From: Bradyrhizobium sp. 200 | GTDB taxonomy: Bacteria; Pseudomonadota; Alphaproteobacteria; Rhizobiales; Xanthobacteraceae | DNA: 64,000 bases | Direction of reading: 5' to 3' | Assembly: GCF_023100945.1 (NCBI RefSeq) | Contig: NZ_CP064689.1 | Span: 5,624,001 to 5,688,000, forward strand | Part shown: positions 1 through 64,000 of the stretch, piece after piece | Layout: the number at the start of each line of letters is the position of its first letter | How positions within the stretch are numbered: the first letter of the stretch is position 1 | Program-made: the position numbers and the translations under genes | Notes under the pieces: generated by a model | The model's database searches: none | What the model saw: only the letters and a program-made list of their open reading frames with translations | What the model was told of the DNA's origin: nothing

Positions 1-126
1 TCTCCCGCTTGCGGGGGAGGACGGATCGCATCGCGAGATGCGATCCGGGTGGGGGAAACTCTCTCCACACGGGCAGTGCGACTCGTGGAAGCACCCCCAC
101 CCCAACCCTCCCCCGCAAGCGGGAGA
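1..126. repeat. Palindromic element copy 1, inside dnaE2
   Basis: The outer arms (1-20 and 107-126) are perfect 20-nt inverted repeats. A nested hairpin has a perfect 10-bp stem (23-32 with 37-46) closed by GCGA. The element may extend left of the window. It lies inside the dnaE2 reading frame, which stays open through it and encodes residues ~868-908. A close copy lies in imuB at 4219-4342, in the same orientation and the same reading frame. Core length between matching arm positions is 124 bp in both. Confidence 0.9.
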
Positions 127-2726
127 GGGAGCACAGTCCCCGTGCGGCTGACCAAATCGGATTCTACCTTTAACGCGCCCCGGAACGACAACTGGCTCTG
201 CTTCAACCGCTCCTCGTCCTCATCAACCCAGCTAAACCCGTCGATCTGCCGAAAACCCAGCCGCACCGCGCAGTACTTGCCCTCGCCCTCCTCCAGCGTG
301 TTCTGCGCGAAGCTGTAGGACACGTCGATCTCGCGCACCTCGACGCCGTTCTTGCGGGCGTCGCCAACGATCTGCGCGGGCGCGTAAAAGCCCATCGGCT
401 GCGAGTTGAGGAGACCGCAGCAGAACGCATCGGGATGGTAATGCTTCAGCCATGACGAGATATAGACGAGCTGGGCGAAGCTCGCCGCGTGGCTTTCCGG
501 GAAACCGTAGGAACCAAAGCCCTTGATCTGGTCGAAACAGCTTCTGGCAAACTCCGGCGCGTAGCCGCGCGCGATCATGTTGCCGATCATCTTGTCTTCG
601 AACTTGCCGATGGTGCCGACGTTGCGAAACGTCGCCATCGCGCGGCGCAGGCCGTTGGCTTCCTCGGGTGTGAACTTTGCGGCCTCGATCGCGATCCGCA
701 TCGCCTGTTCCTGGAATAGCGGAACGCCGAGCGTCTTGTGCAGCACCTTGTAAAGCTCATCCGGTTCGCCGTGCTCAGGCGCCGGCGAGGGATAGCTCAC
801 CTGCTCGATCTTGTTTCGCCGGCGCAGATAGGGATGCACCATGTCCCCTTGGATCGGGCCCGGGCGCACGATCGCCACCTCGATCACGAGATCGTAGAAG
901 GTTCGCGGCTTCAGCCGCGGCAGCATGTTCATCTGTGCGCGGCTTTCGACCTGGAATACGCCGAGCGACTCGCCCCGCTGCAGCATTTGATAAACTTCGT
1001 CGTCGTCCTGCGATTTGATGTCAGCCAATTCGTATCGCTCGCCCTTGTGATCGGCGATGAGATCAAAACATTTGCGGATGCAGGTCAGCATGCCCAGCGC
1101 CAGCACGTCGACCTTCATCATATGAAGCGCGTCGACATCGTCCTTGTCCCATTCGATGAAGGTGCGGTCGTCCATCGCCGCGTTGCCGATCGGCACATAG
1201 GTGTCGAGCCGGTCCTGCGTCAGCACATAGCCGCCGACATGCTGCGACAGATGGCGCGGGAATTCGATCAGTTCGGTGGCGAGTTCGACCGCGAGCTCGA
1301 CCATCGCATTCTGTGGGTCGAGTCCGGCCTGGCGGACCTGCATCTCGTTGAGGCCCTTGCCCCAGCTTCCCCATACCGTATCGGCAAGCGCTGCGGTGAC
1401 ATCCTCGGTCAGCCCCAGCGCCTTGCCGACATCGCGGATCGCGCTGCGCGGACGATAATGGATAACGGTGGCGATGATCGCGGCGCGGTGGCGGCCGTAG
1501 CGGCGGTAGACATATTGCATCACCTCCTCGCGCCGCGAATGTTCGAAATCGACGTCGATGTCGGGCGGCTCCAGCCGCTCCTTGGAGATGAAGCGCTCGA
1601 ACAACAGATCGACCTTGGTCGGGTCGACTGAGGTGATGCCGAGCACGTAGCAGACGGCGGAATTGGCTGCCGAGCCCCGGCCCTGGCACAGGATGTTCTG
1701 GCTGCGCGCATAATGGACGATGTCGTGCACGGTCAGGAAATAATGCGCGTATTTCAGCTCGGCGATCAGCGCGAGTTCTTTGCGCAAGGTGGCACGCAGC
1801 TTGCCATCGATCTCGCCGCCGAAATATCTGTCGACGCCGGCCCAGGTCAGGTCTTCCAGATGCTGCTGCGCGGTCTTGCCTGGCGGCACCGGCTCGTCCG
1901 GATATTGGTATTTGAGCTGGTCGAGTGAAAATGAAATGCGCCCCGCAAAGTGCATGGTTTCCGCAATCGCCTCGGGCAGTTCGCGAAACAGCCGCGCCAT
2001 TTCATGGGGCGGTTTCAGGTAACGCTCGGCATTGGCCTCGAGCCGTCGGCCGATGGCCTCGATCGTGGTCTTCTCTCGGATACAGGTCAGCACGTCCTGT
2101 AGCCGGCGACGGGCGGGATGGTGGTACAGCACCTCATTAGTTGCCAGCAGCGAGACTTTTGCCGCGAGCGCCATATGATGCAGCCGCGCCAGCCGGCGTT
2201 TGTCGTCGCCTCGATAGAGCAGGCTTGCGGCGAGCCAGACACCATCGGCCCGGCTGTTCTTCAAACGCGCCAGAATTGTCTGTGCCTCCGCGGCATCGAA
2301 CCGGTGCGGCAGCGCCAGCACCAGAAGCTGGCCCTCGGCGAACTCCAAGAGGTCATCGAACCGCAGATGGCATTCGCCCTTCTCGATCCGCGTGATGTCG
2401 TCGCCGCGCTTGCCGCGGGTCAGCAACTGGCAGAGCCGGCCATAGGCGGTGCGGTCGCGTGGATAGACCAGGATATCAGGCGTGTCGTCGATAAAGACGA
2501 GGCGCGCGCCGATCAGGAGTTTTGGCTTGTGCTTGACCTCGGGATTGTCGAGTTCCTTGTAGGCGCGCACCACGCCGGCCAGCGTGTTGTGGTCGGCGAT
2601 CCCGATCGCGGGAATACCGAGTTCGCTCGCCTGATGCACATAGGCGCGCGGATCCGAGCCGCCGCGCAGGAACGAGAAATTGGTGGTGATGCCGATTTCG
2701 GCATAATCGCTGACAGGGCTTTTCAT
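1..2726 (-). CDS. dnaE2: Error-prone DNA polymerase DnaE2/ImuC, 3' end beyond window
   Basis: Catalytic alpha subunit of the SOS translesion 'mutasome', working with ImuA and ImuB. The frame opens at ATG 2726 and stays open to the left edge (908 codons seen; the family is usually around 1,050-1,170). Visible parts are an N-terminal PHP domain (NFSFLRGGSDP, residues ~13-23; IADHNTL), the C-family polymerase core with CQGRGSAANS and the palm aspartates in PDIDVDFEHSRREEV, and the FGSYGFPESHAASFA region near the thumb and fingers. The start overlaps the imuB stop (ATGA), so translation is probably coupled. From about residue 868 the frame runs into a palindromic repeat and reads as a glycine/proline-rich peptide (LPLAGEGWGGG), not family sequence. 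Whether normal DnaE2 sequence resumes lies outside the window. Identity is firm; functionality is not proven. Confidence 0.95.
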   Translation of the reverse strand, partial: MKSPVSDYAEIGITTNFSFLRGGSDPRAYVHQASELGIPAIGIADHNTLAGVVRAYKELDNPEVKHKPKLLIGARLVFIDDTPDILVYPRDRTAYGRLCQLLTRGKRGDDITRIEKGECHLRFDDLLEFAEGQLLVLALPHRFDAAEAQTILARLKNSRADGVWLAASLLYRGDDKRRLARLHHMALAAKVSLLATNEVLYHHPARRRLQDVLTCIREKTTIEAIGRRLEANAERYLKPPHEMARLFRELPEAIAETMHFAGRISFSLDQLKYQYPDEPVPPGKTAQQHLEDLTWAGVDRYFGGEIDGKLRATLRKELALIAELKYAHYFLTVHDIVHYARSQNILCQGRGSAANSAVCYVLGITSVDPTKVDLLFERFISKERLEPPDIDVDFEHSRREEVMQYVYRRYGRHRAAIIATVIHYRPRSAIRDVGKALGLTEDVTAALADTVWGSWGKGLNEMQVRQAGLDPQNAMVELAVELATELIEFPRHLSQHVGGYVLTQDRLDTYVPIGNAAMDDRTFIEWDKDDVDALHMMKVDVLALGMLTCIRKCFDLIADHKGERYELADIKSQDDDEVYQMLQRGESLGVFQVESRAQMNMLPRLKPRTFYDLVIEVAIVRPGPIQGDMVHPYLRRRNKIEQVSYPSPAPEHGEPDELYKVLHKTLGVPLFQEQAMRIAIEAAKFTPEEANGLRRAMATFRNVGTIGKFEDKMIGNMIARGYAPEFARSCFDQIKGFGSYGFPESHAASFAQLVYISSWLKHYHPDAFCCGLLNSQPMGFYAPAQIVGDARKNGVEVREIDVSYSFAQNTLEEGEGKYCAVRLGFRQIDGFSWVDEDEERLKQSQLSFRGALKVESDLVSRTGTVLPLPLAGEGWGGGASTSRTARVERVSPTRIASRDAIRPPPQAG

Positions 2727-4501
2727 GCGAACAACCCGTGCACGAACCATCTGACCGGCGCGGGTTCGTCTTCCGCGTCTCTCAGCTCGCTTTCATAGAG
2801 CCCGTCGCGAAAGATCCAGAAGCGCAAGCCTGCTTCATCCTCGATGCGGAAATAATCCCGCGTCGGGCCGTCGCCGTTTTGCTTCCACCATTCCATGGCG
2901 ATGCGTTCGGGCCCCTCCACCCGCACCACCGCATGCGTGACGCGCCGCCAGGTGAACTGATGCGGCGGGCCGTCGGGCACGGTTGCAAACGGCACCTTGA
3001 TGGGCTCCGGTCTGTCGAACAGCCGCAACGGCCGCAGCGGCGGCTCGCTTTCGATGCGCTCCGGCCATGCCGCCTGCGCGGCCGCCGCCAGATGATGCTG
3101 CGCTGCTACGGCCAGCACGGCGCGCTCGGGGATGTGGGTATCCTGCGGCAGATGCACGACCACGCGCTTTCCGCCGATGCGCGCGGCGATGCGGTCGATC
3201 AGCGCGGCCAGTTCGTCATTGTCATGGACGTTGGCGTCGAGGTCGCGCTGCTGCTGCACCACGATTTCGGTGCTGCTGGCGGACAAGCGAATGAGATCGA
3301 AGCCGAAGCCGGGATCGAGGGGATCGTTGAGCGCATCGAGCCGCTCGCGAAACAGGCGGTCGATCACCTCTGGCTTCGTCACCGGCCGGCCGGTATCGAC
3401 CGAAATCGTGCGCACCACGCCGTCGGTGCGGAAAAAACTTGCGTCCAGCCGCCGCGCGCCTTTGCCCTGTCTGTCCATCGCCGTGACCAGCATGGCGGCG
3501 AGCGCGGACAGGTTGATCGCGATCACGGTATCGGTGGCGACCGGTTCGGGAAAGCGTTTCTCGACGATGTAATCGGGCAGCGGCTTTCGGGGATTGATCG
3601 GCGCATCGCCCTGCCCCAGCGCCTGCTCCAGCAGCGTCGTGAAACCCGCGCCGAACCGCGCCGTGATTTCGTGGGCCGCGCGCGAGGCGACGTCGCCGAT
3701 GGTTTTCAGGCCAGCACGGCGCAGGCCGCTGGTGATGGCCTCACCGGCGCCGAGCGCGGATACCGGCAGTGGGGCGACGGCACAGGCCTCCTCGCCATCG
3801 GCAACAATCTTTCCGGAAGTCTGGCGCGTCAGCGTCCGGGCGCAGATCGCGGTGGAGGCGATCGCGGCGCTGACGGCAAAGCCGCGACGGCTCAGCGCGC
3901 CGCATACAATCTGCAGCAGTGCGCGCTCGCCGCCGAACAGATGGGCGCAGCCGGTGATGTCGAGATAGAGCCCATGCGGCAGATCGAGCGCCACCAAGGG
4001 GGTGAAGCGGTCGCACCAGTCGGCGATGTCGTCGAGCGTCTTGCGGTCGGCGACTTCGTCGGCGTCGAACACCGTCAGTTCGGGACAGATCGCGCGGGCA
4101 TTGGCGAGCGGCAGGCCGATCGAGAGGCCGGCGTGTACAGCCGTCTCGTCGAGCGAATGGATCAGGATGGCGTTGTGCTGCTTGGCAACGACGACGGTGG
4201 GCCAGGTTTGCGTCACCTCTCCCGCCTGCGGGGGAGGTCGGATCGCATCGAAAGATGCGATCCGGGTGGGGGGAACTCTCTCCACACGAACAGTGTGACT
4301 CGCGGCGGCCCCCCCACCCCAACCCTCCCCCGCAAGCGGGAGCGCACCGTTCGTGCCGTGAGCAGCGTCGCTCGAAACTGTTCTGGACTTTTCAGCTTGC
4401 GCGGCGTTGGCCTGCATAAGCCGCCGCTTGATGCGGTCGATGGGCAGGCGTGGCAGCCACAGGCTGAGGATACGCCGCCGGTTCGCTGAATAGGCACTCA
4501 T
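2723..4501 (-). CDS. imuB: ImuB, inactive Y-family polymerase homologue, with in-frame insert
   Basis: 592-residue ImuB, the hub of the ImuA-ImuB-DnaE2 complex, which resembles DinB polymerases but lacks the catalytic acidic residues. ATG 4501 was chosen because it begins MSAYSANRRRILSLWLPRLP, the typical ImuB N-terminus; the upstream extension belongs to imuA in another frame. Typical motifs are LYLDITGCAHLFGGE, a PLRPLRLFDRPEP segment near where the clamp-binding motif is expected, and the C-terminal WFVHGLFA. Residues 54-95 (LPLAGEGWGGG... to PPPQAGE) are encoded by a palindromic repeat and separate the first strand from the next conserved block (PTVVVAKQHNA). The gene overlaps imuA by 110 bp and dnaE2 by 4 bp. 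Regulation is expected through the LexA box at 5252-5266. Confidence 0.95.
   Translation of the reverse strand: MSAYSANRRRILSLWLPRLPIDRIKRRLMQANAAQAEKSRTVSSDAAHGTNGALPLAGEGWGGGAAASHTVRVERVPPTRIASFDAIRPPPQAGEVTQTWPTVVVAKQHNAILIHSLDETAVHAGLSIGLPLANARAICPELTVFDADEVADRKTLDDIADWCDRFTPLVALDLPHGLYLDITGCAHLFGGERALLQIVCGALSRRGFAVSAAIASTAICARTLTRQTSGKIVADGEEACAVAPLPVSALGAGEAITSGLRRAGLKTIGDVASRAAHEITARFGAGFTTLLEQALGQGDAPINPRKPLPDYIVEKRFPEPVATDTVIAINLSALAAMLVTAMDRQGKGARRLDASFFRTDGVVRTISVDTGRPVTKPEVIDRLFRERLDALNDPLDPGFGFDLIRLSASSTEIVVQQQRDLDANVHDNDELAALIDRIAARIGGKRVVVHLPQDTHIPERAVLAVAAQHHLAAAAQAAWPERIESEPPLRPLRLFDRPEPIKVPFATVPDGPPHQFTWRRVTHAVVRVEGPERIAMEWWKQNGDGPTRDYFRIEDEAGLRFWIFRDGLYESELRDAEDEPAPVRWFVHGLFA
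4219..4342. repeat. Palindromic element copy 2, inside imuB
   Basis: Outer arms 4219-4237 and 4324-4342 pair with one mismatch. A nested perfect 10-bp hairpin (4240-4249 with 4254-4263) has a GAAA loop. Same family, orientation and coding frame as the copy at 1-126. ImuB sequence flanks it on both sides, so it is an in-frame insertion of about 42 codons. Confidence 0.93.
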
Positions 4502-5186
4502 CACATTTCCATTCCATGATCCACCGGCCGACCGGGCCATGACGGTTACGAACGAGTTGCGTGTCGAAGACGGGCGCGCCCCACGCAGTCCAGGGTGACG
4601 CCGGCGTCGAATGCGCCGCGCGCACGATCCATCGGGTTTCCGCGGTCGAGGGCCGCGGTTCCGCCGCCATCCGCAGCAAAAGCGCGGTGACGCCGGAGGC
4701 CTGCGCCGCCAAAGTGAGCTTGCGGCTGGCGACGAGATCGAGCTGGCGCGCCTGCCCCCAGACTTCCAGCACGACGGCGCCGAGCGCATCGCAGGCCAGC
4801 GCGTCGGCGGCGGTGCGCAACGCGGCATCGATATCGGGCGCGCGCACGGTCACGAGCAGCCGCGGATCGAGGCCGAGCTCGCAAAGCCCGCTCATCGACA
4901 GCGCGCCCGATTCAATTTCCGAAAAATCCTGCCGCACCCAGACCAGCGGCCGGCGCGGCGACACCCTTCCGGCGAGCCCCGCGATGAAGCCGGTTGCCGC
5001 CGCGCTCTGGTGGCCCTCGGCGAACACTTCATGCACCGCCGCGACCGCAAGGCCGCCGTGCAGCACAGAATCCGCTGCCGCATGGCCGAGCGCGACCTTG
5101 TTGAGGCCATGCGCATCGCAGGGCGCTTCGATCCGCTCGATGCTCCCGCGCAAAGTTGCAAGCGTGCTGGTGCGTGCGGTGCTCAT
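4392..5186 (-). CDS. imuA: ImuA, SOS mutagenesis cofactor (RecA-like)
   Basis: 264-residue protein, first gene of the imuA-imuB-dnaE2 operon. ImuA proteins are RecA-related and help ImuB and DnaE2 in damage-induced mutagenesis. Recognised by its position, by the N-terminal blocks VALGHAAADSVLHGGLA and VHEVFAEGHQSAAATGF, and by the RecA-like PLVWVRQDFSEIESGALSM stretch; the C-terminal RWIMEWKCDE segment also fits the family. No intact Walker A motif was seen. The ATG at 5186 is preceded by a TGAGGAGCGGGGC ribosome site. The 3' end overlaps imuB by 110 bp in a different frame, a long overlap that implies coupling. A LexA box lies 66-80 bp upstream. Confidence 0.88.
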   Translation of the reverse strand: MSTARTSTLATLRGSIERIEAPCDAHGLNKVALGHAAADSVLHGGLAVAAVHEVFAEGHQSAAATGFIAGLAGRVSPRRPLVWVRQDFSEIESGALSMSGLCELGLDPRLLVTVRAPDIDAALRTAADALACDALGAVVLEVWGQARQLDLVASRKLTLAAQASGVTALLLRMAAEPRPSTAETRWIVRAAHSTPASPWTAWGAPVFDTQLVRNRHGPVGRWIMEWKCDECLFSEPAAYPQPVAATPAHRPHQAAAYAGQRRAS

Positions 5187-5251
5187 GCCCCGCTCCTCAG
5201 AAATTTTGGCCTTTACCGCTTTTTCCTAGTGAACCCGCGGCCGGCTCATTT

Positions 5252-5266
5252 GTTCATGATACGTTC
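5252..5266. promoter_or_regulatory. LexA (SOS) box, GTTC-N7-GTTC
   Basis: GTTC at 5252-5255 and GTTC at 5263-5266 are separated by seven bases, a perfect match to the alphaproteobacterial LexA operator. It lies 66 bp upstream of the imuA ATG on the minus strand and 83 bp upstream of the rSAM relic on the plus strand, with a TAATAT sequence abutting it at 5267. It probably controls imuA-imuB-dnaE2 and could also act on the divergent udgX side. Confidence 0.88.
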
Positions 5267-5348
5267 TAATATAAAGCTAACCGGCCCGGCAGAGTCAATC
5301 GAGATCGGCGCTTTGGTGATTCATGAATGGAATCAAAGGGATTCAACG

Positions 5349-5468
5349 ATGGATGTGCAACGTAAGCTGGAAATCCTGGCAGATGCCAACCTCGCACGCG
5401 GCGTCCCGCAGAAGGCGCTGCCGTTCATCGAAATACTGACGGAACCTGCCGGAGGCCTCGATGATTGA
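5349..5468 (+). pseudogene. Relic of a UDG-linked radical SAM gene start
   Basis: A 39-codon frame starts with MDVQRKLEILADA, which from memory resembles the N-terminus of the putative DNA modification/repair radical SAM family that is typically encoded next to UdgX (TIGR03916, rSAM linked to UDG). The expected continuation with the CxxxCxxC cluster is absent; instead 26 unrelated codons follow to a TGA at 5466. The same frame then reopens and runs as TLIEDAGRTASAMIANAA straight into udgX. This looks like a deletion that fused the start of the radical SAM gene to the region just before the UdgX domain. An AAAGGGA sequence lies about 10 bases upstream of the ATG. It could instead be a small unrelated ORF. 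Confidence 0.45.
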
Positions 5469-5585
5469 ACCCTGATCGAAGACGCCGGACGTACCGCAAG
5501 CGCGATGATCGCGAATGCGGCGAGCGAACCGCACAGGCCGCAGAAGCGGCTGGAACCGACCAGGAAAAACGAGACGGCAAACGAC

Positions 5586-6206
5586 ATGGCCCGTAAACAG
5601 GCTGACGATCTCGAAACGCTGCGCAAGGAAGCCGCCAATTGCCGCGCCTGCCATCTCTACAAGGACGCGACCCAGACCGTGTTCGGCGAAGGGCGACAAA
5701 CCGCACGGATCATGCTGGTCGGCGAGCAGCCAGGCGACAAGGAAGATCTCGCCGGCAAACCGTTCGTCGGGCCCGCGGGGCAAATGCTCGACCGCGCGCT
5801 GGAAGAAGCCGGGATCGATCGCCGCACAGTCTACGTCACCAATGCGGTCAAGCATTTCAAGTTCGTGCTGCGCGGAAAGATCCGCCTGCACCAGAAGCCG
5901 AACACGCCGGAGATCAAGGCATGCCGGCAATGGTACGAGCGGGAACTGGCCGCGATCAAACCCGACCTGGTGGTGACGTTGGGCGCGACCGCTGCGCAAA
6001 GCGTGTTCGGGAAAATTACGCCGATCAACAAGAACCGCGGCCACCCGATCGATCTCGACGACGGAACCAGAGCGCTGGTGACGGTGCATCCGTCTTATCT
6101 GTTGCGATTGCCGGACGCAGAAGCCAAGGCACGCGAATACCGGCGCTTCGTCCAGGATCTCAAAATAACCGCCGACGTGCTGCGAAAATCAGCACATGCG
6201 GCCTGA
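5586..6206 (+). CDS. udgX: UdgX family uracil-DNA binding protein/glycosylase
   Basis: 206 residues from ATG 5586, chosen for its position just before the conserved domain and the purine-rich GAGACGG upstream; an in-frame ATG at 5505 would add 27 residues. UDG family 4 proteins remove uracil from DNA; UdgX members form a covalent link to the abasic site through a histidine. Visible: the four-cysteine iron-sulfur environment beginning at CRACHLY, motif GEQPGDKEDLAGKPF with VGPAG, the UdgX-specific insertion RGKIRLHQKP (the H matches the covalent histidine; the usual KRRIH is changed to KIRLH), and HPSYLLRLP near the C-terminus. It diverges from imuA across a LexA box. The upstream frame suggests it was once the C-terminal part of a larger DUF4130-UdgX protein. 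Confidence 0.88.
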   Translation: MARKQADDLETLRKEAANCRACHLYKDATQTVFGEGRQTARIMLVGEQPGDKEDLAGKPFVGPAGQMLDRALEEAGIDRRTVYVTNAVKHFKFVLRGKIRLHQKPNTPEIKACRQWYERELAAIKPDLVVTLGATAAQSVFGKITPINKNRGHPIDLDDGTRALVTVHPSYLLRLPDAEAKAREYRRFVQDLKITADVLRKSAHAA

Positions 6207-6710
6207 ATTCCGCCAATCCGGCAGCCGCAATTTCTGGTGAAATATAACGGGAAAAATTGACAATCCCATCTACAACCATTAATTGATTGAGAACACAATC
6301 GCATTCTCAAGGGAATGTGGGGACGTCTCTGTTCACGCCTTGACGCTCCCATACGGTCGCTGCGCTGCGCGGGTCCCCTTCAGCCCCGGCACCGTGCAGC
6401 GCGCGACCAACCATCCCGCCGCGAAGCCGACCACATGAGAGGCGACGGCGCGCAATCCCTCGGCCGCATGCAACCGGAATAGTTCGATCCACATTCGGAG
6501 GGGTGAGAACTGCGTAAGCGCGCGGCACTTCTCGCCAATGCCCCAACGATTCCAAGGGGAAGTATCCGACGCCAAGGCATCCGCCCGCGCCGACACATCT
6601 TGCATCGTCTGGTCTCGCTGGCCGGGCCAACCGCGACCTGTCATCCAACCTTCAACTCCCTCAGTCAAAAATGCCGCCTCAGTCAGTTTATTTTCGGCGA
6701 GGGGGTCAGA
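6207..6710. other. Intergenic region before pit
   Basis: About 500 bp without a convincing gene. The left 100 bp is AT-rich. Minus-strand frames of ~110 codons at 6307-6668 have no recognisable domain, ribosome site or family look. A candidate PHO box lies at 6638-6655. Confidence 0.5.
6638..6655 (+). promoter_or_regulatory. Candidate PHO box upstream of pit
   Basis: A perfect CTGTCAT half site (6638-6644), a 4-base spacer and a weak second half CCTTCAA (4 of 7 matches) lie 55 bp before the pit start. PhoB control of pit is known in rhizobia (in Sinorhizobium PhoB represses it). The match is only partial. Confidence 0.3.
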
Positions 6711-8339
6711 ATGACCGATATTACACTCAATTCATCGATGGCCGACGCGGCGCCTGTCCAGCCGGCCTCGCGGCCGAACCTCGACAAGGGTTTCAATCCG
6801 CTGACCATGATCCTGTTCTTCGGCATCCTCGCCGCCGGACTGCTGTACGTCGCCTACAGCATCTACGCCGACATCGACGCGACAGGCATGCGGGTCACCG
6901 CCTACCTGCCCTATATCCTGCTGTTCGTGGCGCTCCTGATCGCGCTCGGCTTTGAGTTCGTCAACGGCTTCCACGACACCGCCAACGCGGTCGCGACCGT
7001 GATCTACACCCACTCGATGCAGGCGGAATTCGCCGTGATGTGGTCGGGCTTCTTCAATTTCCTCGGCGTGCTGCTCTCCTCGGGTGCGGTCGCCTTCGGC
7101 ATCGTCTCGCTGCTGCCGGTGGAATTGATCCTCCAGGTCGGAAGCAGCGCCGGTTTCGCGATGGTGTTCGCGCTGCTGATCGCGGCGATCATCTGGAACC
7201 TCGGCACCTGGTATTTCGGCCTGCCGGCGTCCTCTTCGCACACGCTGATCGGCTCGATCATCGGCGTCGGCATTGCGAACGCGCTGATGCGCGGCCGCGA
7301 CGGCACCTCGGGCGTCGACTGGAGCAAGGCGACCGAGATCGGCTACGCGCTGCTGCTCTCGCCGCTGTTCGGCTTCTGCATGGCTGCGATCCTGCTGCTG
7401 GTGTTGAAGTTCGTCGTCCGCAATCCTGCGCTGTATGCTGCGCCTGAAGGCAACAAGCCGCCGCCGCTTTGGATCCGCAGCATCCTGATCGCGACCTGCA
7501 CCGGCGTCAGTTTCGCGCACGGCTCCAACGACGGCCAGAAGGGCATGGGCCTGATCATGCTGATCCTGATCGGCACGGTGCCGACCGCCTACGCGCTGAA
7601 CCGCGCGCTGCCGGAATCCCAGGTGGTGCAGTTCCAGAAGACCTCGGACGCCGCTTCCAAGGTAATCGCCGCCAAGGGCGCCGGCCACAGCATCACCGGC
7701 GATCCCAGGCCCGCGGTGACGCAATACGTCGCCGCCCGCAAGATCAGCGAAGGCACCTATCCCTCGCTGGCCGTGCTGGTGAAGGACGTCGGCGACCAGG
7801 TCCAGAAATACGGCTCGCTGAACAAGGTGCCGGCCGAAGCCGTCGGCAACACCCGCAACGACATGTATCTGACTTCGGAAGCGATCCGCTTCCTGATGAA
7901 GGACAAGGAAAACGACCTGAACAAGCAAGAGGTCGAGACCCTCAAGGCCTACAAGGGCTCGCTCGACTCGGCCACCAAGTTCATCCCGCTCTGGGTCAAG
8001 ATCGCGGTCGCGATCGCGCTGGGCCTCGGCACGATGATCGGCTGGAAGCGCATCGTCATCACCGTCGGCGAAAAGATCGGCAAGACGCACCTGACCTACG
8101 CACAGGGCGCGTCCGCCGAACTGGTTGCCGCCTCCACAATCGGCGTCGCCGACGTATTCGGCCTGCCGGTTTCCACCACGCATGTGCTGTCGTCCGGCGT
8201 CGCCGGCACGATGGCAGCCAACGGTTCCGGCCTGCAGATGGCGACCATCCGCAATCTCCTGATGGCGTGGGTGCTGACGCTGCCGGCCGCGATCTGCCTG
8301 TCGGCAGGCCTCTACGTACTGTTCTCGAATCTGTTCTGA
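6711..8339 (+). CDS. pit: Inorganic phosphate transporter, Pit family
   Basis: 542-residue polytopic inner-membrane phosphate permease, probably a low-affinity metal-phosphate/proton symporter. The PiT signatures are present in both halves: EFVNGFHDTANAVAT with LPASSSHTLIGSIIG in the first, and FAHGSNDGQKGMG with LPVSTTHVLSSGVAGTM in the second. A hydrophilic loop of about 120 residues (from ALPESQVVQF to LDSATKF) separates two membrane blocks, as in longer bacterial Pit proteins. ATG 6711 follows GAGGGGGTCAG; the upstream frame extension lacks family sequence. A rho-independent terminator follows, and the polyphosphate kinase gene starts 175 bp later, so phosphate uptake and polyphosphate metabolism are neighbours. 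Confidence 0.95.
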   Translation: MTDITLNSSMADAAPVQPASRPNLDKGFNPLTMILFFGILAAGLLYVAYSIYADIDATGMRVTAYLPYILLFVALLIALGFEFVNGFHDTANAVATVIYTHSMQAEFAVMWSGFFNFLGVLLSSGAVAFGIVSLLPVELILQVGSSAGFAMVFALLIAAIIWNLGTWYFGLPASSSHTLIGSIIGVGIANALMRGRDGTSGVDWSKATEIGYALLLSPLFGFCMAAILLLVLKFVVRNPALYAAPEGNKPPPLWIRSILIATCTGVSFAHGSNDGQKGMGLIMLILIGTVPTAYALNRALPESQVVQFQKTSDAASKVIAAKGAGHSITGDPRPAVTQYVAARKISEGTYPSLAVLVKDVGDQVQKYGSLNKVPAEAVGNTRNDMYLTSEAIRFLMKDKENDLNKQEVETLKAYKGSLDSATKFIPLWVKIAVAIALGLGTMIGWKRIVITVGEKIGKTHLTYAQGASAELVAASTIGVADVFGLPVSTTHVLSSGVAGTMAANGSGLQMATIRNLLMAWVLTLPAAICLSAGLYVLFSNLF

Positions 8340-8396
8340 GTATCGGCGGTGCGATCGGGTCGCTGCCATCATGCCGGCAGCCTCGACGGGTAGCGG

Positions 8397-8428
8397 AAGG
8401 CCGGAACCAAACTCCGGCCTTTTGCTTT
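8397..8428 (+). terminator. Rho-independent terminator after pit
   Basis: A perfect 9-bp stem (8397-8405 with 8413-8421, AAGGCCGGA/TCCGGCCTT) with a 7-base loop is followed by TTGCTTT. It separates pit from ppk2. Confidence 0.75.
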
Positions 8429-8514
8429 CCGCAAAGTGCCCTGACCGATGATACGGCAGGACATCGACGTTCACACACCACGCGAACCCAACAGCTTTGA
8501 AGCTGGAGCCCGCC

Positions 8515-9435
8515 ATGACCAAAAGGCCCCCGAACGGCACCATCCACGACCGCATTCAGGCGGAAATGCTGGATAGTTTCGATGAGGAACTGGAACTTGA
8601 AATCGACGACGACCGTCTCGATGCGCTGACCAATGAATTTGCCGACCATACGGAAGAAGAGACGATCGATCGGCGCGTCTACTTCAAGGAATTATTCCGC
8701 CTGCAGGGCGAACTGGTAAAATTGCAGACCTGGGTGCAGCAGCACAAGCTCAAGGTGGTGGTGATTTTCGAGGGACGCGATTCCGCCGGCAAGGGCGGCG
8801 TCATCAAGCGCATCACCCAGAGGCTCAATCCGCGGGTCTGCCGCGTTGCGGCGCTTCCGGCGCCGAACGAGCGCGAGCGCACGCAATGGTATTTCCAGCG
8901 TTACGTTTCGCATTTACCGGCCGGCGGCGAGATCGTGCTGTTCGACCGTAGCTGGTACAACCGCGCCGGCGTCGAGCGCGTGATGGGCTTCTGCACCGAG
9001 GACGACGTCGAAGAATTCTTCCGGTCGGTGCCGGAATTCGAGCGTATGCTCGTGCGCTCCGGAATCATCCTCATCAAGTACTGGTTCTCCATCACCGACG
9101 AACAGCAGCATTTGCGCTTCACGATGCGGATCCACGATCCGCTCAAGCAGTGGAAGCTGAGCCCGATGGATGTGGAATCGCGCAGTCGCTGGGAGCAATA
9201 CACCAAGGCCAAGGAAGCAATGCTGGAGCGTACCCACATTCCGGAAGCTCCCTGGCACCTGGTCGAGGCCGACGACAAGAAGAAGGCGCGGCTGAACTGC
9301 ATCGCGCATCTGCTCGAACAAATTCCCTACCAGGAAATCAAGCAGGACCGGGTGGTTCTGCCGGCGCGGGTTCGCAACCCGGAATATAGCCGCGGACCGA
9401 TACCGCCCGAAATGTACGTGCCGGAGCGCTACTGA
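8515..9435 (+). CDS. ppk2: Polyphosphate kinase 2 (PPK2)
   Basis: 306-residue cytoplasmic PPK2, transferring phosphate between polyphosphate and nucleoside di- or monophosphates. The PPK2 fold has a Walker A motif FEGRDSAGKGG (residues ~85-95), the GEIVLFDRSWYNRAG Walker B block with the catalytic Asp and Arg, and KYWFSITDEQQHLRF, followed by the lid-type RTHIPEAPWHLVEADDKK. The acidic N-terminal extension (~60 residues, DEELELEIDDD) is common in longer class I members. ATG 8515 was chosen over 8497 because the former follows GGAGCC at suitable spacing. Substrate preference (ADP or AMP) cannot be told from inspection. Confidence 0.93.
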   Translation: MTKRPPNGTIHDRIQAEMLDSFDEELELEIDDDRLDALTNEFADHTEEETIDRRVYFKELFRLQGELVKLQTWVQQHKLKVVVIFEGRDSAGKGGVIKRITQRLNPRVCRVAALPAPNERERTQWYFQRYVSHLPAGGEIVLFDRSWYNRAGVERVMGFCTEDDVEEFFRSVPEFERMLVRSGIILIKYWFSITDEQQHLRFTMRIHDPLKQWKLSPMDVESRSRWEQYTKAKEAMLERTHIPEAPWHLVEADDKKKARLNCIAHLLEQIPYQEIKQDRVVLPARVRNPEYSRGPIPPEMYVPERY

Positions 9436-9462
9436 GCAGCCGCCCCGCCGCGCTGCGCGATT

Positions 9463-10623
9463 TCAGTAATCGCGTTCGCGGTGCACGTCGTGGACCACGA
9501 TGCCCATGCCCTGTTCGGGCAATGCCAGCCAGTCCCGGCGCTTCAGCGTCCGCCGGGTGTCCTCCAGGCCGCTTTGCCAATGCTCGCGCATCGACGTGGC
9601 CGAGAATTCATGATCCTTGGAATCGCTCTCATAGGCTTTCTGCTGATAGATCATCTGCAGGATGGTGATTTCCGGGAGGTCGGCGAGACGGTCGCGCAAT
9701 GACCGCTCATGCTCACTGAGGCGGTCCTCCGGAACCTTTTGCAGCGCCTTGTAGAGATCGGTCTTCAGATTGTTCATCTGCTTGTAGACATCGGTATTGT
9801 GCCGCGTGCGGGACGAGTAAACGATGTCCTTGTGCCTCGCCAGCACCTCCTGGATATCGCGGGGCAACGCGCCGCGGGCGCTGAACAGGTCGACCTGAAA
9901 CACCAGCGAATTCAGTTTGTCGTCCTGGTCCAAGAGATGCTGCAGCGGGGTGTTGGAAACGATTCCGCCATCCCAGAAAAGATCGGTGCCGATCTTGACC
10001 ATCGGCAGCGCCGGCGGCAGCGCACCGCTTGCCATCACGTGTTCGGGGCCGATCACCTCGTTCTTGTTGTCGAAATACAGGAAATTGCCGCTCAGCACAT
10101 TGACGGCGCCGACAGCGAAATGGACTTTTCTCGAATTGATGAGATCGAAGTCGACCAGTTCGAGCAGCGTTTCGCGTAAGGGGCTGGTGTCGTAGTAGCT
10201 GGTTGCGGTCCTGGCGCCGGCGGGGCTGAACCACGGATTGACATCGTGAGGCTTGAAGAAGCCGGGCTGCCCCAGCGTGGTCGTCAGGAACGTGCTCGTC
10301 AGGTTGCGGGCCTTGCGGTAGATGTCGCCATCCGGCGTATAATGCCAGACCTTGCGCGCGGTGATACGCTCCCAGAAGATTTGAAGCCTCTCCAGACGCC
10401 GCTCGGGCGGGTTGCCCGCAATGATCGCCGAATTGATCGCGCCGATCGACACGCCACACACCCAATCCGGCTCGATGCCTGCTTCGTGCAGCGCCTGATA
10501 GACACCGACCTGATAGGCGCCGAGCGCGCCGCCGCCCTGCAGCACCAGCGCGATCCTGTCGCACCGATCCGGCCGCCAGCCGGGCGCGATGGAGCTTGCT
10601 GAATGTGGTGCGCGCGCGTCCAT
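9463..10623 (-). CDS. Patatin-like phospholipase
   Basis: 386-residue serine hydrolase of the patatin family. The N-terminal glycine-rich oxyanion motif LVLQGGGALGAYQVG, the nucleophile elbow GVSIG (Ser in GxSxG) and the second dyad residue in DGGIVSNTP are all present. No signal peptide is evident, so it probably acts in the cytoplasm. It is divergent from 3-hydroxybutyrate dehydrogenase and acetoacetate decarboxylase genes, a grouping that suggests a role in mobilising polyhydroxybutyrate or a related ester store rather than phospholipids; this is inference from context. The 241-bp divergent spacer should hold promoters for both directions. It converges with ppk2, leaving 27 bp. Confidence 0.9.
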   Translation of the reverse strand: MDARAPHSASSIAPGWRPDRCDRIALVLQGGGALGAYQVGVYQALHEAGIEPDWVCGVSIGAINSAIIAGNPPERRLERLQIFWERITARKVWHYTPDGDIYRKARNLTSTFLTTTLGQPGFFKPHDVNPWFSPAGARTATSYYDTSPLRETLLELVDFDLINSRKVHFAVGAVNVLSGNFLYFDNKNEVIGPEHVMASGALPPALPMVKIGTDLFWDGGIVSNTPLQHLLDQDDKLNSLVFQVDLFSARGALPRDIQEVLARHKDIVYSSRTRHNTDVYKQMNNLKTDLYKALQKVPEDRLSEHERSLRDRLADLPEITILQMIYQQKAYESDSKDHEFSATSMREHWQSGLEDTRRTLKRRDWLALPEQGMGIVVHDVHRERDY

Positions 10624-10864
10624 GGCAATACCTCATGAGAAACGAAATCAAGGATCGCTCGCAGAATTCAGGGGAGCGGTGACATCGGTATGACAATGTT
10701 TGGCAGGCGCGTGCACGCGCATCGGCGGTTGTCACACGTATGAAGAAAATATCTCACATCTCCGTCGCCTGCGGCCGCTAGCAATTGCGGATTGCGGCGG
10801 ACAAGGCATCTGCAATCGCGCGGCCTCGTTCGGGCATTTCATTCTCATCCGAAGAGTCATTGCC

Positions 10865-11647
10865 ATGTTGTCCGGAAAATCAGCCATCGTGACCGGTTCG
10901 ACCAGCGGGATAGGTCTCGGCATTGCGCGCGGCCTCGCCGCCAGCGGCGCCAACGTCATGTTGAACGGGTTCGGCGATTCCGGCGAGATCGAGGCCATTC
11001 GCGAGGACCTCGCCAACGGTCACAATGTCAAGGTGCTCTATAGCGGGGCCAACATGGCCGACGAAAACGAAATCGCCGGCATGATCGCCGGAGCCGAGGA
11101 TGCGTTCGGCGGCGTCGATATCCTCGTCAACAATGCCGGGATCCAGTACGTCGCCCCGATCGAGGAATTTCCGGTCGAGAAATGGAATGCGATCCTCGCC
11201 ATCAACCTGTCCAGCGCATTCCACACCACGCGCCTTGCGGTGCCCGGCATGAAGAAGCGGTCCTGGGGCCGCATCGTCAACATCGCCTCGGCACATGCGC
11301 TGGTCGCCTCCCCCTTCAAATCGGCCTATGTCGCCGCCAAGCACGGCATCGCCGGCCTGACCAAGACCGCAGCGCTTGAACTTGCCGAGCACGGCATCAC
11401 GGTCAATGCGGTCTGCCCCGGCTACGTCATGACGCCGCTGGTGGAGAAGCAGATCCCCGAACAGGCCAAGGCGCGCGGCATCACCGAACAGCAGGTGATC
11501 TCCGACGTCCTGCTCGCGGCCCAGCCGACCAAGCGCTTCGTCACCGTCGAGGAGTTGGCGGCGCTGGTGAATTTTCTCTGCACCGACCACGCCCGATCGA
11601 TCACAGGCACCGCGTTGCCGGTCGACGGCGGCTGGACCGCTCACTGA
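10865..11647 (+). CDS. bdhA: 3-hydroxybutyrate dehydrogenase
   Basis: 260-residue short-chain dehydrogenase that interconverts (R)-3-hydroxybutyrate and acetoacetate with NAD. Visible are the TGSTSGIG cofactor loop at residues 10-17, the NNAG motif, the catalytic serine in NIASAHAL, the YVAAK catalytic pair, and VCPGYVMTPLVEKQIPEQ, a stretch typical of 3-hydroxybutyrate dehydrogenases, with the C-terminal TGTALPVDGGWTA. ATG 10865 gives the usual MLSGKSAIVTG start. The gene is 16 bp upstream of acetoacetate decarboxylase, so its product acetoacetate would feed the next enzyme directly. Confidence 0.93.
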   Translation: MLSGKSAIVTGSTSGIGLGIARGLAASGANVMLNGFGDSGEIEAIREDLANGHNVKVLYSGANMADENEIAGMIAGAEDAFGGVDILVNNAGIQYVAPIEEFPVEKWNAILAINLSSAFHTTRLAVPGMKKRSWGRIVNIASAHALVASPFKSAYVAAKHGIAGLTKTAALELAEHGITVNAVCPGYVMTPLVEKQIPEQAKARGITEQQVISDVLLAAQPTKRFVTVEELAALVNFLCTDHARSITGTALPVDGGWTAH

Positions 11648-11663
11648 ACAAGGGGGATTTTCG

Positions 11664-12437
11664 ATGCGCAAGGCCGACGTGCTCAAGCTTCCGTCGATGC
11701 CGATGGCGGGTCCGAGCTATCCGGCGGGACCGTATCGCTTCGTCAACCGGGAATTCCTGGTCATCAGCTACGAGACCGATCCGGGCCTGATCCGCGCCGG
11801 CCTGCCCGAGCCGCTCGAGCCGATCGATCAGCCCATCGTGCATTATGAGTGGATCAAGATGCCTGACAGCTCCGGCTTCGGCAGCTACACCGAATCCGGC
11901 CTGGTGATCCCCGCGCGTTTCAATGGCGAGGAAGTCAATTTCGTCTCCCAGATGTATCTCGACGACGATCCGCCGATTGCCGCAGGCCGCGAGATCTGGG
12001 GTTTCCCGAAGAAATATGCCCACCCGAAGCTCGAAGTGGTCAAGGATACGCTGACCGGCACCCTCGAATACGCCGGCCAGCTCGTCGCCATGGGGACCAT
12101 GGGCTACAAGCATGAATCGATGGCGGGAAACGGTGAGATAATCCGCGCCACCCTGTCGAAGACCCAGATCAATCTCAAGCTGATCCCAGGCGTCGATGGT
12201 CGCGCGGAAGTCTGCCAGCTCGTCGCGATCAACCTGACCGACATCGTCGTCAAGGGTTCATGGATCGGCCCAGGCCGGCTTCACCTCGTTCCTCATGTCA
12301 ACGCGCCGGTGGCTGATTTTCCAGTTCGGCGTGTCGTCGGCGCACATCACTTTCTCGCCGACCTGACGCTCCCCTATGGCCGCGTCGTTTACGATTACAA
12401 CAAAGACGACGAGGACCTGGCGGAAGCCGCGGAATAG
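11664..12437 (+). CDS. adc: Acetoacetate decarboxylase
   Basis: 257-residue acetoacetate decarboxylase, converting acetoacetate to acetone and CO2 through a Schiff base on lysine. The active-site block GREIWGFPKKYAHPKL is clear, with the catalytic lysine in GFPKK. AGGGGGATTTTCG precedes the ATG. It is the second gene of the bdhA-adc pair. Together with the divergent patatin it makes a plausible route from hydroxybutyrate units to acetone. ADC homologues can act on other keto acids, so the substrate is inferred from the adjacent bdhA. Confidence 0.93.
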   Translation: MRKADVLKLPSMPMAGPSYPAGPYRFVNREFLVISYETDPGLIRAGLPEPLEPIDQPIVHYEWIKMPDSSGFGSYTESGLVIPARFNGEEVNFVSQMYLDDDPPIAAGREIWGFPKKYAHPKLEVVKDTLTGTLEYAGQLVAMGTMGYKHESMAGNGEIIRATLSKTQINLKLIPGVDGRAEVCQLVAINLTDIVVKGSWIGPGRLHLVPHVNAPVADFPVRRVVGAHHFLADLTLPYGRVVYDYNKDDEDLAEAAE

Positions 12438-12587
12438 GACGCGTGACACACTCCTGTAACAGGGGCGTCATTCTATAGGACCCTTATTGAGGATCTGGCG
12501 AGTTCGAAGGACTGCCCCGAAGCTGATTTTTCTCTGCGGTGGGCGTACTCCGTGATTTCCGGCGCGCAACAAATCCTGCGGTGTGCG

Positions 12588-13631
12588 ATGCGAGTTGATA
12601 CGGCAGTTGCCAATGCCATCGCCGACAGCGATCCCGCGCGCGCGCCGCTTGCGCCAGCCCCCATTCCGGGACTGGTCTGGGCGTTTCGCATCCATTCGGA
12701 CGGCGTGCCGGAAGCACTCGCCGTCGACCAGCCGATTCCGTTTTCCCATGACGGGCTGCTCTGGCTGCACTTCAATCTGGCCGATGCCCGCGCGCTGCAG
12801 TGGCTGACCTCTGCCAACCTCCAGGTTCCGCCGCAGGGGCGCGCGCTGCTGCTGTCAAAGGACACCTACCAGCAACTTCACACCGTCGACGACTGCGTCT
12901 ACGGCGTGATCTCTGACCTGTTGCGCGACGTCGGCGAGGCGACCGAGGACACCGGATATCTCCGCTTCGTCATGACCGAGCAGATCCTGGTCAGCGGCCG
13001 CCATCACGCGCTGTGCGCGGTCGACGCCACCCGCCGCGCGCTCGAGGCCGGCCGCAGAATCGAAAGTGCCGCAGCGCTCCTGGAAACGATCGTCGAACAT
13101 GTCGCCGACACCATGGACGGCATCGCCGATCGCGTGGCGCAGGCCCTTGACGAACTCGAGGAGCAGGTGCTGTCGGACGGCGCCAGGGATCCGCGTCAAA
13201 ACCTTGGCCGCCTGAGGCGCACCTGCGGCCGCCTGCATCGGCAGTTGTCGGGCCTGCGGATCGTCTTTCACCGGTTCGAGCACAAGCATCTCGACGACCT
13301 GAAGCCTGCCCTGCGGCTGCGCGCCGGCAAGCTCGCCCAGCGTCTCGACGGCCTCGACCACACCATTGTCGAGATGCGGGAGCGCAGCCGGCTGCTGCAG
13401 GAAGAACTGCATCTGAAGATCGAGGAACAGGGCAACAAAAATATCAGGGTGCTTTCGGTCCTGACGGCGCTACTGATGCCGCCGACACTGGTCACCGGCG
13501 TCTTCGGCATGAACACCAAGGGGCTGCCGTTCACCGACCTCGAAACGGCCTTCCTCTGGGCCTCGTTGCTGCTGGTCCTGTCGTCACTTGCCGCCTATTT
13601 CATCATGAAGCGCATCGGAATTATCAGGTAG
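12588..13631 (+). CDS. zntB: ZntB/CorA-type metal ion transporter
   Basis: 347-residue CorA superfamily protein. The N-terminal cytoplasmic domain begins GLVWAFRIHSDGV and contains LLWLHFNLAD, as in ZntB proteins; a long helical region leads to two C-terminal membrane segments with FGMNTKGLPF between them, which contains the GMN signature. ZntB proteins transport zinc, probably by proton-coupled uptake; cation choice is not visible here. ATG 12588 is used; an in-frame GTG at 12552 would add 12 residues and neither start has a strong ribosome site. It lies 18 bp before an outer-membrane porin gene on the same strand. Confidence 0.85.
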   Translation: MRVDTAVANAIADSDPARAPLAPAPIPGLVWAFRIHSDGVPEALAVDQPIPFSHDGLLWLHFNLADARALQWLTSANLQVPPQGRALLLSKDTYQQLHTVDDCVYGVISDLLRDVGEATEDTGYLRFVMTEQILVSGRHHALCAVDATRRALEAGRRIESAAALLETIVEHVADTMDGIADRVAQALDELEEQVLSDGARDPRQNLGRLRRTCGRLHRQLSGLRIVFHRFEHKHLDDLKPALRLRAGKLAQRLDGLDHTIVEMRERSRLLQEELHLKIEEQGNKNIRVLSVLTALLMPPTLVTGVFGMNTKGLPFTDLETAFLWASLLLVLSSLAAYFIMKRIGIIR

Positions 13632-13649
13632 CGGGCGGGATCACCGCGG

Positions 13650-15041
13650 ATGTTCGCGTTGCGTAGATCGGCGATAGCGGCAGCGTATCTTGCGGGCGCC
13701 GTGGCAAGCACGGACGCCACTGCCGGCGCCAAGGATGAATCCGCGGCCGAATGGCTGGCCCCGAAATGGTTCAACGAATGGCATGACGGGCTTGCGGCCA
13801 AAGGACTGAATTTCGGCGCGATCTGGATCGGCGACAACATCACCAATGCCTCGGGCGGATCGAGCCGCGGCGCCATCCATTTCGGCCGGTTCGATCTCTC
13901 CGTCGACGGCGATCTTGAGAAGCTGGTCGGCTGGACCGGCGGCAAGTTCTACGTCAACGCGCTCGGCATCTACGGCCGCGGACTATCGCGCAACTACGTC
14001 CACAACCTCGCCACCATCAGCGAGATCGAGGCCCTGCCCGAGGCACGCCTCTACAATGCTTATTTCGAGCAAAGCTTCTACAATGATGCGCTCAACTTCA
14101 GGATCGGGCAGCAGGCGGCGGATGTCGAGTTCTTCGACAGCCGGACCGACGATCTCTTCGTCAACGGAACGTTCGGCTGGCCGGCCAACAAGGCCAACAA
14201 TCTTCCGGCCGGCGGACCGGCGCCGCCGATCGCGGTGCCCGGCATTCGCGTCAAGGCCACCCTGTCGGACCGGGTCACCGTGTTCGGTGCCGTCTTCAAC
14301 GGCAATGCGGCGCGGCCGGGTGACGGCGACCCGCAGCTTCTCGACAATCACGGCCTGGCGTTCCGGGTGAACGATCCGCCATGGTTCATCGGACAGGTGC
14401 GCTGGCGCTATGATCTCGATTTCGGCACCGGCACCCTGCCCGGCGCTTTCACGCCGGGCGCCTGGCGTCACACCGGCCAGTTCGACGATCAGCGTTTCAC
14501 CGCGCAGGGCCTGTCGATCGCCGATCCCAACGGAAGCGGCATCGCGGCAAAACTTCGCGGCAATTTCGGCATCTTCGCCGTCGTCGAGCAGACGCTTTAC
14601 CGGCCGCCTGATGTGACCGAGAAAGGCTCGTCCGCCTCGGTGCCCGGGGTGACGGCGTTCGCCCGGGTCGCGTACAGCCCGCCGGACCGAAACCTCATCG
14701 ACCTCTATGTCGACGGCGGCATCGGCGTCAACGGCTTGGTCCCCGGCCGCCCCATCGACCGGTTCGGAATCGCGGTGGCCTACATGCGGATTTCCAATTC
14801 CGCGCGAAACCTCGACCGCGATGTCAGGTTCTTTTCCGATCTGCCGAGCCCAGTGCGCAGCAACGAGACGTTGCTCGAACTGATCTACGAAGCCCATCTC
14901 AAGCCCGGCCTGCTGCTGGCACCGTATTTTCAGTATGTAGTCCGTCCATCCGGCGGCATCCCGAATCCCAACGATCCGAGCGGCCTGTCGCGGATCGGCG
15001 ACGCTGCCGTGATCGGCGTGACCACGACGGTCAGATATTAA
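13650..15041 (+). CDS. OprB-family carbohydrate-type porin
   Basis: 463-residue outer-membrane protein with an N-terminal hydrophobic leader (AIAAAYLAGAVAS). The mature part has alternating short beta-strand segments and ends in aromatic VTTTVRY, as expected for a beta-barrel recognised by the BAM complex. Blocks such as KWFNEWHDGLAAKGLNFG and YNAYFEQSFYNDALNFRIGQ resemble the OprB family (carbohydrate-selective porins). It follows the ZntB-like gene by 18 bp and probably shares its transcript. A terminator-like hairpin lies at 15095-15125. The transported substrate is not indicated. Confidence 0.8.
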   Translation: MFALRRSAIAAAYLAGAVASTDATAGAKDESAAEWLAPKWFNEWHDGLAAKGLNFGAIWIGDNITNASGGSSRGAIHFGRFDLSVDGDLEKLVGWTGGKFYVNALGIYGRGLSRNYVHNLATISEIEALPEARLYNAYFEQSFYNDALNFRIGQQAADVEFFDSRTDDLFVNGTFGWPANKANNLPAGGPAPPIAVPGIRVKATLSDRVTVFGAVFNGNAARPGDGDPQLLDNHGLAFRVNDPPWFIGQVRWRYDLDFGTGTLPGAFTPGAWRHTGQFDDQRFTAQGLSIADPNGSGIAAKLRGNFGIFAVVEQTLYRPPDVTEKGSSASVPGVTAFARVAYSPPDRNLIDLYVDGGIGVNGLVPGRPIDRFGIAVAYMRISNSARNLDRDVRFFSDLPSPVRSNETLLELIYEAHLKPGLLLAPYFQYVVRPSGGIPNPNDPSGLSRIGDAAVIGVTTTVRY

Positions 15042-15094
15042 GAGCAACGCGCCGAAGCCGGCATCTTCACGTGCCCGCTGAGCTGCAAATAAAG

Positions 15095-15125
15095 AAGGCC
15101 TGTACGGAAGATACGGGCCTTCCTT
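15095..15125 (+). terminator. Terminator-like hairpin after oprB-type gene
   Basis: AAGGCCTGTA at 15095-15104 pairs with TACGGGCCTT at 15112-15121 (one G-T wobble). The following T-run is weak (CCTTG), so efficiency is uncertain. Confidence 0.55.
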
Positions 15126-15178
15126 GATGCGTCATCGAACTTCAAGTGGGATCGAAGTTGAAGGACGAGCGCCGCGCC

Positions 15179-16351
15179 TCACGCCGCCGCCAGCTTGTTC
15201 TCGACCAGCTTGATCCAGTACGAGGTGCCGTACACGATCGCCTCGTCGTTGAAATCATAGGCGGGATGGTGGAGTCCTGCGCTGTCGCCGTTGCCGCAGA
15301 AGATAAAGGCGCCCGGCCGCGCTTCCAGCATGTAGGAAAAATCTTCTGCGCCCATCAGCGGCGGCATCTCGTGGACGTTCTGGGCGCCCGCGACGTCCCT
15401 GGCCACCTGCGTGGCGAACTCGGTCTGCTCGGCGTGGTTCCTGGTCACGGGATAGCCGCGCTCATAAACCAGATCGACTTTGGCGCCGGTCATTTTGGCC
15501 ACGCCCTCGCACACCTCGCGGACCCGCTTCTCCACCGTTTCGCGCACCTCCGGCGTCAGCGTCCGCACGGTGCCCCGGAGTTCGGCGGTCTGCGGGATCA
15601 CGTTGCGGGCGTTACCGGCATGGAACTCGCAGATCGAGATCACCGCGGAGTCCAGGGGATCGATGGTCCTTGAGACGATCGACTGTAGCGCTGTGATCAA
15701 CTGCGAGCCGACGAGCACGGAATCGATGCATTTGTTCGGGCGCGCGGCGTGGCCGCCGAGCCCTTCGATCTTGATGTCGATCGAGTCGGTCGCGGCCATG
15801 ACCGGACCGGGGCGGATGGCAAACGAGCCGACCGGAATCCCCGGGCCATTGTGCATGCCGTAGACCTGCTCGATGCCGAACCGCTCCATCAGCCCGTCCT
15901 TGATCATGGCGGCGGCGCCCGCACCGCCCTCCTCGGCCGGCTGGAAGATCACGACTGCGTCGCCGGCGAAATTCCGTGTCTCGGCGAGATACCGCGCTGC
16001 ACCCAAAAGCATCGCCGTGTGTCCGTCATGGCCGCAGGCATGCATCAGGCCCGGAGTCTTGGAAGCATGGGGCAGGTTGGTCGTCTCCTCGATCGGCAGC
16101 GCGTCCATGTCGGCGCGAAGCCCGATCACCCCGATCTCGCCCTTGCCGGGCTGCTTGCCCTTGATGACGCCGACGACACCGGTCTTGCCGAGGCCGGTGG
16201 CGACCTCATCGCAGCCGAATTCGCGCAAGCGGTCTGCGACGAATGCTGCAGTGCGGTGGACTTCGTACAGCAATTCGGGATTTTCATGGATATCGCGGCG
16301 CCAGGCCTGGATATCGGGTTGCAGATCGGCGACGCGGTTGACGATAGGCAT
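15179..16351 (-). CDS. M20 family amidohydrolase (hippurate hydrolase type), copy 1
   Basis: 390-residue metal-dependent amidohydrolase of the M20D group, which cleaves N-acyl amino acids such as hippurate or indole-acetyl conjugates. The metal-binding ACGHDGHTAMLLGAA motif, the FQPAEEGGAGA catalytic-glutamate block, and the C-terminal GAEDFSYMLE motif are present, as is the exchange-domain GLGGHAARPN stretch. Cytoplasmic: no signal peptide. It has the same length as, and very high similarity to, the gene immediately upstream (16495-17667), and the DNA before both starts is also alike, so the pair is a tandem duplication. Substrate differences between the copies cannot be told from sequence. 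Confidence 0.93.
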   Translation of the reverse strand: MPIVNRVADLQPDIQAWRRDIHENPELLYEVHRTAAFVADRLREFGCDEVATGLGKTGVVGVIKGKQPGKGEIGVIGLRADMDALPIEETTNLPHASKTPGLMHACGHDGHTAMLLGAARYLAETRNFAGDAVVIFQPAEEGGAGAAAMIKDGLMERFGIEQVYGMHNGPGIPVGSFAIRPGPVMAATDSIDIKIEGLGGHAARPNKCIDSVLVGSQLITALQSIVSRTIDPLDSAVISICEFHAGNARNVIPQTAELRGTVRTLTPEVRETVEKRVREVCEGVAKMTGAKVDLVYERGYPVTRNHAEQTEFATQVARDVAGAQNVHEMPPLMGAEDFSYMLEARPGAFIFCGNGDSAGLHHPAYDFNDEAIVYGTSYWIKLVENKLAAA

Positions 16352-16494
16352 GGGAATTCTCTGGCCTCAAAGGTTGGAACGCTAGTGCTTCTGTAGCATG
16401 CAAGCGGCGGTCCACCCAGCACGCTGCCGCAGAGCCCCCATCCACCCGGGAGGCCGACCGGCGGGGCTGGAAAACCCGGTGCCCCTTGGCGGCC

Positions 16495-17667
16495 TTACGC
16501 GGCCAGCGTGTTCTCGACCAGCTTGATCCAGTAGGAGGTGCCGAACACGATCGCCTCGTCGTTGAAATTGTAGGCGGGGTGATGGAGCCCTGCGCTGTCG
16601 CCATTGCCGCAGAAGATCAGCGCACCCGGCCGCTGCTCCAGCATGAAGGCGAAATCTTCGCCAGCCATCAGCGGCGGCATCACATGCACATTGGCATCGC
16701 CGGCGATGTCCCTGGCTGCCCGCGTTGCGACATCGGTCTGCCTGATATGGTTGACCGTTACCGGATAGCCGCGATCGTATCTCAGATCGATCGTGGCGCC
16801 GGTGGCCTGCGCCATCCCGGCGACGACCTCGCGTACCCGCCTTTCCACCATTTTCCGTACTTCGCCGTTCAGGGTACGGACAGTGCCCGTCAGTTCAGCG
16901 GTTTGCGGGATCACGTTGCGGGCGTGGCCGGCGTGAAATTCGCACATCGAAATCACAGCCGATTCCAGCGGATCGACGCTGCGCGACACGATCGACTGCA
17001 GCGCCGTGATCAACTGCGCGCCGACCAGGACGGAATCGATGCATTGGTTCGGATGCGCGGCGTGCCCACCCCGCCCCTCGATCTTGATGACGACGGCATC
17101 GCCTCCGGCCATGATCGGACCGGGCCGAAGCGCGAATGCGCCGACCGGAATTCCCGGACCGTTATGCATGCCGTAGACCTGCTCGATACCGAAACGGTCC
17201 ATCAGCCCGTCCTTGATCATCGCAACCGCGCCCGCGCCGCCCTCCTCGGCCGGCTGAAAGATCACGACCGCATCGCCGGCGAAATTGCGGGTCTCGGCGA
17301 GATAGCGCGCCGCGCCCAGCAGCATGGCGGTGTGTCCGTCATGGCCGCAGGCGTGCATCAAGCCCCTTGTTTTGGAAGCGTAAGGCAGATTGGTCGCCTC
17401 CTCGATCGGCAGCGCGTCCATATCCGCCCGCAGCCCGATGACCTTCACGTCGCCGTTGCCGGCCGGCCTGTTGCCCTTGATGACGCCGACGACGCCGGTG
17501 CGGCCAAGACCGGTAATGACCTCGTCGCAGCCGAATTCCCGCAAACGGTCCGCCACCAATGCCGCCGTGCGGTGCACGTCGTAGAGCAGTTCCGGATGTT
17601 CATGAATATCCCGGCGCCAGGCCTGGATGTCGGGTTGAAACTCGGCGACGCGGTTGACGATGGGCAT
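16495..17667 (-). CDS. M20 family amidohydrolase (hippurate hydrolase type), copy 2
   Basis: 390 residues from ATG 17667, chosen because it gives the same MPIVNRVAEFQPDIQAWRR start as copy 1; the open frame extends 29 codons further up but into the duplicated non-coding segment. Metal and catalytic motifs are intact (ACGHDGHTAMLLGAA, FQPAEEGGAGAVAM, AGEDFAFMLE). It lies 143 bp upstream of copy 1 on the same strand. An ordinary cytoplasmic peptidase-fold amidohydrolase; substrate unknown, with N-acyl amino acids the likely class. Confidence 0.93.
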   Translation of the reverse strand: MPIVNRVAEFQPDIQAWRRDIHEHPELLYDVHRTAALVADRLREFGCDEVITGLGRTGVVGVIKGNRPAGNGDVKVIGLRADMDALPIEEATNLPYASKTRGLMHACGHDGHTAMLLGAARYLAETRNFAGDAVVIFQPAEEGGAGAVAMIKDGLMDRFGIEQVYGMHNGPGIPVGAFALRPGPIMAGGDAVVIKIEGRGGHAAHPNQCIDSVLVGAQLITALQSIVSRSVDPLESAVISMCEFHAGHARNVIPQTAELTGTVRTLNGEVRKMVERRVREVVAGMAQATGATIDLRYDRGYPVTVNHIRQTDVATRAARDIAGDANVHVMPPLMAGEDFAFMLEQRPGALIFCGNGDSAGLHHPAYNFNDEAIVFGTSYWIKLVENTLAA

Positions 17668-17761
17668 GGAGATGACACTTCCGGGGTTGACCAGTTCTGC
17701 CCCTGTAGCATGCAAAGGGCGGTCCACCCAACGCACCCCGCCGCAGGGGCCCATTCACGGC

Positions 17762-17830
17762 GGATGGCCGGGCTTGTACCGGCCATCCGCGTCTGACTAA
17801 TAAACACCCAAGAAGACGCGGATGCCCGGA
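17762..17830. repeat. Palindromic repeat (GGCCGGGCTTGTACCGGCC type)
   Basis: Imperfect inverted repeat: GGATGGCCGGGCTTG... to CCGCGTCT (17762-17794) pairs with AGACGCGGATGCCCGG (17814-17829). It belongs to the same family as the longer copy at 55738-55825. It sits just upstream of the M20 copy 2 gene, in the gap before the small gene at 17889. Confidence 0.75.
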
Positions 17831-17888
17831 ATATCTAGCGCGAAGATGTGCTTCGGTAGTATCTGAGTTTGAAAAAAGGAGCACGCAG

Positions 17889-18143
17889 TTGAATACGGCG
17901 GAGCGGGTTGTTCACTTCCTGAGCAAGCGGGCCGGACATTCATTTTGCGACGATTGCATCGTTCAGGAATTGCGACTTTCCAAACCCATCACGAGACTTA
18001 CCGATCAACTCGGGAGAGGTTCCAACTTGCAAGGTGTTCGCAATCGGCGAGAGGTGGCAATCTGCAGCCAGTGCTGCGAACAGAAGCTTTCGACTATGTT
18101 TTGGCCCGCGAGCACTCCTCGCTACCCCAAAAATTCAAACTGA
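17889..18143 (+). CDS. Small protein with two cysteine pairs (zinc-binding candidate), TTG start
   Basis: 84 residues starting at TTG 17889, with a strong AAGGAG at 17876-17881 seven bases upstream; that site decides the start. The protein reads MNTAERVVHFLSKRAGHSFC then DDCI, and later ICSQCCEQK, so it has a CxxC pair near residue 20 and a second CxxC-type cluster near residue 60. The layout (short N-terminal helix, CDDC, helix-turn-helix-like middle, CxxC) suggests a small zinc-stabilised fold, perhaps a DNA-binding one. I do not recognise a named family. The frame is short but the ribosome site and spaced cysteines argue for a real gene. The next gene (GMC oxidoreductase) follows 63 bp later on the same strand. 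Confidence 0.6.
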   Translation: MNTAERVVHFLSKRAGHSFCDDCIVQELRLSKPITRLTDQLGRGSNLQGVRNRREVAICSQCCEQKLSTMFWPASTPRYPKNSN

Positions 18144-18206
18144 GGCGCTACCCGCGCTTCACGCTTTTGTCTGGGCATGACGGCGTCGATGGATGGAAAT
18201 TGAGAG

Positions 18207-19826
18207 ATGCCGAAGCGGCTTGAAGGCGATTTCGACTATATCGTGGTTGGCGCGGGCACGGCCGGCTGCATCATGGCCAACCGGCTGTCGGCCGATCCGA
18301 AAAACCGCGTGCTGATCCTGGAGGCCGGCGGCAACGACAACTGGATCTGGTTTCACATCCCGGTCGGCTATCTCTTTGCAATCGGCAATCCGCGTTCGGA
18401 CTGGATGTTTCGGACCGAGCCGGAGCCCGGGCTCAACGGTCGGTCACTGGCCTACCCCAGAGGCAAGGTGATCGGCGGTTCGTCCGCCATCAACGCCATG
18501 ATCTCGATGCGCGGGCAATCCGCCGATTACGATCACTGGCGGCAGCTCGGCCTCACCGGCTGGGGCTATGACGATGTGCTGCCGCTGTTCCGGCGGCTGG
18601 AAGATCATTTCCTCGGGGAGAGCGAACATCACGGCACCGGCGGCGGCTGGCGCATCGAGGCGCCGCGACTGTCCTGGGAGGTTTTGGACGCGGTCGGCGA
18701 CGCCGCCGAGGAAATGGGCATCCGGCGCATTGCCGATTTCAACACCGGCGACAATGAAGGCATCAGCTATTTCCACGTCAACCAGAAGCGCGGCCGGCGT
18801 TGGTCTTCCGCGCGCGGCTTCCTCAAGCCGGTGCTGAACCGCGGCAACCTGCGGCTGGAAAAGAACGTGCTGGTCGACCGCCTGATCGTCGAGAACGGCC
18901 GCGCGGTCGGTGTGCGCTTCATTCAGGGCAATGAAGTGGTCGAGGCCCGCACCAAGGGCGAAGTGATTTTGTGCGCCGGATCAATCGGATCGACGCAGGT
19001 CTTGCACCGGTCCGGCATCGGCCCTGCCGACTGGCTGTCGCCGCTCGGCATCGATGTCGTGCTCGACAAACAGGGTGTCGGGCGCAATCTGCAGGACCAC
19101 CTCCAGCAGCGCGCGATCTACAAGGTTTTTGGCGTCCGCACGCTGAACGAGACCTACTACAATCTGATCCGGCGCGGCATGATGGGGCTCGATTACGCCT
19201 TGCGCCGCCGCGGGCCGCTGACCATGGCGCCGTCGCAGCTCGGCATCTTCACCCGCTCCGACCCGCGCCGCGAGCGCGCCAACATCCAGTTCCACGTGCA
19301 GCCGCTGTCGCTCGACAAGTTCGGCGATCCCCTGCATCGTTTTCCCGCGATCACCGTCAGCGCCTGCAACCTGCAGCCGACCTCGCGCGGCATCGTGCGC
19401 ATCCGTTCGGCGAAGCCCGACGAGGCTCCCTCGATCGCGCCGAACTATCTGTCGACCGACGACGACCGCCAAGTCGCAGCCGATGCCATCCGCACCACGC
19501 GGCGGCTGATGAAGCAGAAGCGGCTCGAACGCTATCGCCCGGTCGAATATCTGCCCGGCCCCAGCGTCGGCGACGACGACGCCTCGCTCGCAAAAGCTGC
19601 CGGCGATATCGGCACCACGATCTTCCACCCCGTCGGGACGGCGAAGATGGGCACGGCGAACGACCCGATGGCGGTGGTCGACGAGCGGTTGCGTTTCTAT
19701 GGGATTGCCGGGCTGCGCGTGGCCGACGCATCGGTGATGCCGACCATCACGTCGGGAAATACCAATACACCGACGGCGATGATCGCGGAGAAAGCTGCCG
19801 CGATGATTTTGGAGGATGCGCGCTGA
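18207..19826 (+). CDS. GMC-family FAD oxidoreductase (choline dehydrogenase-like)
   Basis: 539-residue flavoprotein of the glucose-methanol-choline family. Visible: the FAD-binding YIVVGAGTAGCIMANRLS near residue 10, LILEAGG, the GMC signature block YPRGKVIGGSSAINAMI, the second signature GSIGSTQVLHRSGIGP, and the C-terminal catalytic region FHPVGTAKMG and TITSGNTNTPTAMIAEKAA. Cytoplasmic or membrane-associated alcohol dehydrogenase; the electron acceptor and alcohol are unknown. Resemblance to BetA is general, and there is no betB or betI nearby, so a glycine-betaine role is not supported. It is followed by a ~470-bp gap. Confidence 0.9.
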   Translation: MPKRLEGDFDYIVVGAGTAGCIMANRLSADPKNRVLILEAGGNDNWIWFHIPVGYLFAIGNPRSDWMFRTEPEPGLNGRSLAYPRGKVIGGSSAINAMISMRGQSADYDHWRQLGLTGWGYDDVLPLFRRLEDHFLGESEHHGTGGGWRIEAPRLSWEVLDAVGDAAEEMGIRRIADFNTGDNEGISYFHVNQKRGRRWSSARGFLKPVLNRGNLRLEKNVLVDRLIVENGRAVGVRFIQGNEVVEARTKGEVILCAGSIGSTQVLHRSGIGPADWLSPLGIDVVLDKQGVGRNLQDHLQQRAIYKVFGVRTLNETYYNLIRRGMMGLDYALRRRGPLTMAPSQLGIFTRSDPRRERANIQFHVQPLSLDKFGDPLHRFPAITVSACNLQPTSRGIVRIRSAKPDEAPSIAPNYLSTDDDRQVAADAIRTTRRLMKQKRLERYRPVEYLPGPSVGDDDASLAKAAGDIGTTIFHPVGTAKMGTANDPMAVVDERLRFYGIAGLRVADASVMPTITSGNTNTPTAMIAEKAAAMILEDAR

Positions 19827-20293
19827 TCAGCCGCCGTAGGCGCGAGAAGCCGCCAATCGACGCGACCATGCTCAAGATCATTGAAGCCAACCAAGAATCT
19901 CTAAAGGGAGGAGGGCGATGACGGCGGCATAGAACATCGCCCCTCTCTTTAAACGGCTACAAATGGGCAACTGCCACCATCACCTACACCTTCATAACTG
20001 AGTACGAGTCTTACACGCCTCAATGCTACTAAGAGCCCCAGGACACACAGGCGCTGGGCGCCCGCTCCGACTGAACTGCGAAGCAGTCTCCCCTCCCGTC
20101 TCACCAACACGACTCCGTCTCGCGACAAGTGAGACGCACGCCCGCGCGTTGCTTGCGGCGGCGGGCGATTTGCGCCCGAAGGCCGGCCGTTTCGGCGAAA
20201 ATCGAGCCCGATCCCTGCTGGCACACCGCTTGCTCCATTGCCGGAACCGCGCATCAAGACGCGTCCGCACGCAAGTAGACACAGGAGAACGCC
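19827..20293. other. Intergenic region before LLM monooxygenase
   Basis: 467 bp with no gene I can support. Open frames cross it on both strands, but they continue as antisense or out-of-frame shadows of the monooxygenase. It contains a small palindrome ACTGCGAAGCAGT near 20075 and ends with an AGGAG ribosome site (20283-20287) for the next gene. Confidence 0.5.
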
Positions 20294-21394
20294 ATGGAGA
20301 TCGGATATTTCACGATGCCTTCGCATCCGCCGGAGTGCGGATTGAAGGAGGGGCAGGATTGGGACCTCCAGGTTCTGCGCTGGCTCGACGAGTTCGGCTA
20401 TCAGGAGGCCTGGATCGGCGAACATCACACCGCGCCCTGGGAGCCCCACCCCGCGCCGGACCTGCTGATCGCGCAGGCGCTGCTGCAGACCAAGAACATC
20501 CGCATCGGTCCCGGCGGATTCCTGCTGCCCTATCACCACCCCGCCGAACTCGCCAACCGCGTCGCGATGCTCGATCATCTTTCCGAGGGACGGCTGAATT
20601 TCGGCGTCGCGGCCAGTGGCCTGCCGAGCGACTGGGCGATGTTCAACGTCGACGGCATGAGCGGCCAGAACCGCGACATGACGCGGGAGGCGCTGGAGAT
20701 CATCCTGAAGCTCTGGAGCGATCCCGCACCCTTCACCTACAAGGGCAAGTTCTGGACGGTGACGAAGCCGGACACGATGTTCGATTTCCTCAAGCCCCAC
20801 ATCAAGCCGGTGCAGGCACCGCATCCGCCGATCGGCGTTGCCGGGCTCTCCAAGAACTCCGATACGCTGAAGCTGGCCGGCGAGCGCGGCTTCATCCCGA
20901 TGAGCCTGAACCTCAATCCGGCCTATGTCGGCAGCCATTGGGACTCGGTGGAAGCGGGTGCGGCGAAATCCGGACGCAAGCCGAACCGGCAGGACTGGCG
21001 GCTGGTGCGCGAGGTGTTCGTCGCCGATACCGACGAGGAAGCCTGGAAGCTCTCGGCCGGCGACATGATGGGCCGGATGATGGGCGAGTATTTCCTGCCG
21101 CTGCTCGGGCATTTCGGCTTCAAGGATTATCTGAAGCACGCACCCGACGTGCCGGATAGCGACGTCACCGTCGACTATTGCGCCCGCCGCAACTGGATCG
21201 TCGGCTCGCCCTCCACCGTCGCCGAAAAGATCGAGACCATCTATCAGGAAGTCGGCGGTTTCGGCGTGCTGCTGGTGTTCGGCTTCGACTACAAGCACAA
21301 GCCCGAGGCGTGGCGCCATTCGCTCGAACTGTTGCGGCATGAAGTGATGCCGCGGCTGAAACATCTCGGCGCCGACCGCATCAAGGCGGCGTGA
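20294..21394 (+). CDS. LLM-class flavin-dependent monooxygenase
   Basis: 366-residue bacterial luciferase-like monooxygenase. It begins MEIGYFTMPSHPPE with the usual first beta strand, followed by EAWIGEHHTAPWEP, the conserved histidine motif of the subgroup, and RVAMLDHLSEGRLNFGVAASG, a typical LLM flavin-site block. Closest in look to limonene-monooxygenase-like members. These enzymes need reduced flavin from a partner, and a flavin reductase gene lies 88 bp downstream on the same strand, so the two probably form a two-component oxygenase. AGGAGAACGCC precedes the ATG. The organic substrate is unknown. Confidence 0.9.
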   Translation: MEIGYFTMPSHPPECGLKEGQDWDLQVLRWLDEFGYQEAWIGEHHTAPWEPHPAPDLLIAQALLQTKNIRIGPGGFLLPYHHPAELANRVAMLDHLSEGRLNFGVAASGLPSDWAMFNVDGMSGQNRDMTREALEIILKLWSDPAPFTYKGKFWTVTKPDTMFDFLKPHIKPVQAPHPPIGVAGLSKNSDTLKLAGERGFIPMSLNLNPAYVGSHWDSVEAGAAKSGRKPNRQDWRLVREVFVADTDEEAWKLSAGDMMGRMMGEYFLPLLGHFGFKDYLKHAPDVPDSDVTVDYCARRNWIVGSPSTVAEKIETIYQEVGGFGVLLVFGFDYKHKPEAWRHSLELLRHEVMPRLKHLGADRIKAA

Positions 21395-21482
21395 GACGAA
21401 AGCAGCGGATGCGGGACGGTCGTTCCGCATCCGCTGGCCCGCGTTTGACCACAACCAGCTAGATCATCTCTGGAATCGAGGC

Positions 21483-22037
21483 ATGAACATCGACGCGCCA
21501 AGTTTCAAGCAGGCCATGCGCGAATGTGCCGGCGCCGTTGCGCTGGTGACGGTGGGCACGGCGCCGGGGCAACGCACCGGCCTGACGGTCACATCCGCCT
21601 GTTCGCTTTCCGACAAGCCGCCGTCGCTCATTGCCTGCGTCAACCGCAATGCGAGCGCGCATGCACGTATCTGCGAGGAGCGCGCCTTCGCCGTCAACTT
21701 CCTGCATGAGGAGCACGCGATGCTGGCGCTGACCTTCAGCGGGCAGAAGGGCATCAACGGCGACGATCGCTTCGCCTTCGGACGCTGGACCACCGGCGTC
21801 ACCGGCACGCCGATCCTGGAAGATGCCGTTGCCGCCTTCGACTGCGTGCTGACGCAGGCATTCGAAACAACGACCCATTCGATATTCGTCGGCGAAGTGC
21901 GAAACGTGTCCGTGTCCGCGCAGGCCACGCCCCTGCTCTATCTGCGCGGAAGCTTTCACGGCGCGCGCGAGATCAGGGATGCGCTCTCGCTCGGCGATGT
22001 CGATGCCAGGCGGCTGAGCTGGAGCGATTTTTCCTGA
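21483..22037 (+). CDS. Flavin reductase family protein (oxygenase component)
   Basis: 184-residue FMN-binding split-barrel protein. It reads FKQAMRECAGAVALVTVG, then GLTVTSACSLSDKPPSLIACVNRNAS and AFAVNFLHEEH, the usual FMN-binding order in flavin reductases of two-component monooxygenases. It would supply FMNH2 to the LLM monooxygenase encoded 88 bp upstream. ATG 21483 follows TCTGGAATCGAGGC. No DNA-binding or other extra domain. Confidence 0.9.
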   Translation: MNIDAPSFKQAMRECAGAVALVTVGTAPGQRTGLTVTSACSLSDKPPSLIACVNRNASAHARICEERAFAVNFLHEEHAMLALTFSGQKGINGDDRFAFGRWTTGVTGTPILEDAVAAFDCVLTQAFETTTHSIFVGEVRNVSVSAQATPLLYLRGSFHGAREIRDALSLGDVDARRLSWSDFS

Positions 22038-22212
22038 CGCTCGCCCGGCATCTCCGAGATTCACCAGACCGGACATGACGCGGACATCCAATCGCGGTAG
22101 CGATTGCCCCATCTCGGACTTGGGTTGACGATGGCAGAATGCCAGCCGTTGAGGCTAAAGTCATCACGCCCTGCAGGTGTTGCGTCGGAGCCCAAGGCGG
22201 AGGGGAAACAGC

Positions 22213-23469
22213 ATGGCAGCGCGTGGATCAGGTGGACTGCTCCTTTGCGTGGCTCTGCTGCTTGCGATGCCGGCGCTGGCCGCCACGCCGGCCGACCGGG
22301 CCGAGTGCGCCGCCAGCGCCGACAAGGCTGACGTTGGGGGCGCGGCCTGCAGCCGCATCATCGACGATGCAAGCGAGCAGGTGGCAGAACGCGTCAAGGC
22401 CTTCACGAACCGGGGCCGCGGCTCCTTCAATAGGAAGGATTACGACCGCGCGATTGCCGACTACGGCGAGGCCATCAAGCTCAGCCCGAGGGACGCCTCC
22501 GCCCTTGCCCACCGGTGCGAGGCATACGAGAGCAAGGAGGACCACGTCGCCGCCATTGCCGATTGCACCGAGGCGATCAAGATCGATCCGGAATATGGCC
22601 GGGCCTACAACAACCGTGGCGTCGCCTACTACGGTCTGCATGAATACGACGCTGCGCTGGCCGACCACGCCGAGGCGATCAGGGTCGATTCCAGGGACGT
22701 GTGGGCCTATGCCCGCCGCGGCATGGCGTGGACGGAAAAGGGTGAATTTGACCGGGCTATCGCCGATACCACCGAGGCGGTTACGATCGATCCGAAATAC
22801 GCCTTTGGTTTTGGCCAACGGGGTCAGGCGCTCTTCAGAAAGAGGTTGATCACGAAAAAAGACGGATGGGAGCCCGCGATCGCAGACTACAGCGAGGCGA
22901 TCAAGCTCGATCCAAATCTGGTGTGGCTGTACAGCTCGCGTGGTGTTGCCTACAGCAACAATCGCCAATACGACCTCGCCGTTCCGGATTGCAGCGAGGT
23001 CATCAAGCGCGAACCCAAAAATTCCGGCGGGTATAATTGCCTCGGCGTCGCTTACGAAGGCTTGAAGGACTATCGCCGCGCGATCGCCGCCTATGATCAG
23101 TCGATCAGCATAAATCCAAGGAATGGCGTGGCGTATTGGAATCGCGGCAATGCCAATGCGGCGCTGCGCAAGATCGATGACGCGATCGCCGACTATGACC
23201 GGGCGATCGCGATCAATCCCAAGGACTTCAACGCTTTCAACTCGCGCGGCAAAGCCTGGGTCGCAAAGGGTGACAGCAACCAGGCGATTGCAGATTTCAC
23301 GCAAGCGATCCAGTTCGGTCCGTCCTATGTCGAAGCCTACAACAACCGCGGCCTCTCCAATGAAGTGCTGGGCCGCCGCACTGATGCGATCGCCGATTTC
23401 CGTAAGGCGCAATCGATCGACCCGGCCGACCGGGTCAGCAAGCAACAGCTCCGCGTGCTCGGTTTCTGA
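22213..23469 (+). CDS. Exported tetratricopeptide-repeat protein
   Basis: 418 residues from ATG 22213 (GAGGGGAAACAGC upstream). A clear signal peptide (GGLLLCVALLLAMPALA, cleavage near AAT) is followed by at least ten TPR units from residue ~60 to the end, most of the form ...A-x-x-NRG-x-A-x-x...Y-x-x-AI-A-DY-x-x-AI-x-x-x-P. Repeats are regular, with one 10-residue expansion around RKRLITKKDGWEPA. TPR superhelices bind protein partners; this one would act in the periplasm. No enzymatic domain is present and no partner is suggested by the neighbours. Confidence 0.85.
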   Translation: MAARGSGGLLLCVALLLAMPALAATPADRAECAASADKADVGGAACSRIIDDASEQVAERVKAFTNRGRGSFNRKDYDRAIADYGEAIKLSPRDASALAHRCEAYESKEDHVAAIADCTEAIKIDPEYGRAYNNRGVAYYGLHEYDAALADHAEAIRVDSRDVWAYARRGMAWTEKGEFDRAIADTTEAVTIDPKYAFGFGQRGQALFRKRLITKKDGWEPAIADYSEAIKLDPNLVWLYSSRGVAYSNNRQYDLAVPDCSEVIKREPKNSGGYNCLGVAYEGLKDYRRAIAAYDQSISINPRNGVAYWNRGNANAALRKIDDAIADYDRAIAINPKDFNAFNSRGKAWVAKGDSNQAIADFTQAIQFGPSYVEAYNNRGLSNEVLGRRTDAIADFRKAQSIDPADRVSKQQLRVLGF

Positions 23470-23516
23470 CGGCCTGCCGTTCCAATGCCTTCGAATTTTT
23501 GGTTCATGCTCAAGCG

Positions 23517-25382
23517 CTAGTGCGTGTCGATCTTCAGCAGCTTGATCTTGCGGTAGAGCGTGGCGCGGCTGACATGCAGCGCCCGCGCGGCATCCGTGAC
23601 GCGCCCGCCATGGCTGCGCAGCGCTTGCGTGATTTCAGCGCGTTCGGCCATAGCGGAATCCGGCTCGGCCGCGCCGCCCCCGAACGGCGGCAAGTCGAGA
23701 TCGGCATCGGTGATAACGCCGTTCTCGGCCGTGCAGCCGGCGAGCCGCAGCACGTGGCGGAGCTGCCGCATGTTTCCCGGGAAGGGATAGGCCAGCAGCA
23801 TCGACCAAGCCGCGGGCGCAAGCCGGCAGTCGGGCGCCTCCTCGCTTGCAATCAGCGCGGTCACATCGGCCCTGTCGGCGCGCTCGCGCAAGGCGGGCAG
23901 CCTGATTTCCAGGCCGCGCAGCCGGTAGTAGAGGTCTGCGCGAAAGCTGCCGGCCTCCGCCATGCGGCCGAGATCGCGATGGGTTGCGCTGATGAGGCGG
24001 ATGTCGACGGCCACCGGCTTCAGCGCCCCGAGCGGCCAGACTTCGCGATTTTCCAGGACGCGCAGCAGGCGCGTTTGCAGCGCGATCGGCATGTCGCCGA
24101 TCTCGTCGAGGAACAACGTCCCGCCGTCGGCCTGCACGATCAGGCCTTTCGATCCGTCGCGCCGCGCTCCGGTGAAGGCGCCGGCCTCATAGCCGAACAA
24201 TTCGGCGTCGATCAGGCTCTCCGGCATTGCCGCGCAATTGAGGGCGACATAGTTTTGCCGCGCACGACCGCTCGAGGCATGAATGGCGCGCGCGAAGACG
24301 TCCTTGCCGACACCGGTCTCGCCGCGCAGCAGGATCGGCAGATTGTGATCGCCGATGCTCTTCAGGCGGTTCACTCCCCTGATCAGGGCCGGATCGCCGC
24401 CGGCGAGCTGATTCAGGCGGTCGAACCGGCTTGCCGGAACTTCGCGGCGCCGGACCTGTGGAAGTTTTGTGGGTTTCGTGCGGAGCGGCGGCGCCACGTG
24501 CCCCTGTCCCAGCACGCTGCCGTCGGCACGATGAAGTTCGACGCGGCCATCCGCCATGCCTGCGGCTTGATTGTCGAACCTGACGACATCGGACAATGCG
24601 ATGCCGGACTCGAGCAGGCTGTCGGTCAGTGCCAGCATCGATCGCGCTGACCGGCAGGCACCGACGACCCGACGATCGTCGTCATAGGCAATCAGGCCGC
24701 TGCCGCCTTCGCCCGGCACCGTCGCAATCCAGGCGTTGCGAAAGCGCCGGCGGAAGATCGACCGCTCGATCCGGCGGGTGGCTTCCATGGTGACCGCCAG
24801 CGCGAGCTGGTGCGCGGCGCGGCCGAGATCGTCGCGGCAGGAGGTGATGTTGACCGCGCCGGCGAGACGGCCGCCGTGATCGAACAATGGCGCCACGGCG
24901 CAACTGAAGATACCCCACTGTTCGCGAAAATGTTCATCGCGGTGCACCAGGATCGGCTTCTGCTCGGCGAGCGCGGTGCCGAGCCCGTTGGTTCCCTCGA
25001 ACGCCTCAGAGAAATTCGATCCCGTATAGACCTTCCATTGCAGGAACATCCGGTCATCGGTGCCGCCTGGAAGACGGCTGATCAACATGGTCGCGTTGGG
25101 ATCGGCCAGGTTGACGCAATATCCGGCGTCGCGCAGGACACGCGCGAGATCCTCCAGTTCGGGCACCGCGACCCGGATCAACTCCTCCATCGGCTCGGCG
25201 ACGTGTCTGACTTCGGCTTCGGTGAATGTCTGCGGCGGCCCGCGGCGGCCGGGATCGAGCTTGTGATCGATCAGGCAGCGCCGCCAGGAATTCGCGATCC
25301 GCGAACCGTTATCGATGTCGGCCACCTGATCGGCGACGGACAAAACGCGGGCGACATGGTTCGAAGCCGAAAGGCTGGCCAT
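23517..25382 (-). CDS. Sigma-54-dependent transcriptional activator, AcoR type
   Basis: 621 residues from ATG 25382, preceded by GGTGGAGACGTCCGC; an in-frame start at 25442 would add 20 residues but lacks a ribosome site. The N-terminal half has a GAF-type sensory region with SFLxx-like FEGTNGLGTALAE and a FREQWGIFSCAVAPLFDHGG block typical of AcoR regulators. The central AAA+ domain has Walker A GETGVGKD, the sigma-54 contact loop GAFTGA, and Walker B GGTLFLDEIGDM. A Fis-type helix-turn-helix ends the protein (RVTDAARALHVSRATLYRKI). AcoR homologues often control acetoin or alcohol oxidation genes; no such operon lies beside it here, so the target is unknown. Confidence 0.9.
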   Translation of the reverse strand: MASLSASNHVARVLSVADQVADIDNGSRIANSWRRCLIDHKLDPGRRGPPQTFTEAEVRHVAEPMEELIRVAVPELEDLARVLRDAGYCVNLADPNATMLISRLPGGTDDRMFLQWKVYTGSNFSEAFEGTNGLGTALAEQKPILVHRDEHFREQWGIFSCAVAPLFDHGGRLAGAVNITSCRDDLGRAAHQLALAVTMEATRRIERSIFRRRFRNAWIATVPGEGGSGLIAYDDDRRVVGACRSARSMLALTDSLLESGIALSDVVRFDNQAAGMADGRVELHRADGSVLGQGHVAPPLRTKPTKLPQVRRREVPASRFDRLNQLAGGDPALIRGVNRLKSIGDHNLPILLRGETGVGKDVFARAIHASSGRARQNYVALNCAAMPESLIDAELFGYEAGAFTGARRDGSKGLIVQADGGTLFLDEIGDMPIALQTRLLRVLENREVWPLGALKPVAVDIRLISATHRDLGRMAEAGSFRADLYYRLRGLEIRLPALRERADRADVTALIASEEAPDCRLAPAAWSMLLAYPFPGNMRQLRHVLRLAGCTAENGVITDADLDLPPFGGGAAEPDSAMAERAEITQALRSHGGRVTDAARALHVSRATLYRKIKLLKIDTH

Positions 25383-25535
25383 GCGGACGTCTCCACCCCT
25401 GCATTGTTGTGCAAAGTCTGGCACCGCAGGCGAGGAAGTCAATCGTCAAGCCAGAACCGGAAAGGACCGGCCCACATGGCGCGATGCGGTCACGAGCCTG
25501 CCCGGAACGAGGAACCCAGGCGCGACTCGGCGCCG

Positions 25536-25943
25536 CTAGGTTTGCGGCGGATAGCGGTCGAAGGTCGGCAGTTCGTGGGCGCGCTCCATCCAACGAATCC
25601 GCTCGGCGGTCTGGATGTGCACCGTGGCCGGGACGGCGTCGGGATCGTCGTAGGTTGCGCTCCGGATATCGACGATGCCGGGCAGCACGTTTGCATTGGT
25701 GTAAAACAGACCCGTGCCGCAGTCGGCACAAAACTGCCGCCGGCCATGTTCGGAGGACTGGTAGATTTTCGGCGTCCCCTTCGTCACTTTGAGTGCATCC
25801 TCCGCATACATCGACCAACCGACCATCGGCGCACCGGCGTGACGACGGCAATCCACGCAGTGACACAATGCATGAACGATCGGTTCGCCTTCGATCTGAT
25901 AGCGGATCGCGCCGCAGTGACAGCCGCCGGTGAGGTTGACCAT
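25536..25943 (-). CDS. GFA (glutathione-dependent formaldehyde-activating)/CENP-V family protein
   Basis: 135 residues from ATG 25943 with GGGAGAACGCAC upstream. The cysteine pattern of the Mss4-like zinc fold is complete: GGCHCGAIRY at the start, CHCVDCRRHAGAP, then FCADCGTGLFY. Family members include S-(hydroxymethyl)glutathione synthase, but most are of unknown function, so the formaldehyde role is only a family label. Downstream of a palindromic repeat at 25971-26055; same strand as the regulator but 153 bp away. Confidence 0.88.
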   Translation of the reverse strand: MVNLTGGCHCGAIRYQIEGEPIVHALCHCVDCRRHAGAPMVGWSMYAEDALKVTKGTPKIYQSSEHGRRQFCADCGTGLFYTNANVLPGIVDIRSATYDDPDAVPATVHIQTAERIRWMERAHELPTFDRYPPQT

Positions 25944-25970
25944 GTGCGTTCTCCCGAGAGGCGATAGCAT

Positions 25971-26055
25971 GTAGCCCGGATGGAGCGCAGCGTAATCCAG
26001 GTAGATCTATCCGGCTGTGAGAACCCCGGATTTCGCTTCGCTCCATCCGGGCTAC
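25971..26055. repeat. Palindromic repeat (GTAGCCCGGATGGAGCG type)
   Basis: Left arm GTAGCCCGGATGGAGCGCAG (from 25971) pairs with the right arm ending in CTCCATCCGGGCTAC at 26055; arms are ~22 nt with one or two mismatches, and the ~40-nt centre also has a partial CCGG stem. It lies between gfa and hpnO, 12 bp from the hpnO stop, where its hairpin may help end hpnO transcription. Confidence 0.85.
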
Positions 26056-26067
26056 GGAGCTTGTGGC

Positions 26068-27459
26068 CTACGCTGACTTCCTGACCGCGTTGTCGACCAG
26101 CGTCTTGCCGAGCGACCAGATCGCGCCGGGGACCTTGTGGCTGGCGGCGATGACGTCGTCGAACGACTTTTCGATCCAGTTGCAGTCTTCTTCCGTGACC
26201 ACGAGCGGCGGCAACAGCTTGATGGTGTGGCTGCCGTGGCCGGAGACCTGCGTCAGGATCTTGTGATCCTTGAACAGCGGCACGGTGATGAGCTGGCAGA
26301 ACAGGCCCCTGTTGGCGGTCTCCAGCAGATTCCACGAAGCCTTCAGCTTCAGCGATTTTGGCGGGCCGAACTCGATGCCGATCATCAATCCCTTGCCGCG
26401 CACTTCCTTCAGCAATTCATAGCCGGGCACCATGCGCGTCAGCGCGAGACGAAGCTCGGCGCCGCGCTTGGCGGCCTGCTCGACCAGCCTTTCCTGCTTG
26501 ATCACGTCGAGGGTTGCGATGCCAGCGGCCATCGCCAGATCGTTCTTCGCAAAGGTCGAGCCGTGCACGACCGCGCGGTCCATCTGGTTGAAGATCTTGT
26601 CGAAGATGTGCTTGCGCGTCAAAAGCGCGCCGACCGGTACATGGCCACCCGACAGCGCTTTCGCCAGCAGCACCATGTCCGGCTCGACGTTCCAGTGCTC
26701 GACCGCGAGGAATTTTCCGGTGCGGCCGATGCCGGTCTGGATTTCGTCGGCGATGAAGATGGTGCCGTATTTTTTGCACAGCGCGGCGGCGCCCGGCAAA
26801 AATTCATCCGTAGGCAGGTTGACGCCCTTGCCCTGGATCGGCTCGACGATGAAGGCCGCGACCTGACGCGAGGACAATGCCTGCTCCAGCGCGGCAAGAT
26901 CGTTGAAGGGAATCTGCGTGCATCCCGGCAGCAGCGGCTCGAACCCGAGGCGGAAGTTGGCATCGTCCATCAGCGACAAAGCGCCATAGGACAGGCCGTG
27001 GAACGAATGCGAGCAGGACACGATGCCGGGGCGGCCGGTCGCGCCGCGCGCGAACTTGATCGCAGCCTCGACGGTCTCGGCGCCGGAATTGGAAAAGAAC
27101 ACCTTGTCCAGATATGGCACATGTTCCAGCAGGCGTTCCGCCAGCACGCCGGCAAGCGTCGACACGTCGAGTTGCACCAGATTGGGAAAATCGCTGTCGA
27201 GCACGCTTTTCAGCGCCTGACGCAGCGCCGGATGATTGCGGCCAATCGCAAAAACGCCAAATCCGCTCAGTAGATCGAGATAGCGGGCCCCGTCACGATC
27301 GAACAGGTATTGACCTTGACCTTTCTGAAAGCCGACATCGTAGCCGATGGTCTTCAGCACCCGGACGAGCTGCTCGTTCAGGTGGCGCGCGTGCATGGAA
27401 CTGCGCTGCGCCTGCCGCTCTACAAACAGCCCGGAAACGTCTAGATATGAACTTGGCAT
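26068..27459 (-). CDS. hpnO: HpnO, class III aminotransferase for aminobacteriohopanetriol
   Basis: 463-residue PLP-dependent aminotransferase. It is assigned to HpnO, which converts a hopanoid side-chain precursor into aminobacteriohopanetriol, because of its class III sequence and its place next to hpnN in the hopanoid locus. Visible: SNSGAETVEAAIKFARG, FIADEIQTGIGRTG with the PLP-binding aspartate, and the catalytic lysine in LLAKALSGGHVPVGALL. The ATG at 27459 opens a MPSSYLDVSGLFVERQAQ leader of ~20 residues before the conserved part. It is divergent from a DUF2147 gene, with an inverted repeat (27506-27532) between them. Confidence 0.87.
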   Translation of the reverse strand: MPSSYLDVSGLFVERQAQRSSMHARHLNEQLVRVLKTIGYDVGFQKGQGQYLFDRDGARYLDLLSGFGVFAIGRNHPALRQALKSVLDSDFPNLVQLDVSTLAGVLAERLLEHVPYLDKVFFSNSGAETVEAAIKFARGATGRPGIVSCSHSFHGLSYGALSLMDDANFRLGFEPLLPGCTQIPFNDLAALEQALSSRQVAAFIVEPIQGKGVNLPTDEFLPGAAALCKKYGTIFIADEIQTGIGRTGKFLAVEHWNVEPDMVLLAKALSGGHVPVGALLTRKHIFDKIFNQMDRAVVHGSTFAKNDLAMAAGIATLDVIKQERLVEQAAKRGAELRLALTRMVPGYELLKEVRGKGLMIGIEFGPPKSLKLKASWNLLETANRGLFCQLITVPLFKDHKILTQVSGHGSHTIKLLPPLVVTEEDCNWIEKSFDDVIAASHKVPGAIWSLGKTLVDNAVRKSA

Positions 27460-27505
27460 TCGCTACATACGTCGGTTGATGGCCGCTTCGTCAACTGAAA
27501 ACACT

Positions 27506-27532
27506 CAATGCGGCGTTTTGACCCCCGCATTG
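27506..27532. promoter_or_regulatory. Inverted repeat between hpnO and DUF2147 gene
   Basis: CAATGCGG (27506-27513) and CCGCATTG (27525-27532) form a perfect 8-bp inverted repeat with an 11-base spacer in the 103-bp divergent region. It could be an operator serving both genes; no regulator can be named. Confidence 0.4.
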
Positions 27533-27562
27533 GATCAACTTACTTAAACATAGGTCTGAACC

Positions 27563-28231
27563 ATGTTGCACTGCCCAAGAACCATCGTGCGTACAATAGT
27601 TTATTCGGGAGTTTTTTTGGCCACAGGTCTTACCGCTGCGCTTGCCGCCGACCCCACCGGTGACTGGAAGGTGGCCGATGGCGTGGCCAACATCCGCGTC
27701 GCCCAATGTAGTGGCAACATGTGGGGCGTCGTTGCCTGGGAAAAGGTGCCGGGTGGCAAGGACAAGAACAATCCGGAAGCCGCAAAGCAGAGCCGGCCGA
27801 CCCTGGGCATGCCGATCCTGATCGACATGAAGAAAAAGCAAGGCGTCGATGCCTGGGAAGGCCAAGTCTACAACGCCAAGGACGGACAGCTCTACAGCTC
27901 GACGATCAAGCCTGTCGGCACAGACCAGCTTGAGATTCAGGGATGCGTGCTCGGCTTCCTCTGCGGTGGTGAAACCTGGACCCGTGTCGGACCGCCGATT
28001 CCCTCAAGCCCTGCCAACAGCATGGCCAAGGGTGCGCCGAAGGGGCCGGCCGGCGCTCCGCCAAAGACCGCGGCACCGGCCGCTCCGCCGTCAGCGCCGA
28101 AGACCACCGGTGCGGTAAACCCTGCACCGGCGCCGAAGGCCGCGCCTGGTCAGAAGCAAGCGGCAGCCGCCCAGCCCGCCGATATCGGCGATATCTGCCT
28201 ACTCCCCGACATCGCGCGGTTTACCCATTAG
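27563..28231 (+). CDS. DUF2147 exported protein with Ala/Pro-rich tail
   Basis: 222 residues. A leader TIVYSGVFLATGLTAALA ends near residue 29; the mature part begins DPTGDWKVADGVANIRVAQC and matches the DUF2147 layout, with KDGQLYSSTIKPVGTDQLEI and ending in CVLGFLCGGETWTRV. DUF2147 folds are lipocalin-like in related proteins and the function is unknown. About 70 C-terminal residues are an Ala/Pro/Lys-rich low-complexity tail. The last 33 bp overlap the 3' end of hpnN on the opposite strand, so the final residues (ICLLPDIARFTH) are read from hpnN antisense. Its place between hpnO and hpnN makes a hopanoid or outer-membrane link possible but unproven. Confidence 0.82.
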   Translation: MLHCPRTIVRTIVYSGVFLATGLTAALAADPTGDWKVADGVANIRVAQCSGNMWGVVAWEKVPGGKDKNNPEAAKQSRPTLGMPILIDMKKKQGVDAWEGQVYNAKDGQLYSSTIKPVGTDQLEIQGCVLGFLCGGETWTRVGPPIPSSPANSMAKGAPKGPAGAPPKTAAPAAPPSAPKTTGAVNPAPAPKAAPGQKQAAAAQPADIGDICLLPDIARFTH

Positions 28232-30784
28232 CGCCGGCTGGAACAGCAGCACCGCGGCCAGCGTGATGATAAACGACAGCGCCAGCAATTTGCCCATGCT
28301 GGCGGTGCCGGGATGACTGGATAGCCACAGGCTTCCGAATGCGGTCGCGGTCGTCAGCGCCGAGAAAAAGATTGCGCGCGTCAGGCTCGACTGCAGCAGG
28401 TTCGTTCTGCCCTCGCGCCAGGCCGTGACGTAATAGATCTTGAAGGCAACGCCGACGCCGAGCAGCAGCGGCAAGGCAACGATGTTGGCGAAGTTGAGCG
28501 GCAGCTCGATCAGCACGCAAAGTTCCAGCGTCACCGCGCCGGCCACCAGCAGCGGTACCATCGTCATCAGCACGTCGGTGATTCGCCGCAGCGTCAGGTA
28601 GAGCAGCAGGCTGATCACCAGGAGTGCCCAGATGCCGGCGTGGATGAACGCCTTCACGATGGTGTCGCCGGATTTGAGGATCGACACCGGCCCGCCGATC
28701 GCATTCGGCTCGGCCGCCAGGACCGCATCGGCAAAGCGGCGCAAATTGTCGTTGTCGTTGGGATCGCCCTTCGGCAACGCCTCGACGCGAATCAATCCAT
28801 CCTTGGATTTCCAGCTATTCAACAGTCCCGGCGGCAGCGTCTTCAACGTTACAGGGCCTGCCTGCATCGTGTTCTTGAGCTGATCGAACACTATCTTGAG
28901 CGGAGCGATGAAAATGCTCTGCGCCTTGTCGCGCGTCGCCTGGTTGCTGCCGGCAAGTTTCGACAGCGCATCCGCCAGCCTTCGCGAGGCAACCGCGCCC
29001 GGTCCCTTGCCCTCGCCAGCGGTCCTGCGCAGGCTGTCGACCGAACTCTTCAGCGCCTCCACATTCTCCTCATCGGTAGGCGCCGCGTCGACAGAATCGG
29101 GATTGAGCGCGGGCCCCACCACCCTCGCCGCCTTCGCGATCAACTGCAGCTTCGCCGGCTGATCCTCAGGCACGAAACTGTCGATCGACATCACGCGCAG
29201 GACTTCCGGCAGCTTTTCCAACCGTGCCTCGATCTTCTTCGCGTCCGCTTCCGAAGTGGTCAGCACGTTGATGGCATTGGCGCCGGTATTGGGGTCCTTG
29301 CGCAGGTCGAGGAAGGTCGCGATCGATTCGGCCTTTGGATTGCGCAGGTTGATCGGATTGAAATCGAACTTCATGAAATAGAGCAGCGGCAGGCCGGCCA
29401 CGACCAGGAGCAACGTGCCAACGACGATGATGACGCGATGCCGTTCGAGGAACTCGTCCACCGGCGCCAGAAACGCGTAACCGACCGGTTCGCTTTCGCC
29501 GGGCGGGTGAAGCAGCTTCAGCATGGCCGGCAGGGCCGTGATGCTGGTGATGAACGCGATCAGCATGCCGGCGCCGGCAATCTTGCCGAGTTCGGAAATG
29601 CCCTTGTAGTCGGTCGGCAGGAAACAGAGGAAACCGGCGGCGGTCGCCATCGCGGCGAGCGACAGCGGAACCGCCGAACGTCTGGCCGCGCTCTCCAGCG
29701 CCAGCGCCAGATCTTCGTTCTTGAAACGCTCGGAACGGTAGCGGACGCTGAACTGAATGCCGAAATCGACGCCGAGGCCGACGAACAGGACGGCAAAGGC
29801 GATCGACAGCAGGTTCAGCGACCCCACCATCATCAGGCCTACGGCGGTCGTGAGCGAAAGGCCGATGAACAGGTTCACGAACACCGCGAAGATGATCTTC
29901 GCGGAATGCAGCGCCATCCAGAGAATCACGAGGACGATGAGGACGGTTGCGACACCGTTGACGATCGCGCCGTCCTGCACGGTCGAATATTCCTCATTGG
30001 CGATCGGAACCGGGCCGGTCAGCCGCACGCGCGCGCCGTATTGGCCCGCGAAATTGAGATCGGTTGCGGCCTGCCGGATCGCGTCGGTGGCGTCCTTGCC
30101 GGGTTCGAGCGCGTTGTAGTCGAGCTTCGGCTTGAATTCGATGAAGGCGCGGCGATCGGTGTCGGTCAGAGGCTTGTCGGCGACGAGTTCGCGCCAGGAG
30201 AATGTCGCCGTTCCCTTGTTCAGGATGTCCTCGACCGTCTGGCTGATCAGGTTGAAGGGCCGTTCGGTATTGTCGAGCTTGACCTGCCCGCGCTTGACGC
30301 CGGCAAGCCCGGTTTCAAGCGCGCCGGTCAGGCCGCGGATCGAGGGATCGCCGGCCATGATCTCGATCAGGGGAGCGGCGGCTTCGAGCTGGCCGGCGAC
30401 TTTGCCGACTTCTTCCACCGGCAGGAACAAAAGCCCGTTCTTTTCGAAGAATTCGCCGGAACCCAGCGGTTGCACCGATTCGAAATGCTTGTCGCCGGCA
30501 AGTTTTTCGGCCAGCGCCTTGCTCGCGGCACTGGCGAACTCGGGCGTCGGCGCCTCGACGACAGCGAGAATCAATTTTTCGCGGTCGAACGCGTGCTCGA
30601 ACTGGTTGTCGCGCTTGCGCCAGTCGAGATCGGGCGAAATCAGTGTGTTGATGTCGGTGTTGATGGCGAAATGCCGGGCCGCATAGTAGCACGCCCCAAC
30701 CGCCAGAAGCAGCGAGACGATGACGACGAGAGTGGCAAACCGCGTACAGGTTCTGACAACGGAGACAACAATACTGGTCAGCAC
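28199..30784 (-). CDS. hpnN: HpnN, RND-family hopanoid transporter
   Basis: 861-residue RND/MMPL inner-membrane protein that moves hopanoids to the outer membrane (shown for HpnN in Rhodopseudomonas and Burkholderia). The start is a GTG at 30784, giving MLTSIVVSVVRTCTRFATLV and then HFAINTDINTLISPDLDWRKR, typical of HpnN. A first membrane helix, a large periplasmic loop, five helices around FAVLFVGLGVDFGIQFSVRYR, a second helix-loop, and a final block with LPLLLGVGVAFKIYYVTAWR follow the two-fold RND plan. It converges and overlaps by 33 bp with the DUF2147 gene and diverges from ispH across ~450 bp. Confidence 0.93.
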   Translation of the reverse strand: MLTSIVVSVVRTCTRFATLVVIVSLLLAVGACYYAARHFAINTDINTLISPDLDWRKRDNQFEHAFDREKLILAVVEAPTPEFASAASKALAEKLAGDKHFESVQPLGSGEFFEKNGLLFLPVEEVGKVAGQLEAAAPLIEIMAGDPSIRGLTGALETGLAGVKRGQVKLDNTERPFNLISQTVEDILNKGTATFSWRELVADKPLTDTDRRAFIEFKPKLDYNALEPGKDATDAIRQAATDLNFAGQYGARVRLTGPVPIANEEYSTVQDGAIVNGVATVLIVLVILWMALHSAKIIFAVFVNLFIGLSLTTAVGLMMVGSLNLLSIAFAVLFVGLGVDFGIQFSVRYRSERFKNEDLALALESAARRSAVPLSLAAMATAAGFLCFLPTDYKGISELGKIAGAGMLIAFITSITALPAMLKLLHPPGESEPVGYAFLAPVDEFLERHRVIIVVGTLLLVVAGLPLLYFMKFDFNPINLRNPKAESIATFLDLRKDPNTGANAINVLTTSEADAKKIEARLEKLPEVLRVMSIDSFVPEDQPAKLQLIAKAARVVGPALNPDSVDAAPTDEENVEALKSSVDSLRRTAGEGKGPGAVASRRLADALSKLAGSNQATRDKAQSIFIAPLKIVFDQLKNTMQAGPVTLKTLPPGLLNSWKSKDGLIRVEALPKGDPNDNDNLRRFADAVLAAEPNAIGGPVSILKSGDTIVKAFIHAGIWALLVISLLLYLTLRRITDVLMTMVPLLVAGAVTLELCVLIELPLNFANIVALPLLLGVGVAFKIYYVTAWREGRTNLLQSSLTRAIFFSALTTATAFGSLWLSSHPGTASMGKLLALSFIITLAAVLLFQPALMGKPRDVGE

Positions 30785-30910
30785 TTCGTTTCTTTCTAAA
30801 TCTCAAGGAGAGCTGGGCGAAAACGCCCGCTGTCTAGCGGAGTTCCCGAAGCCGATCTAATGTTGTTTTGGTTACTTGCCGGAGGGTTCAAACGAAGCCG
30901 CCAAAACAGA

Positions 30911-30927
30911 CCGGAACGATGTTCCGG
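30911..30927. promoter_or_regulatory. Perfect inverted repeat CCGGAAC-GAT-GTTCCGG
   Basis: Seven-base arms around a 3-base centre in the hpnN/ispH divergent region. It looks like a dimeric repressor or activator site. It is not a LexA box, whose halves are direct repeats. Confidence 0.4.
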
Positions 30928-31012
30928 GGGCCGGTATAGCCCGTCCGAGTGGGCGATAAAGTGACGAACCGGTGAGGAACAATGGTCGTCGCAGAGCGCC
31001 TTTAGGTATTTA

Positions 31013-31032
31013 GTTACCTACAATCTGGTAAC
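31013..31032. promoter_or_regulatory. Perfect inverted repeat GTTACC-N8-GGTAAC
   Basis: Six-base arms (31013-31018 and 31027-31032) with an 8-base spacer, ~200 bp before ispH. A possible regulator site; the binding protein is unknown. Confidence 0.35.
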
Positions 31033-31231
31033 CATTGCGCGATGCACCTTTTCTAGCCGCACAATTTTTGACACATAGTCCTGCGCTTCCATCTACTTGG
31101 GGTGGGGATTACCTACGGGTTCCGGTCATGGTGCGGATATTGCAGATCCGAATGTGACCGGCTGCACGGAGACCTTCGGGTGAATTTGCGAATTCAGTAC
31201 ATGGTGCAACTTGCGTAATGGACATCATCCC

Positions 31232-32158
31232 ATGGAAGTGTATTTAGCGCAGCCCCGCGGATTTTGTGCGGGCGTCGTACGAGCCATCGAAATCGTTGAG
31301 CGTGCGCTCGTGAAGTACGGTCCGCCGGTCTATGTCCGGCACGAGATCGTGCATAACAAGTACGTGGTCGAAAGCCTCAAGGCCAAGGGCGCGATCTTCG
31401 TCGAGGATCTGTCGGAGGTTCCGCCGCTGGCGGTAACCGTCTTCAGCGCCCATGGCGTGGCCCGCACCGTCGAGGAAGAGGCGGCCGCCCGCGGCCTGCC
31501 CGTCCTCAATGCCACCTGCCCGCTGGTGACCAAGGTCCACAATCAGGGCAAGCGGTACATGTCCAAGGGCCGGACCCTGGTCCTGATCGGGCATGCCGGC
31601 CATCCGGAGGTCGAGGGCACCATGGGCCAGGTTCCAGGGCCGGTTCTGCTGGTCCAGAACGTCGAAGACGTGGCGGCACTGACCCTGCCCATCGACGCCC
31701 CGGTGGCCTATATCACCCAGACCACCCTCAGCGTGGATGACACAAAGGACATAATTGCCGCCCTTCAAGCTAAATTTACAGATATTCAAGGCCCCGACAT
31801 CCGGGATATCTGCTATGCGACACAGAACCGCCAATCTGCGGTAAGGGATCTAAGTAAGCTGGTGGACGTCATTTTGGTGGTGGGGGCCGCCAATAGTTCC
31901 AACTCAAACAGGCTCCGCGAAATCGGTACCGAGGTCGGCGTCGCGAGTTATCTCATTGCCGACGGGAGCGAACTAAATCCCGATTGGCTCAAGGATGCCA
32001 AAGCCGTCGGCATCACGGCGGGCGCCTCGGCGCCCGAAGTTTTGGTCGACGACGTGATCGAGGCTTTGAGGCGTATCGGACCCGTCAAGGTGTCGGTACT
32101 TCCCGGCCGGGAGGAAAGTATCGAATTCCGGCTTCCGGCCGAACTGACTGCGGGCTGA
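31232..32158 (+). CDS. ispH: 4-hydroxy-3-methylbut-2-enyl diphosphate reductase (IspH)
   Basis: 308-residue iron-sulfur enzyme making IPP and DMAPP in the last step of the MEP pathway. The three cluster cysteines are in GFCAGVVRA (Cys 12), NATCPLVTK and [10 protein letters not shown], and the active-site HGVAR and EVEGTMGQ blocks are present. ATG 31232 gives the standard [15 protein letters not shown] start; an in-frame TTG at 31211 would add seven residues. It is 66 bp upstream of hpnH, so this copy probably supplies isoprenoid precursors to hopanoid synthesis. Neither start has a clear ribosome site. Confidence 0.95.
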
Positions 32159-32224
32159 CCCACTCCAAGAGTTCCAAGTCTGGGCCCCAAGCCCAGACTC
32201 CAAGTCGAGAAAGAAATCTCCAAA

Positions 32225-33391
32225 ATGGCAATACCGTTCTTCAAGGAAATGCGTATCGGCGGCTATCTCATCAAGCAAAAGCTGCTTGGCCGGAAGCGCT
32301 ATCCGCTGGTGCTGATGCTGGAGCCGTTGTTCCGCTGCAACCTCGCCTGCGTCGGCTGCGGCAAGATCGACTATCCCGATGCGATCCTCAACCGCCGCAT
32401 GTCGGCGCAGGAGTGCTGGGATGCGGCCGACGAATGCGGCGCGCCGATGGTGGCGATCCCCGGCGGGGAACCACTGATCCACAAGGAGATCGGCGAGATC
32501 GTGCGCGGTCTTGTGGAACGCAAGAAGTTCGTCTCGCTGTGCACCAACGCGCTGCTCCTTGAGAAGAAGCTCGACCTGTTCGAGCCCTCGCCCTACCTGT
32601 TCTTCTCGGTGCATCTCGACGGGTTGAAGGACCACCACGACAAGGCGGTGTCGCAGAAGGGCGTGTTCGACCGCGCCATTTCCGCGATCAAGGCCGCGAA
32701 AGCGCGCGGCTTCACCGTCAACGTCAACGCCACGATCTTCGACGGCCATCCGGCGGAAGAGATCGCCAAGTTCCTCGACCTGACGACCGAACTGGGCGTC
32801 GGAGTCTCGATGTCGCCGGGCTACGCCTATGAGCGCGCCCCGGACCAGGAGCACTTCCTGAACCGCACCAAGACCAAGAAGCTGTTCCGCGACGTGTTCG
32901 CGCTCGGCAAGGGCAAGAAGTGGAACTTCATGCATTCCGGCCTGTTCCTCGACTTCCTGGCCGGCAACCAGTCCTATGAATGCACGCCCTGGGGCATGCC
33001 GGCCCGCAACATCTTCGGCTGGCAAAAACCCTGCTATCTGCTCGGGGAAGGCTACACCAAGACCTTCAAGGAGCTGATGGAGACCACGGAATGGGACACC
33101 TACGGCACGGGCAAGTACGAGAAGTGCGCCGACTGCATGGCGCATTGCGGCTATGAACCGACCGCTGCCAACGCCGCGCTGGTCAATCCGCTGAAGGCGA
33201 TGTGGGTCGCGCTGCGCGGCGTCCGTACCACGGGTCCGATGGCGCCCGAGATCGATCTCTCCAAGCAGCGCCCGGCGCAGTACATCTTCTCCCAACAGGT
33301 GCAGAAGAAGCTTTCGGAGATCCGCCGCGACGAGGCCGCGGCTGCTGCCGCCAAGCAGCAAGCGAAAGAGAATGCCTCCACTGCCGCCTGA
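32225..33391 (+). CDS. hpnH: HpnH, radical SAM adenosylhopane synthase
   Basis: 388-residue radical SAM enzyme that joins the adenosyl radical to hopene to form adenosylhopane, the first step of the extended C35 side chain. The cluster motif CNLACVGC (CxxxCxxC) is at residues ~39-46, with the GGEPL motif following. A C-terminal cysteine-rich segment KCADCMAHCGYEPTA is typical of HpnH. The C-terminal ~20 residues are Ala/Gln/Lys-rich. It follows ispH and is closed by a strong terminator at 33411. Confidence 0.95.
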   Translation: MAIPFFKEMRIGGYLIKQKLLGRKRYPLVLMLEPLFRCNLACVGCGKIDYPDAILNRRMSAQECWDAADECGAPMVAIPGGEPLIHKEIGEIVRGLVERKKFVSLCTNALLLEKKLDLFEPSPYLFFSVHLDGLKDHHDKAVSQKGVFDRAISAIKAAKARGFTVNVNATIFDGHPAEEIAKFLDLTTELGVGVSMSPGYAYERAPDQEHFLNRTKTKKLFRDVFALGKGKKWNFMHSGLFLDFLAGNQSYECTPWGMPARNIFGWQKPCYLLGEGYTKTFKELMETTEWDTYGTGKYEKCADCMAHCGYEPTAANAALVNPLKAMWVALRGVRTTGPMAPEIDLSKQRPAQYIFSQQVQKKLSEIRRDEAAAAAAKQQAKENASTAA

Positions 33392-33410
33392 GCGGGACGG
33401 AGAAAAGATT

Positions 33411-33447
33411 AGGGCCCGGTTCTCAGCGAACCGGGCCCTTTCTTTTT
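33411..33447 (+). terminator. Strong rho-independent terminator after hpnH
   Basis: A perfect 12-bp stem (33411-33422 with 33428-33439) with a TCAGC loop is followed by TTCTTTTTT. It ends the ispH-hpnH unit and may also serve the convergent DUF2520 operon. Confidence 0.92.
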
Positions 33448-33477
33448 TGCGTGTCTCGGACTGTCATGGAACGACCG

Positions 33478-34365
33478 CTAGTTCGTCCGGGTCCGCAGAA
33501 GCAGTTTCTCGATCTCTGCCGCGCGCCGAGAACTGAGCGTCCCACGCTCGATCCCGAGCGGGACATTACGGAGAGCCAGTTCGCGGTACAACGCGCCCGA
33601 GGAAGGAAAGCGTTCGTCCAATGCTTCGAGGTGCTTGAGGATCGTTCCGACGTCCCCACGCGCCACGCAGCCGCCCATGCCATTGGCAAGTCCGCCGTCG
33701 AGAACGGCCGCGACCGTTCCCCGCAAGAGCGGCATCATGGCCCGCAGCGCGTCGGCCTCGCTGGCGCCAAAACTCTTCCAGAGTTCGACGCCTTCCTTGA
33801 GCAGAGCGATCAGGAACGGACCGACATAGTAGGCCGAGGCATGATAAAGCGCCCGCACGCCAGCCGGGAGCGCCAGCGGTTCGCACGCGATGCTGATCGC
33901 GAGCCGTTCCAGGTCACGCCGGAAATCGGGTTCTGCTTCGATGCCGACGGTGCATCCGCGCAGTCCCTCGAGCGCGACGTCGGGATTTGCAAACATCTGC
34001 ATCGGATGAAATCCGCCGGTTGCAGCCCCTGCGGATTTCGCGTGATCCAGCGCAGTCAATTCGGTCGCTCCGCTGCAATGGACGACGCGGTGACGTGGCT
34101 CCCAGCGCAAATCGCGGCAGACCGGCAGGATCGCGTCGTCGCTCACCGTCAGGAAGACCATATCGCAGTCGTCCACCACCTGCTGCGCGTGCATCATCGG
34201 CCGTACTGACGGTACCCGGGATCCCAGGCGCTGAGCCGCATCGGGACCGCGGTTGTAAAAAGCCGCGACGTTCAGGTTCGCGCGATCAAACGCCGGCGCA
34301 AGCGTTTGCGCAACACGGCCGGCGCCGATGAAACCAATCCGCAACGCCGCGAGCTCAACGCTCAT
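33478..34365 (-). CDS. Rossmann-fold and DUF2520 domain protein
   Basis: 295 residues. The N-terminal NAD(P)-binding fold begins LRIGFIGAGRVAQTLAPAF (GxGxxA type), and the C-terminal DUF2520 region has the family blocks GGFHPMQMFANP and YHASAYYVGPFLIAL. Such proteins resemble ketopantoate reductase/3-hydroxyisobutyrate dehydrogenase-like enzymes, but their reaction is unknown. It is the last gene of a four-gene unit (TetR, AidB-like, aldolase, this) and overlaps the aldolase by 4 bp (ATGA), so they are translated together. The protein may act on the aldolase product. Confidence 0.85.
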   Translation of the reverse strand: MSVELAALRIGFIGAGRVAQTLAPAFDRANLNVAAFYNRGPDAAQRLGSRVPSVRPMMHAQQVVDDCDMVFLTVSDDAILPVCRDLRWEPRHRVVHCSGATELTALDHAKSAGAATGGFHPMQMFANPDVALEGLRGCTVGIEAEPDFRRDLERLAISIACEPLALPAGVRALYHASAYYVGPFLIALLKEGVELWKSFGASEADALRAMMPLLRGTVAAVLDGGLANGMGGCVARGDVGTILKHLEALDERFPSSGALYRELALRNVPLGIERGTLSSRRAAEIEKLLLRTRTN

Positions 34366-35204
34366 TGAGCATAGCTCCCGTCGATGCGGTCGAGCTTACG
34401 CAGCAGCGCCGGCCATTCCAGCAGCCCGTACCCGGTTTGGAGATTTTGCGCCGCTTCATTCAGTACCGGATTAGTGTCGCGCTCGTTGTCCAGCGTGATC
34501 TCGGTGCCCGCAAAGCAGGTCACCGTGTTGCCGATCGCCATTTCGGTCGGCGCGTGAAGCGGCCGGCTGCAGCCGAGCGCGTCAACCTGTATCCGGCAAG
34601 CCTGCTCCAGCCAGTAGATGGCATTGAACGCCTGCGGAATCGTGTTGCCGCAAACCAGCAGGCCATGATTGCGCAGAACCAGCACGTCGTTGCGGCCGAG
34701 ATCGGCGACGACCCGGTCGCATTCGTCCCGATCGATCGCCGGCCCCTCGAAGTCGTGATAGCCGATCCGCCCGTGAAACCGCATCGCCGTCTGGGACAAT
34801 GGAAGCAGCCCTTCGGCAAGGGTGCTGACTGCCGTGCCTGCCCGGGTATGCGTATGGAGAACGCATTTCACGTCGGGCCGCGCCCGGTGGATCGGGGCAT
34901 GCAGATAGAATCCGGCGACGTTGACATTGTAGCCATGATCGGGCTGCAGCAAGGTCCGGCCCTCGATATCGATCTTGACGAGGCTCGACGCCGTGATTTC
35001 CTCGTACAGCATGCCATACGGATTGATCAGATATTGATCGTCATGCCCCGGGACCTGGGCGCTGATGTGGTTATAGATCAGGTCGGTCATTCCATAGAGC
35101 GCCACCAGGCGGTAGCACGCCGCAAGATCGACCCGGGTTGCCCATTCCTCTTCCCCCACGGCGGCACGGATGTCGTTGACGGGGCGAATTTCGGTTTGAC
35201 GCAT
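34362..35204 (-). CDS. Class II aldolase/adducin family protein
   Basis: 280-residue zinc-dependent aldolase-fold protein. Metal ligands are in NHISAQVPG, VLHTHTRAGTAVS and LVLRNHGLLVCG, in the standard order. Family members include fuculose-1-phosphate aldolases and uncharacterised relatives. The N-terminal VGEEEWATRVDLAACYRL block is typical of the uncharacterised YgbL-like/adducin group. It lies 12 bp downstream of the AidB-like gene and overlaps the DUF2520 gene by 4 bp, so it is likely part of the TetR-controlled operon. Substrate unknown. Confidence 0.87.
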   Translation of the reverse strand: MRQTEIRPVNDIRAAVGEEEWATRVDLAACYRLVALYGMTDLIYNHISAQVPGHDDQYLINPYGMLYEEITASSLVKIDIEGRTLLQPDHGYNVNVAGFYLHAPIHRARPDVKCVLHTHTRAGTAVSTLAEGLLPLSQTAMRFHGRIGYHDFEGPAIDRDECDRVVADLGRNDVLVLRNHGLLVCGNTIPQAFNAIYWLEQACRIQVDALGCSRPLHAPTEMAIGNTVTCFAGTEITLDNERDTNPVLNEAAQNLQTGYGLLEWPALLRKLDRIDGSYAQ

Positions 35205-35216
35205 GTTACGGCTCCC

Positions 35217-36905
35217 TCAGTGACGGATGACGGAGGCGCGCTCCACGATCCCAGCAAGGCCTTCCGAAGATGGAAGCGCGCCGAATACGTGCATCCCGTC
35301 CATGCCCAGTCTGGATTTGACAAAGAGATCGGCAGCACCGGCATCGCCATGCTGCAACATCTCGGCAGCCTGCAATGCATGCGCCATTCGGGTGACCAGC
35401 GCCCTCGCATGCCCGTCATCCGGGTATCGTGCACGCAATCGGTCGGCGAGATCTTCCGTGCTGCTGTCATAGATCCGGTTGATGCCCCTGCTCGCACGCA
35501 GCTCGTCGACAAAAGCGTCCCGGCAGCGTGCATCGCGTTGCATGGCCCGCAGAACGTCCATGCACATCATGTTCGAGGTGCCCTCCCAGATCGAATTCAG
35601 CGGCGCCTCCCGGTAAAGCCGCGCCATCGGATTCTCCATGATGAAGCCGTTGCCGCCGTGCACCTGCAGGCACTCGTAGCTGAAAGCCGGGGCGCGCTGG
35701 CAATTCCAGAACTTGACCACGGGCGTCGCGACCCGCGCCAGCAGCCGCTCGTGTTCGCTGGTCTGCAGGCCGTCGGTCGCCCGCGCGACCCGGAGTGCGC
35801 CAAGCATCGCCGCCTCGCTCTCAAGTGCGAGGTCGGCGAGCACATTGCGCTGCATGGGAAGCTCGGACATCGGCTTGCCAAACGCCGCTCGCGTTTGCGC
35901 GTGGTTCAATGCCAGGCTCAACGCCTGCCGCATGAGTCCGGCGGAGCCTGCCGCAAAATCCAGCCTGGTCAGATGAGCATGCGAAAGGATCTCCCTGATG
36001 CCGCGCCCCTCTTCGCCGACGAGAATGGACCACGTGTCGTGATACTCGATCTCGCTCGAAGCATTTGAACGGTTGCCGCACTTGTCCTTCAAACGCTGAA
36101 TGAAGATGCGGTTGGCGCTGCCATCGGGCAGCAGGCGCGGCACGAACAGGCAACTCACGCCGGATGGCGTCCGCGCCAGCGTGTAGAACCCGTCGGCTAC
36201 CGGCACCGAGAAAAACCATTTGTGGCCGGTGATCGAATAGATCTCGCCATGCGCACCGCGTTCGACGAAACGCGCGGTGGTCTGGGTTTCCCGCAGATCG
36301 GAGCCGCCCTGCTTCTCGGTCATCGCATAGCCGATGACCGCCGCACGCTTGGCTTCGATGGGAAGACGACGCGGATCGTAGTCCGCCGCCAGCGTTCGCT
36401 CCCGCCACATCGCAAATTGCGGCTTGCCGGAAAACCCCGCGATCGCGGCGTAAGCCATCCCGGTCGGGCAACCGACGCCGTTCTCGATCTGATTCCAGAG
36501 ATAACTCAGCGCCGCGCGCGCCGAATGTCCATTCGGCTCGCTCGTCGACCAGGCCAGACTATGGACCTCGCTTTGGAACGCCAGCGCCATCAATTGATGC
36601 CAGGCCGGATGAAACTCGACCCAATCATTCCGGTTGCCATACCGGTCATGGGTCAGCAGTTTCGGTTCGTGCTCATTGGCAAGTCGCGCGGCCTCCTGCA
36701 CGGAGTCCCAGCCAACTTGGGCTCCGAGCGCGGAAAGTTTGTCCCTTGCCCACGGCGCGATCTTTGCGATCAGGCCGCTCAACGCGCGATCGTCATCGAA
36801 CGCGTTGAAACCGAGGGCTGGCCGCGCCTGATTGCGGACTTCGTGGGTCGCAAACGGACTGGCTTTTGCGTCCGCGACGGCAACCGGCTGGACGCGCGCG
36901 TTCAT
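35217..36905 (-). CDS. aidB: AidB-like acyl-CoA dehydrogenase
   Basis: 562-residue flavoprotein. Its length and N-terminal block (FDDDRALSGLIAKIAPWARD, VEFHPAWHQLM) match AidB, the adaptive-response acyl-CoA dehydrogenase homologue, rather than typical ~380-residue enzymes. FAD-site motifs YAMTEKQGGSDL and ITGHKWFFS are present, along with VHGGNGFIMENPMARLYREA near the C-terminus. In E. coli AidB binds DNA and limits alkylation damage, but alphaproteobacterial homologues also sit in lipid or amino-acid operons. It overlaps the TetR gene by 4 bp. The symbol reflects homology only. Confidence 0.82.
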   Translation of the reverse strand: MNARVQPVAVADAKASPFATHEVRNQARPALGFNAFDDDRALSGLIAKIAPWARDKLSALGAQVGWDSVQEAARLANEHEPKLLTHDRYGNRNDWVEFHPAWHQLMALAFQSEVHSLAWSTSEPNGHSARAALSYLWNQIENGVGCPTGMAYAAIAGFSGKPQFAMWRERTLAADYDPRRLPIEAKRAAVIGYAMTEKQGGSDLRETQTTARFVERGAHGEIYSITGHKWFFSVPVADGFYTLARTPSGVSCLFVPRLLPDGSANRIFIQRLKDKCGNRSNASSEIEYHDTWSILVGEEGRGIREILSHAHLTRLDFAAGSAGLMRQALSLALNHAQTRAAFGKPMSELPMQRNVLADLALESEAAMLGALRVARATDGLQTSEHERLLARVATPVVKFWNCQRAPAFSYECLQVHGGNGFIMENPMARLYREAPLNSIWEGTSNMMCMDVLRAMQRDARCRDAFVDELRASRGINRIYDSSTEDLADRLRARYPDDGHARALVTRMAHALQAAEMLQHGDAGAADLFVKSRLGMDGMHVFGALPSSEGLAGIVERASVIRH

Positions 36906-37546
36906 GCGGAGACTTTCGATACGAGGGTCAATTCAGGCGTGGCGCGCCGAAACAGCATGCGTGCAGAAAGCCCTGCGATCGCTTGTGCGATCGCCTTTGC
37001 CGCTTCGGAATCGGGAGCCGCTTCCGGCGCCAGAGGACCGACCAGGGCTTCCATGAAAGCGCCGGTCACGCACGATGCCGCGACGTTCGCGTCGATCTGG
37101 ACGAATTCGCCGCTGGCGATGCCGCGCCGGACAAGCCTGGCGATTTGATCGGCCAGGGCCGCCCGGTATTTCAGGCGCGCCGCGTCGATCTCCGGCTCGC
37201 ATGGCTCGGCGATCAGCGCGTAGGCCAGACGGCGGCCGCGCATCGCCCGCATCGAAAAGGTGTAAATCGCGTCGACCAGACACTGGGACGCAGACCCCTC
37301 GGCCTCGACGATCGCGGCGACCACGGCCACCTCACGCTCGGAAACCAGTCCGAGCACTTGCGCGTAGAGGTCCGCCTTCGAGTCGAAGTAGCGGTACACG
37401 CTACCCGTTGCCACGCCTGCCCGTGCGGCGATCAGAGCGATCTGGGCATCCTTCCACCCACTCAGCGCCACGGCATCCCGTGCTGCATCCAGAATGCGCG
37501 CTTTGGTTTCAACGAGTTGATTGAGGCGAACCGCAGCGATTGCCAT
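36902..37546 (-). CDS. TetR-family transcriptional regulator
   Basis: 214 residues. The N-terminal helix-turn-helix is clear (ILDAARDAVALSGWKDAQIA, then AARAGVATGSVYRYF), followed by an all-helical ligand domain. It is the first gene of its operon and is probably autoregulated through the palindrome at 37558-37569, twelve bases before its start. The following gene (AidB-like) overlaps by 4 bp, so the regulator most likely controls the acyl-CoA dehydrogenase-aldolase-DUF2520 set. The effector may be an acyl-CoA; this is inference. Confidence 0.9.
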   Translation of the reverse strand: MAIAAVRLNQLVETKARILDAARDAVALSGWKDAQIALIAARAGVATGSVYRYFDSKADLYAQVLGLVSEREVAVVAAIVEAEGSASQCLVDAIYTFSMRAMRGRRLAYALIAEPCEPEIDAARLKYRAALADQIARLVRRGIASGEFVQIDANVAASCVTGAFMEALVGPLAPEAAPDSEAAKAIAQAIAGLSARMLFRRATPELTLVSKVSA

Positions 37547-37557
37547 AGTGAACCTTT

Positions 37558-37569
37558 ATTCATGAATAC
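37558..37569. promoter_or_regulatory. Candidate TetR operator TATTCATGAATA
   Basis: A perfect 12-bp palindrome twelve bases upstream of the tetR ATG, followed by a second partial copy (ATTATTCATTC, 37577-37587). The paired sites overlap the expected promoter. Confidence 0.65.
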
Positions 37570-37750
37570 AGGATCATTATTCATTCTTGGTCGAATGCCG
37601 ATGCTTGTCAAGTAGCCAGGGGGTCTTGCGCTCTGCAGGAGTTACGGCAGGCGCCTGAAATGCCGGCGATCATCCGAGATCGCGCTCGCTGGAGACCTCG
37701 CTCAGACGGATCCGCTGGCCATGAAGCTCTATCCGAGCCCGCAACGCGCA

Positions 37751-37778
37751 AAGGCCCGGTTCGAGCGGAACGGGCCTT
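37751..37778 (-). terminator. Hairpin terminator after hpnG
   Basis: AAGGCCCG (37751-37758) pairs with CGGGCCTT (37771-37778). On the minus strand it lies ~50 bp beyond the hpnG stop and is followed by a short T-run, so it likely ends the hpnCDEFG operon. It also separates that operon from the tetR unit. Confidence 0.7.
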
Positions 37779-37824
37779 CATCTTCCTTGTTTGACGTTTC
37801 TGAAATCCAACGTCCCGGCGCGGA

Positions 37825-38562
37825 TCAGATATTTGCGGTGGCGAGCCCCTCTTCGCCGTGCAGGAAACCGCGGCAGCCGCGCAGGGAGCGCAGCGCGCGA
37901 TTGAAATCAAGTCCCGTCGAGACCAGCGCGCGCAGCGTGGTGGGATTGCGCGCAACTCCGCGCAGCACCTTGCGGAGGTCGATGTCGCCGTTCGGCTTGA
38001 TGGCGCTCTTGGCTAGCGCCGGAAGCGCCCGGCTGGCGGGGTCGGAGATGACCCGCAGTGCCGCGAAGGGAAGTCCCGCCTCGGCCGCATAGGCTGCGGC
38101 AATATGACTCTCCATATCGACCGCTGCCGCGCCCGTTTCCGAATGCAGCGCGGCCTTGCAGGCGGTCGCTGCAATCACTTGTTCCACGCCGGCCAAGCCA
38201 CCGCGAACGACGCGCCGGCGACGCAATGCCACTCGCGCGATCATTTCCTCGTTCAGCGCCAGACCTGCCAGAAAACGGGTATCGCCGGCCAGAACCTCGG
38301 TTGCCACCACCACGTCGCCCGATTTCAGCGACGGATCCAGCCCGCCGGCGACGCCGAACGAGATGACACCCCTGAAAGTGGAGGAATCGAGCGTTGCCAG
38401 CAGTGCGCGCAATTGCTGCGGGTCGCTGGAACTGCAGATGACGATCATGCCGGGCCCGGCCGCGATGCGGGCCTCCTGCACCAATCCTGTTACGATCAAA
38501 ACCGGCCGCGGATCATTCGAATTGCGATCCACGATCGCGGCGGCCCCCGCCCCCAAAGTCAC
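37825..38562 (-). CDS. hpnG: HpnG, adenosylhopane nucleoside phosphorylase
   Basis: 245 residues from GTG 38562, which overlaps the shc stop as GTGA; the longer open frame upstream is antisense-free but out of frame with shc and lacks family sequence. HpnG removes adenine from adenosylhopane to give ribosylhopane. The purine-phosphorylase fold shows VISFGVAGGLDPSLKSGDVVV, the GAAAVDMESHIAA substrate block with the conserved Met-Glu, and LRVISDPASRALP. It is the last gene of the hpnC-D-E-F-G operon. Confidence 0.92.
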   Translation of the reverse strand: MTLGAGAAAIVDRNSNDPRPVLIVTGLVQEARIAAGPGMIVICSSSDPQQLRALLATLDSSTFRGVISFGVAGGLDPSLKSGDVVVATEVLAGDTRFLAGLALNEEMIARVALRRRRVVRGGLAGVEQVIAATACKAALHSETGAAAVDMESHIAAAYAAEAGLPFAALRVISDPASRALPALAKSAIKPNGDIDLRKVLRGVARNPTTLRALVSTGLDFNRALRSLRGCRGFLHGEEGLATANI

Positions 38563-40538
38563 ATCCCGACCCCTACCACCCTGCTGTTGGTGCTTCTCAA
38601 ATTCCGATACCGCGCCAGCGCCCAGAGCGGAAAGAACTTCGAGTAGCCATGATAACGCAAATAAAACACCCTCGGAAAGCCTGTAGCCGTGTAACGAGCC
38701 TCGTCCCAAAGCCCTTTCTCGGTCTGTGTGGCTTTTAGGTACTCCACGCCCCGCACGATGGCCGGGTTTTCGACCTTTCCGGCCGCCATCAGTCCAAGCA
38801 AGGCCCATGCCGTTTGCGAGGAGGTCGACGGTGCGCCCTCAAATCCCTTGTAATCGAGTCGGTAGCTGACTGCATCCTCGCCCCAGCCGCCGTCGCTGTT
38901 CTGGATCGAAAGCAGCCAATCCGCCGCCTTGCGAATCATCGGGTCCTGGTGGCTCACCCCTGCGGCATTGAGCGCACAGAGCACCGACCAGGTTCCATAG
39001 ACGTAGTTGAGGCCCCAGCGGCCGTACCACGAGCCCTCCGGAAGCTGCGTGCGACGCAGATAGGCGATACCGTCCGCGACCGCCTTGCTGGTCTCGGCGG
39101 TCTCGCCGAGCTGCGCCAGCATCGAAATGCAGCGCGCGGTGACATCCTCGGTCGGCGGATCGAGCAGCGCGCCGTGGTCTGAGAATGGAATGTTGTTGAG
39201 GTAATATTCGAGGTTGTTGACGTCGAAGGCGGCCCAGCCGCCGTCGCGGCTCTGCAGGCCCTCGATCCACTCACGGCCACGCGAAATCGCTGTATCGTAT
39301 TCCTTGCTGCCGGAGGCCCGGCGCGCGCGGTCCATCGCCATCACCACGACGGCGGTGTCGTCGAGATCGGGATAATAGTCGTTGTTGTACTGGAACGCCC
39401 AACCGCCCGGACGGACATCGGGCGCCTTCACCGCCCAGTCGCCCTTGAGGTCGAGCACCTGCCGCGGCTTCAACCAATCGAGGCCCTGCTTCATTTTTGC
39501 GAGCGTGTCTTCGCCGCCGGCTTCCGCGAGTGCGTGGCAGGTCAGCGCGGTGTCCCACACCGGGGAGACGCAGGGCTGGCAATAGGCCTCGTGCTCGCCG
39601 ATCACCAGGAGCTTGTCGATGCCCTTGCGGGTGACCGCGCGTGGTGGAAAATCCGGTCCCTTGCCGAGCGCATCGTACATCATGACGATGTTGGCCATCG
39701 GCGGATAGATCGCGCCCATGCCGTCTTCGCCGTTGAGCCGCTCTTCCGTAAACGCAAGCGCGGCGTCGATCGCGCGCTGACGCAGCTTTTTCGGAAACAG
39801 CGGTTCGACCACGCGCAGGATCTTGTCCAGCGTGCTGAAGAGCGCGAACCAGCCCCAGCTTTGGTGCGGCGCCTTCGGCGTCATTCCGACCGATTTGGGA
39901 TCCTGCAGGAATAGCTCGTCAATGCCGACGCCCTTGGGATTCTTCGCCAGCGGCTTCAACGCCGCCATCACCATCAGCGGCACGATCGTGGTGCGCGCCC
40001 AATAGGAAATCTTGTTGATATGGAACGGCGACCACATTGGCAGCAGCATGATCTCGACCGGCAGCACCGGCACCGCGCGCCAGCTCAGAACGCCAAAGAA
40101 GGCGAGCAGGAACCGCGTGAAGACGTTGACGCGGGCTGCGCCGCCGTGGCTGCGGATCGCTTCGCGCGCGCGCACCATGTGCGGCGCGTCGACGGAATCG
40201 CCGATCATCTTCAGGGCGAAATAGGATTTGACGCTGGCGCTCATGTCGAACGGGCCGTCCTGCACCAGCGGCCAGCCGCCATGATTGCCTTGCGTGCGGC
40301 GCAGATAGTTCGCGATCTTGGCTTCCAGCGCGCTGTCGACGGGCTCGGCGAGATAGTGGCGCAGCAGGATGTATTCCGACGGTATGGTGCTGTCGGCTTC
40401 CAGCTCGAACACGAAGTGTCCATCGGATTGCCGGTAACCAAGCAGCGCTTCGGTCGCCGAGGAGATGCTCTTCTCCAGCGCGACGGCATCGACTGTCGCG
40501 ACGGGATCGACGGCAATTGTTTTGTCTACGGAAAGCAT
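38559..40538 (-). CDS. shc: Squalene-hopene cyclase
   Basis: 659-residue class II triterpene cyclase (HpnF), a monotopic membrane enzyme that folds squalene to hopene. The catalytic DXDD acid motif appears as DLDDTAVVVMAMDRARRA, and several QW-type repeats (GHFVFELE, GNHGGW, DGGWAAF, EGSWYGRWG, DGGWGE) are present. C-terminal GFPRVFYLRYHGYSKFFPLW is standard. ATG 40538 follows AGAGGGATGTCTTGCGA; an in-frame TTG at 40544 would add two residues. It lies 65 bp after hpnE and overlaps hpnG by 4 bp. Confidence 0.97.
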   Translation of the reverse strand: MLSVDKTIAVDPVATVDAVALEKSISSATEALLGYRQSDGHFVFELEADSTIPSEYILLRHYLAEPVDSALEAKIANYLRRTQGNHGGWPLVQDGPFDMSASVKSYFALKMIGDSVDAPHMVRAREAIRSHGGAARVNVFTRFLLAFFGVLSWRAVPVLPVEIMLLPMWSPFHINKISYWARTTIVPLMVMAALKPLAKNPKGVGIDELFLQDPKSVGMTPKAPHQSWGWFALFSTLDKILRVVEPLFPKKLRQRAIDAALAFTEERLNGEDGMGAIYPPMANIVMMYDALGKGPDFPPRAVTRKGIDKLLVIGEHEAYCQPCVSPVWDTALTCHALAEAGGEDTLAKMKQGLDWLKPRQVLDLKGDWAVKAPDVRPGGWAFQYNNDYYPDLDDTAVVVMAMDRARRASGSKEYDTAISRGREWIEGLQSRDGGWAAFDVNNLEYYLNNIPFSDHGALLDPPTEDVTARCISMLAQLGETAETSKAVADGIAYLRRTQLPEGSWYGRWGLNYVYGTWSVLCALNAAGVSHQDPMIRKAADWLLSIQNSDGGWGEDAVSYRLDYKGFEGAPSTSSQTAWALLGLMAAGKVENPAIVRGVEYLKATQTEKGLWDEARYTATGFPRVFYLRYHGYSKFFPLWALARYRNLRSTNSRVVGVGM

Positions 40539-40603
40539 TCGCAAGACATCCCTCTATTCGCGACCGGGTTCTGTGAAGCCGGTCACGCAACGTCCGTCGG
40601 GCT

Positions 40604-41857
40604 TTAGCGCCTCGCCAGGACCAGATCGGCGGCACGGTCGCCCGACCGCACCGATCCCTCGATGGTTGCCGGCAATCCCGTATCAGTCCAGTCGCCGGCG
40701 AGAAACAGGTTTTTGAACGATGTTACCGCCCCCGGCCGCAGCGCGTTCTGCTCCGGCGTGGCCTCGAACGTCGCGCGGCGCTCGCGCACGATCTGCCACG
40801 GCGGCAATTCAGGTTCGCCCGGCAGGCCGGCGGCCTTGCAGACGTCCCGCCAGATCGCCAGCGCGAGTTCTTCGCGCGGCATATCGACGAGCCGGTCGCC
40901 ATTGCTGATGGTGACCGACAGCCGCTGCGGGAATGCGAACAGCCATTCCACGAGGCCACCGACCACGCCGAGGATGGGCACTGCGTCGCGGGGCGGATCG
41001 AAGCGGAAATGCGCATTGACGATGGCGCGGAATTTCGACGGCGTCTTCAGGCCCGGCAGCAGCGCCGCCGCAGGGCGCGGCGGCACCGCGAGCACCACGG
41101 CGTCGTCGGGGCCGAGCGCAATCGCGTCGCTGCCGAATTTCAGTTCGCCGACGGCGTTACGCGTCATCGCGAATTCGCGCAGCTCATGACCGAGCTGGAC
41201 CGAGGCGCCCTTGTCCTGCAACAGCTTGATCGCCGGCTCGACCAGAACCGCGCTCAGGCCATCGCGCGCGATCAGCGGCCGGCAGGCCTGCCCGCCCGCC
41301 AGCAGCGTTTCCCGCACGATCGCGCCGGCAAGCCCCGCCGAGCCCTCGGGCGGATCGACATTGAGCGCGGCCAGCAGCAGCGGCTGCACCAGCCGCTGGT
41401 ACAGCGTGCCTTTGCAGGGGATCGTATCGCCGACCAGTTTGCCGGTGCCTGCCCAGACCAGCGGCGCCAATGCGAGATAGTCGAGCAGCTTGGTATCGGG
41501 GACGCGGCGCGCCTCGTCGAACACCCATAGCGGCAATTTGCCGTCGCCGAGGTCGAGCTGCCAGCGCTGGCCGGTCGTGATGTCGACGAAGGGAAACTGG
41601 GCAAGCTTCGGCCCGACCAGCCCCGCTTCGGTGCCGATCGATCTGGCGTAGGCCCGCGCATGGCTGTTGCCCGACAGCAAGAGATGATTGCCGTTGTCGA
41701 TGGTGAGATTGGTGGCCGCATCGAAATAGGACCGGCAGCGGCCGCCGGTCTGCTGCGTGGCCTCGTGGACATGCACGCGATAATTGGCGTTGGCGAGCCG
41801 CACGGCGGCCGAGAGGCCGGAAATGCCGGCGCCGATGATATGAGCGTTTTTCTGCAT
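40604..41857 (-). CDS. hpnE: HpnE, hydroxysqualene dehydroxylase
   Basis: 417-residue FAD-dependent amine-oxidase-fold enzyme that reduces hydroxysqualene to squalene. The N-terminal FAD site is HIIGAGISGLSAAVRLA followed by EATQQTGGRCRS; the C-terminal FAD block is NLFLAGDWTDTGLPATIEG. ATG 41857 is chosen because it overlaps the hpnD stop as TGATG and gives MQKNAHIIGAG; the longer frame upstream reads into hpnD. It acts after HpnD in the HpnCDE route from farnesyl diphosphate to squalene. Confidence 0.95.
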   Translation of the reverse strand: MQKNAHIIGAGISGLSAAVRLANANYRVHVHEATQQTGGRCRSYFDAATNLTIDNGNHLLLSGNSHARAYARSIGTEAGLVGPKLAQFPFVDITTGQRWQLDLGDGKLPLWVFDEARRVPDTKLLDYLALAPLVWAGTGKLVGDTIPCKGTLYQRLVQPLLLAALNVDPPEGSAGLAGAIVRETLLAGGQACRPLIARDGLSAVLVEPAIKLLQDKGASVQLGHELREFAMTRNAVGELKFGSDAIALGPDDAVVLAVPPRPAAALLPGLKTPSKFRAIVNAHFRFDPPRDAVPILGVVGGLVEWLFAFPQRLSVTISNGDRLVDMPREELALAIWRDVCKAAGLPGEPELPPWQIVRERRATFEATPEQNALRPGAVTSFKNLFLAGDWTDTGLPATIEGSVRSGDRAADLVLARR

Positions 41858-42696
41858 CAGATGATCGCGTAACGGAGAAGGATGGCAATCTTCGCCCATT
41901 TATGGACGCGGACCGGCTCGCGCGGGGCGGCAAAGCCCCGAGCCAGCAACAGGTCCAGTATCGCGCGGTAATATTTCGACATGATCCGCGGCGCGCGCAC
42001 GACGCGCCGCGAATTGCGTTTCATGATCTCGTCGGACTTTTCGAAATGCTTTTTCGCCCACTCGGCCAGCGGCAGGCAGACTTTTGGAAGTGCGCGATCG
42101 GCAGTCACCTTCTGCGGATTGTCGCTGGTGATGCCGGCGAGCAGCAGGCTTTCGCGCGGCAGATAGAGGCGGCCGAGGCCGGCGTCTTCGTCGATGTCGC
42201 GCAGGATATTGGTCAATTGCAACGCGCGGCCGAGATGGTGGGCGAGCAGGATGCCGTCTTCCTCGGGCATGCCGAACACCCTGACCGACAGACGCCCGAC
42301 GGCGCTGGCAACGCGATCACAATAGAGATCGAGCGTGGCAAGATCCGGCGCACGAATGTCCTGTGGCACGTCCATCTCCATACCGTCGACTACAGCGAGA
42401 AAATCCTCGCGCTTGAGGCCGAAGGTTTTCACCGAGGCGGCGTAATCCAGCAGGCGCGGCGGCGGATCACCGTGATATAGCGCATCGATGTCGTCGCGCC
42501 ATTGCTGTAGCGCGGCCAGCCGCTCGGGCCGCGGCCCGTCGGAATCGGCGATGTCGTCGACCTGCCGGCAGAAGCTGTAGATCTGGAACATCGCCTCGCG
42601 CTGGCTACGCGGCAGAATGCGCATCGCGGCATAGAACGAACTGCCGGACGCGGCGGTACCGTAATCTGCGTTGGCCGCCGCCGTCTGCAACGTCAT
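41857..42696 (-). CDS. hpnD: HpnD, presqualene diphosphate synthase
   Basis: 279-residue trans-isoprenyl diphosphate synthase fold enzyme. It joins two farnesyl diphosphates into presqualene diphosphate. The two aspartate-rich motifs are present as QVDDIADSDG and NILRDIDEDAGLGRLYLP. It overlaps hpnC by 4 bp (ATGA) and hpnE by 1 bp (TGATG), a tightly coupled set. Distinguished from HpnC by its order and by YSFCRQVDDIAD at residue ~42. Confidence 0.95.
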   Translation of the reverse strand: MTLQTAAANADYGTAASGSSFYAAMRILPRSQREAMFQIYSFCRQVDDIADSDGPRPERLAALQQWRDDIDALYHGDPPPRLLDYAASVKTFGLKREDFLAVVDGMEMDVPQDIRAPDLATLDLYCDRVASAVGRLSVRVFGMPEEDGILLAHHLGRALQLTNILRDIDEDAGLGRLYLPRESLLLAGITSDNPQKVTADRALPKVCLPLAEWAKKHFEKSDEIMKRNSRRVVRAPRIMSKYYRAILDLLLARGFAAPREPVRVHKWAKIAILLRYAII

Positions 42697-43571
42697 GCGC
42701 CGGCCGCCGGTCTTGTCAGGGGATGGCGTCCAGCGGCGCGCCTGATCATTTCGCCGGTGATGGCGCCGATGCTCTGCACGAGCAATTCGGACTTGCTTAG
42801 GTGCACGCGTTCGCGCAAGGGATCGCGCACCTTCAGCATCCCCACGATCTTGTCGGCGAAGGCCTGGATCACGGCAACCTCGAGCCCGAGCCGGAAATCC
42901 TTCACCTCGGCACTGAGCGGCCTGCTTTCATTGAGCAGGGTTTCGGTCCGAACCGCGAGCGCATGGAGGCATTGCAGCAGCGCCGGCTGCGACTTCGCCC
43001 CGCCCAGCATCTCGACGGTGGCGCCGCTGGCGGCCAGCGCGTCGCGCGGCAGATAGACGCGGTTGAGATTTTTGTAGTCCTTGGCGCAATCCTGCAAATG
43101 GTTGTTGATCTGCAACCCCGCGCACAGCGCATCCGACGCGGCCCAGGTCGACGTGCTCTCGCCATGGACGTCGAGCATGAAGCGACCGACCGGCATGGCC
43201 GAATAGCGGCAATAGTGGATGACATCGTCCCAGTTCTCGTAGCGCAGCTTGGTGACGTCCATCCGGAACGCAACCAGCACGTCGAGCGCGTGGCGCGGCG
43301 CCATCGAGCGCTCGGCAAAAGCGCGGCGCAGATTGACCGCCTCCGGCTGAGTGTCGCCGTTGCCCAGCAACTCGGCTTCGAGCAGGTCGAGATAGCGCAG
43401 CTTCTCATCCGCGCCGAGCGTCGCGTGATCGGCGATGTCGTCGGCCGTCCGGACGAAGTTATAGAATGAGAGGATCAGCGCCCGGTGACGCGGATGAATG
43501 ATCCACGACGCGACCGGAAAATTCTCGTCGCGGTGGGTCTTTCCGGATCGCAGGTCGCTCGCACTGGTCAT
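42693..43571 (-). CDS. hpnC: HpnC, hydroxysqualene synthase
   Basis: 292 residues from ATG 43571 (MTSASDLRSGKTHRDENFPV); the frame extends 34 codons further up to a TTG, but that part lacks family sequence. HpnC converts presqualene diphosphate to hydroxysqualene. The aspartate motifs are FVRTADDIADHA and LQDCAKDYKNLNRVYLP, and ENFPVASWIIHPRHRA is the typical N-terminal block. First gene of the hpnC-D-E-F-G operon; its ribosome site is weak. Confidence 0.95.
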   Translation of the reverse strand: MTSASDLRSGKTHRDENFPVASWIIHPRHRALILSFYNFVRTADDIADHATLGADEKLRYLDLLEAELLGNGDTQPEAVNLRRAFAERSMAPRHALDVLVAFRMDVTKLRYENWDDVIHYCRYSAMPVGRFMLDVHGESTSTWAASDALCAGLQINNHLQDCAKDYKNLNRVYLPRDALAASGATVEMLGGAKSQPALLQCLHALAVRTETLLNESRPLSAEVKDFRLGLEVAVIQAFADKIVGMLKVRDPLRERVHLSKSELLVQSIGAITGEMIRRAAGRHPLTRPAAGA

Positions 43572-43745
43572 CAAGAACTGGCTACATTCATCGGAATTGG
43601 CGGCATGCGCCGATGCTCGGCGTATGCGAGGAGATCGCGAGCCCCATATAGGGGAATACGCCGCCAAAACCAATGCTATATGGGCTGATTAGCCCCGGCC
43701 GTGACGCGCGTCATAGAGCCGAAAATGGCTTTTCGACAGCGCGCC

Positions 43746-43982
43746 TTATTGGCCGTTGTTCTTGAGAACCTGGTTGCAGGCTTCGCTGATCTTGGAGCGA
43801 TGTTCCTTGAGGCACGCCAGGATGGTGAAGTCGCCCTGGTCGATGACCGCACGGCAGTGCTTCTGCACGTCACGAGTGCAGGCCTTCTGCTCCTCCGCCG
43901 TTCCGCTGCGCTGCTGCTGGGCGAAGGCGCTCGACGAAGCCGAGAGCGACAACAAAGTGAGGGCGAGGAGAGATTTACGCAT
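43746..43982 (-). CDS. Small exported cysteine-containing protein
   Basis: 78 residues. A signal peptide (SLLALTLLSLSASSSAFA, cleavage before QQQ) precedes a ~57-residue mature part with four cysteines (KACTRDVQKHC and ILACLKEH plus EACNQVL), spaced as in small Cys-rich-repeat periplasmic proteins. Two disulfides are expected. The function is unknown. It lies 174 bp upstream of hpnC on the same strand, so its transcript may run toward the hopanoid operon. Confidence 0.78.
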   Translation of the reverse strand: MRKSLLALTLLSLSASSSAFAQQQRSGTAEEQKACTRDVQKHCRAVIDQGDFTILACLKEHRSKISEACNQVLKNNGQ

Positions 43983-44408
43983 CGTATTCCTTCATTTCGG
44001 AAGAAATCCTGTTCCTCGATTTGCGCCGGAACGGATTTGTTTGGATGGCAGGCGCGCCGCGTACCGCAGCAACGAATTGATGACAAGCATGGTAAATGCG
44101 GACAAATTTACGGCGACCTTTACGACGACGTAAGCACCTTTAATAACCGACTGATATCTAAAGTGTATTTCCGCCACACTTTCCCGGCAATTGGATGTTG
44201 CAGACAATGCGGTGCAAAGCTAGATGCTGCGCCGACGGTGTCGGTGTGAACGCTTCGATTCCACTCGGCCGACCGTGCACTTTTTCGTGCCGAGAGCGCC
44301 GGAAACAGCACTCCGTCATTTGAACCTAAGATACTGCGGGAACACTAAATCTTCGATGCGGCGAGACGTATCTTTGCAAAGAACGTCTATTTTGATGGGA
44401 AAACTACG
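43983..44408. other. Divergent intergenic region between two small exported-protein genes
   Basis: 426 bp, less GC-rich than its surroundings, presumably holding both promoters. A perfect 12-bp palindrome TCTTTGCAAAGA (44371-44382) sits 27 bp before the rightward gene and is nested in a longer imperfect AGACGT...ACGTCT repeat. No gene seen. Confidence 0.5.
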
Positions 44409-44912
44409 ATGAAACTGTTTGGTTCCAGCTTGCTCGGTCAGGCGCTCGCAGCGGCCGGCGTCGGCGCCGCGATCATGTTGTCGGTCACCGCAAGCCATGC
44501 CCAGGCGGGAGGCCCGTTTGCCGGTTTTGACGGAAACTGGAGTGGCTCGGGCACGGTCGCGCTTTCCAACGGCACCACCGAGAACATCCGCTGCAAGGCC
44601 GACTACAAGGTCAACGCCAGCGGGCTCGGTCTGAAGCAAAATCTGCACTGCGCCAGCGACAGCTACAAATTCGACCTGTCCAGCGACGTCACCAGCCAGG
44701 GCGAACGCATCTCCGGCAACTGGAGCGAAAAGAGCCGCAACATCTTCGGCAATTTGCAGGGCACCGCCGGCGGCGGCCAGATCGACGTGTTCGTCGAGGC
44801 TTCCGGATTTGCCGCGAACCTGAATTTGAAGACCAACGGCAACAAGCAGAGCGTGCAAATCGACTCCAAGGGCGAAATCCGCGGCGTCAAGATCACGATG
44901 ACGAAGACCTGA
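44409..44912 (+). CDS. Exported protein of unknown function
   Basis: 167 residues. Leader sequence AAAGVGAAIMLSVTASHAQA ends near residue 34; the mature domain begins FDGNWSGSGTVALSNGTTEN and ends KGEIRGVKITMTKT, with two cysteines (IRCKADY, LHCASDSY) probably bonded. The alternating pattern suggests a beta-sandwich or small barrel, such as a periplasmic ligand-binding or lipid-associated fold. I do not recognise a characterised family. A strong terminator follows at 44940. Confidence 0.75.
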   Translation: MKLFGSSLLGQALAAAGVGAAIMLSVTASHAQAGGPFAGFDGNWSGSGTVALSNGTTENIRCKADYKVNASGLGLKQNLHCASDSYKFDLSSDVTSQGERISGNWSEKSRNIFGNLQGTAGGGQIDVFVEASGFAANLNLKTNGNKQSVQIDSKGEIRGVKITMTKT

Positions 44913-44939
44913 CGCTATACCCTTCGAGACAGCGTGAAC

Positions 44940-44965
44940 GGCAGCGCCCCGGCGCTGCCTTTTCA
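44940..44965 (+). terminator. Rho-independent terminator
   Basis: A 9-bp GC-rich stem (44940-44948 with 44951-44959) followed by TTTTCATTTTT; ends the 44409-44912 gene and faces the convergent gene at 44986. Confidence 0.85.
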
Positions 44966-44985
44966 TTTTTGCGGCCCGCTACCGA

Positions 44986-46047
44986 TCAGCCGAATTTCCA
45001 GCTCCAATGCGCATCGCCGCGGTCACGCCGTTCCGTCACTTCGACGCGCATGAATCGATCATGCGCAAGCGCTGCCCCTACCCACAATTCGTTCCAGGCA
45101 TCGAACACTTGCGGCGGCAGCGCTTCGCGTTCCGCCATCAGGCGCCACGACGTCTGGCGCACGGTGGCGGCAGAACCTTCCACCTGCAGCTCCGCATCGT
45201 CATCCTGCCCGCGGGCAAGCCGGGCGAAGGCTTTGGCAAAACCCGCCGCGCCCGCTTCCACACCGCTCAACAGCCGAGCTGCCTCGTCGAAGGTATGCAT
45301 CCCGACGAGCCGCGCCGCAGCGCCGGCGAGATGGCCGCCCTCTTCCGGGCCGAGCACCCGGATCGTTTCCGGCACGATCGAGGTGACGTACTCCATCGCA
45401 TAATTGCGCAGCACCTTCTGCAGCCGTTCTTCCGGCCATGTCGTCGCCGGCAGAAGCGGCGCCAGATCGGCCCGGAACGGCGGGCAGCGCTCGCCGGGCG
45501 AAAACTGCAGCCGTTCTTCTGGCGCAAGCTCGCGATCCCACTCCTTGTAGTAGCCCTCCAGCCCGGACTGGCCATCGACGGTCTGCCCCGTGCAGACGAA
45601 GCCGAGCCTGGGATTGCCGAGCACGACGCCGTTGTTGGCGTGCCATCCGCGCAGCATCGCCCGCGACACTTCCGAGGGGACGCCGCAGATCGCGGTGCCG
45701 GACCAGATCCAGCGCGGCGGCGGATAGCGCACCCAGGCCTTGGTGTCGCTCTCATGGACATACTCGACCTTCACGCCGCCGACCTGGTTCGACAGATAGT
45801 GATATTGGGCGCAGGCGACCGCATGCGGAAGCTGGTCGAGGCCGAGCTTCTTCAATCCGGGAAGGAAGCGCGCCAATTGCTGCCGCCGGAAGGTGCGAAA
45901 CACCACCTCGGCCGCGCGCGGCGCACCGGCCCGCGAGGCCAGCATCAGGATCAGCCCGGTGAGATAGGAATGATAGATGTGCTCGACCGCCCGATAGGCG
46001 GCGGCATCGGGCGCCATCTTGCGAACGGCTGATTCAGCGGACACCAT
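44986..46047 (-). CDS. Unrecognised 353-residue protein coupled to an RND transporter
   Basis: No named family can be given with confidence. There is no signal peptide or clear membrane segment. It has an N-terminal helical part (EHIYHSYLTGLILMLASRAG), then VKVEYVHESDTKAWVRYPPP, and a C-terminal half with HTFDEAARLLSGVEAGAAGF and RVEVTERRDRGDAHWSWKFG. Some blocks recall uncharacterised L-2-amino-thiazoline-4-carboxylate-hydrolase-like proteins, but this is a weak impression. The ATG lies one base after the stop of the RND transporter gene, so the two are translationally coupled and probably work together. Both lie between the hopanoid operon and hpnP, which makes a hopanoid or envelope-lipid role worth testing. 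Confidence 0.7.
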   Translation of the reverse strand: MVSAESAVRKMAPDAAAYRAVEHIYHSYLTGLILMLASRAGAPRAAEVVFRTFRRQQLARFLPGLKKLGLDQLPHAVACAQYHYLSNQVGGVKVEYVHESDTKAWVRYPPPRWIWSGTAICGVPSEVSRAMLRGWHANNGVVLGNPRLGFVCTGQTVDGQSGLEGYYKEWDRELAPEERLQFSPGERCPPFRADLAPLLPATTWPEERLQKVLRNYAMEYVTSIVPETIRVLGPEEGGHLAGAAARLVGMHTFDEAARLLSGVEAGAAGFAKAFARLARGQDDDAELQVEGSAATVRQTSWRLMAEREALPPQVFDAWNELWVGAALAHDRFMRVEVTERRDRGDAHWSWKFG

Positions 46048-46048
46048 T

Positions 46049-48424
46049 CTATTCCGTGGGCTTGGCGTGACTGACGCCGCGAATCTTTTCAGACAAGTTG
46101 ATCAGGAACATCGAGGTCGGCCGCAGGATGAAGAGGTCCGCGACCAGGGCTGCGATCATCGAGAACGCGCTGAGCCAGCCGAACAGCCGCAGCGACGGCA
46201 GGTCGGAGAACACAGTGACGACGAGGCCGCAGGCCAGCACCACCGTGGTCAGGATGAGCGCCGGACCGACCAGCACGGTGGCGCGCTCGACCGCCAGTCC
46301 AGGCGTGATGCCCGGCTTGCTCTCCAGCCGCAGCCGATTGAGGAAGTGGATCGTGGCGCTTAGCCCCAGGCCGAACGACACCGTGAGCGCGACCACGCTG
46401 GCGAATTGCAGCCCCTCGCCCAACAGCCACAGCACCGTGCCCGACGCCACCACCGGGAAAATGCCGGGCAGGATGCAGGAAAACATCACGACGACCGAGC
46501 GGAATGCGAGGCCGATGAAGACCGCGACCAGCAGGAATTCGATGGTCAGACCGTGGTTGAGTTTCGAGATCATGTTGGCGCTGTTGCGCGCGGCGATCGC
46601 CGACAGGCCGGTGACCGCGATTTCGAAGCCGGGATGCTCGGCCCGCACCTTGTCGAGCGACTTGTCGAGCTTGTCGATCACGGGAAGGATCTCGCTTGAA
46701 TCGAGATCGGGAACGCGACCTGACACCACCACAGCATCCTGATCGGCAGAGATGAAGCGGCGGACCAGATGCTCGGGGATAACGCTGACATATTGCTTCA
46801 GCGTTTCGACATCGCTGCTGCCGGCTTTCTCGGCGAGCCAGCGGCGCAGGGTTTCGAGCGACCAGACGTTGCCGACGCCGGCCGATTTCTCGACCATCGC
46901 GTGAACTTCGGCGATCGTCTTCAACGTATCCGGCGCATAGAGCGAGGCGCCCTTGGGGAATTCGATCAGCACGTCGATCGGATTGGCGCCGGTGAGCTTG
47001 GCGTCAAGACGGCTCGACGCCGCCACCGCCTGTCGCTTGTCCGGCACCTGATCGGCGAGGCGATAGCGCGGCTCCAGCGTGGCGTAGATGAAGCCGAGGC
47101 CGGCGACGAGCAGCAACGCGAGCAGGCTGAACAGCCCGGGGCGGCCGACCATTCGCACGGCGATCCAGTAGCAGAAATTGCGCAGCGCCTGCACGCCGGC
47201 GTCCGCGCTCTGGAATTTTACCGCGAAGATCTTCTCGTTACGGACGAACAGCACGCCGAACACCGGGACCAGCGAGAGCACCGCAACCAGCGCGATGATG
47301 GTGGCGGCAAGTCCGGCCTCGCCGAACTTTCGGATCAATTCGGAATCGGAGAATTGCAGGGCAATGAACGAGATCCCGGCGGTGCCGTGGGTCAGCACGC
47401 AAGCCGGGCCAACCACTAGCACGGCGTTGGTGAACGCGGTCAATTTGTCCTGTCCCGCGATCAGACGGTCGCGCGCGGCGAAGGTGAGCTGCATCGAATC
47501 CGAGAAGCTGATCACCATGATGAGCGGTGTCATCACGTTCAGGAACATATTGAGATTGAAACCGGCCCAGCCGAGGCCGCCGAGCGCGAGCAGGATCGCG
47601 ATGATCGGCGGGAAGGCCGCAACCACCATGAACGATATCTTGCGGAAGAAGATGATCGCTATGATGCAGCCGGCCAGGATGCCGAGGATGTTGTAGGTCA
47701 ACCCGTCGCGCTTGACTGCGTTGCGGATCTCGAGTTGCATCACGGGGACGCCGGAGAGCTGGGCGTTGAGACCGCTGCCCGACAAATCGTCGGCCATGAT
47801 CTTCCGCATCTCCCCGACCACCTTGCCGAGATCGTTGCTCGAAACCACACTCGGCTCCAGCGACAGCACGATCAGGGCCAGCGTGCCATCCTCGGACAAC
47901 AGCTTGCCGCGAATGATCTCGTTGGTTTTGACGGTCTCGACAAACTTGTCGTAGGCCGCGCCTTGCGGCAGTTCGGGCGGGAACAGCGCGGCCGGCAGCT
48001 TGCCGGGCTCCGGCGCCTGGCGCGCCGAAAACAGCGAGACCAGCCCGCGCACGCCCTCGACCAGTTGCAGGTCGGTGACCATGTCGCGGATCTTTTCGAG
48101 GTTCTCGCGGGCCAGCAGCGTCTTACCCTCGACCACGACCAGCACGTCGAATTCGGTCGCCGGGAAGCGCTTGGTCACGGCCTCGTATTGCTTGTAGTCC
48201 TTGGAATCGGAACGGAACAACTGGCTCAAGGAGTCGTCGATCTTGATCCGCTGGATTCCAAAGATGGCGGCCACGATCAGCGCGGCGAGAATGATCATGG
48301 ACAGGATCGGCGCCTTGACCGCGATCAGGCCCATGCGCTCCAGCCCGAAGGCGATGCTCTTGCCCGGCGGCGGCTCCTCAATGGCTTCGACGTGGACGCG
48401 ACTTTCGGAGTTCTTGTCGAGCAT
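46049..48424 (-). CDS. RND/MMPL-family transporter
   Basis: 791 residues from ATG 48424; an in-frame GTG at 48442 would add six. It shows the RND repeat plan: one helix (SMIILAALIVAAIFGIQRI), a large periplasmic domain, five helices around PLIMVISFSDSMQLTFAARD, then a second such half ending in LTVSFGLGLSATIHFLNRL. The length and shape resemble HpnN-type and MMPL lipid exporters, but the sequence is clearly different from the HpnN in this window. The lumenal domain carries ISFSDS in place of the usual charged helix-4 motif. It is coupled to the 353-residue gene downstream. Probable substrate: a lipid; unproven. Confidence 0.85.
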   Translation of the reverse strand: MLDKNSESRVHVEAIEEPPPGKSIAFGLERMGLIAVKAPILSMIILAALIVAAIFGIQRIKIDDSLSQLFRSDSKDYKQYEAVTKRFPATEFDVLVVVEGKTLLARENLEKIRDMVTDLQLVEGVRGLVSLFSARQAPEPGKLPAALFPPELPQGAAYDKFVETVKTNEIIRGKLLSEDGTLALIVLSLEPSVVSSNDLGKVVGEMRKIMADDLSGSGLNAQLSGVPVMQLEIRNAVKRDGLTYNILGILAGCIIAIIFFRKISFMVVAAFPPIIAILLALGGLGWAGFNLNMFLNVMTPLIMVISFSDSMQLTFAARDRLIAGQDKLTAFTNAVLVVGPACVLTHGTAGISFIALQFSDSELIRKFGEAGLAATIIALVAVLSLVPVFGVLFVRNEKIFAVKFQSADAGVQALRNFCYWIAVRMVGRPGLFSLLALLLVAGLGFIYATLEPRYRLADQVPDKRQAVAASSRLDAKLTGANPIDVLIEFPKGASLYAPDTLKTIAEVHAMVEKSAGVGNVWSLETLRRWLAEKAGSSDVETLKQYVSVIPEHLVRRFISADQDAVVVSGRVPDLDSSEILPVIDKLDKSLDKVRAEHPGFEIAVTGLSAIAARNSANMISKLNHGLTIEFLLVAVFIGLAFRSVVVMFSCILPGIFPVVASGTVLWLLGEGLQFASVVALTVSFGLGLSATIHFLNRLRLESKPGITPGLAVERATVLVGPALILTTVVLACGLVVTVFSDLPSLRLFGWLSAFSMIAALVADLFILRPTSMFLINLSEKIRGVSHAKPTE

Positions 48425-48773
48425 ACCCTGTCCAGTTCTCACGTCGGCCTGCGTGTGCAGCTTGGTTTTTTATGCAACTTGGTGGCGCGAATGCGGCCTT
48501 GAAGGCTCTATCCGATCGGCGCTAGCCATTGAAATCACGCGGTAAATTAACCGGCGCCGTTTTACAGGGCCGAACCCCATCCGGCAAGCGCGCGCGGCAG
48601 GGCAAATCGACCCGAAGGTGACGAAAATGCGCGTTAAGTCTCTGATTTGCCACACCCGCCGGCACGCCTTTGGGGCGTCCCGACAGTCAACGCCAACGCC
48701 GGTCGCGACGGCGCGGCGCGACCACGTTCGGTCAATTTTTCGGGAAGCGGCCGCATGTCGATCCGCTTCGGAC
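48425..48773. other. Intergenic region upstream of the RND transporter
   Basis: 349 bp between the eutC stop and the RND start. It should hold the RND promoter. An antisense-looking frame crosses it but has no domain and a poor start. No repeat or operator was recognised. Confidence 0.5.
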
Positions 48774-49544
48774 TCAATCGATCGGCTTGTGGGGGATGAG
48801 CGCAGTTCCGCTTTCATCCTTCAGCGCCACGCCGGTGATCCCGCGCGCGATACCTTCACGTACCAGCCACGCGATCTTGAACGCCGCCTCGTCGTAGCTC
48901 AGCCCCGCACCGTGGATGTTGGATACGCAATTGCGCTTCTCATCGGTGAGGCCGATGCGCGGCGCAAAGGTGATATAGGCGCCGAGGCTGTCGGGCGCCG
49001 ACAGGCCGGGCCGCTCGCCAATCAGCATCACCACCATCCGCGCGCCAAGCACCGCGCCGATCTCGTCGCCCAGCGCCACCCGCGCGCCCGATGCGACCAC
49101 GACATGCCCCAACGAGATTCCCGCCTCCGTCAGACGCGGAGCCAGATGGCGAACCAGTTCGACCGCGTGGACATTGACGGCGGCCGGCGACAGCCCGTCG
49201 CCGATCACGATCGCGATCTCGCTCGCGCTGCCGCCTTGCTTTTCCAGCGCGCGCCGCGAATCCGCATCCAGCATGCGTCCGAGATCGGGACGACGCAGAT
49301 AGTCGCGCCGGCTTTGCGCCTGGCTGGAGACCTCGCCGACCTGCAGGCCGAGGCCGGCCAATTTGGCAACCAGATGCGGCGCATCGAAAGCGGTGTGAAC
49401 GGCATCGCGCGCACGCGCGTGGTCGAGCGTGAAGGCAAGCAGTGCATCGGTCGGCATGCTAGCACCGGCACGGCCAAGCCCGACGCGCGCCGGCGTCAGC
49501 TCCCGCAAGGCGTCGAGCGCGCGTGACGGTGCCGGCGTTTTCAT
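48774..49544 (-). CDS. eutC: Ethanolamine ammonia-lyase small subunit
   Basis: 256-residue light chain of the adenosylcobalamin enzyme that splits ethanolamine to acetaldehyde and ammonia. The family blocks are [42 protein letters not shown], and [18 protein letters not shown] with [13 protein letters not shown]. It lies 6 bp after hpnP, which separates it from its partner gene eutB. No reactivase (eutA) or microcompartment genes are present. Confidence 0.94.
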
Positions 49545-49550
49545 GGCTTG

Positions 49551-51137
49551 CTACTCGGCGGGGACCGAGGCCTCGCGCAGCCGGATCGAATAATTCGACG
49601 CGTTCTGCTGGCCTGTGGATGCCGCACGCGCGAACTTGATCAGGTGATGCGCGATCATGGTCGAGCCAATCAGCCCTTCGAGATCGCCGCGCCTGAGCCG
49701 GCCGATCGCGAACTTCCAGAACTCGCGCCTGTAATCGCCGAGCACGCCGATCTGCCAGAAGATATTGCGCAGCATGATCAGCGCGCGCCTGATGTTGGGC
49801 CAGCTCTTCATTTCAGGCGCGACCGGCACCTTGATCCGGTTGGCGTAGGTGTAGTCGCATTGATACTGGTAGCGCGCGAACAGCTTCTCGGGCTGGTAGG
49901 CGATCTCCATGCATCGCTTCCAGGAACTTACGACCTGATCGTAGGGCAGCAGGAATTCGACATTGGAATCGCGGCTGTCGTCGTCATTAAGCCGCCCCTC
50001 GCGCTCCAGTCGATCCCAGAGCGGCGTCTTCGGCAGTGCCTGCAGCAGGTTGATCGTCAGCAGCGGAATCCGCGATTCATCGACGAAGTTGAGCAGCGCA
50101 TCTGCGGTGCCGGGCTTGTCGGTGTCGAGCCCCATGATGATGCCGGAGACGACCTCCATGCCGTAGGAATTGATGGTCTGGATGCCCTCGAGGATCGGGA
50201 CCATCATATTGTGGTCCTTGTGCATCGCCTTCAGCGCATCGGGATCCGGCGTCTCGATGCCGCAGAATACGGTGACGAACCTCGCCTCGCGCATCTTCTC
50301 GAGGATCTCGGGGCGCTTGGCGATGTTCAGCGTCGCCTCGCAGGCGAGCCGCACGACATAGCCCGTCCTCTTCTGCCATTCGATCAGGTGCGGCAGCAAT
50401 TCCAGCGTGGCCTTGCGGTTGCCGATGAAATTGTCGTCGACGAAATAGATCGTGTCGGTCATGCCGCATTCGCGCAGCCTGTCCAGTTCGGCAACGATCT
50501 GCTCGGGCGTCTTCAGGCGCGGGTTGCGGCCATAGAGGCCGGGGATGTCGCAGAATTCACACTGATAAGGGCAACCGCTCGAATACTGGATACTGCCGAG
50601 CAGATATTTTTTCACTTCCGCCAGCTCGTAAGCCGGAATCGGAAACTCGGTCATCGGCAGGCGATCGTTGGTCGTCAGCACCACCTGCTGTTCGGGACGG
50701 GAAGGATCGCGCGCCAGCCGCGCGATCAATTCATTGGTGGCGTCGCCGAGTTCGCCGACATGGAGATAGTCGAAGGAAGGATAGTAATCCGGGCACGCGC
50801 TGACCGACGGCCCGCCGATGGCAACCGCGAGATCGAAGGCATGAGCGCGGCGGCAGATGTCGTTCATCTGTTGGCGCTGGATGTGCATGCCGCTGACGAA
50901 CACCGCCTCGGCCCATTCGAAGTCTTCTTTGGTGGCGGGGCGAATGTTCTCGTCGATAAAGCGGACCGGCCAGTTCTCCGGAAGATAGGCCGCGATCAGC
51001 AACAGGCCCTGCGGTGGCATGAACGCCTGCACGCCATCGGTCAGGGGATAGGCGTGCTCGAACGTACCGAAAGAAGACGTATAGCGCGGGAAGACGCACA
51101 GGATACGCCGTACCGTTTCGATGCCTTCAGTTCTCAT
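49551..51137 (-). CDS. hpnP: HpnP, B12-binding radical SAM hopanoid C-2 methylase
   Basis: 528 residues from ATG 51137, with GAGGAATTTTG upstream. Class B radical SAM methyltransferase that adds a methyl group to C-2 of the hopanoid A-ring, giving 2-methylhopanoids. The N-terminal part is a cobalamin-binding fold (ILCVFPRYTSSFG, AVFVSGMHIQRQQ, AVAIGGPSVS); the radical SAM cluster is SSGCPYQCEFCDIPGLYGR (CxxxCxxC), followed by FVDDNFIGNRK. It sits between eutB and eutC on the same strand; ethanolamine ammonia-lyase genes are known neighbours of hpnP in related bacteria and also need B12. No EcfG promoter was found just upstream. Confidence 0.92.
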   Translation of the reverse strand: MRTEGIETVRRILCVFPRYTSSFGTFEHAYPLTDGVQAFMPPQGLLLIAAYLPENWPVRFIDENIRPATKEDFEWAEAVFVSGMHIQRQQMNDICRRAHAFDLAVAIGGPSVSACPDYYPSFDYLHVGELGDATNELIARLARDPSRPEQQVVLTTNDRLPMTEFPIPAYELAEVKKYLLGSIQYSSGCPYQCEFCDIPGLYGRNPRLKTPEQIVAELDRLRECGMTDTIYFVDDNFIGNRKATLELLPHLIEWQKRTGYVVRLACEATLNIAKRPEILEKMREARFVTVFCGIETPDPDALKAMHKDHNMMVPILEGIQTINSYGMEVVSGIIMGLDTDKPGTADALLNFVDESRIPLLTINLLQALPKTPLWDRLEREGRLNDDDSRDSNVEFLLPYDQVVSSWKRCMEIAYQPEKLFARYQYQCDYTYANRIKVPVAPEMKSWPNIRRALIMLRNIFWQIGVLGDYRREFWKFAIGRLRRGDLEGLIGSTMIAHHLIKFARAASTGQQNASNYSIRLREASVPAE

Positions 51138-51291
51138 CAAAATTCCTCAAGGCTGACATGAATTTAAGCACGACACTGAAAGCTGGGCCAGAAATTCTTC
51201 AACATTGTGACAGTCAACTCTAACTCGTTGTGGGTTCAATTGGTTTCAGGAAAATCTGCGGGTTTGGCCGCCCGGGGCCACGGGCTGGCGT

Positions 51292-52674
51292 TCAGGCGAT
51301 CAGCCGCGCGGCAAATTCGGGCAGCAGGCCCGCATCGCCCGCAAGCCGGAAATCGCCGTTCGCGAGACCTGAGCGAACCAGCCAATCGTCGAATTCCGGC
51401 GCCCGCTTCAACCCGAACAGGTCGCGGATATACAGCGCGTCGTGGAACGAGGTCGACTGATAGTTCAGCATGACGTCGTCGGCGCCCGGCACGCCCATGA
51501 TGAAGGTGACGCCGGCGGCGGCGAGCAGCGTCAAGAGATTGTCCATGTCGTCCTGGTCGGCTTCGGCATGGTTGGTGTAGCAGACGTCGACGCCGAGCGG
51601 CAGGCCGAGCAGCTTGCCGCAGAAATGATCCTCGAGGCCGGCGCGGATGATTTCCTTGCCGTCATACAGATATTCCGGACCGATGAAGCCGACGACGCTG
51701 TTGACGAGCAGCGGATCGAAGGCGCGCGCCACCGCATAGGCCCGCGCTTCGCAGGTCTGCTGATCGACATTGTGATGGGCATTGGCCGACAGCGCCGAGC
51801 CCTGCCCGGTCTCGAAATACATCACATTGCCGCCGACCGTGCCGCGGCGGAGCGACAGTCCGGCCTCGCGCGCCTCGCGGAGCAGCGCGAGATCGACGCC
51901 AAAGCTGCGGTTGGCAGCCTCTGTGCCCGCGATCGACTGGAACACCAGGTCGACCGGCGCGCCCTGCCCGATCAATCCGAGCGTCGTGGTGACGTGGGTA
52001 AGCACGCAGCCCTGCGTCGGAATCTGCAGCCGCGAGATGATGCCGTCGAGCAGCCGCAGCAGTTCGCCGATCACAGCCGGATCGTCGCTGGCCGGATTGA
52101 TGCCGATGCAGGCGTCGCCCGATCCCAACAGGATGCCGTCGAGGATCGAAGCGGTGATGCCCTTGGCGTCGTCGAACGGATGGTTGGGCTGCAGCCGCAC
52201 GCTCATCCGCCCCTTCAGGCCGATGGTATTGCGAAAGGCCGACGTCACGGCGCATTTCTTGGCGACCAGGATCAGATCCTGGTTGCGCATCAGCTTGGAG
52301 ACGCCGGCGGCCATTTCCGGCGTGATCCCGCGCGAAACATGCTTAAGCGTTTCGCCGGTTGCGGCATCGGACAACAGCCAGTCGCGGAAGCTGCCGACGG
52401 TGAGCGAGGAGATCGGCGCAAAAGCCTGCGCCGCATGGGTATCGAGGATCAGGCGGGTGACCTCGTCGTCCTCATAGGGGATCACGGCCTCGTTGAGGAA
52501 TTGCTTGAGCGGCATGTCGGCGAGCGCCATCCGCGCTGCGATCATCGCTTCCGCGCTTTCGGCCGCGACGCCGGCAAGACGGTCGCCGGACCGCGGCGGC
52601 GTCGCCTTGGCGAGCAACTCGCGCAAGTCCGCGAACACATAGGAAGTGGCACCGATGATCTGGCGATAGACCAT
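51292..52674 (-). CDS. eutB: Ethanolamine ammonia-lyase large subunit
   Basis: 460-residue catalytic heavy chain of ethanolamine ammonia-lyase. Typical blocks: YKQIIG-like start (MVYRQIIGATSYVFADLREL), RGITPEMAAGVSKLMRNQDL, SVRLQPNHPFDDAKGI, GDACIGINPASDD, and LGVDVCYTNHAEADQDDMDN. It binds adenosylcobalamin with EutC. hpnP follows after a 154-bp gap and eutC after that, all on the minus strand, so the lyase operon is split by the hopanoid methylase. Confidence 0.95.
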   Translation of the reverse strand: MVYRQIIGATSYVFADLRELLAKATPPRSGDRLAGVAAESAEAMIAARMALADMPLKQFLNEAVIPYEDDEVTRLILDTHAAQAFAPISSLTVGSFRDWLLSDAATGETLKHVSRGITPEMAAGVSKLMRNQDLILVAKKCAVTSAFRNTIGLKGRMSVRLQPNHPFDDAKGITASILDGILLGSGDACIGINPASDDPAVIGELLRLLDGIISRLQIPTQGCVLTHVTTTLGLIGQGAPVDLVFQSIAGTEAANRSFGVDLALLREAREAGLSLRRGTVGGNVMYFETGQGSALSANAHHNVDQQTCEARAYAVARAFDPLLVNSVVGFIGPEYLYDGKEIIRAGLEDHFCGKLLGLPLGVDVCYTNHAEADQDDMDNLLTLLAAAGVTFIMGVPGADDVMLNYQSTSFHDALYIRDLFGLKRAPEFDDWLVRSGLANGDFRLAGDAGLLPEFAARLIA

Positions 52675-52828
52675 GCTGACTTTCCTGGGCCCCCACCCGC
52701 CCCGTTGCCTCGCTAATCTATGCCGCGCGGACAGCCAAGGCTACAGGCCGCTATCAGCGAGAATGTCGGCATGATCCGGGCTTCAATCCGCTCGAGGCCG
52801 TGCGCGGCGGACGGGGTCCCGCCCCTGT

Positions 52829-53428
52829 CTAATCTAGCGTACCAAAATGGCGGATGGAAAAGCTGATCTCATAGGCCACCGCGCTGAGCGCAAATAGCAT
52901 ATGGAATCTCGGGTTGCGCGTTCTCGCGGCTACCGCGGACAGCAGCATGAATGCGCTGGTCGCGACGAAATACTCCAGCCCCAACGATCGTAGATGAGCC
53001 TCGCCCTTTATCCAGGTGTCGACCACATCGAGCGCTTCCGTAAGGGCGGCAAAGCCAAAAAACCAGCGGCGGCGGGAGAGAAAGTAGTCCTGATAACCCT
53101 TGTATTCATCGAGATCCTGAGGAAAAAGCAGGACGCTCAGGAAATAGTACATCGATGCGTACACGCAAACGAAGAAATAGAGACCATACGTCCAGTGCTG
53201 GATGAGGCTCAGCCGAAACTCCCACCACCAGAACGTAACCACGTTCAAAAGCGCCCAGGCGACCCAGCATAGATGTACAGGCCAGATCGGATAGCGACCG
53301 GGGTGCTGGACCAATGCCGCGATACCGCTGACCAAACGCGTGACGCTGAGCCCGAGGATCAGGGCGATCAGCACGCGCACGTGAAGATAGAGATCGAGAT
53401 TGGCCGGCAAGGCAGCACTTTGAACCAT
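52829..53428 (-). CDS. Membrane protein of unknown function
   Basis: 199 residues from ATG 53428, which follows GGGGACTTA; a longer start at 53452 is possible. About five or six membrane helices: LHVRVLIALILGLSVTRLVS, WVAWALLNVVTFWWW, GLYFFVCVYASMYYFLSVLL, and LEYFVATSAFMLLSAVAA are the clearest. A charged loop (FPQDLDEYKGYQDYFLSRRR) separates two halves. I recognise no family. Transcribed toward eutB, but 154 bp away. Confidence 0.75.
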   Translation of the reverse strand: MVQSAALPANLDLYLHVRVLIALILGLSVTRLVSGIAALVQHPGRYPIWPVHLCWVAWALLNVVTFWWWEFRLSLIQHWTYGLYFFVCVYASMYYFLSVLLFPQDLDEYKGYQDYFLSRRRWFFGFAALTEALDVVDTWIKGEAHLRSLGLEYFVATSAFMLLSAVAARTRNPRFHMLFALSAVAYEISFSIRHFGTLD

Positions 53429-53947
53429 TAAGTCCCCGTTCTCGCGCACCATCGAACCCGCGCGGCGCCTTCAGCAGGCGTCTCGCGACGATTCCGGCGA
53501 TGGCCTTAAGGATTGCGCGCTTGCCGCCCGGGCAAGACGAAATCGACACGTTCCATCCTCGTGTTCGCTGTCTAGCTTGATTCGATCCAAAATTGTTTTG
53601 CCAACACCGGCCGCCCATCGGAAGATGGGTTCCCGCTTGCGGGCGGCAGGCGGCGCCGCCTTCCATGTCGGGCGCCGGAACGGCGACCTCCAATTGCACT
53701 GAGATAGCAGAGCTCGTTGCAGTCGCGTGGGATTTCCGGATTTTCCCGATAGTGCAGCTCGCCTTTCCATGTAATTATTTGAAATTACTTTATTATTTTA
53801 TTTGGTTGCAGTTACGAGAATTTCGCGCGTTAAGACAATCTCCATTAAAGTTGAGCACAATTGCCTATACCGACGGCACACACTGGAAACCATTCCGGCG
53901 TGCCGATGCGGCTGAATTGTCAAATCCCGTATTCGTTTGGTGGCGCC
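53429..53947. other. Intergenic region before chemotaxis gene
   Basis: 519 bp. The right part has an AT-rich island at ~53767-53815, unusual for this GC-rich window, which may be the promoter region for the chemotaxis protein. Short frames are present but none looks real. Confidence 0.55.
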
Positions 53948-55654
53948 ATGGCATCCCGGTTCTCCCTTGCAGCCAAGTTATACTCGGTCTTCGCGCTGTT
54001 CGCGGTGCTGGTCGCCGCCATCACCGCCTTGTCCGACTACAACACCCGCCAGAATGCCGAACTTACCGAAGCGGTCTCGACCGCCAGCCGCGCTGCGCTC
54101 AACGTCGAGCGCATCAATTCGCTGGTCTATGCCGTCGTGATGGAATCGCGCGGCGTCTACATGTCGACCGATCCGGCGGTGGTGAAAAAATACGGCGACG
54201 GCTTGCTCAAGTTCAACGAACGCATTCTCGAAGTCGTCAAGAACTGGGAGACCCTCGTTCAGACCGACGACGCCCAGCAGTTCGCCACCTTCAAGAAGCG
54301 CATCGAACAGTTTGTCGACTTCCGCAAGGAGCTCGTTCGCCGCGGTGTCGAGATCAATGCGGCGGCAGGGCGTGAATGGGGTGACAATGACGCCAACCGC
54401 CAAGTGCGCACGGCGCTGAACAAGGATCTGGAAGCCCTGTCCAAGGTCTATGCCGAACGCAGCAAGAGACTGGCGCAGCAGACCGACACCAACCACACGA
54501 TGGCTTTTGTGCTGACCTGCCTCGGTGTCCTCGCGCTCGTCGTGGTCGTGCTGGGCATACTGATCATCGCCCGTTCGATCGCGCGGCCGCTTTCGGCCAT
54601 CACCGCAACCATCAAGCAGGTCGCCGACGGCGCCGAAGGCGTCGAGGTTCCGCATACCGGCCGCGACGACGAGATCGGCGCGCTCGCCCGCGCGATCAAG
54701 ATCTTTCAGGAGGCGATGGACCGCAATCGCAATCTCAATTCGCAAGTGCTGGAGGATTCGAAAGCGCGCGACGAGCGCACCCGCCACATCGAAGCCTCGG
54801 TCGACGCCTTCAGGGAAGCGATCGGCGGGGTGCTGCGCGCCGTCACCGACAACGCGACCTCGATGCGCGGCACCGCCCAGACCATTGCCAGCGTCTCGTC
54901 AGATGCCAGCGGGCGCGCGGTCGCCGCCTCCGGCGCGACCGAGCAGGCTTCCAGCAACGTTTCCGCCGTCGCCAGCGCGGCCGAGGAGCTTTCCGCCTCC
55001 GTCGAGGAAATCGGCCGCCAAGTGCGCCAATCGGCCAGCGCTGTCGGGCAGGCGGGCCAGCGCACCGAGAGATCGGTCGCCGAAATCGAAGGGCTTGCAG
55101 CCGCGACCCAGCGCATCGACGGCGTGCTCAGCCTGATTCAGGCGATCGCCGAGCAAACCAATCTCTTGGCGCTCAACGCGACGATCGAAGCCGCGCGCGC
55201 CGGCGATGCCGGCCGCGGCTTCGCCGTGGTCGCCCACGAGGTCAAGGCGCTGGCCGAGCAGACCGCCAAGGCGACCGCCGAGATCGGCCAGAACGTCGGC
55301 CTGATCCAGACCTCGACCAAAACCTCCGTCGAAGCGGTGCGCGAGATCGGCAACGCGGTGCGCGAGATCAACGAGGTGACGTCCATCATTGCCAGCGCGA
55401 TCGAGCAGCAGGATGCGGCAACCCGCGAGATATCGTCGAACGCGCAATTGGCAGCGCAAGGCAACGGAACGCTGGTGGTCAATATCAGTTCGCTCAGTGA
55501 CTCGATCGGCACGACGAGCACGGCCGCGGCGTCCGTCCTCACCGCATCCAGCGAACTGACGGCGACCGCCGAGACGCTGTCACGCGAAGTCGAGAAATTC
55601 TTCCGTAATCTGCGTGCGGATTCGTCCGAGCAGATGCGCAAGACCGGGACCTGA
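53948..55654 (+). CDS. Methyl-accepting chemotaxis protein
   Basis: 568-residue inner-membrane chemoreceptor. Helix 1 ([18 protein letters not shown]) and helix 2 ([20 protein letters not shown], ~residue 185-205) frame a ~150-residue periplasmic sensor domain that is all-helical and likely four-helix-bundle type. A HAMP domain follows, and the cytoplasmic coiled-coil has the signalling tip [20 protein letters not shown] with [23 protein letters not shown] 53948 gives a normal receptor start; an upstream in-frame ATG at 53906 would add 14 residues. The ligand is unknown, and no che genes lie nearby. Confidence 0.92.
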
Positions 55655-55737
55655 TTCAAACTATCCCCGTCGCATTGAGCACCCGATCGAAAAAGCAGCC
55701 GACGTTCTCGGACTTGAAAACGAGTCCTTTTTTTCCG

Positions 55738-55825
55738 TCATGGCCGGGCTTGTCCCGGCCATCTACGTCTTTCCTGCTTGAATGAAGCAAGACGTGGATG
55801 CCCGGCACAAGGCCGGGCATGGCGA
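55738..55825. repeat. Long palindromic repeat (GGCCGGGCTTGTCCCGGCC type)
   Basis: The left arm (55738-55771) and right arm (55789-55825) pair over about 34 nt with few mismatches, and each arm also contains its own CCGG-type stem. It lies between the convergent chemotaxis and transglutaminase genes, 11 bp from the latter stop, where it may act as a bidirectional terminator. A shorter copy is at 17762-17830. Confidence 0.85.
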
Positions 55826-55836
55826 GTTTCTCGGAC

Positions 55837-56715
55837 TCACTCCACCGGCAGCACGTCCACGGCGACGCTGAGCTTCTGCTTGCGCGATCCGACGATGATG
55901 CCGTCGACCGGGGAGACGTCGGAGAAGTCCCGGCCCACCGCCAGGATGATGTGGTCGTTCTCGACCAAGAGGTCGTTGGTCGGATCGAACCCGATCCAGC
56001 CAAGCTCGGCGCCGCACCAGACCGAGACCCAGGCGTGGCTGGCGTCGGCGCCCTGGAGGCGCGGCTGGCCGGCGGGCGGAATGGTGCGCAGATAGCCGCT
56101 GACATAGGCCGCCGGCAGGCCCAGCCCGCGCAGGCCCGCAATCATCACATGGGCAAAGTCCTGGCAGACGCCGTGGCGCTTCTCGAATACTTCCTTGAGC
56201 GGCGTCGAAATCACGGTGGCCTTGGGGTCATACCTGAAATCGCGGCGGATCCGGCACATCAGGTCGACAGCGCCCGAGAGGATGCCGCCGCCCGGCGGGA
56301 AGCTTGGCGCGGCATAGGCGGTCAGCGGCGCCAACACCGGCACCAGCGAACTCGCAAAGACGTAGCCGACCGGCGAAGCTGGGCCGAGACTGGAGGCCTC
56401 GAACGCCACGTCGCGGATGTGCTCCCAGAGCCGGCTCTGTGCTGTGCGAGCTGGCGGCCGGCGCGAGACCGAAACCCGCGATCGGGAATCGATCCGCAAA
56501 TTGCGATGCGCGGCCTCGATCAGCACGCTCTCGGTATGGGTTCCGAAAAAGTCGTGCCGCACCGTGCGTTCGGCCGGCCGCGGCCGGATCTCGACCGTAT
56601 GGGAGATCAATTGCTGTCCATCGCCGCTCCGCGGCTCCAGCCGCAGCGAGCACCGCGCAAAACTCACCGGGCTTTCGTAAGCGTAGGTCGTGACGTGACG
56701 GATGTCGTAGATCAC
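55837..56715 (-). CDS. Transglutaminase-like cysteine peptidase-fold protein
   Basis: 292 residues from GTG 56715. An N-terminal beta domain (DIRHVTTYAYESPVSFARC) precedes the transglutaminase core with the catalytic triad in GVCQDFAHVMIAGLRGLG (Cys), ASHAWVSVWC (His) and WIGFDPTND (Asp). It overlaps the ATP-grasp/alpha-E gene stop as GTGA, so the two are coupled. With DUF2126 and CP-ATP-grasp neighbours it belongs to the predicted peptide-ligase/transglutaminase system described computationally in many proteobacteria; it probably hydrolyses or transfers gamma- or isopeptide bonds. Confidence 0.9.
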   Translation of the reverse strand: MIYDIRHVTTYAYESPVSFARCSLRLEPRSGDGQQLISHTVEIRPRPAERTVRHDFFGTHTESVLIEAAHRNLRIDSRSRVSVSRRPPARTAQSRLWEHIRDVAFEASSLGPASPVGYVFASSLVPVLAPLTAYAAPSFPPGGGILSGAVDLMCRIRRDFRYDPKATVISTPLKEVFEKRHGVCQDFAHVMIAGLRGLGLPAAYVSGYLRTIPPAGQPRLQGADASHAWVSVWCGAELGWIGFDPTNDLLVENDHIILAVGRDFSDVSPVDGIIVGSRKQKLSVAVDVLPVE

Positions 56716-59246
56716 GCGAGGCCTGTGAGCTTCTCCGGCCGGCTCGCATTGGGCCCGTGCGGGAAATAATGCAGGCCAATGGCGTCGGCGAGATTGAGCA
56801 GATCCTGCTCCAGCGCGAACAGGGTTTTGACATCCAGCGCCGCGGCTTCGGCGGTCGTCAGCGTCGCCTGCAATGCCACCGCCAGCCGCTGCGGCCGCTC
56901 GATCAGGCCGTGCTCCTTCAGGCTGGGGAGCGCGGCGATGTGATCATTCAGCGTCGCCACCTGAAACGCGACCGAGCGCGGATTATAGGGATCGAGCACC
57001 GCGAGGTCGCGCACCGGCGCCAGCGCCGGGCCGACCAGATAGCGCGAACGATAGGTGATCTGGCAATCCACCAGCGTCAGCAGCATATCGAGGTCCTCCT
57101 CGCCGGCCTCGTCATAGGCAAACTGCCGGGCAAACCGCGCGGTGTTGATAGCGCGCTCGGCGCGGCGGCCCATGTCGAAGAAGCGCCAGCCGGCGGCCCG
57201 GTTCATGTTCTCCTGCGCCAGGCCGGCAAGACCAGCCAGTTCCTGCAGCGTCAGTTCGGCGGCGCTGACGATGCTGTCGTCGTCGTCGACCTGCAAGGCG
57301 AGGCGGTCGACCATCTCGGTGATGATCTGCCAGGCGTCGGGCGACAGTCGCTCACGCAACGAGGTGGCGGTCCGCTGGGCCGACCTCACCAATGAAAGGG
57401 CCGAGCCGAATTTCTCCTCGCTTTGGAGCGCCTCGGCGATGACCTTCGCCGGGTTCGCGCGCGTCGCCTGCGAGGTGGCGCCCCAGGTCACCAGAATTCG
57501 CTGGATGCGCTCGACCGAATGCAGCGCGGTCGAAGCCCCCGTCGAAGCTCCCGTTGAAGTTCCCTTGGCCGGATCGCGCGTCGAGGTGCCGAGCGCACGG
57601 ATCAGCCGCAGCGTCGCCTCGGCGCGCTCGAGGTAGCGGCCGAGCCAGAACAGATTGTCCGCGGCACGGCTGGGCACGACGCCGGCAATCCGCCGGATCC
57701 GCACGGCGTCGGCACCCGGCAGCAGCGTCGCCGATGATACGGCCTTGTCGGACACCACCCAGACGTCCGCCGCCCGCGCGCCATCGCCCATCGACACCGC
57801 GCGGGCATCCGCCTGTTCGGCGATCCGGCAAAAGCCGCCGGGCAGGATGGTCCAGCCACTCGGCGTCGCGGCGGCAAAGACCCTGAGCACAAACGGGCGC
57901 GGCGTGATCCGGCCCTGCTCCCACACCGGCGTCGTCGACAGCCGCACCAGTTCCTGGCCGACATAGTCGATGCCGCGATCGGTGATCGCCTGCCGGAGCC
58001 GATCGCGCTCGGCGGGCTCCAGTTCGCCGGCAAGCACGGGACCGTGGCTGGAAAAGCCGGGAACGGCCCGGCCATAGGCGCCCTCGATCGCGAAATCCTC
58101 CAGCCGCGACAACACTTCCTCACGCGCGGCTTTCTGCCCGCACCACCAGGTCGCGATGTGCGGCATGATCAGAGTCTCGCCGAGCAGACGCCGGCACAGG
58201 CTCGGCAGGAAGCCGAGCAGCGCCCTCGCCTCCAGGACGCCCGAGCCCGGCATGTTGGCGACGACGACGCCGCTCTTGCGCAGCACGTCGATCAGGCCGG
58301 GCACGCCGAGATGCGACGAGGCATCGAGTTCCAGCGGATCGAGGAAATTGGAATCGACCCGGCGCAGCAGCACGTCGAGCCGCTTCAATCCGGCGACGGT
58401 GCGGATGTGAATGCGGTCGCCGCTGACGGCGAGATCGTCGCCCTCGACCAGGAGGAAGCCGAGATATCGCGCCAGGGTAGCGTGTTCGAAATAGGTTTCG
58501 CTGAAGGCGCCCGGCGTCAGCAACCCGATCCGCGGCTCGTCGCGGTCGGCGCTGGCGCGAAGCGAGTCGCGGAATGCCTCGAAGAACGGCGCCACGCGCT
58601 CGACGTTCATCGACTTGTAGAGACTGGAAAAGGCGCGCGACAGCACCAGCCGATTTTCCAGTGCGTAACCGGCACCCGACGGCGCCTGCGTGCGGTCGTT
58701 CAGCACCCACCAGCGCCCATCTGGGCCGCGGCCGACATCAGCGGCGTAGAAATGCAAATAGCGGTTGCCCGGCGGTTTGACGCCGCAAACCGCGCGCAGA
58801 TATTCGTTGCTGCCGGCAATCGCGGCCGCAGGCACCGCGCCGTCGGCGACCAGCCGGCCATCGCCATAGAGATCGCGCAGCACCATCTCAAACAATTGGG
58901 CGCGTTGCGCGATGGCCGTGGTCAGTTGCTGCCAATCGGCCTCGTCGATGATGAGCGGCAGGTGGCTGAGGGGCCACAGCCTGTCGGCCGTCTCGCCGGG
59001 CGCGCGGTAGGTGACGCCGGCCTCGCGCAGATGCCGGTCGGCGGAGGCAAAGCGGCGCTCGATATCGGCCGGCGAAAGTGCGGCAAAGGCATCGAAAAAA
59101 CGGCTCCACGCCGCGCGCGGCACGCCGTCCGGTCCGATATATTCGTCGGGAATCCCGGGCAGCCGCGCATAGTCGCGCGTCCATTGCGCCATCCGGCGCT
59201 GGCCCGGGCGGGCCTTGCTTTCCTGACTGCTGCCTTGGCCTGCCAT
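56712..59246 (-). CDS. Fused circularly permuted ATP-grasp and alpha-E protein
   Basis: 844 residues, a fusion of two domains that are separate genes in many genomes. Residues ~20-500 are a circularly permuted ATP-grasp (CP_ATPgrasp type), with YLHFYAADVGRGPDGRWWVL and DRTQAPSGAGYALENRLVLS typical; residues ~520-830 are the all-helical alpha-E domain (RAADNLFWLGRYLERAEATL, DMGRRAERAINTARFA). The linker holds a short repeat (GTSTGASTGAST). ATP-grasp proteins of this type are predicted to form amide bonds. ATG 59246 is 28 bp from the DUF2126 stop. The function has not been shown, to my knowledge. Confidence 0.9.
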   Translation of the reverse strand: MAGQGSSQESKARPGQRRMAQWTRDYARLPGIPDEYIGPDGVPRAAWSRFFDAFAALSPADIERRFASADRHLREAGVTYRAPGETADRLWPLSHLPLIIDEADWQQLTTAIAQRAQLFEMVLRDLYGDGRLVADGAVPAAAIAGSNEYLRAVCGVKPPGNRYLHFYAADVGRGPDGRWWVLNDRTQAPSGAGYALENRLVLSRAFSSLYKSMNVERVAPFFEAFRDSLRASADRDEPRIGLLTPGAFSETYFEHATLARYLGFLLVEGDDLAVSGDRIHIRTVAGLKRLDVLLRRVDSNFLDPLELDASSHLGVPGLIDVLRKSGVVVANMPGSGVLEARALLGFLPSLCRRLLGETLIMPHIATWWCGQKAAREEVLSRLEDFAIEGAYGRAVPGFSSHGPVLAGELEPAERDRLRQAITDRGIDYVGQELVRLSTTPVWEQGRITPRPFVLRVFAAATPSGWTILPGGFCRIAEQADARAVSMGDGARAADVWVVSDKAVSSATLLPGADAVRIRRIAGVVPSRAADNLFWLGRYLERAEATLRLIRALGTSTRDPAKGTSTGASTGASTALHSVERIQRILVTWGATSQATRANPAKVIAEALQSEEKFGSALSLVRSAQRTATSLRERLSPDAWQIITEMVDRLALQVDDDDSIVSAAELTLQELAGLAGLAQENMNRAAGWRFFDMGRRAERAINTARFARQFAYDEAGEEDLDMLLTLVDCQITYRSRYLVGPALAPVRDLAVLDPYNPRSVAFQVATLNDHIAALPSLKEHGLIERPQRLAVALQATLTTAEAAALDVKTLFALEQDLLNLADAIGLHYFPHGPNASRPEKLTGLA

Positions 59247-59274
59247 TCCGATTCCCCGAGACCATCGCTGCCGA

Positions 59275-62200
59275 TTAGATCAGGAGCGGCGTCCTCAAGT
59301 CGAGCGTCAAAGGGAATTCAATTGTGCGTTCCTCGGGCGGCGGGTCGATCCTGCCCGGGGTGTGGCCGTGGTCCTGAAACCGGGCCAGCCGCCGGGCTTC
59401 CGCCTCATAGGAATTGACCGGCTTGGTGTCGTAGCTGCGGCCGCCGGGATGGGCGACGTGGTAGACGCAGCCGCCGAGCGAGCGGCCGTTCCAGCTATCG
59501 ATCAAGTCAAATGTCAGCGGCGCGTGCACCGGAATGGTCGGATGCAGCCCCGAAGCCGGCTGCCAGGCCTTGAAACGGACGGCGGCAACGGCCTCTCCAG
59601 AGCGGCCGGTCGGCGTCATCGGCATCCGCCTGCCGTTGCAGGTCACGACATGACGGCCTTCGACAAAACCCTCAGCCTTGACCTGCAGCCGCTCCACTGA
59701 CGAGTCGACATAGCGCACGGTGCCGCCGGCCGAGCCCTCCTCTCCAAGGACGTGCCAAGGCTCCAGCGCTTGCCGCAATTCCAGCGCGACGCCGCCATGA
59801 TGGACGCGGCCGAACACCGGGAAACGAAACTCGAGCTGCGCCGAATACCATTCCGGCGAGAATTCGTAGCCGGATTGCCTGATATCATCGAGCACGCCGA
59901 GAAAATCCTCCCAGAGGAAATGCGGCAGCATGAAGCGGTCGTGCAGCGTGGTGCCCCAGCGGACGAACTTGCCTTGCTGCGGCTCGCGCCAGAGCTTTGC
60001 GATCAGCGCGCGGATCAGCAATTGCTGCGCCAGCGACATCCTGGGATCGGGCGGCATTTCGAGCGCGCGGAATTCGACCAGCCCGAGACGGCCGGTCGGC
60101 CCGTCGGGCGAATAGAGCTTGTCGATGCAGATTTCGGCGCGATGGGTATTGCCGGTGATGTCGACGAGGATATGCCGGAACAGGCGGTCCACCAGCCATA
60201 GCGGCGCTTCGATCTCGGGCGGCGGCACATGCGAGAGCGCAATTTCCAGCTCATAGAGTCCGTCGTGGCGGGCCTCGTCGATGCGTGGCGCCTGGCTGGT
60301 CGGACCGATGAACATGCCGGAGAACAGGTATGACAACGACGGGTGCCGCTGCCAGTACAGCACGAGACTCCTGAGCAGATCAGGACGGCGCAGGAACGGC
60401 GAATCCTGCGGCGTCGAGCCGCCGACCACGACATGATTGCCGCCGCCGGTGCCGGTGTGGCGGCCGTCGACCAGAAAGCGGTTGGCGCCGAGCCGGACTT
60501 TGGCGGCGTCTTCGTACAGGCCAAAGGTGATGTCGACGGCTTCCCGCCAGCTTTGCGCCGGCTGGACGTTGATTTCGATGACGCCGGGATCGGGCGTCAC
60601 CTTGATAACCTCGACACGCGGATCGTAAGGCGGCCCGTAGCCCTCGACATGAACCTGGATCTGCATTTCATCGGCGGTCGCCTCTACCGCCGCGATCAGT
60701 TCGAGATAATCCTCAAGCTTCTCCACCGGCGGCATGAACGCGCACAAGACGCCGTCACGGATTTCGACGGATGCCGCCGTGCGCACCGGCTTCGGTTTAG
60801 GCTCGGGTTTTGGCTTCTCTGCCAACCTTACGGGCACGCCTCCTGCTTCGGCGTCTTTGTCTTCGACCGCGAGTTCCAGACGCGGCTCCATCGGATCCTG
60901 CTCGACCACATACGGATACTCTTCGGGAGGGACGTGCGGCAGCGACGCCATCGGCAGCCGCAGCCCGAGTGGCGAATCGCCGGGTATCAGAAACAGATGG
61001 CGACGCTTGAGCTGCCAGTGCTCGCTCATCCAGCCCATCATCCATCCTGGGGCGTCAGCGTCCGCGTGCTGGATCGGCAGCACGAATCCCTTGGGCTTGT
61101 TCAACCCCTCATCGAATACCCGCGCCATGCGCGAGCGCTCCTCGGGATCGGCCAGCCTGGAGTCGCTGGGATCAACGTTGACCGGCAAGGCCGCTTCCTT
61201 CTGCAGCCAGAGCGCGGGATCCTCATAGGCCGGCATGACATAGCCGGCATCGAGGCCGAGCCGCTTCGCGGTGCCTTCCATGAACTGTTGAGCGTCTTCG
61301 ATTATCGCCTTGCGCGGGCTGTCTATCTTCGCGATCAGCTCGGCATTCTTCCAGATCGGCACGCCGTCCTTGCGCCAATAGAGGCCGAACGCCCAGCGCG
61401 GCAGGCTTTCGCCCGGATACCACTTGCCCTGCCCGTAATGTAATAGCCCGCCCGGCGCAAAACGCGCGTGCAGCTTGCGGATCAGTTCGTCCGCCAGCGC
61501 CTGCTTGGTCGGGCCGATGGCGGCGATGTTCCATTCCGGCGATTCCAGATCGTCGACGGAGACGAAGGTCGGCTCGCCGCCCATGGTTAGCCGCACGTCA
61601 TCGCGCTTGAGATCGGCGTCGACCTGCTCGCCCAGGCGATCGAGACGCGTCCAGGACTCATCGGAGAACGGCCGCGTGATCCGCGGCGCCTCGCGGATGC
61701 GCCGGACACTCATCTCGAAGCCGAAATCGACATTGGCGAAGCCGGCGCTGCCCGAGATCGGCGCCGCCGAACGGTAATGCGGCGTGGCGGCGACGGGGAT
61801 GTGCCCTTCGCCCGTCAGCATGCCGGAGGTGACGTCGAACCCGATCCAGCCGGCGCCGGGAAGGTAGACCTCTGCCCAGGCGTGTAGGTCGGTAAAATCG
61901 CTTTCGACCTCGCGCGGGCCCTCGACCGGATCGATGTCGGGCCGCAACTGGATGAGGTAGCCGGAGACGAAGCGCGCCGCGAGGCCGAGGTGGCGAAAGA
62001 TATGGATCAACAGCCACGCCGAGTCGCGGCACGAGCCGGAGCCAAGAGCCAGCGTCTCCTCCGGCGTCTGAATGCCCGGCTCCATCCGGATGACGTAGCT
62101 GACCTTTTTCTGAAGCTGCGCGTTCAGCTCGACCAGGAAATTGACCGTGCTGTCGGCCTCGCGCGGAATCTCTTTCAAGTACGACGCAAACAGCGGCCCC

Positions 62201-62568
62201 TGCTCTGACGTGGCGAGATACGGCGCAAGCTCGGTCTTCAGATCGTTGGTGTACTGAAACGGAAAAGAGGTGGCGTAACCCTCGACAAAGAAGTCGAAAG
62301 GATTGACCACCGTCATCTGCGTGGAGAAGTCGACTTCGATCTTGAGTTCAGACGCCTTCTCCGGAAACACGAATCGCGCCAGCCAGTTGCCTTGCGGATC
62401 CTGCTGCCAGTTCACGAAATGGTTCGAGGGCGTAACTTTAAGCGAATAGCTCAGGATCGGTGTCCGCGTATGCGGTGCCGGGCGCAGGCGAACGGTTTGC
62501 GGGCCGAGATCGATCGGTCGGTCGTATTTGTAGTGCGTGACGTGATGTAGTGCGACGAAGATCGACAC
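59275..62568 (-). CDS. DUF2126 transglutaminase-like giant protein
   Basis: 1,097 residues from GTG 62568. The N-terminal ~290 residues are a transglutaminase-like domain: [13 protein letters not shown], catalytic Cys in [20 protein letters not shown], His in [15 protein letters not shown], and Asp in GFDVTSGM. The remaining ~800 residues are DUF2126, a predicted COOH-NH2 ligase of the glutamine-synthetase-like superfamily, with [19 protein letters not shown] and the [19 protein letters not shown] block. A Pro/Lys linker ([11 protein letters not shown]) lies near residue 590. It starts the DUF2126, ATP-grasp/alpha-E, transglutaminase operon. The substrate is unknown. Confidence 0.92.
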
Positions 62569-62670
62569 GGACCGGAAACTCCAGCGGCTTTTTTAAGCAG
62601 AACACCGGTTCCGGGCAGGATCAAGCACTAACAACGGGCACGGTGTGCCTACGGGAAGTGCGGCTCCACT

Positions 62671-62790
62671 GTCGTCCCTGCGAACGCAGGGACCCATACG
62701 CCGCGGCCAGCGTAAGGGGCACGCGGGGGAACAGCTTTGCTTCAACGACTTCGAGCGGTGGTTATGGGCCCCTGCGTTCGCAGGGGCGAC
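62671..62790. repeat. Palindromic repeat (GTCGTCCCTGCGAACGCAGG type)
   Basis: Left arm 62671-62698 pairs with the right arm 62763-62790 (GTCGTCCCTGCGAACGCAGG against CCTGCGTTCGCAGGGGCGAC), with each arm itself a CTGCG-hairpin. It occupies most of the 240-bp gap between the UxaA-like gene and DUF2126; nothing else is seen there. Confidence 0.85.
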
Positions 62791-62808
62791 GGCAGAGTTG
62801 TGCAAGAA

Positions 62809-64000
62809 CTACATCGTTGCCCCAAGCACCCACGGCGCAAACTCGGCGCCGCCAAAGTCGAAGCTTTCGCTCTTGGTCGGCTGGCCCGATGCCGTTTTCA
62901 GCATCAGCTCAAAGATGCGCTGGCCACATTGCTGCACGGTTTCCTCGCCATCGAGGATGGTGCCGCAATTGACGTCCATGTCGTCTTCCATGCGCTTGTA
63001 CATCGGCGTGTTGGTCGCGAGCTTGATCGAGGGCGCGGGCTTGCAGCCGAACACGCTGCCGCGCCCCGTGGTGAAGCAGACCATATTGGCGCCGCCCGCC
63101 ACCTGGCCCGTGGCCGCGACCGGGTCGTAGCCGGGCGTGTCCATGAAGACAAAACCCTTCTTGGTGATGGGCTCGGCGTAGTTGAGCACGTCGACCAGGT
63201 TGGTGCTGCCGGCCTTGGCCATCGCGCCCAATGACTTCTCAAGGATGGTGGTAAGGCCGCCGGCCTTGTTACCGGGGCTCGGATTGGCATTCATCTCGGC
63301 GCCTTCGCGCCTGGTGTATTCCTCCCACCAGCGCATCAGCCCAACGAGCTTTTCGCCGACCTCACGACTGACCGCGCGGCGGGTCAGGAGATGTTCGGCG
63401 CCGTAGGTTTCCGGTGTCTCGGATAGGATCACCGTGCCGCCATGGGCAACCAGGAGATCGCTCGCCGCGCCGAGCGCCGGATTGGCTGAGACACCGGAGT
63501 AACCGTCGGAGCCGCCGCATTGCAGCGCCACCGTCAATTCGCTGGCCGGCACGGGTTCGCGCTTCACTCTATTGGCGTCGGTCAGCGCCTCCTTCACGAA
63601 GGCTATACCGGCCTCCACCGTCTTGCGGGTGCCCCCGACTTCCTGGATGTCCATCGCGCGCAGCCGGCCGGCGAGCTTCTGCTCCTGCATCAGGCCGCCG
63701 ATCTGGTTGACCTCGCAGCCGAGGCCCAACACGACGACGGCAGAAAAGTTCACGTGCCGCGCGTAGCCGCCGAGCGTCCGGCGGAGCAGCGCCAGCGGCT
63801 CGTCCTGCGTCATGCCGCAGCCGGTCTTGTGGGTCAGCGCCACCACGCCGTCGACGTTCGGGAAGTCGGCCAGCGGGTTATCGCCGGTAAATGGATTCTT
63901 CTTGAACATGTCGGCGACGATGCCGGCGACATGGGCGCTGCAATTCACCGAGGTGAGGATGCCGATATAGTTGCGCGTTGCCACCCGCCCGTCGGCGCGG
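62809..64000 (-). CDS. UxaA family altronate/galactarate dehydratase-like protein, 5' end beyond window
   Basis: At least 397 codons, continuing off the right edge: the frame upstream of the GTG at 63984 reads RADGRVATRNYIGIL, a family block, so that GTG is an internal valine and the start is outside. Blocks seen include TSVNCSAHVA, GCGMTQDEPLALLRRTLGGY, LGLGCEVNQIGGL, ALQCGGSDGYSGVSANPALG and FGCKPAPSIKLATN. The domain matches the large-subunit part of altronate hydrolase and galactarate dehydratase (iron-dependent sugar-acid dehydratases); the missing part should hold the N-terminal SAF domain if this is a full-length ~500-residue member. Confidence 0.88.
   Translation of the reverse strand, partial: RADGRVATRNYIGILTSVNCSAHVAGIVADMFKKNPFTGDNPLADFPNVDGVVALTHKTGCGMTQDEPLALLRRTLGGYARHVNFSAVVVLGLGCEVNQIGGLMQEQKLAGRLRAMDIQEVGGTRKTVEAGIAFVKEALTDANRVKREPVPASELTVALQCGGSDGYSGVSANPALGAASDLLVAHGGTVILSETPETYGAEHLLTRRAVSREVGEKLVGLMRWWEEYTRREGAEMNANPSPGNKAGGLTTILEKSLGAMAKAGSTNLVDVLNYAEPITKKGFVFMDTPGYDPVAATGQVAGGANMVCFTTGRGSVFGCKPAPSIKLATNTPMYKRMEDDMDVNCGTILDGEETVQQCGQRIFELMLKTASGQPTKSESFDFGGAEFAPWVLGATM

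Follow-up and report, generated by a model that had tools for sequence, protein, structure and literature searches.

Palindromic repeats of one family, here called family A, are inserted in frame in two neighbouring SOS genes of Bradyrhizobium sp. 200, dnaE2 and imuB, and in relatives of this strain the same two protein linkers are either empty or occupied, in part by repeats of other families (at least five in all, A included). Different families recur at both hot spots, a recurrence that the earlier note on this DNA had not foreseen. We consider it most probable, at roughly 0.7, that these sites are near-neutral sinks for insertions, situated in linkers of repair proteins that are used conditionally, and that a filter on reading frame acts on what they take up.

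The window, i.e. the whole stretch of 64,000 nucleotides that was analysed, contains part of dnaE2 followed by imuB and imuA, all on the minus strand (Table 1). An alternative start codon of dnaE2, an ATG near position 2726, is possible. When the window was searched with the repeat queries, the two family-A copies were the only ones found, together with pieces of 16-23 nt elsewhere. Two further repetitive regions of the window are of a different kind: at positions 22434-23358 a 102-bp unit (34 residues) is repeated seven to nine times, probably encoding a TPR-type repeat protein, and positions 15185-17669 hold blocks 1.3 kb apart with 80-85% identity, likely tandem paralogous genes.

Table 1. 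Coordinates of the family-A copies and of the mutasome operon in the window.
Feature	Position	Strand	Remarks
Family-A palindromic element in dnaE2	1..126	-	last bases GGTGA (gene sense) just left of the window; loose gene-5' tail at ~127-150
Family-A palindromic element in imuB	4218..4342	-	from sequence comparison and fold
dnaE2, error-prone DNA polymerase, in-window part	1..2750	-	whole open frame L031:7178-10750, 1190 aa
imuB, Y-family-like mutasome subunit, 592 aa	2723..4501	-	insert at ~residues 53-95
imuA, first gene of the operon, without insert	4392..5186	-	best match NF033429, 35 bits, under the cut-off of 150
LexA/SOS-box-like site GAAC-N7-GAAC	5252..5266	-	~65 bp upstream of imuA

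The earlier note had claimed that one palindromic element lies in both genes, in the same orientation and the same reading frame. This is borne out: the copies (1-125 and 4218-4342) share their orientation and are 90% identical, and in the minus-strand frame both yield the peptide LPLAGEGWGGG...PTRIAS.DAIRPPPQAGE. ImuB sequence picks up again after the element, as had been noticed, with the IMS domain at residues 101-225. For dnaE2 a single flank had been visible, and extension to the left had been suggested as a check; in the extended locus (L031) the same frame stays open through the element up to a stop at L031:7178, and residues 14-1190 of the product match NCBIfam NF004225 with 1567 bits. 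The window copies are therefore true in-frame insertions within whole genes. According to alignments to solved relatives, the ImuB insert precedes a stretch matching Pol IV from Pol IV residue 43, and the DnaE2 insert lies between two stretches matched to Pol III alpha (query residues 18-811 and 985-1114), just before the HhH motif (918-970).

The motif GAAC-N7-GAAC upstream of imuA is one that we take to be the alphaproteobacterial LexA box. Taken alone it is weak evidence, since the window holds two matches against 1.78 expected. Within the genus, 56 of 58 loci have the motif upstream, and the remaining two (L083, L116) are cut by contig ends.

The core of the family-A element measures ~125 bp. 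Among 62 full intergenic copies, drawn from 78 non-mutasome family-A loci of which the remainder are less than full length, conservation reaches ~22 bp further on the gene-5' side and ~7 bp on the other side, so that the length of 124 bp given before has to be supplemented by looser tails, the second of them GGTGAAG. The usual ends are CTCCCT and AGGTGA. Terminal inverted repeats, by which MITEs are recognized, are present, with 20-bp perfect arms in the dnaE2 copy. As RNA, the window copies fold with -95.7 and -94.9 kcal/mol (z -8.8 and -10.5; 200 shuffles each). RNAalifold gave a poor consensus on the family-A copies and pairing was therefore scored on the fold of the consensus sequence: in 64 of 84 copies (those of at least 112 nt, the 20 shorter ones excluded), 95.2% of cells are paired and 56 compensatory cells are distributed over 12 of 47 pairs. 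When the partner is shifted by 1-3 columns, pairing drops to 43-55% and compensatory cells to 8-18.

Family A is dispersed. The imuB copy matches 33 places at E<=1e-3 in its own genome (9.49 Mb), and a match at E<=1e-15 is found in 40 of 60 genomes of the genus, own genome included. A known RNA family was ruled out, as no Rfam match reached its cut-off in seven loci (the best E-value, for whalefall-1, came with 25.8 bits against a cut-off of 37). In a tree of the copies, which has 84 rows, few columns and 55 of 81 inner branches open, gene conversion and fresh insertion are not separable. The element is best explained as a REP/MITE-like repeat of Bradyrhizobium that is dispersed, forms a hairpin and is non-autonomous.

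Comparison of imuB-dnaE2 loci from 57 relatives with our own (58 in total) revealed how variable the two linkers are. A repeat is present in 25 of 57 decidable ImuB linkers and in 46 of 56 decidable DnaE2 linkers. Fifty-four ImuB linkers were read by machine; all 24 longer than 72 nt match a repeat at E<=1e-4, and 29 of the 30 short ones match none, the last matching family E. The four unread ImuB linkers comprise an in-frame tandem of B and A, a contig-cut one carrying A and two short ones. DnaE2 linkers were readable in 56 loci, two being cut by contig ends: 46 of 49 longer than 60 nt have a match, and none of the seven short ones has. For both proteins together, 36 of 37 short linkers are without repeat match. 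The repeat queries came from seven of the 58 loci, so these counts and those for the ligase below include self-matches (3 imuB, 3 dnaE2, 1 ligase). Machine reading required both anchors in one frame; among the unread loci none was out of frame.

Assigned by eye, the ImuB linkers carry A (9), B (8), A with B (2), A with D (1) or E (6), and 32 are empty; the DnaE2 linkers carry A (5), C with A (1), B (7), C (31), D (2) or other inserts (3), and 7 are empty. A and B have parts of their arms in common; C, D and E show no cross-match to A or B, nor among themselves. Like A, the other families are dispersed, with at least 45 matches of B in G010, 72 of C in G059, 36 of D in G037 and 40 of E in the genome of strain 200 (G000), where at most 40 candidates per genome were scored in each search, a place of C may count on both strands and many D matches are only a 40-bp part. 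On a FastTree tree of 57 rows built without the linkers (13 of 54 inner branches weak), these states, as read by eye, need at least 19 changes in imuB and 20 in dnaE2. Outside the genus but in the same family, 13 of 28 loci were readable and two of them (L296, L318) have, by eye, repeat-like inserts in the ImuB linker. A conserved ImuB or DnaE2 domain, which the earlier note had named among the findings that would speak against insertion, is ruled out: orthologues lack the peptide or carry others in its place. In one ImuB (L118, genome G043) the match is in two pieces, with a break at about residues 290-298 of the post-insert part, possibly a frameshift, an insertion or an assembly error.

Control proteins carry no such inserts. 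The replicative paralogue DnaE1 gave 56 full-length matches in 60 genomes (four more were cut short), all of 3432-3513 bp and none with an insert of about repeat size, a spread wide enough to conceal an insert of some tens of bases. ImuA, from the operon itself, has an alignment gap longer than 20 aa in none of 57 loci, one locus being read as two pieces around a gap.

The inserts themselves are loosely constrained. Their dN/dS in eight groups, two of which overlap, is 0.53, 0.49, 0.71, 0.71, 0.47, 0.27 (a pair), 0.82 and 0.54, values that take in native linker residues. Flanks are constrained: dN/dS is 0.04-0.12 for DnaE2 and 0.05-0.21 for the right flanks of imuB, whose left flank overlaps imuA and makes an unfair comparison. 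Since empty ImuB linkers give 0.57 (29 rows), the linker is itself loose. With frames open and flanks constrained, broken genes are ruled out. In the three rows with A in dnaE2, the insert shows less synonymous divergence (0.18) than its flanks (0.48 and 0.37), which fits fresh insertion, conversion or palindrome constraint alike.

What had been suspected about a bias of frame and orientation stands in part. In all imuB and dnaE2 loci read, family A occupies one frame. Genic A copies fall in a single length class (2, modulo 3) in 11 of 11 measured cases and in 8 of 8 with clean ends, counts uncorrected for kinship, with three of the 11 ends obtained by extrapolation and one further row yielding no length. 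Lengths of the 62 intergenic copies fall in classes 0, 1 and 2 in 18, 16 and 28 cases, and in each of the six frames about equally many of these copies (41-53) are stop-free, compared with ~40% in mononucleotide shuffles. The repeat is therefore readable in any frame, and genes have kept one length class. A general frame preference is not supported, as the ligase copy of strain 200 is read in another frame and intergenic copies are stop-free in all six.

Next, we examined where copies reside. Classification was heuristic: open frames and a score of codon usage, with mutasome loci as the training set, were applied first, and the copies were then read. In its strict form the score-based step overlooked the imuB copies, as their left flank is short. 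Of the 33 places in the genome of strain 200, 30 were examined, and in-gene A-like copies were found in imuB, dnaE2, a cisplatin-damage-response DNA ligase (L021, L029) and mutS (L027, a short A-like palindrome). All these hosts are repair genes; two had been named before, and the majority of copies are intergenic. One place (L026) is borderline, with a coding-like score on one side and no Pfam match, and in ten more doubtful open frames no protein family flanks the element on both sides. For all five families in twelve genomes, 12 of 187 distinct places, some of which may be neighbouring halves of one element, were judged genic (5 imuB, 5 dnaE2, 1 ligase, 1 helicase) and 175 were not. The mutasome cases are partly ascertained, because the queries for B-E came from mutasome copies and the genomes were chosen for carrying them; the ligase and helicase cases are not ascertained.

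The other hosts behave similarly. The ligase (TIGR04120) of strain 200 has an in-frame A-related palindrome at G000:C1:8707551-8707680 (L021, L342). Among the 30 best-matching loci out of 59 genomes with a match, a sample that leans to inserted genes because the query itself carried the insert, 28 are readable; 25 have a long linker, 23 of these with a repeat match, and three a short one. The ligase-associated DEXH helicase (TIGR04121) has in-frame palindromic inserts at one linker in L183, L452 (G010) and L378 (a Rhodopseudomonas MAG), and in a sample likewise leaning to inserted genes 28 of 30 loci are readable, 18 with a long linker (13 with a match) and 10 with a short one. The palindromic piece in MutS of strain 200 (G000:C1:355019-355059; L027, L409) lies just ahead of the TGPNMAGKS motif; 28 of 30 loci are readable, 33 extra nucleotides are present in three (G000, G051, G053; two with a match) and 25 are uniform. 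Long linkers matching no query repeat number three in dnaE2, two in the ligase, five in the helicase and one in mutS.

Peptide searches against 5.8 billion proteins, each with one frame and one length range, returned ImuB and DnaE2 almost exclusively. The ImuB insert peptide, used alone against proteins of 0.55-1.75 times the length of ImuB, gave 62 matches from 83 candidates, 59 of which Pfam assigns to DnaE2 or ImuB; with the C peptide there were 22 from 29, all DnaE2, and with the B peptide 13 from 71, 12 of them ImuB. Pooled, this makes 93 of 97. The other four (P0051, P0055, P0059, P0094), read individually, give no clear case of a repeat placed within a different gene: in two the peptide seems to belong to an extension upstream of a signal peptide, in one to a tail after a frameshift, and the last resembles a fusion with a piece of ImuB.

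A scan of GTDB with the 48-aa dnaE2 insert peptide gave at least 27 loci; among the matches listed, seven are genic and 20 were not judged genic. The genic ones are dnaE2 (L352), imuB (L353, L356), the TIGR04121 helicase of the Rhodopseudomonas MAG (1125 bits) and three in-frame palindromic inserts: in thiC of a Proteobacteria MAG (L359, 999 bits), in hisH of a Gallionella MAG (L371, 203 bits) and near the N-terminus of glnE of a Nitrosomonadales MAG (L370, 464 bits). Repair hosts thus make up four of the seven matches listed, three of these being the ascertained imuB/dnaE2 pair, and beyond the Bradyrhizobium/Rhodopseudomonas group the three hosts among the matches listed include no repair gene. 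The link to repair genes is strong within the genus and, among the matches listed, not general in the GTDB scan.

Repeats inside repair genes, DnaE2 included, have been known since 2013. According to the available parts of the paper by Di Nocera, De Gregorio and Rocco (PMC3733652), REPs occur in genes of DNA synthesis and repair, among them DnaE2, uvrA, recBCD and a DNA ligase; GTAG/CGTC REPs are otherwise mostly intergenic, and REP families occur in Bradyrhizobium. The one case reported there at about the same site is recB in two Xanthomonas, other sites being different, and the main text makes no mention of ImuB. Our literature searches, which covered few subscription journals, returned no record of ImuB as a host, of such same-site turnover or of family A. 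The GTAG/CGTC unit is 20-40 bp long and tagged with GTAG or CGTC, whereas family A is ~125 bp long and untagged. One end of family C carries CGTCATTCC, as a CGTC REP might, so that C may fit where A does not. Br-REP1 and Br-REP2 (PMC5082802, as far as available) are likewise dispersed palindromes of Bradyrhizobium, and stretches similar to theirs, CCGGAATC and CCCCGGAATGA, occur in family C; they are, however, reported in 3'-UTRs and intergenic regions and their sequence is unlike that of family A.

The likeness to Rickettsia palindromic elements (RPE) drawn in the earlier note holds at the level of layout. RPE are described, in the portions available to us (PMC2229807, PMC10969869), as dispersed palindromes of ~100-150 bp in several families, both intergenic and in frame within conserved protein genes. 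Family A is also a dispersed palindrome, of ~125 bp and with a strong hairpin, whose in-frame insertion in conserved genes is tolerated, the protein continuing on both sides. Compared with these accounts of RPE, our case concerns a GC-rich soil genus with large genomes, nearly all examined copies are intergenic, repair proteins are the hosts found within the genus, and different families have come to refill one and the same linker.

We propose that the element, possibly mobilised in trans by some transposase, would ordinarily persist between genes. One linker each in ImuB, DnaE2 and a few other DNA-damage-response proteins would tolerate insertion, because there is room for ~20-100 extra residues and the repeats are mostly stop-free in all frames. 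Insertions that shift the frame or bring in a stop would be purged, since the host protein is under purifying selection, and the survivors would therefore be in frame. With time, repeats of different families would be added, removed, stacked and exchanged at these sites, through insertion and deletion and probably also through allele exchange between strains. Tolerance would then be the cause of the hot spots, and selection may be weaker on rarely expressed SOS genes. Some points weigh against such sinks: many non-essential proteins have linkers, so that it is not obvious how tolerance by itself would account for repair genes being the hosts found in the genus; other taxa have hosts unrelated to repair, namely thiC, hisH and glnE; and some long linkers match no query repeat.

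The association with repair genes could instead reflect second-order selection, in which inserts impair or modify proteins of repair and mutagenesis, increase the rate of mutation or recombination and hitch-hike with the beneficial changes produced. Repair genes should then be over-represented among fixed in-gene insertions, an idea that follows the mutator effects suggested for repair-gene REPs in the available text of PMC3733652. The hosts found in the genus (imuB, dnaE2, TIGR04120 ligase, TIGR04121 helicase, mutS) conform to it, as does the like pattern which that text reports, with the same speculation, for other species. Nevertheless we regard it as unlikely: the flanks of the DnaE2 insert are under strong purifying selection, some site has remained filled in a large part of the genus, which a transient mutator allele would not do, in MutS only a small insert is present and only in 3 of 28 readable loci, and hosts in other taxa lie outside repair.

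Still less credible is a regulatory hairpin, by which copies in the imuA-imuB-dnaE2 mRNA would slow ribosomes or recruit RNases and so tune the amount of mutasome; families would interchange because any strong palindrome suffices. Genic copies do fold as well as intergenic ones (-0.695 kcal/mol per nt in 11 copies versus -0.731 in 73; 94.4% of cells paired in 8 versus 95.3% in 56), and the operon has its conserved SOS-box-like site. However, the insert is absent from 32 of 57 ImuB and 7 of 56 DnaE2 linkers, family E folds weakly (z -2.4) and truncated A copies persist in imuB. That the mobilising enzyme or a repair-linked process favours these loci, the hot spot residing in the insertion step and not in selection, is most improbable: different families do recur at one site and the ligase and its helicase also carry sites, but families that differ in their ends would have to share one mode of targeting, and the majority of copies lie elsewhere.

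Peptides like LPLAGEGWGGG in Bradyrhizobium proteins are to be read as repeat DNA and not as domains. It would be a bold and rather doubtful extension that damage-response genes are the preferred long-lived homes of such repeats, their movement or retention being coupled to the damage response, and that the inserts act as a heritable, quickly switching evolvability dial in Bradyrhizobium and beyond. The genus nevertheless offers a natural experiment, with dozens of related species in which the linkers of two SOS polymerases are empty or variously filled, and in frame wherever readable. It makes the suggestion of 2013, that repeats in repair genes tune the mutation rate, testable against neutral sinks in the linkers of rarely used repair proteins.
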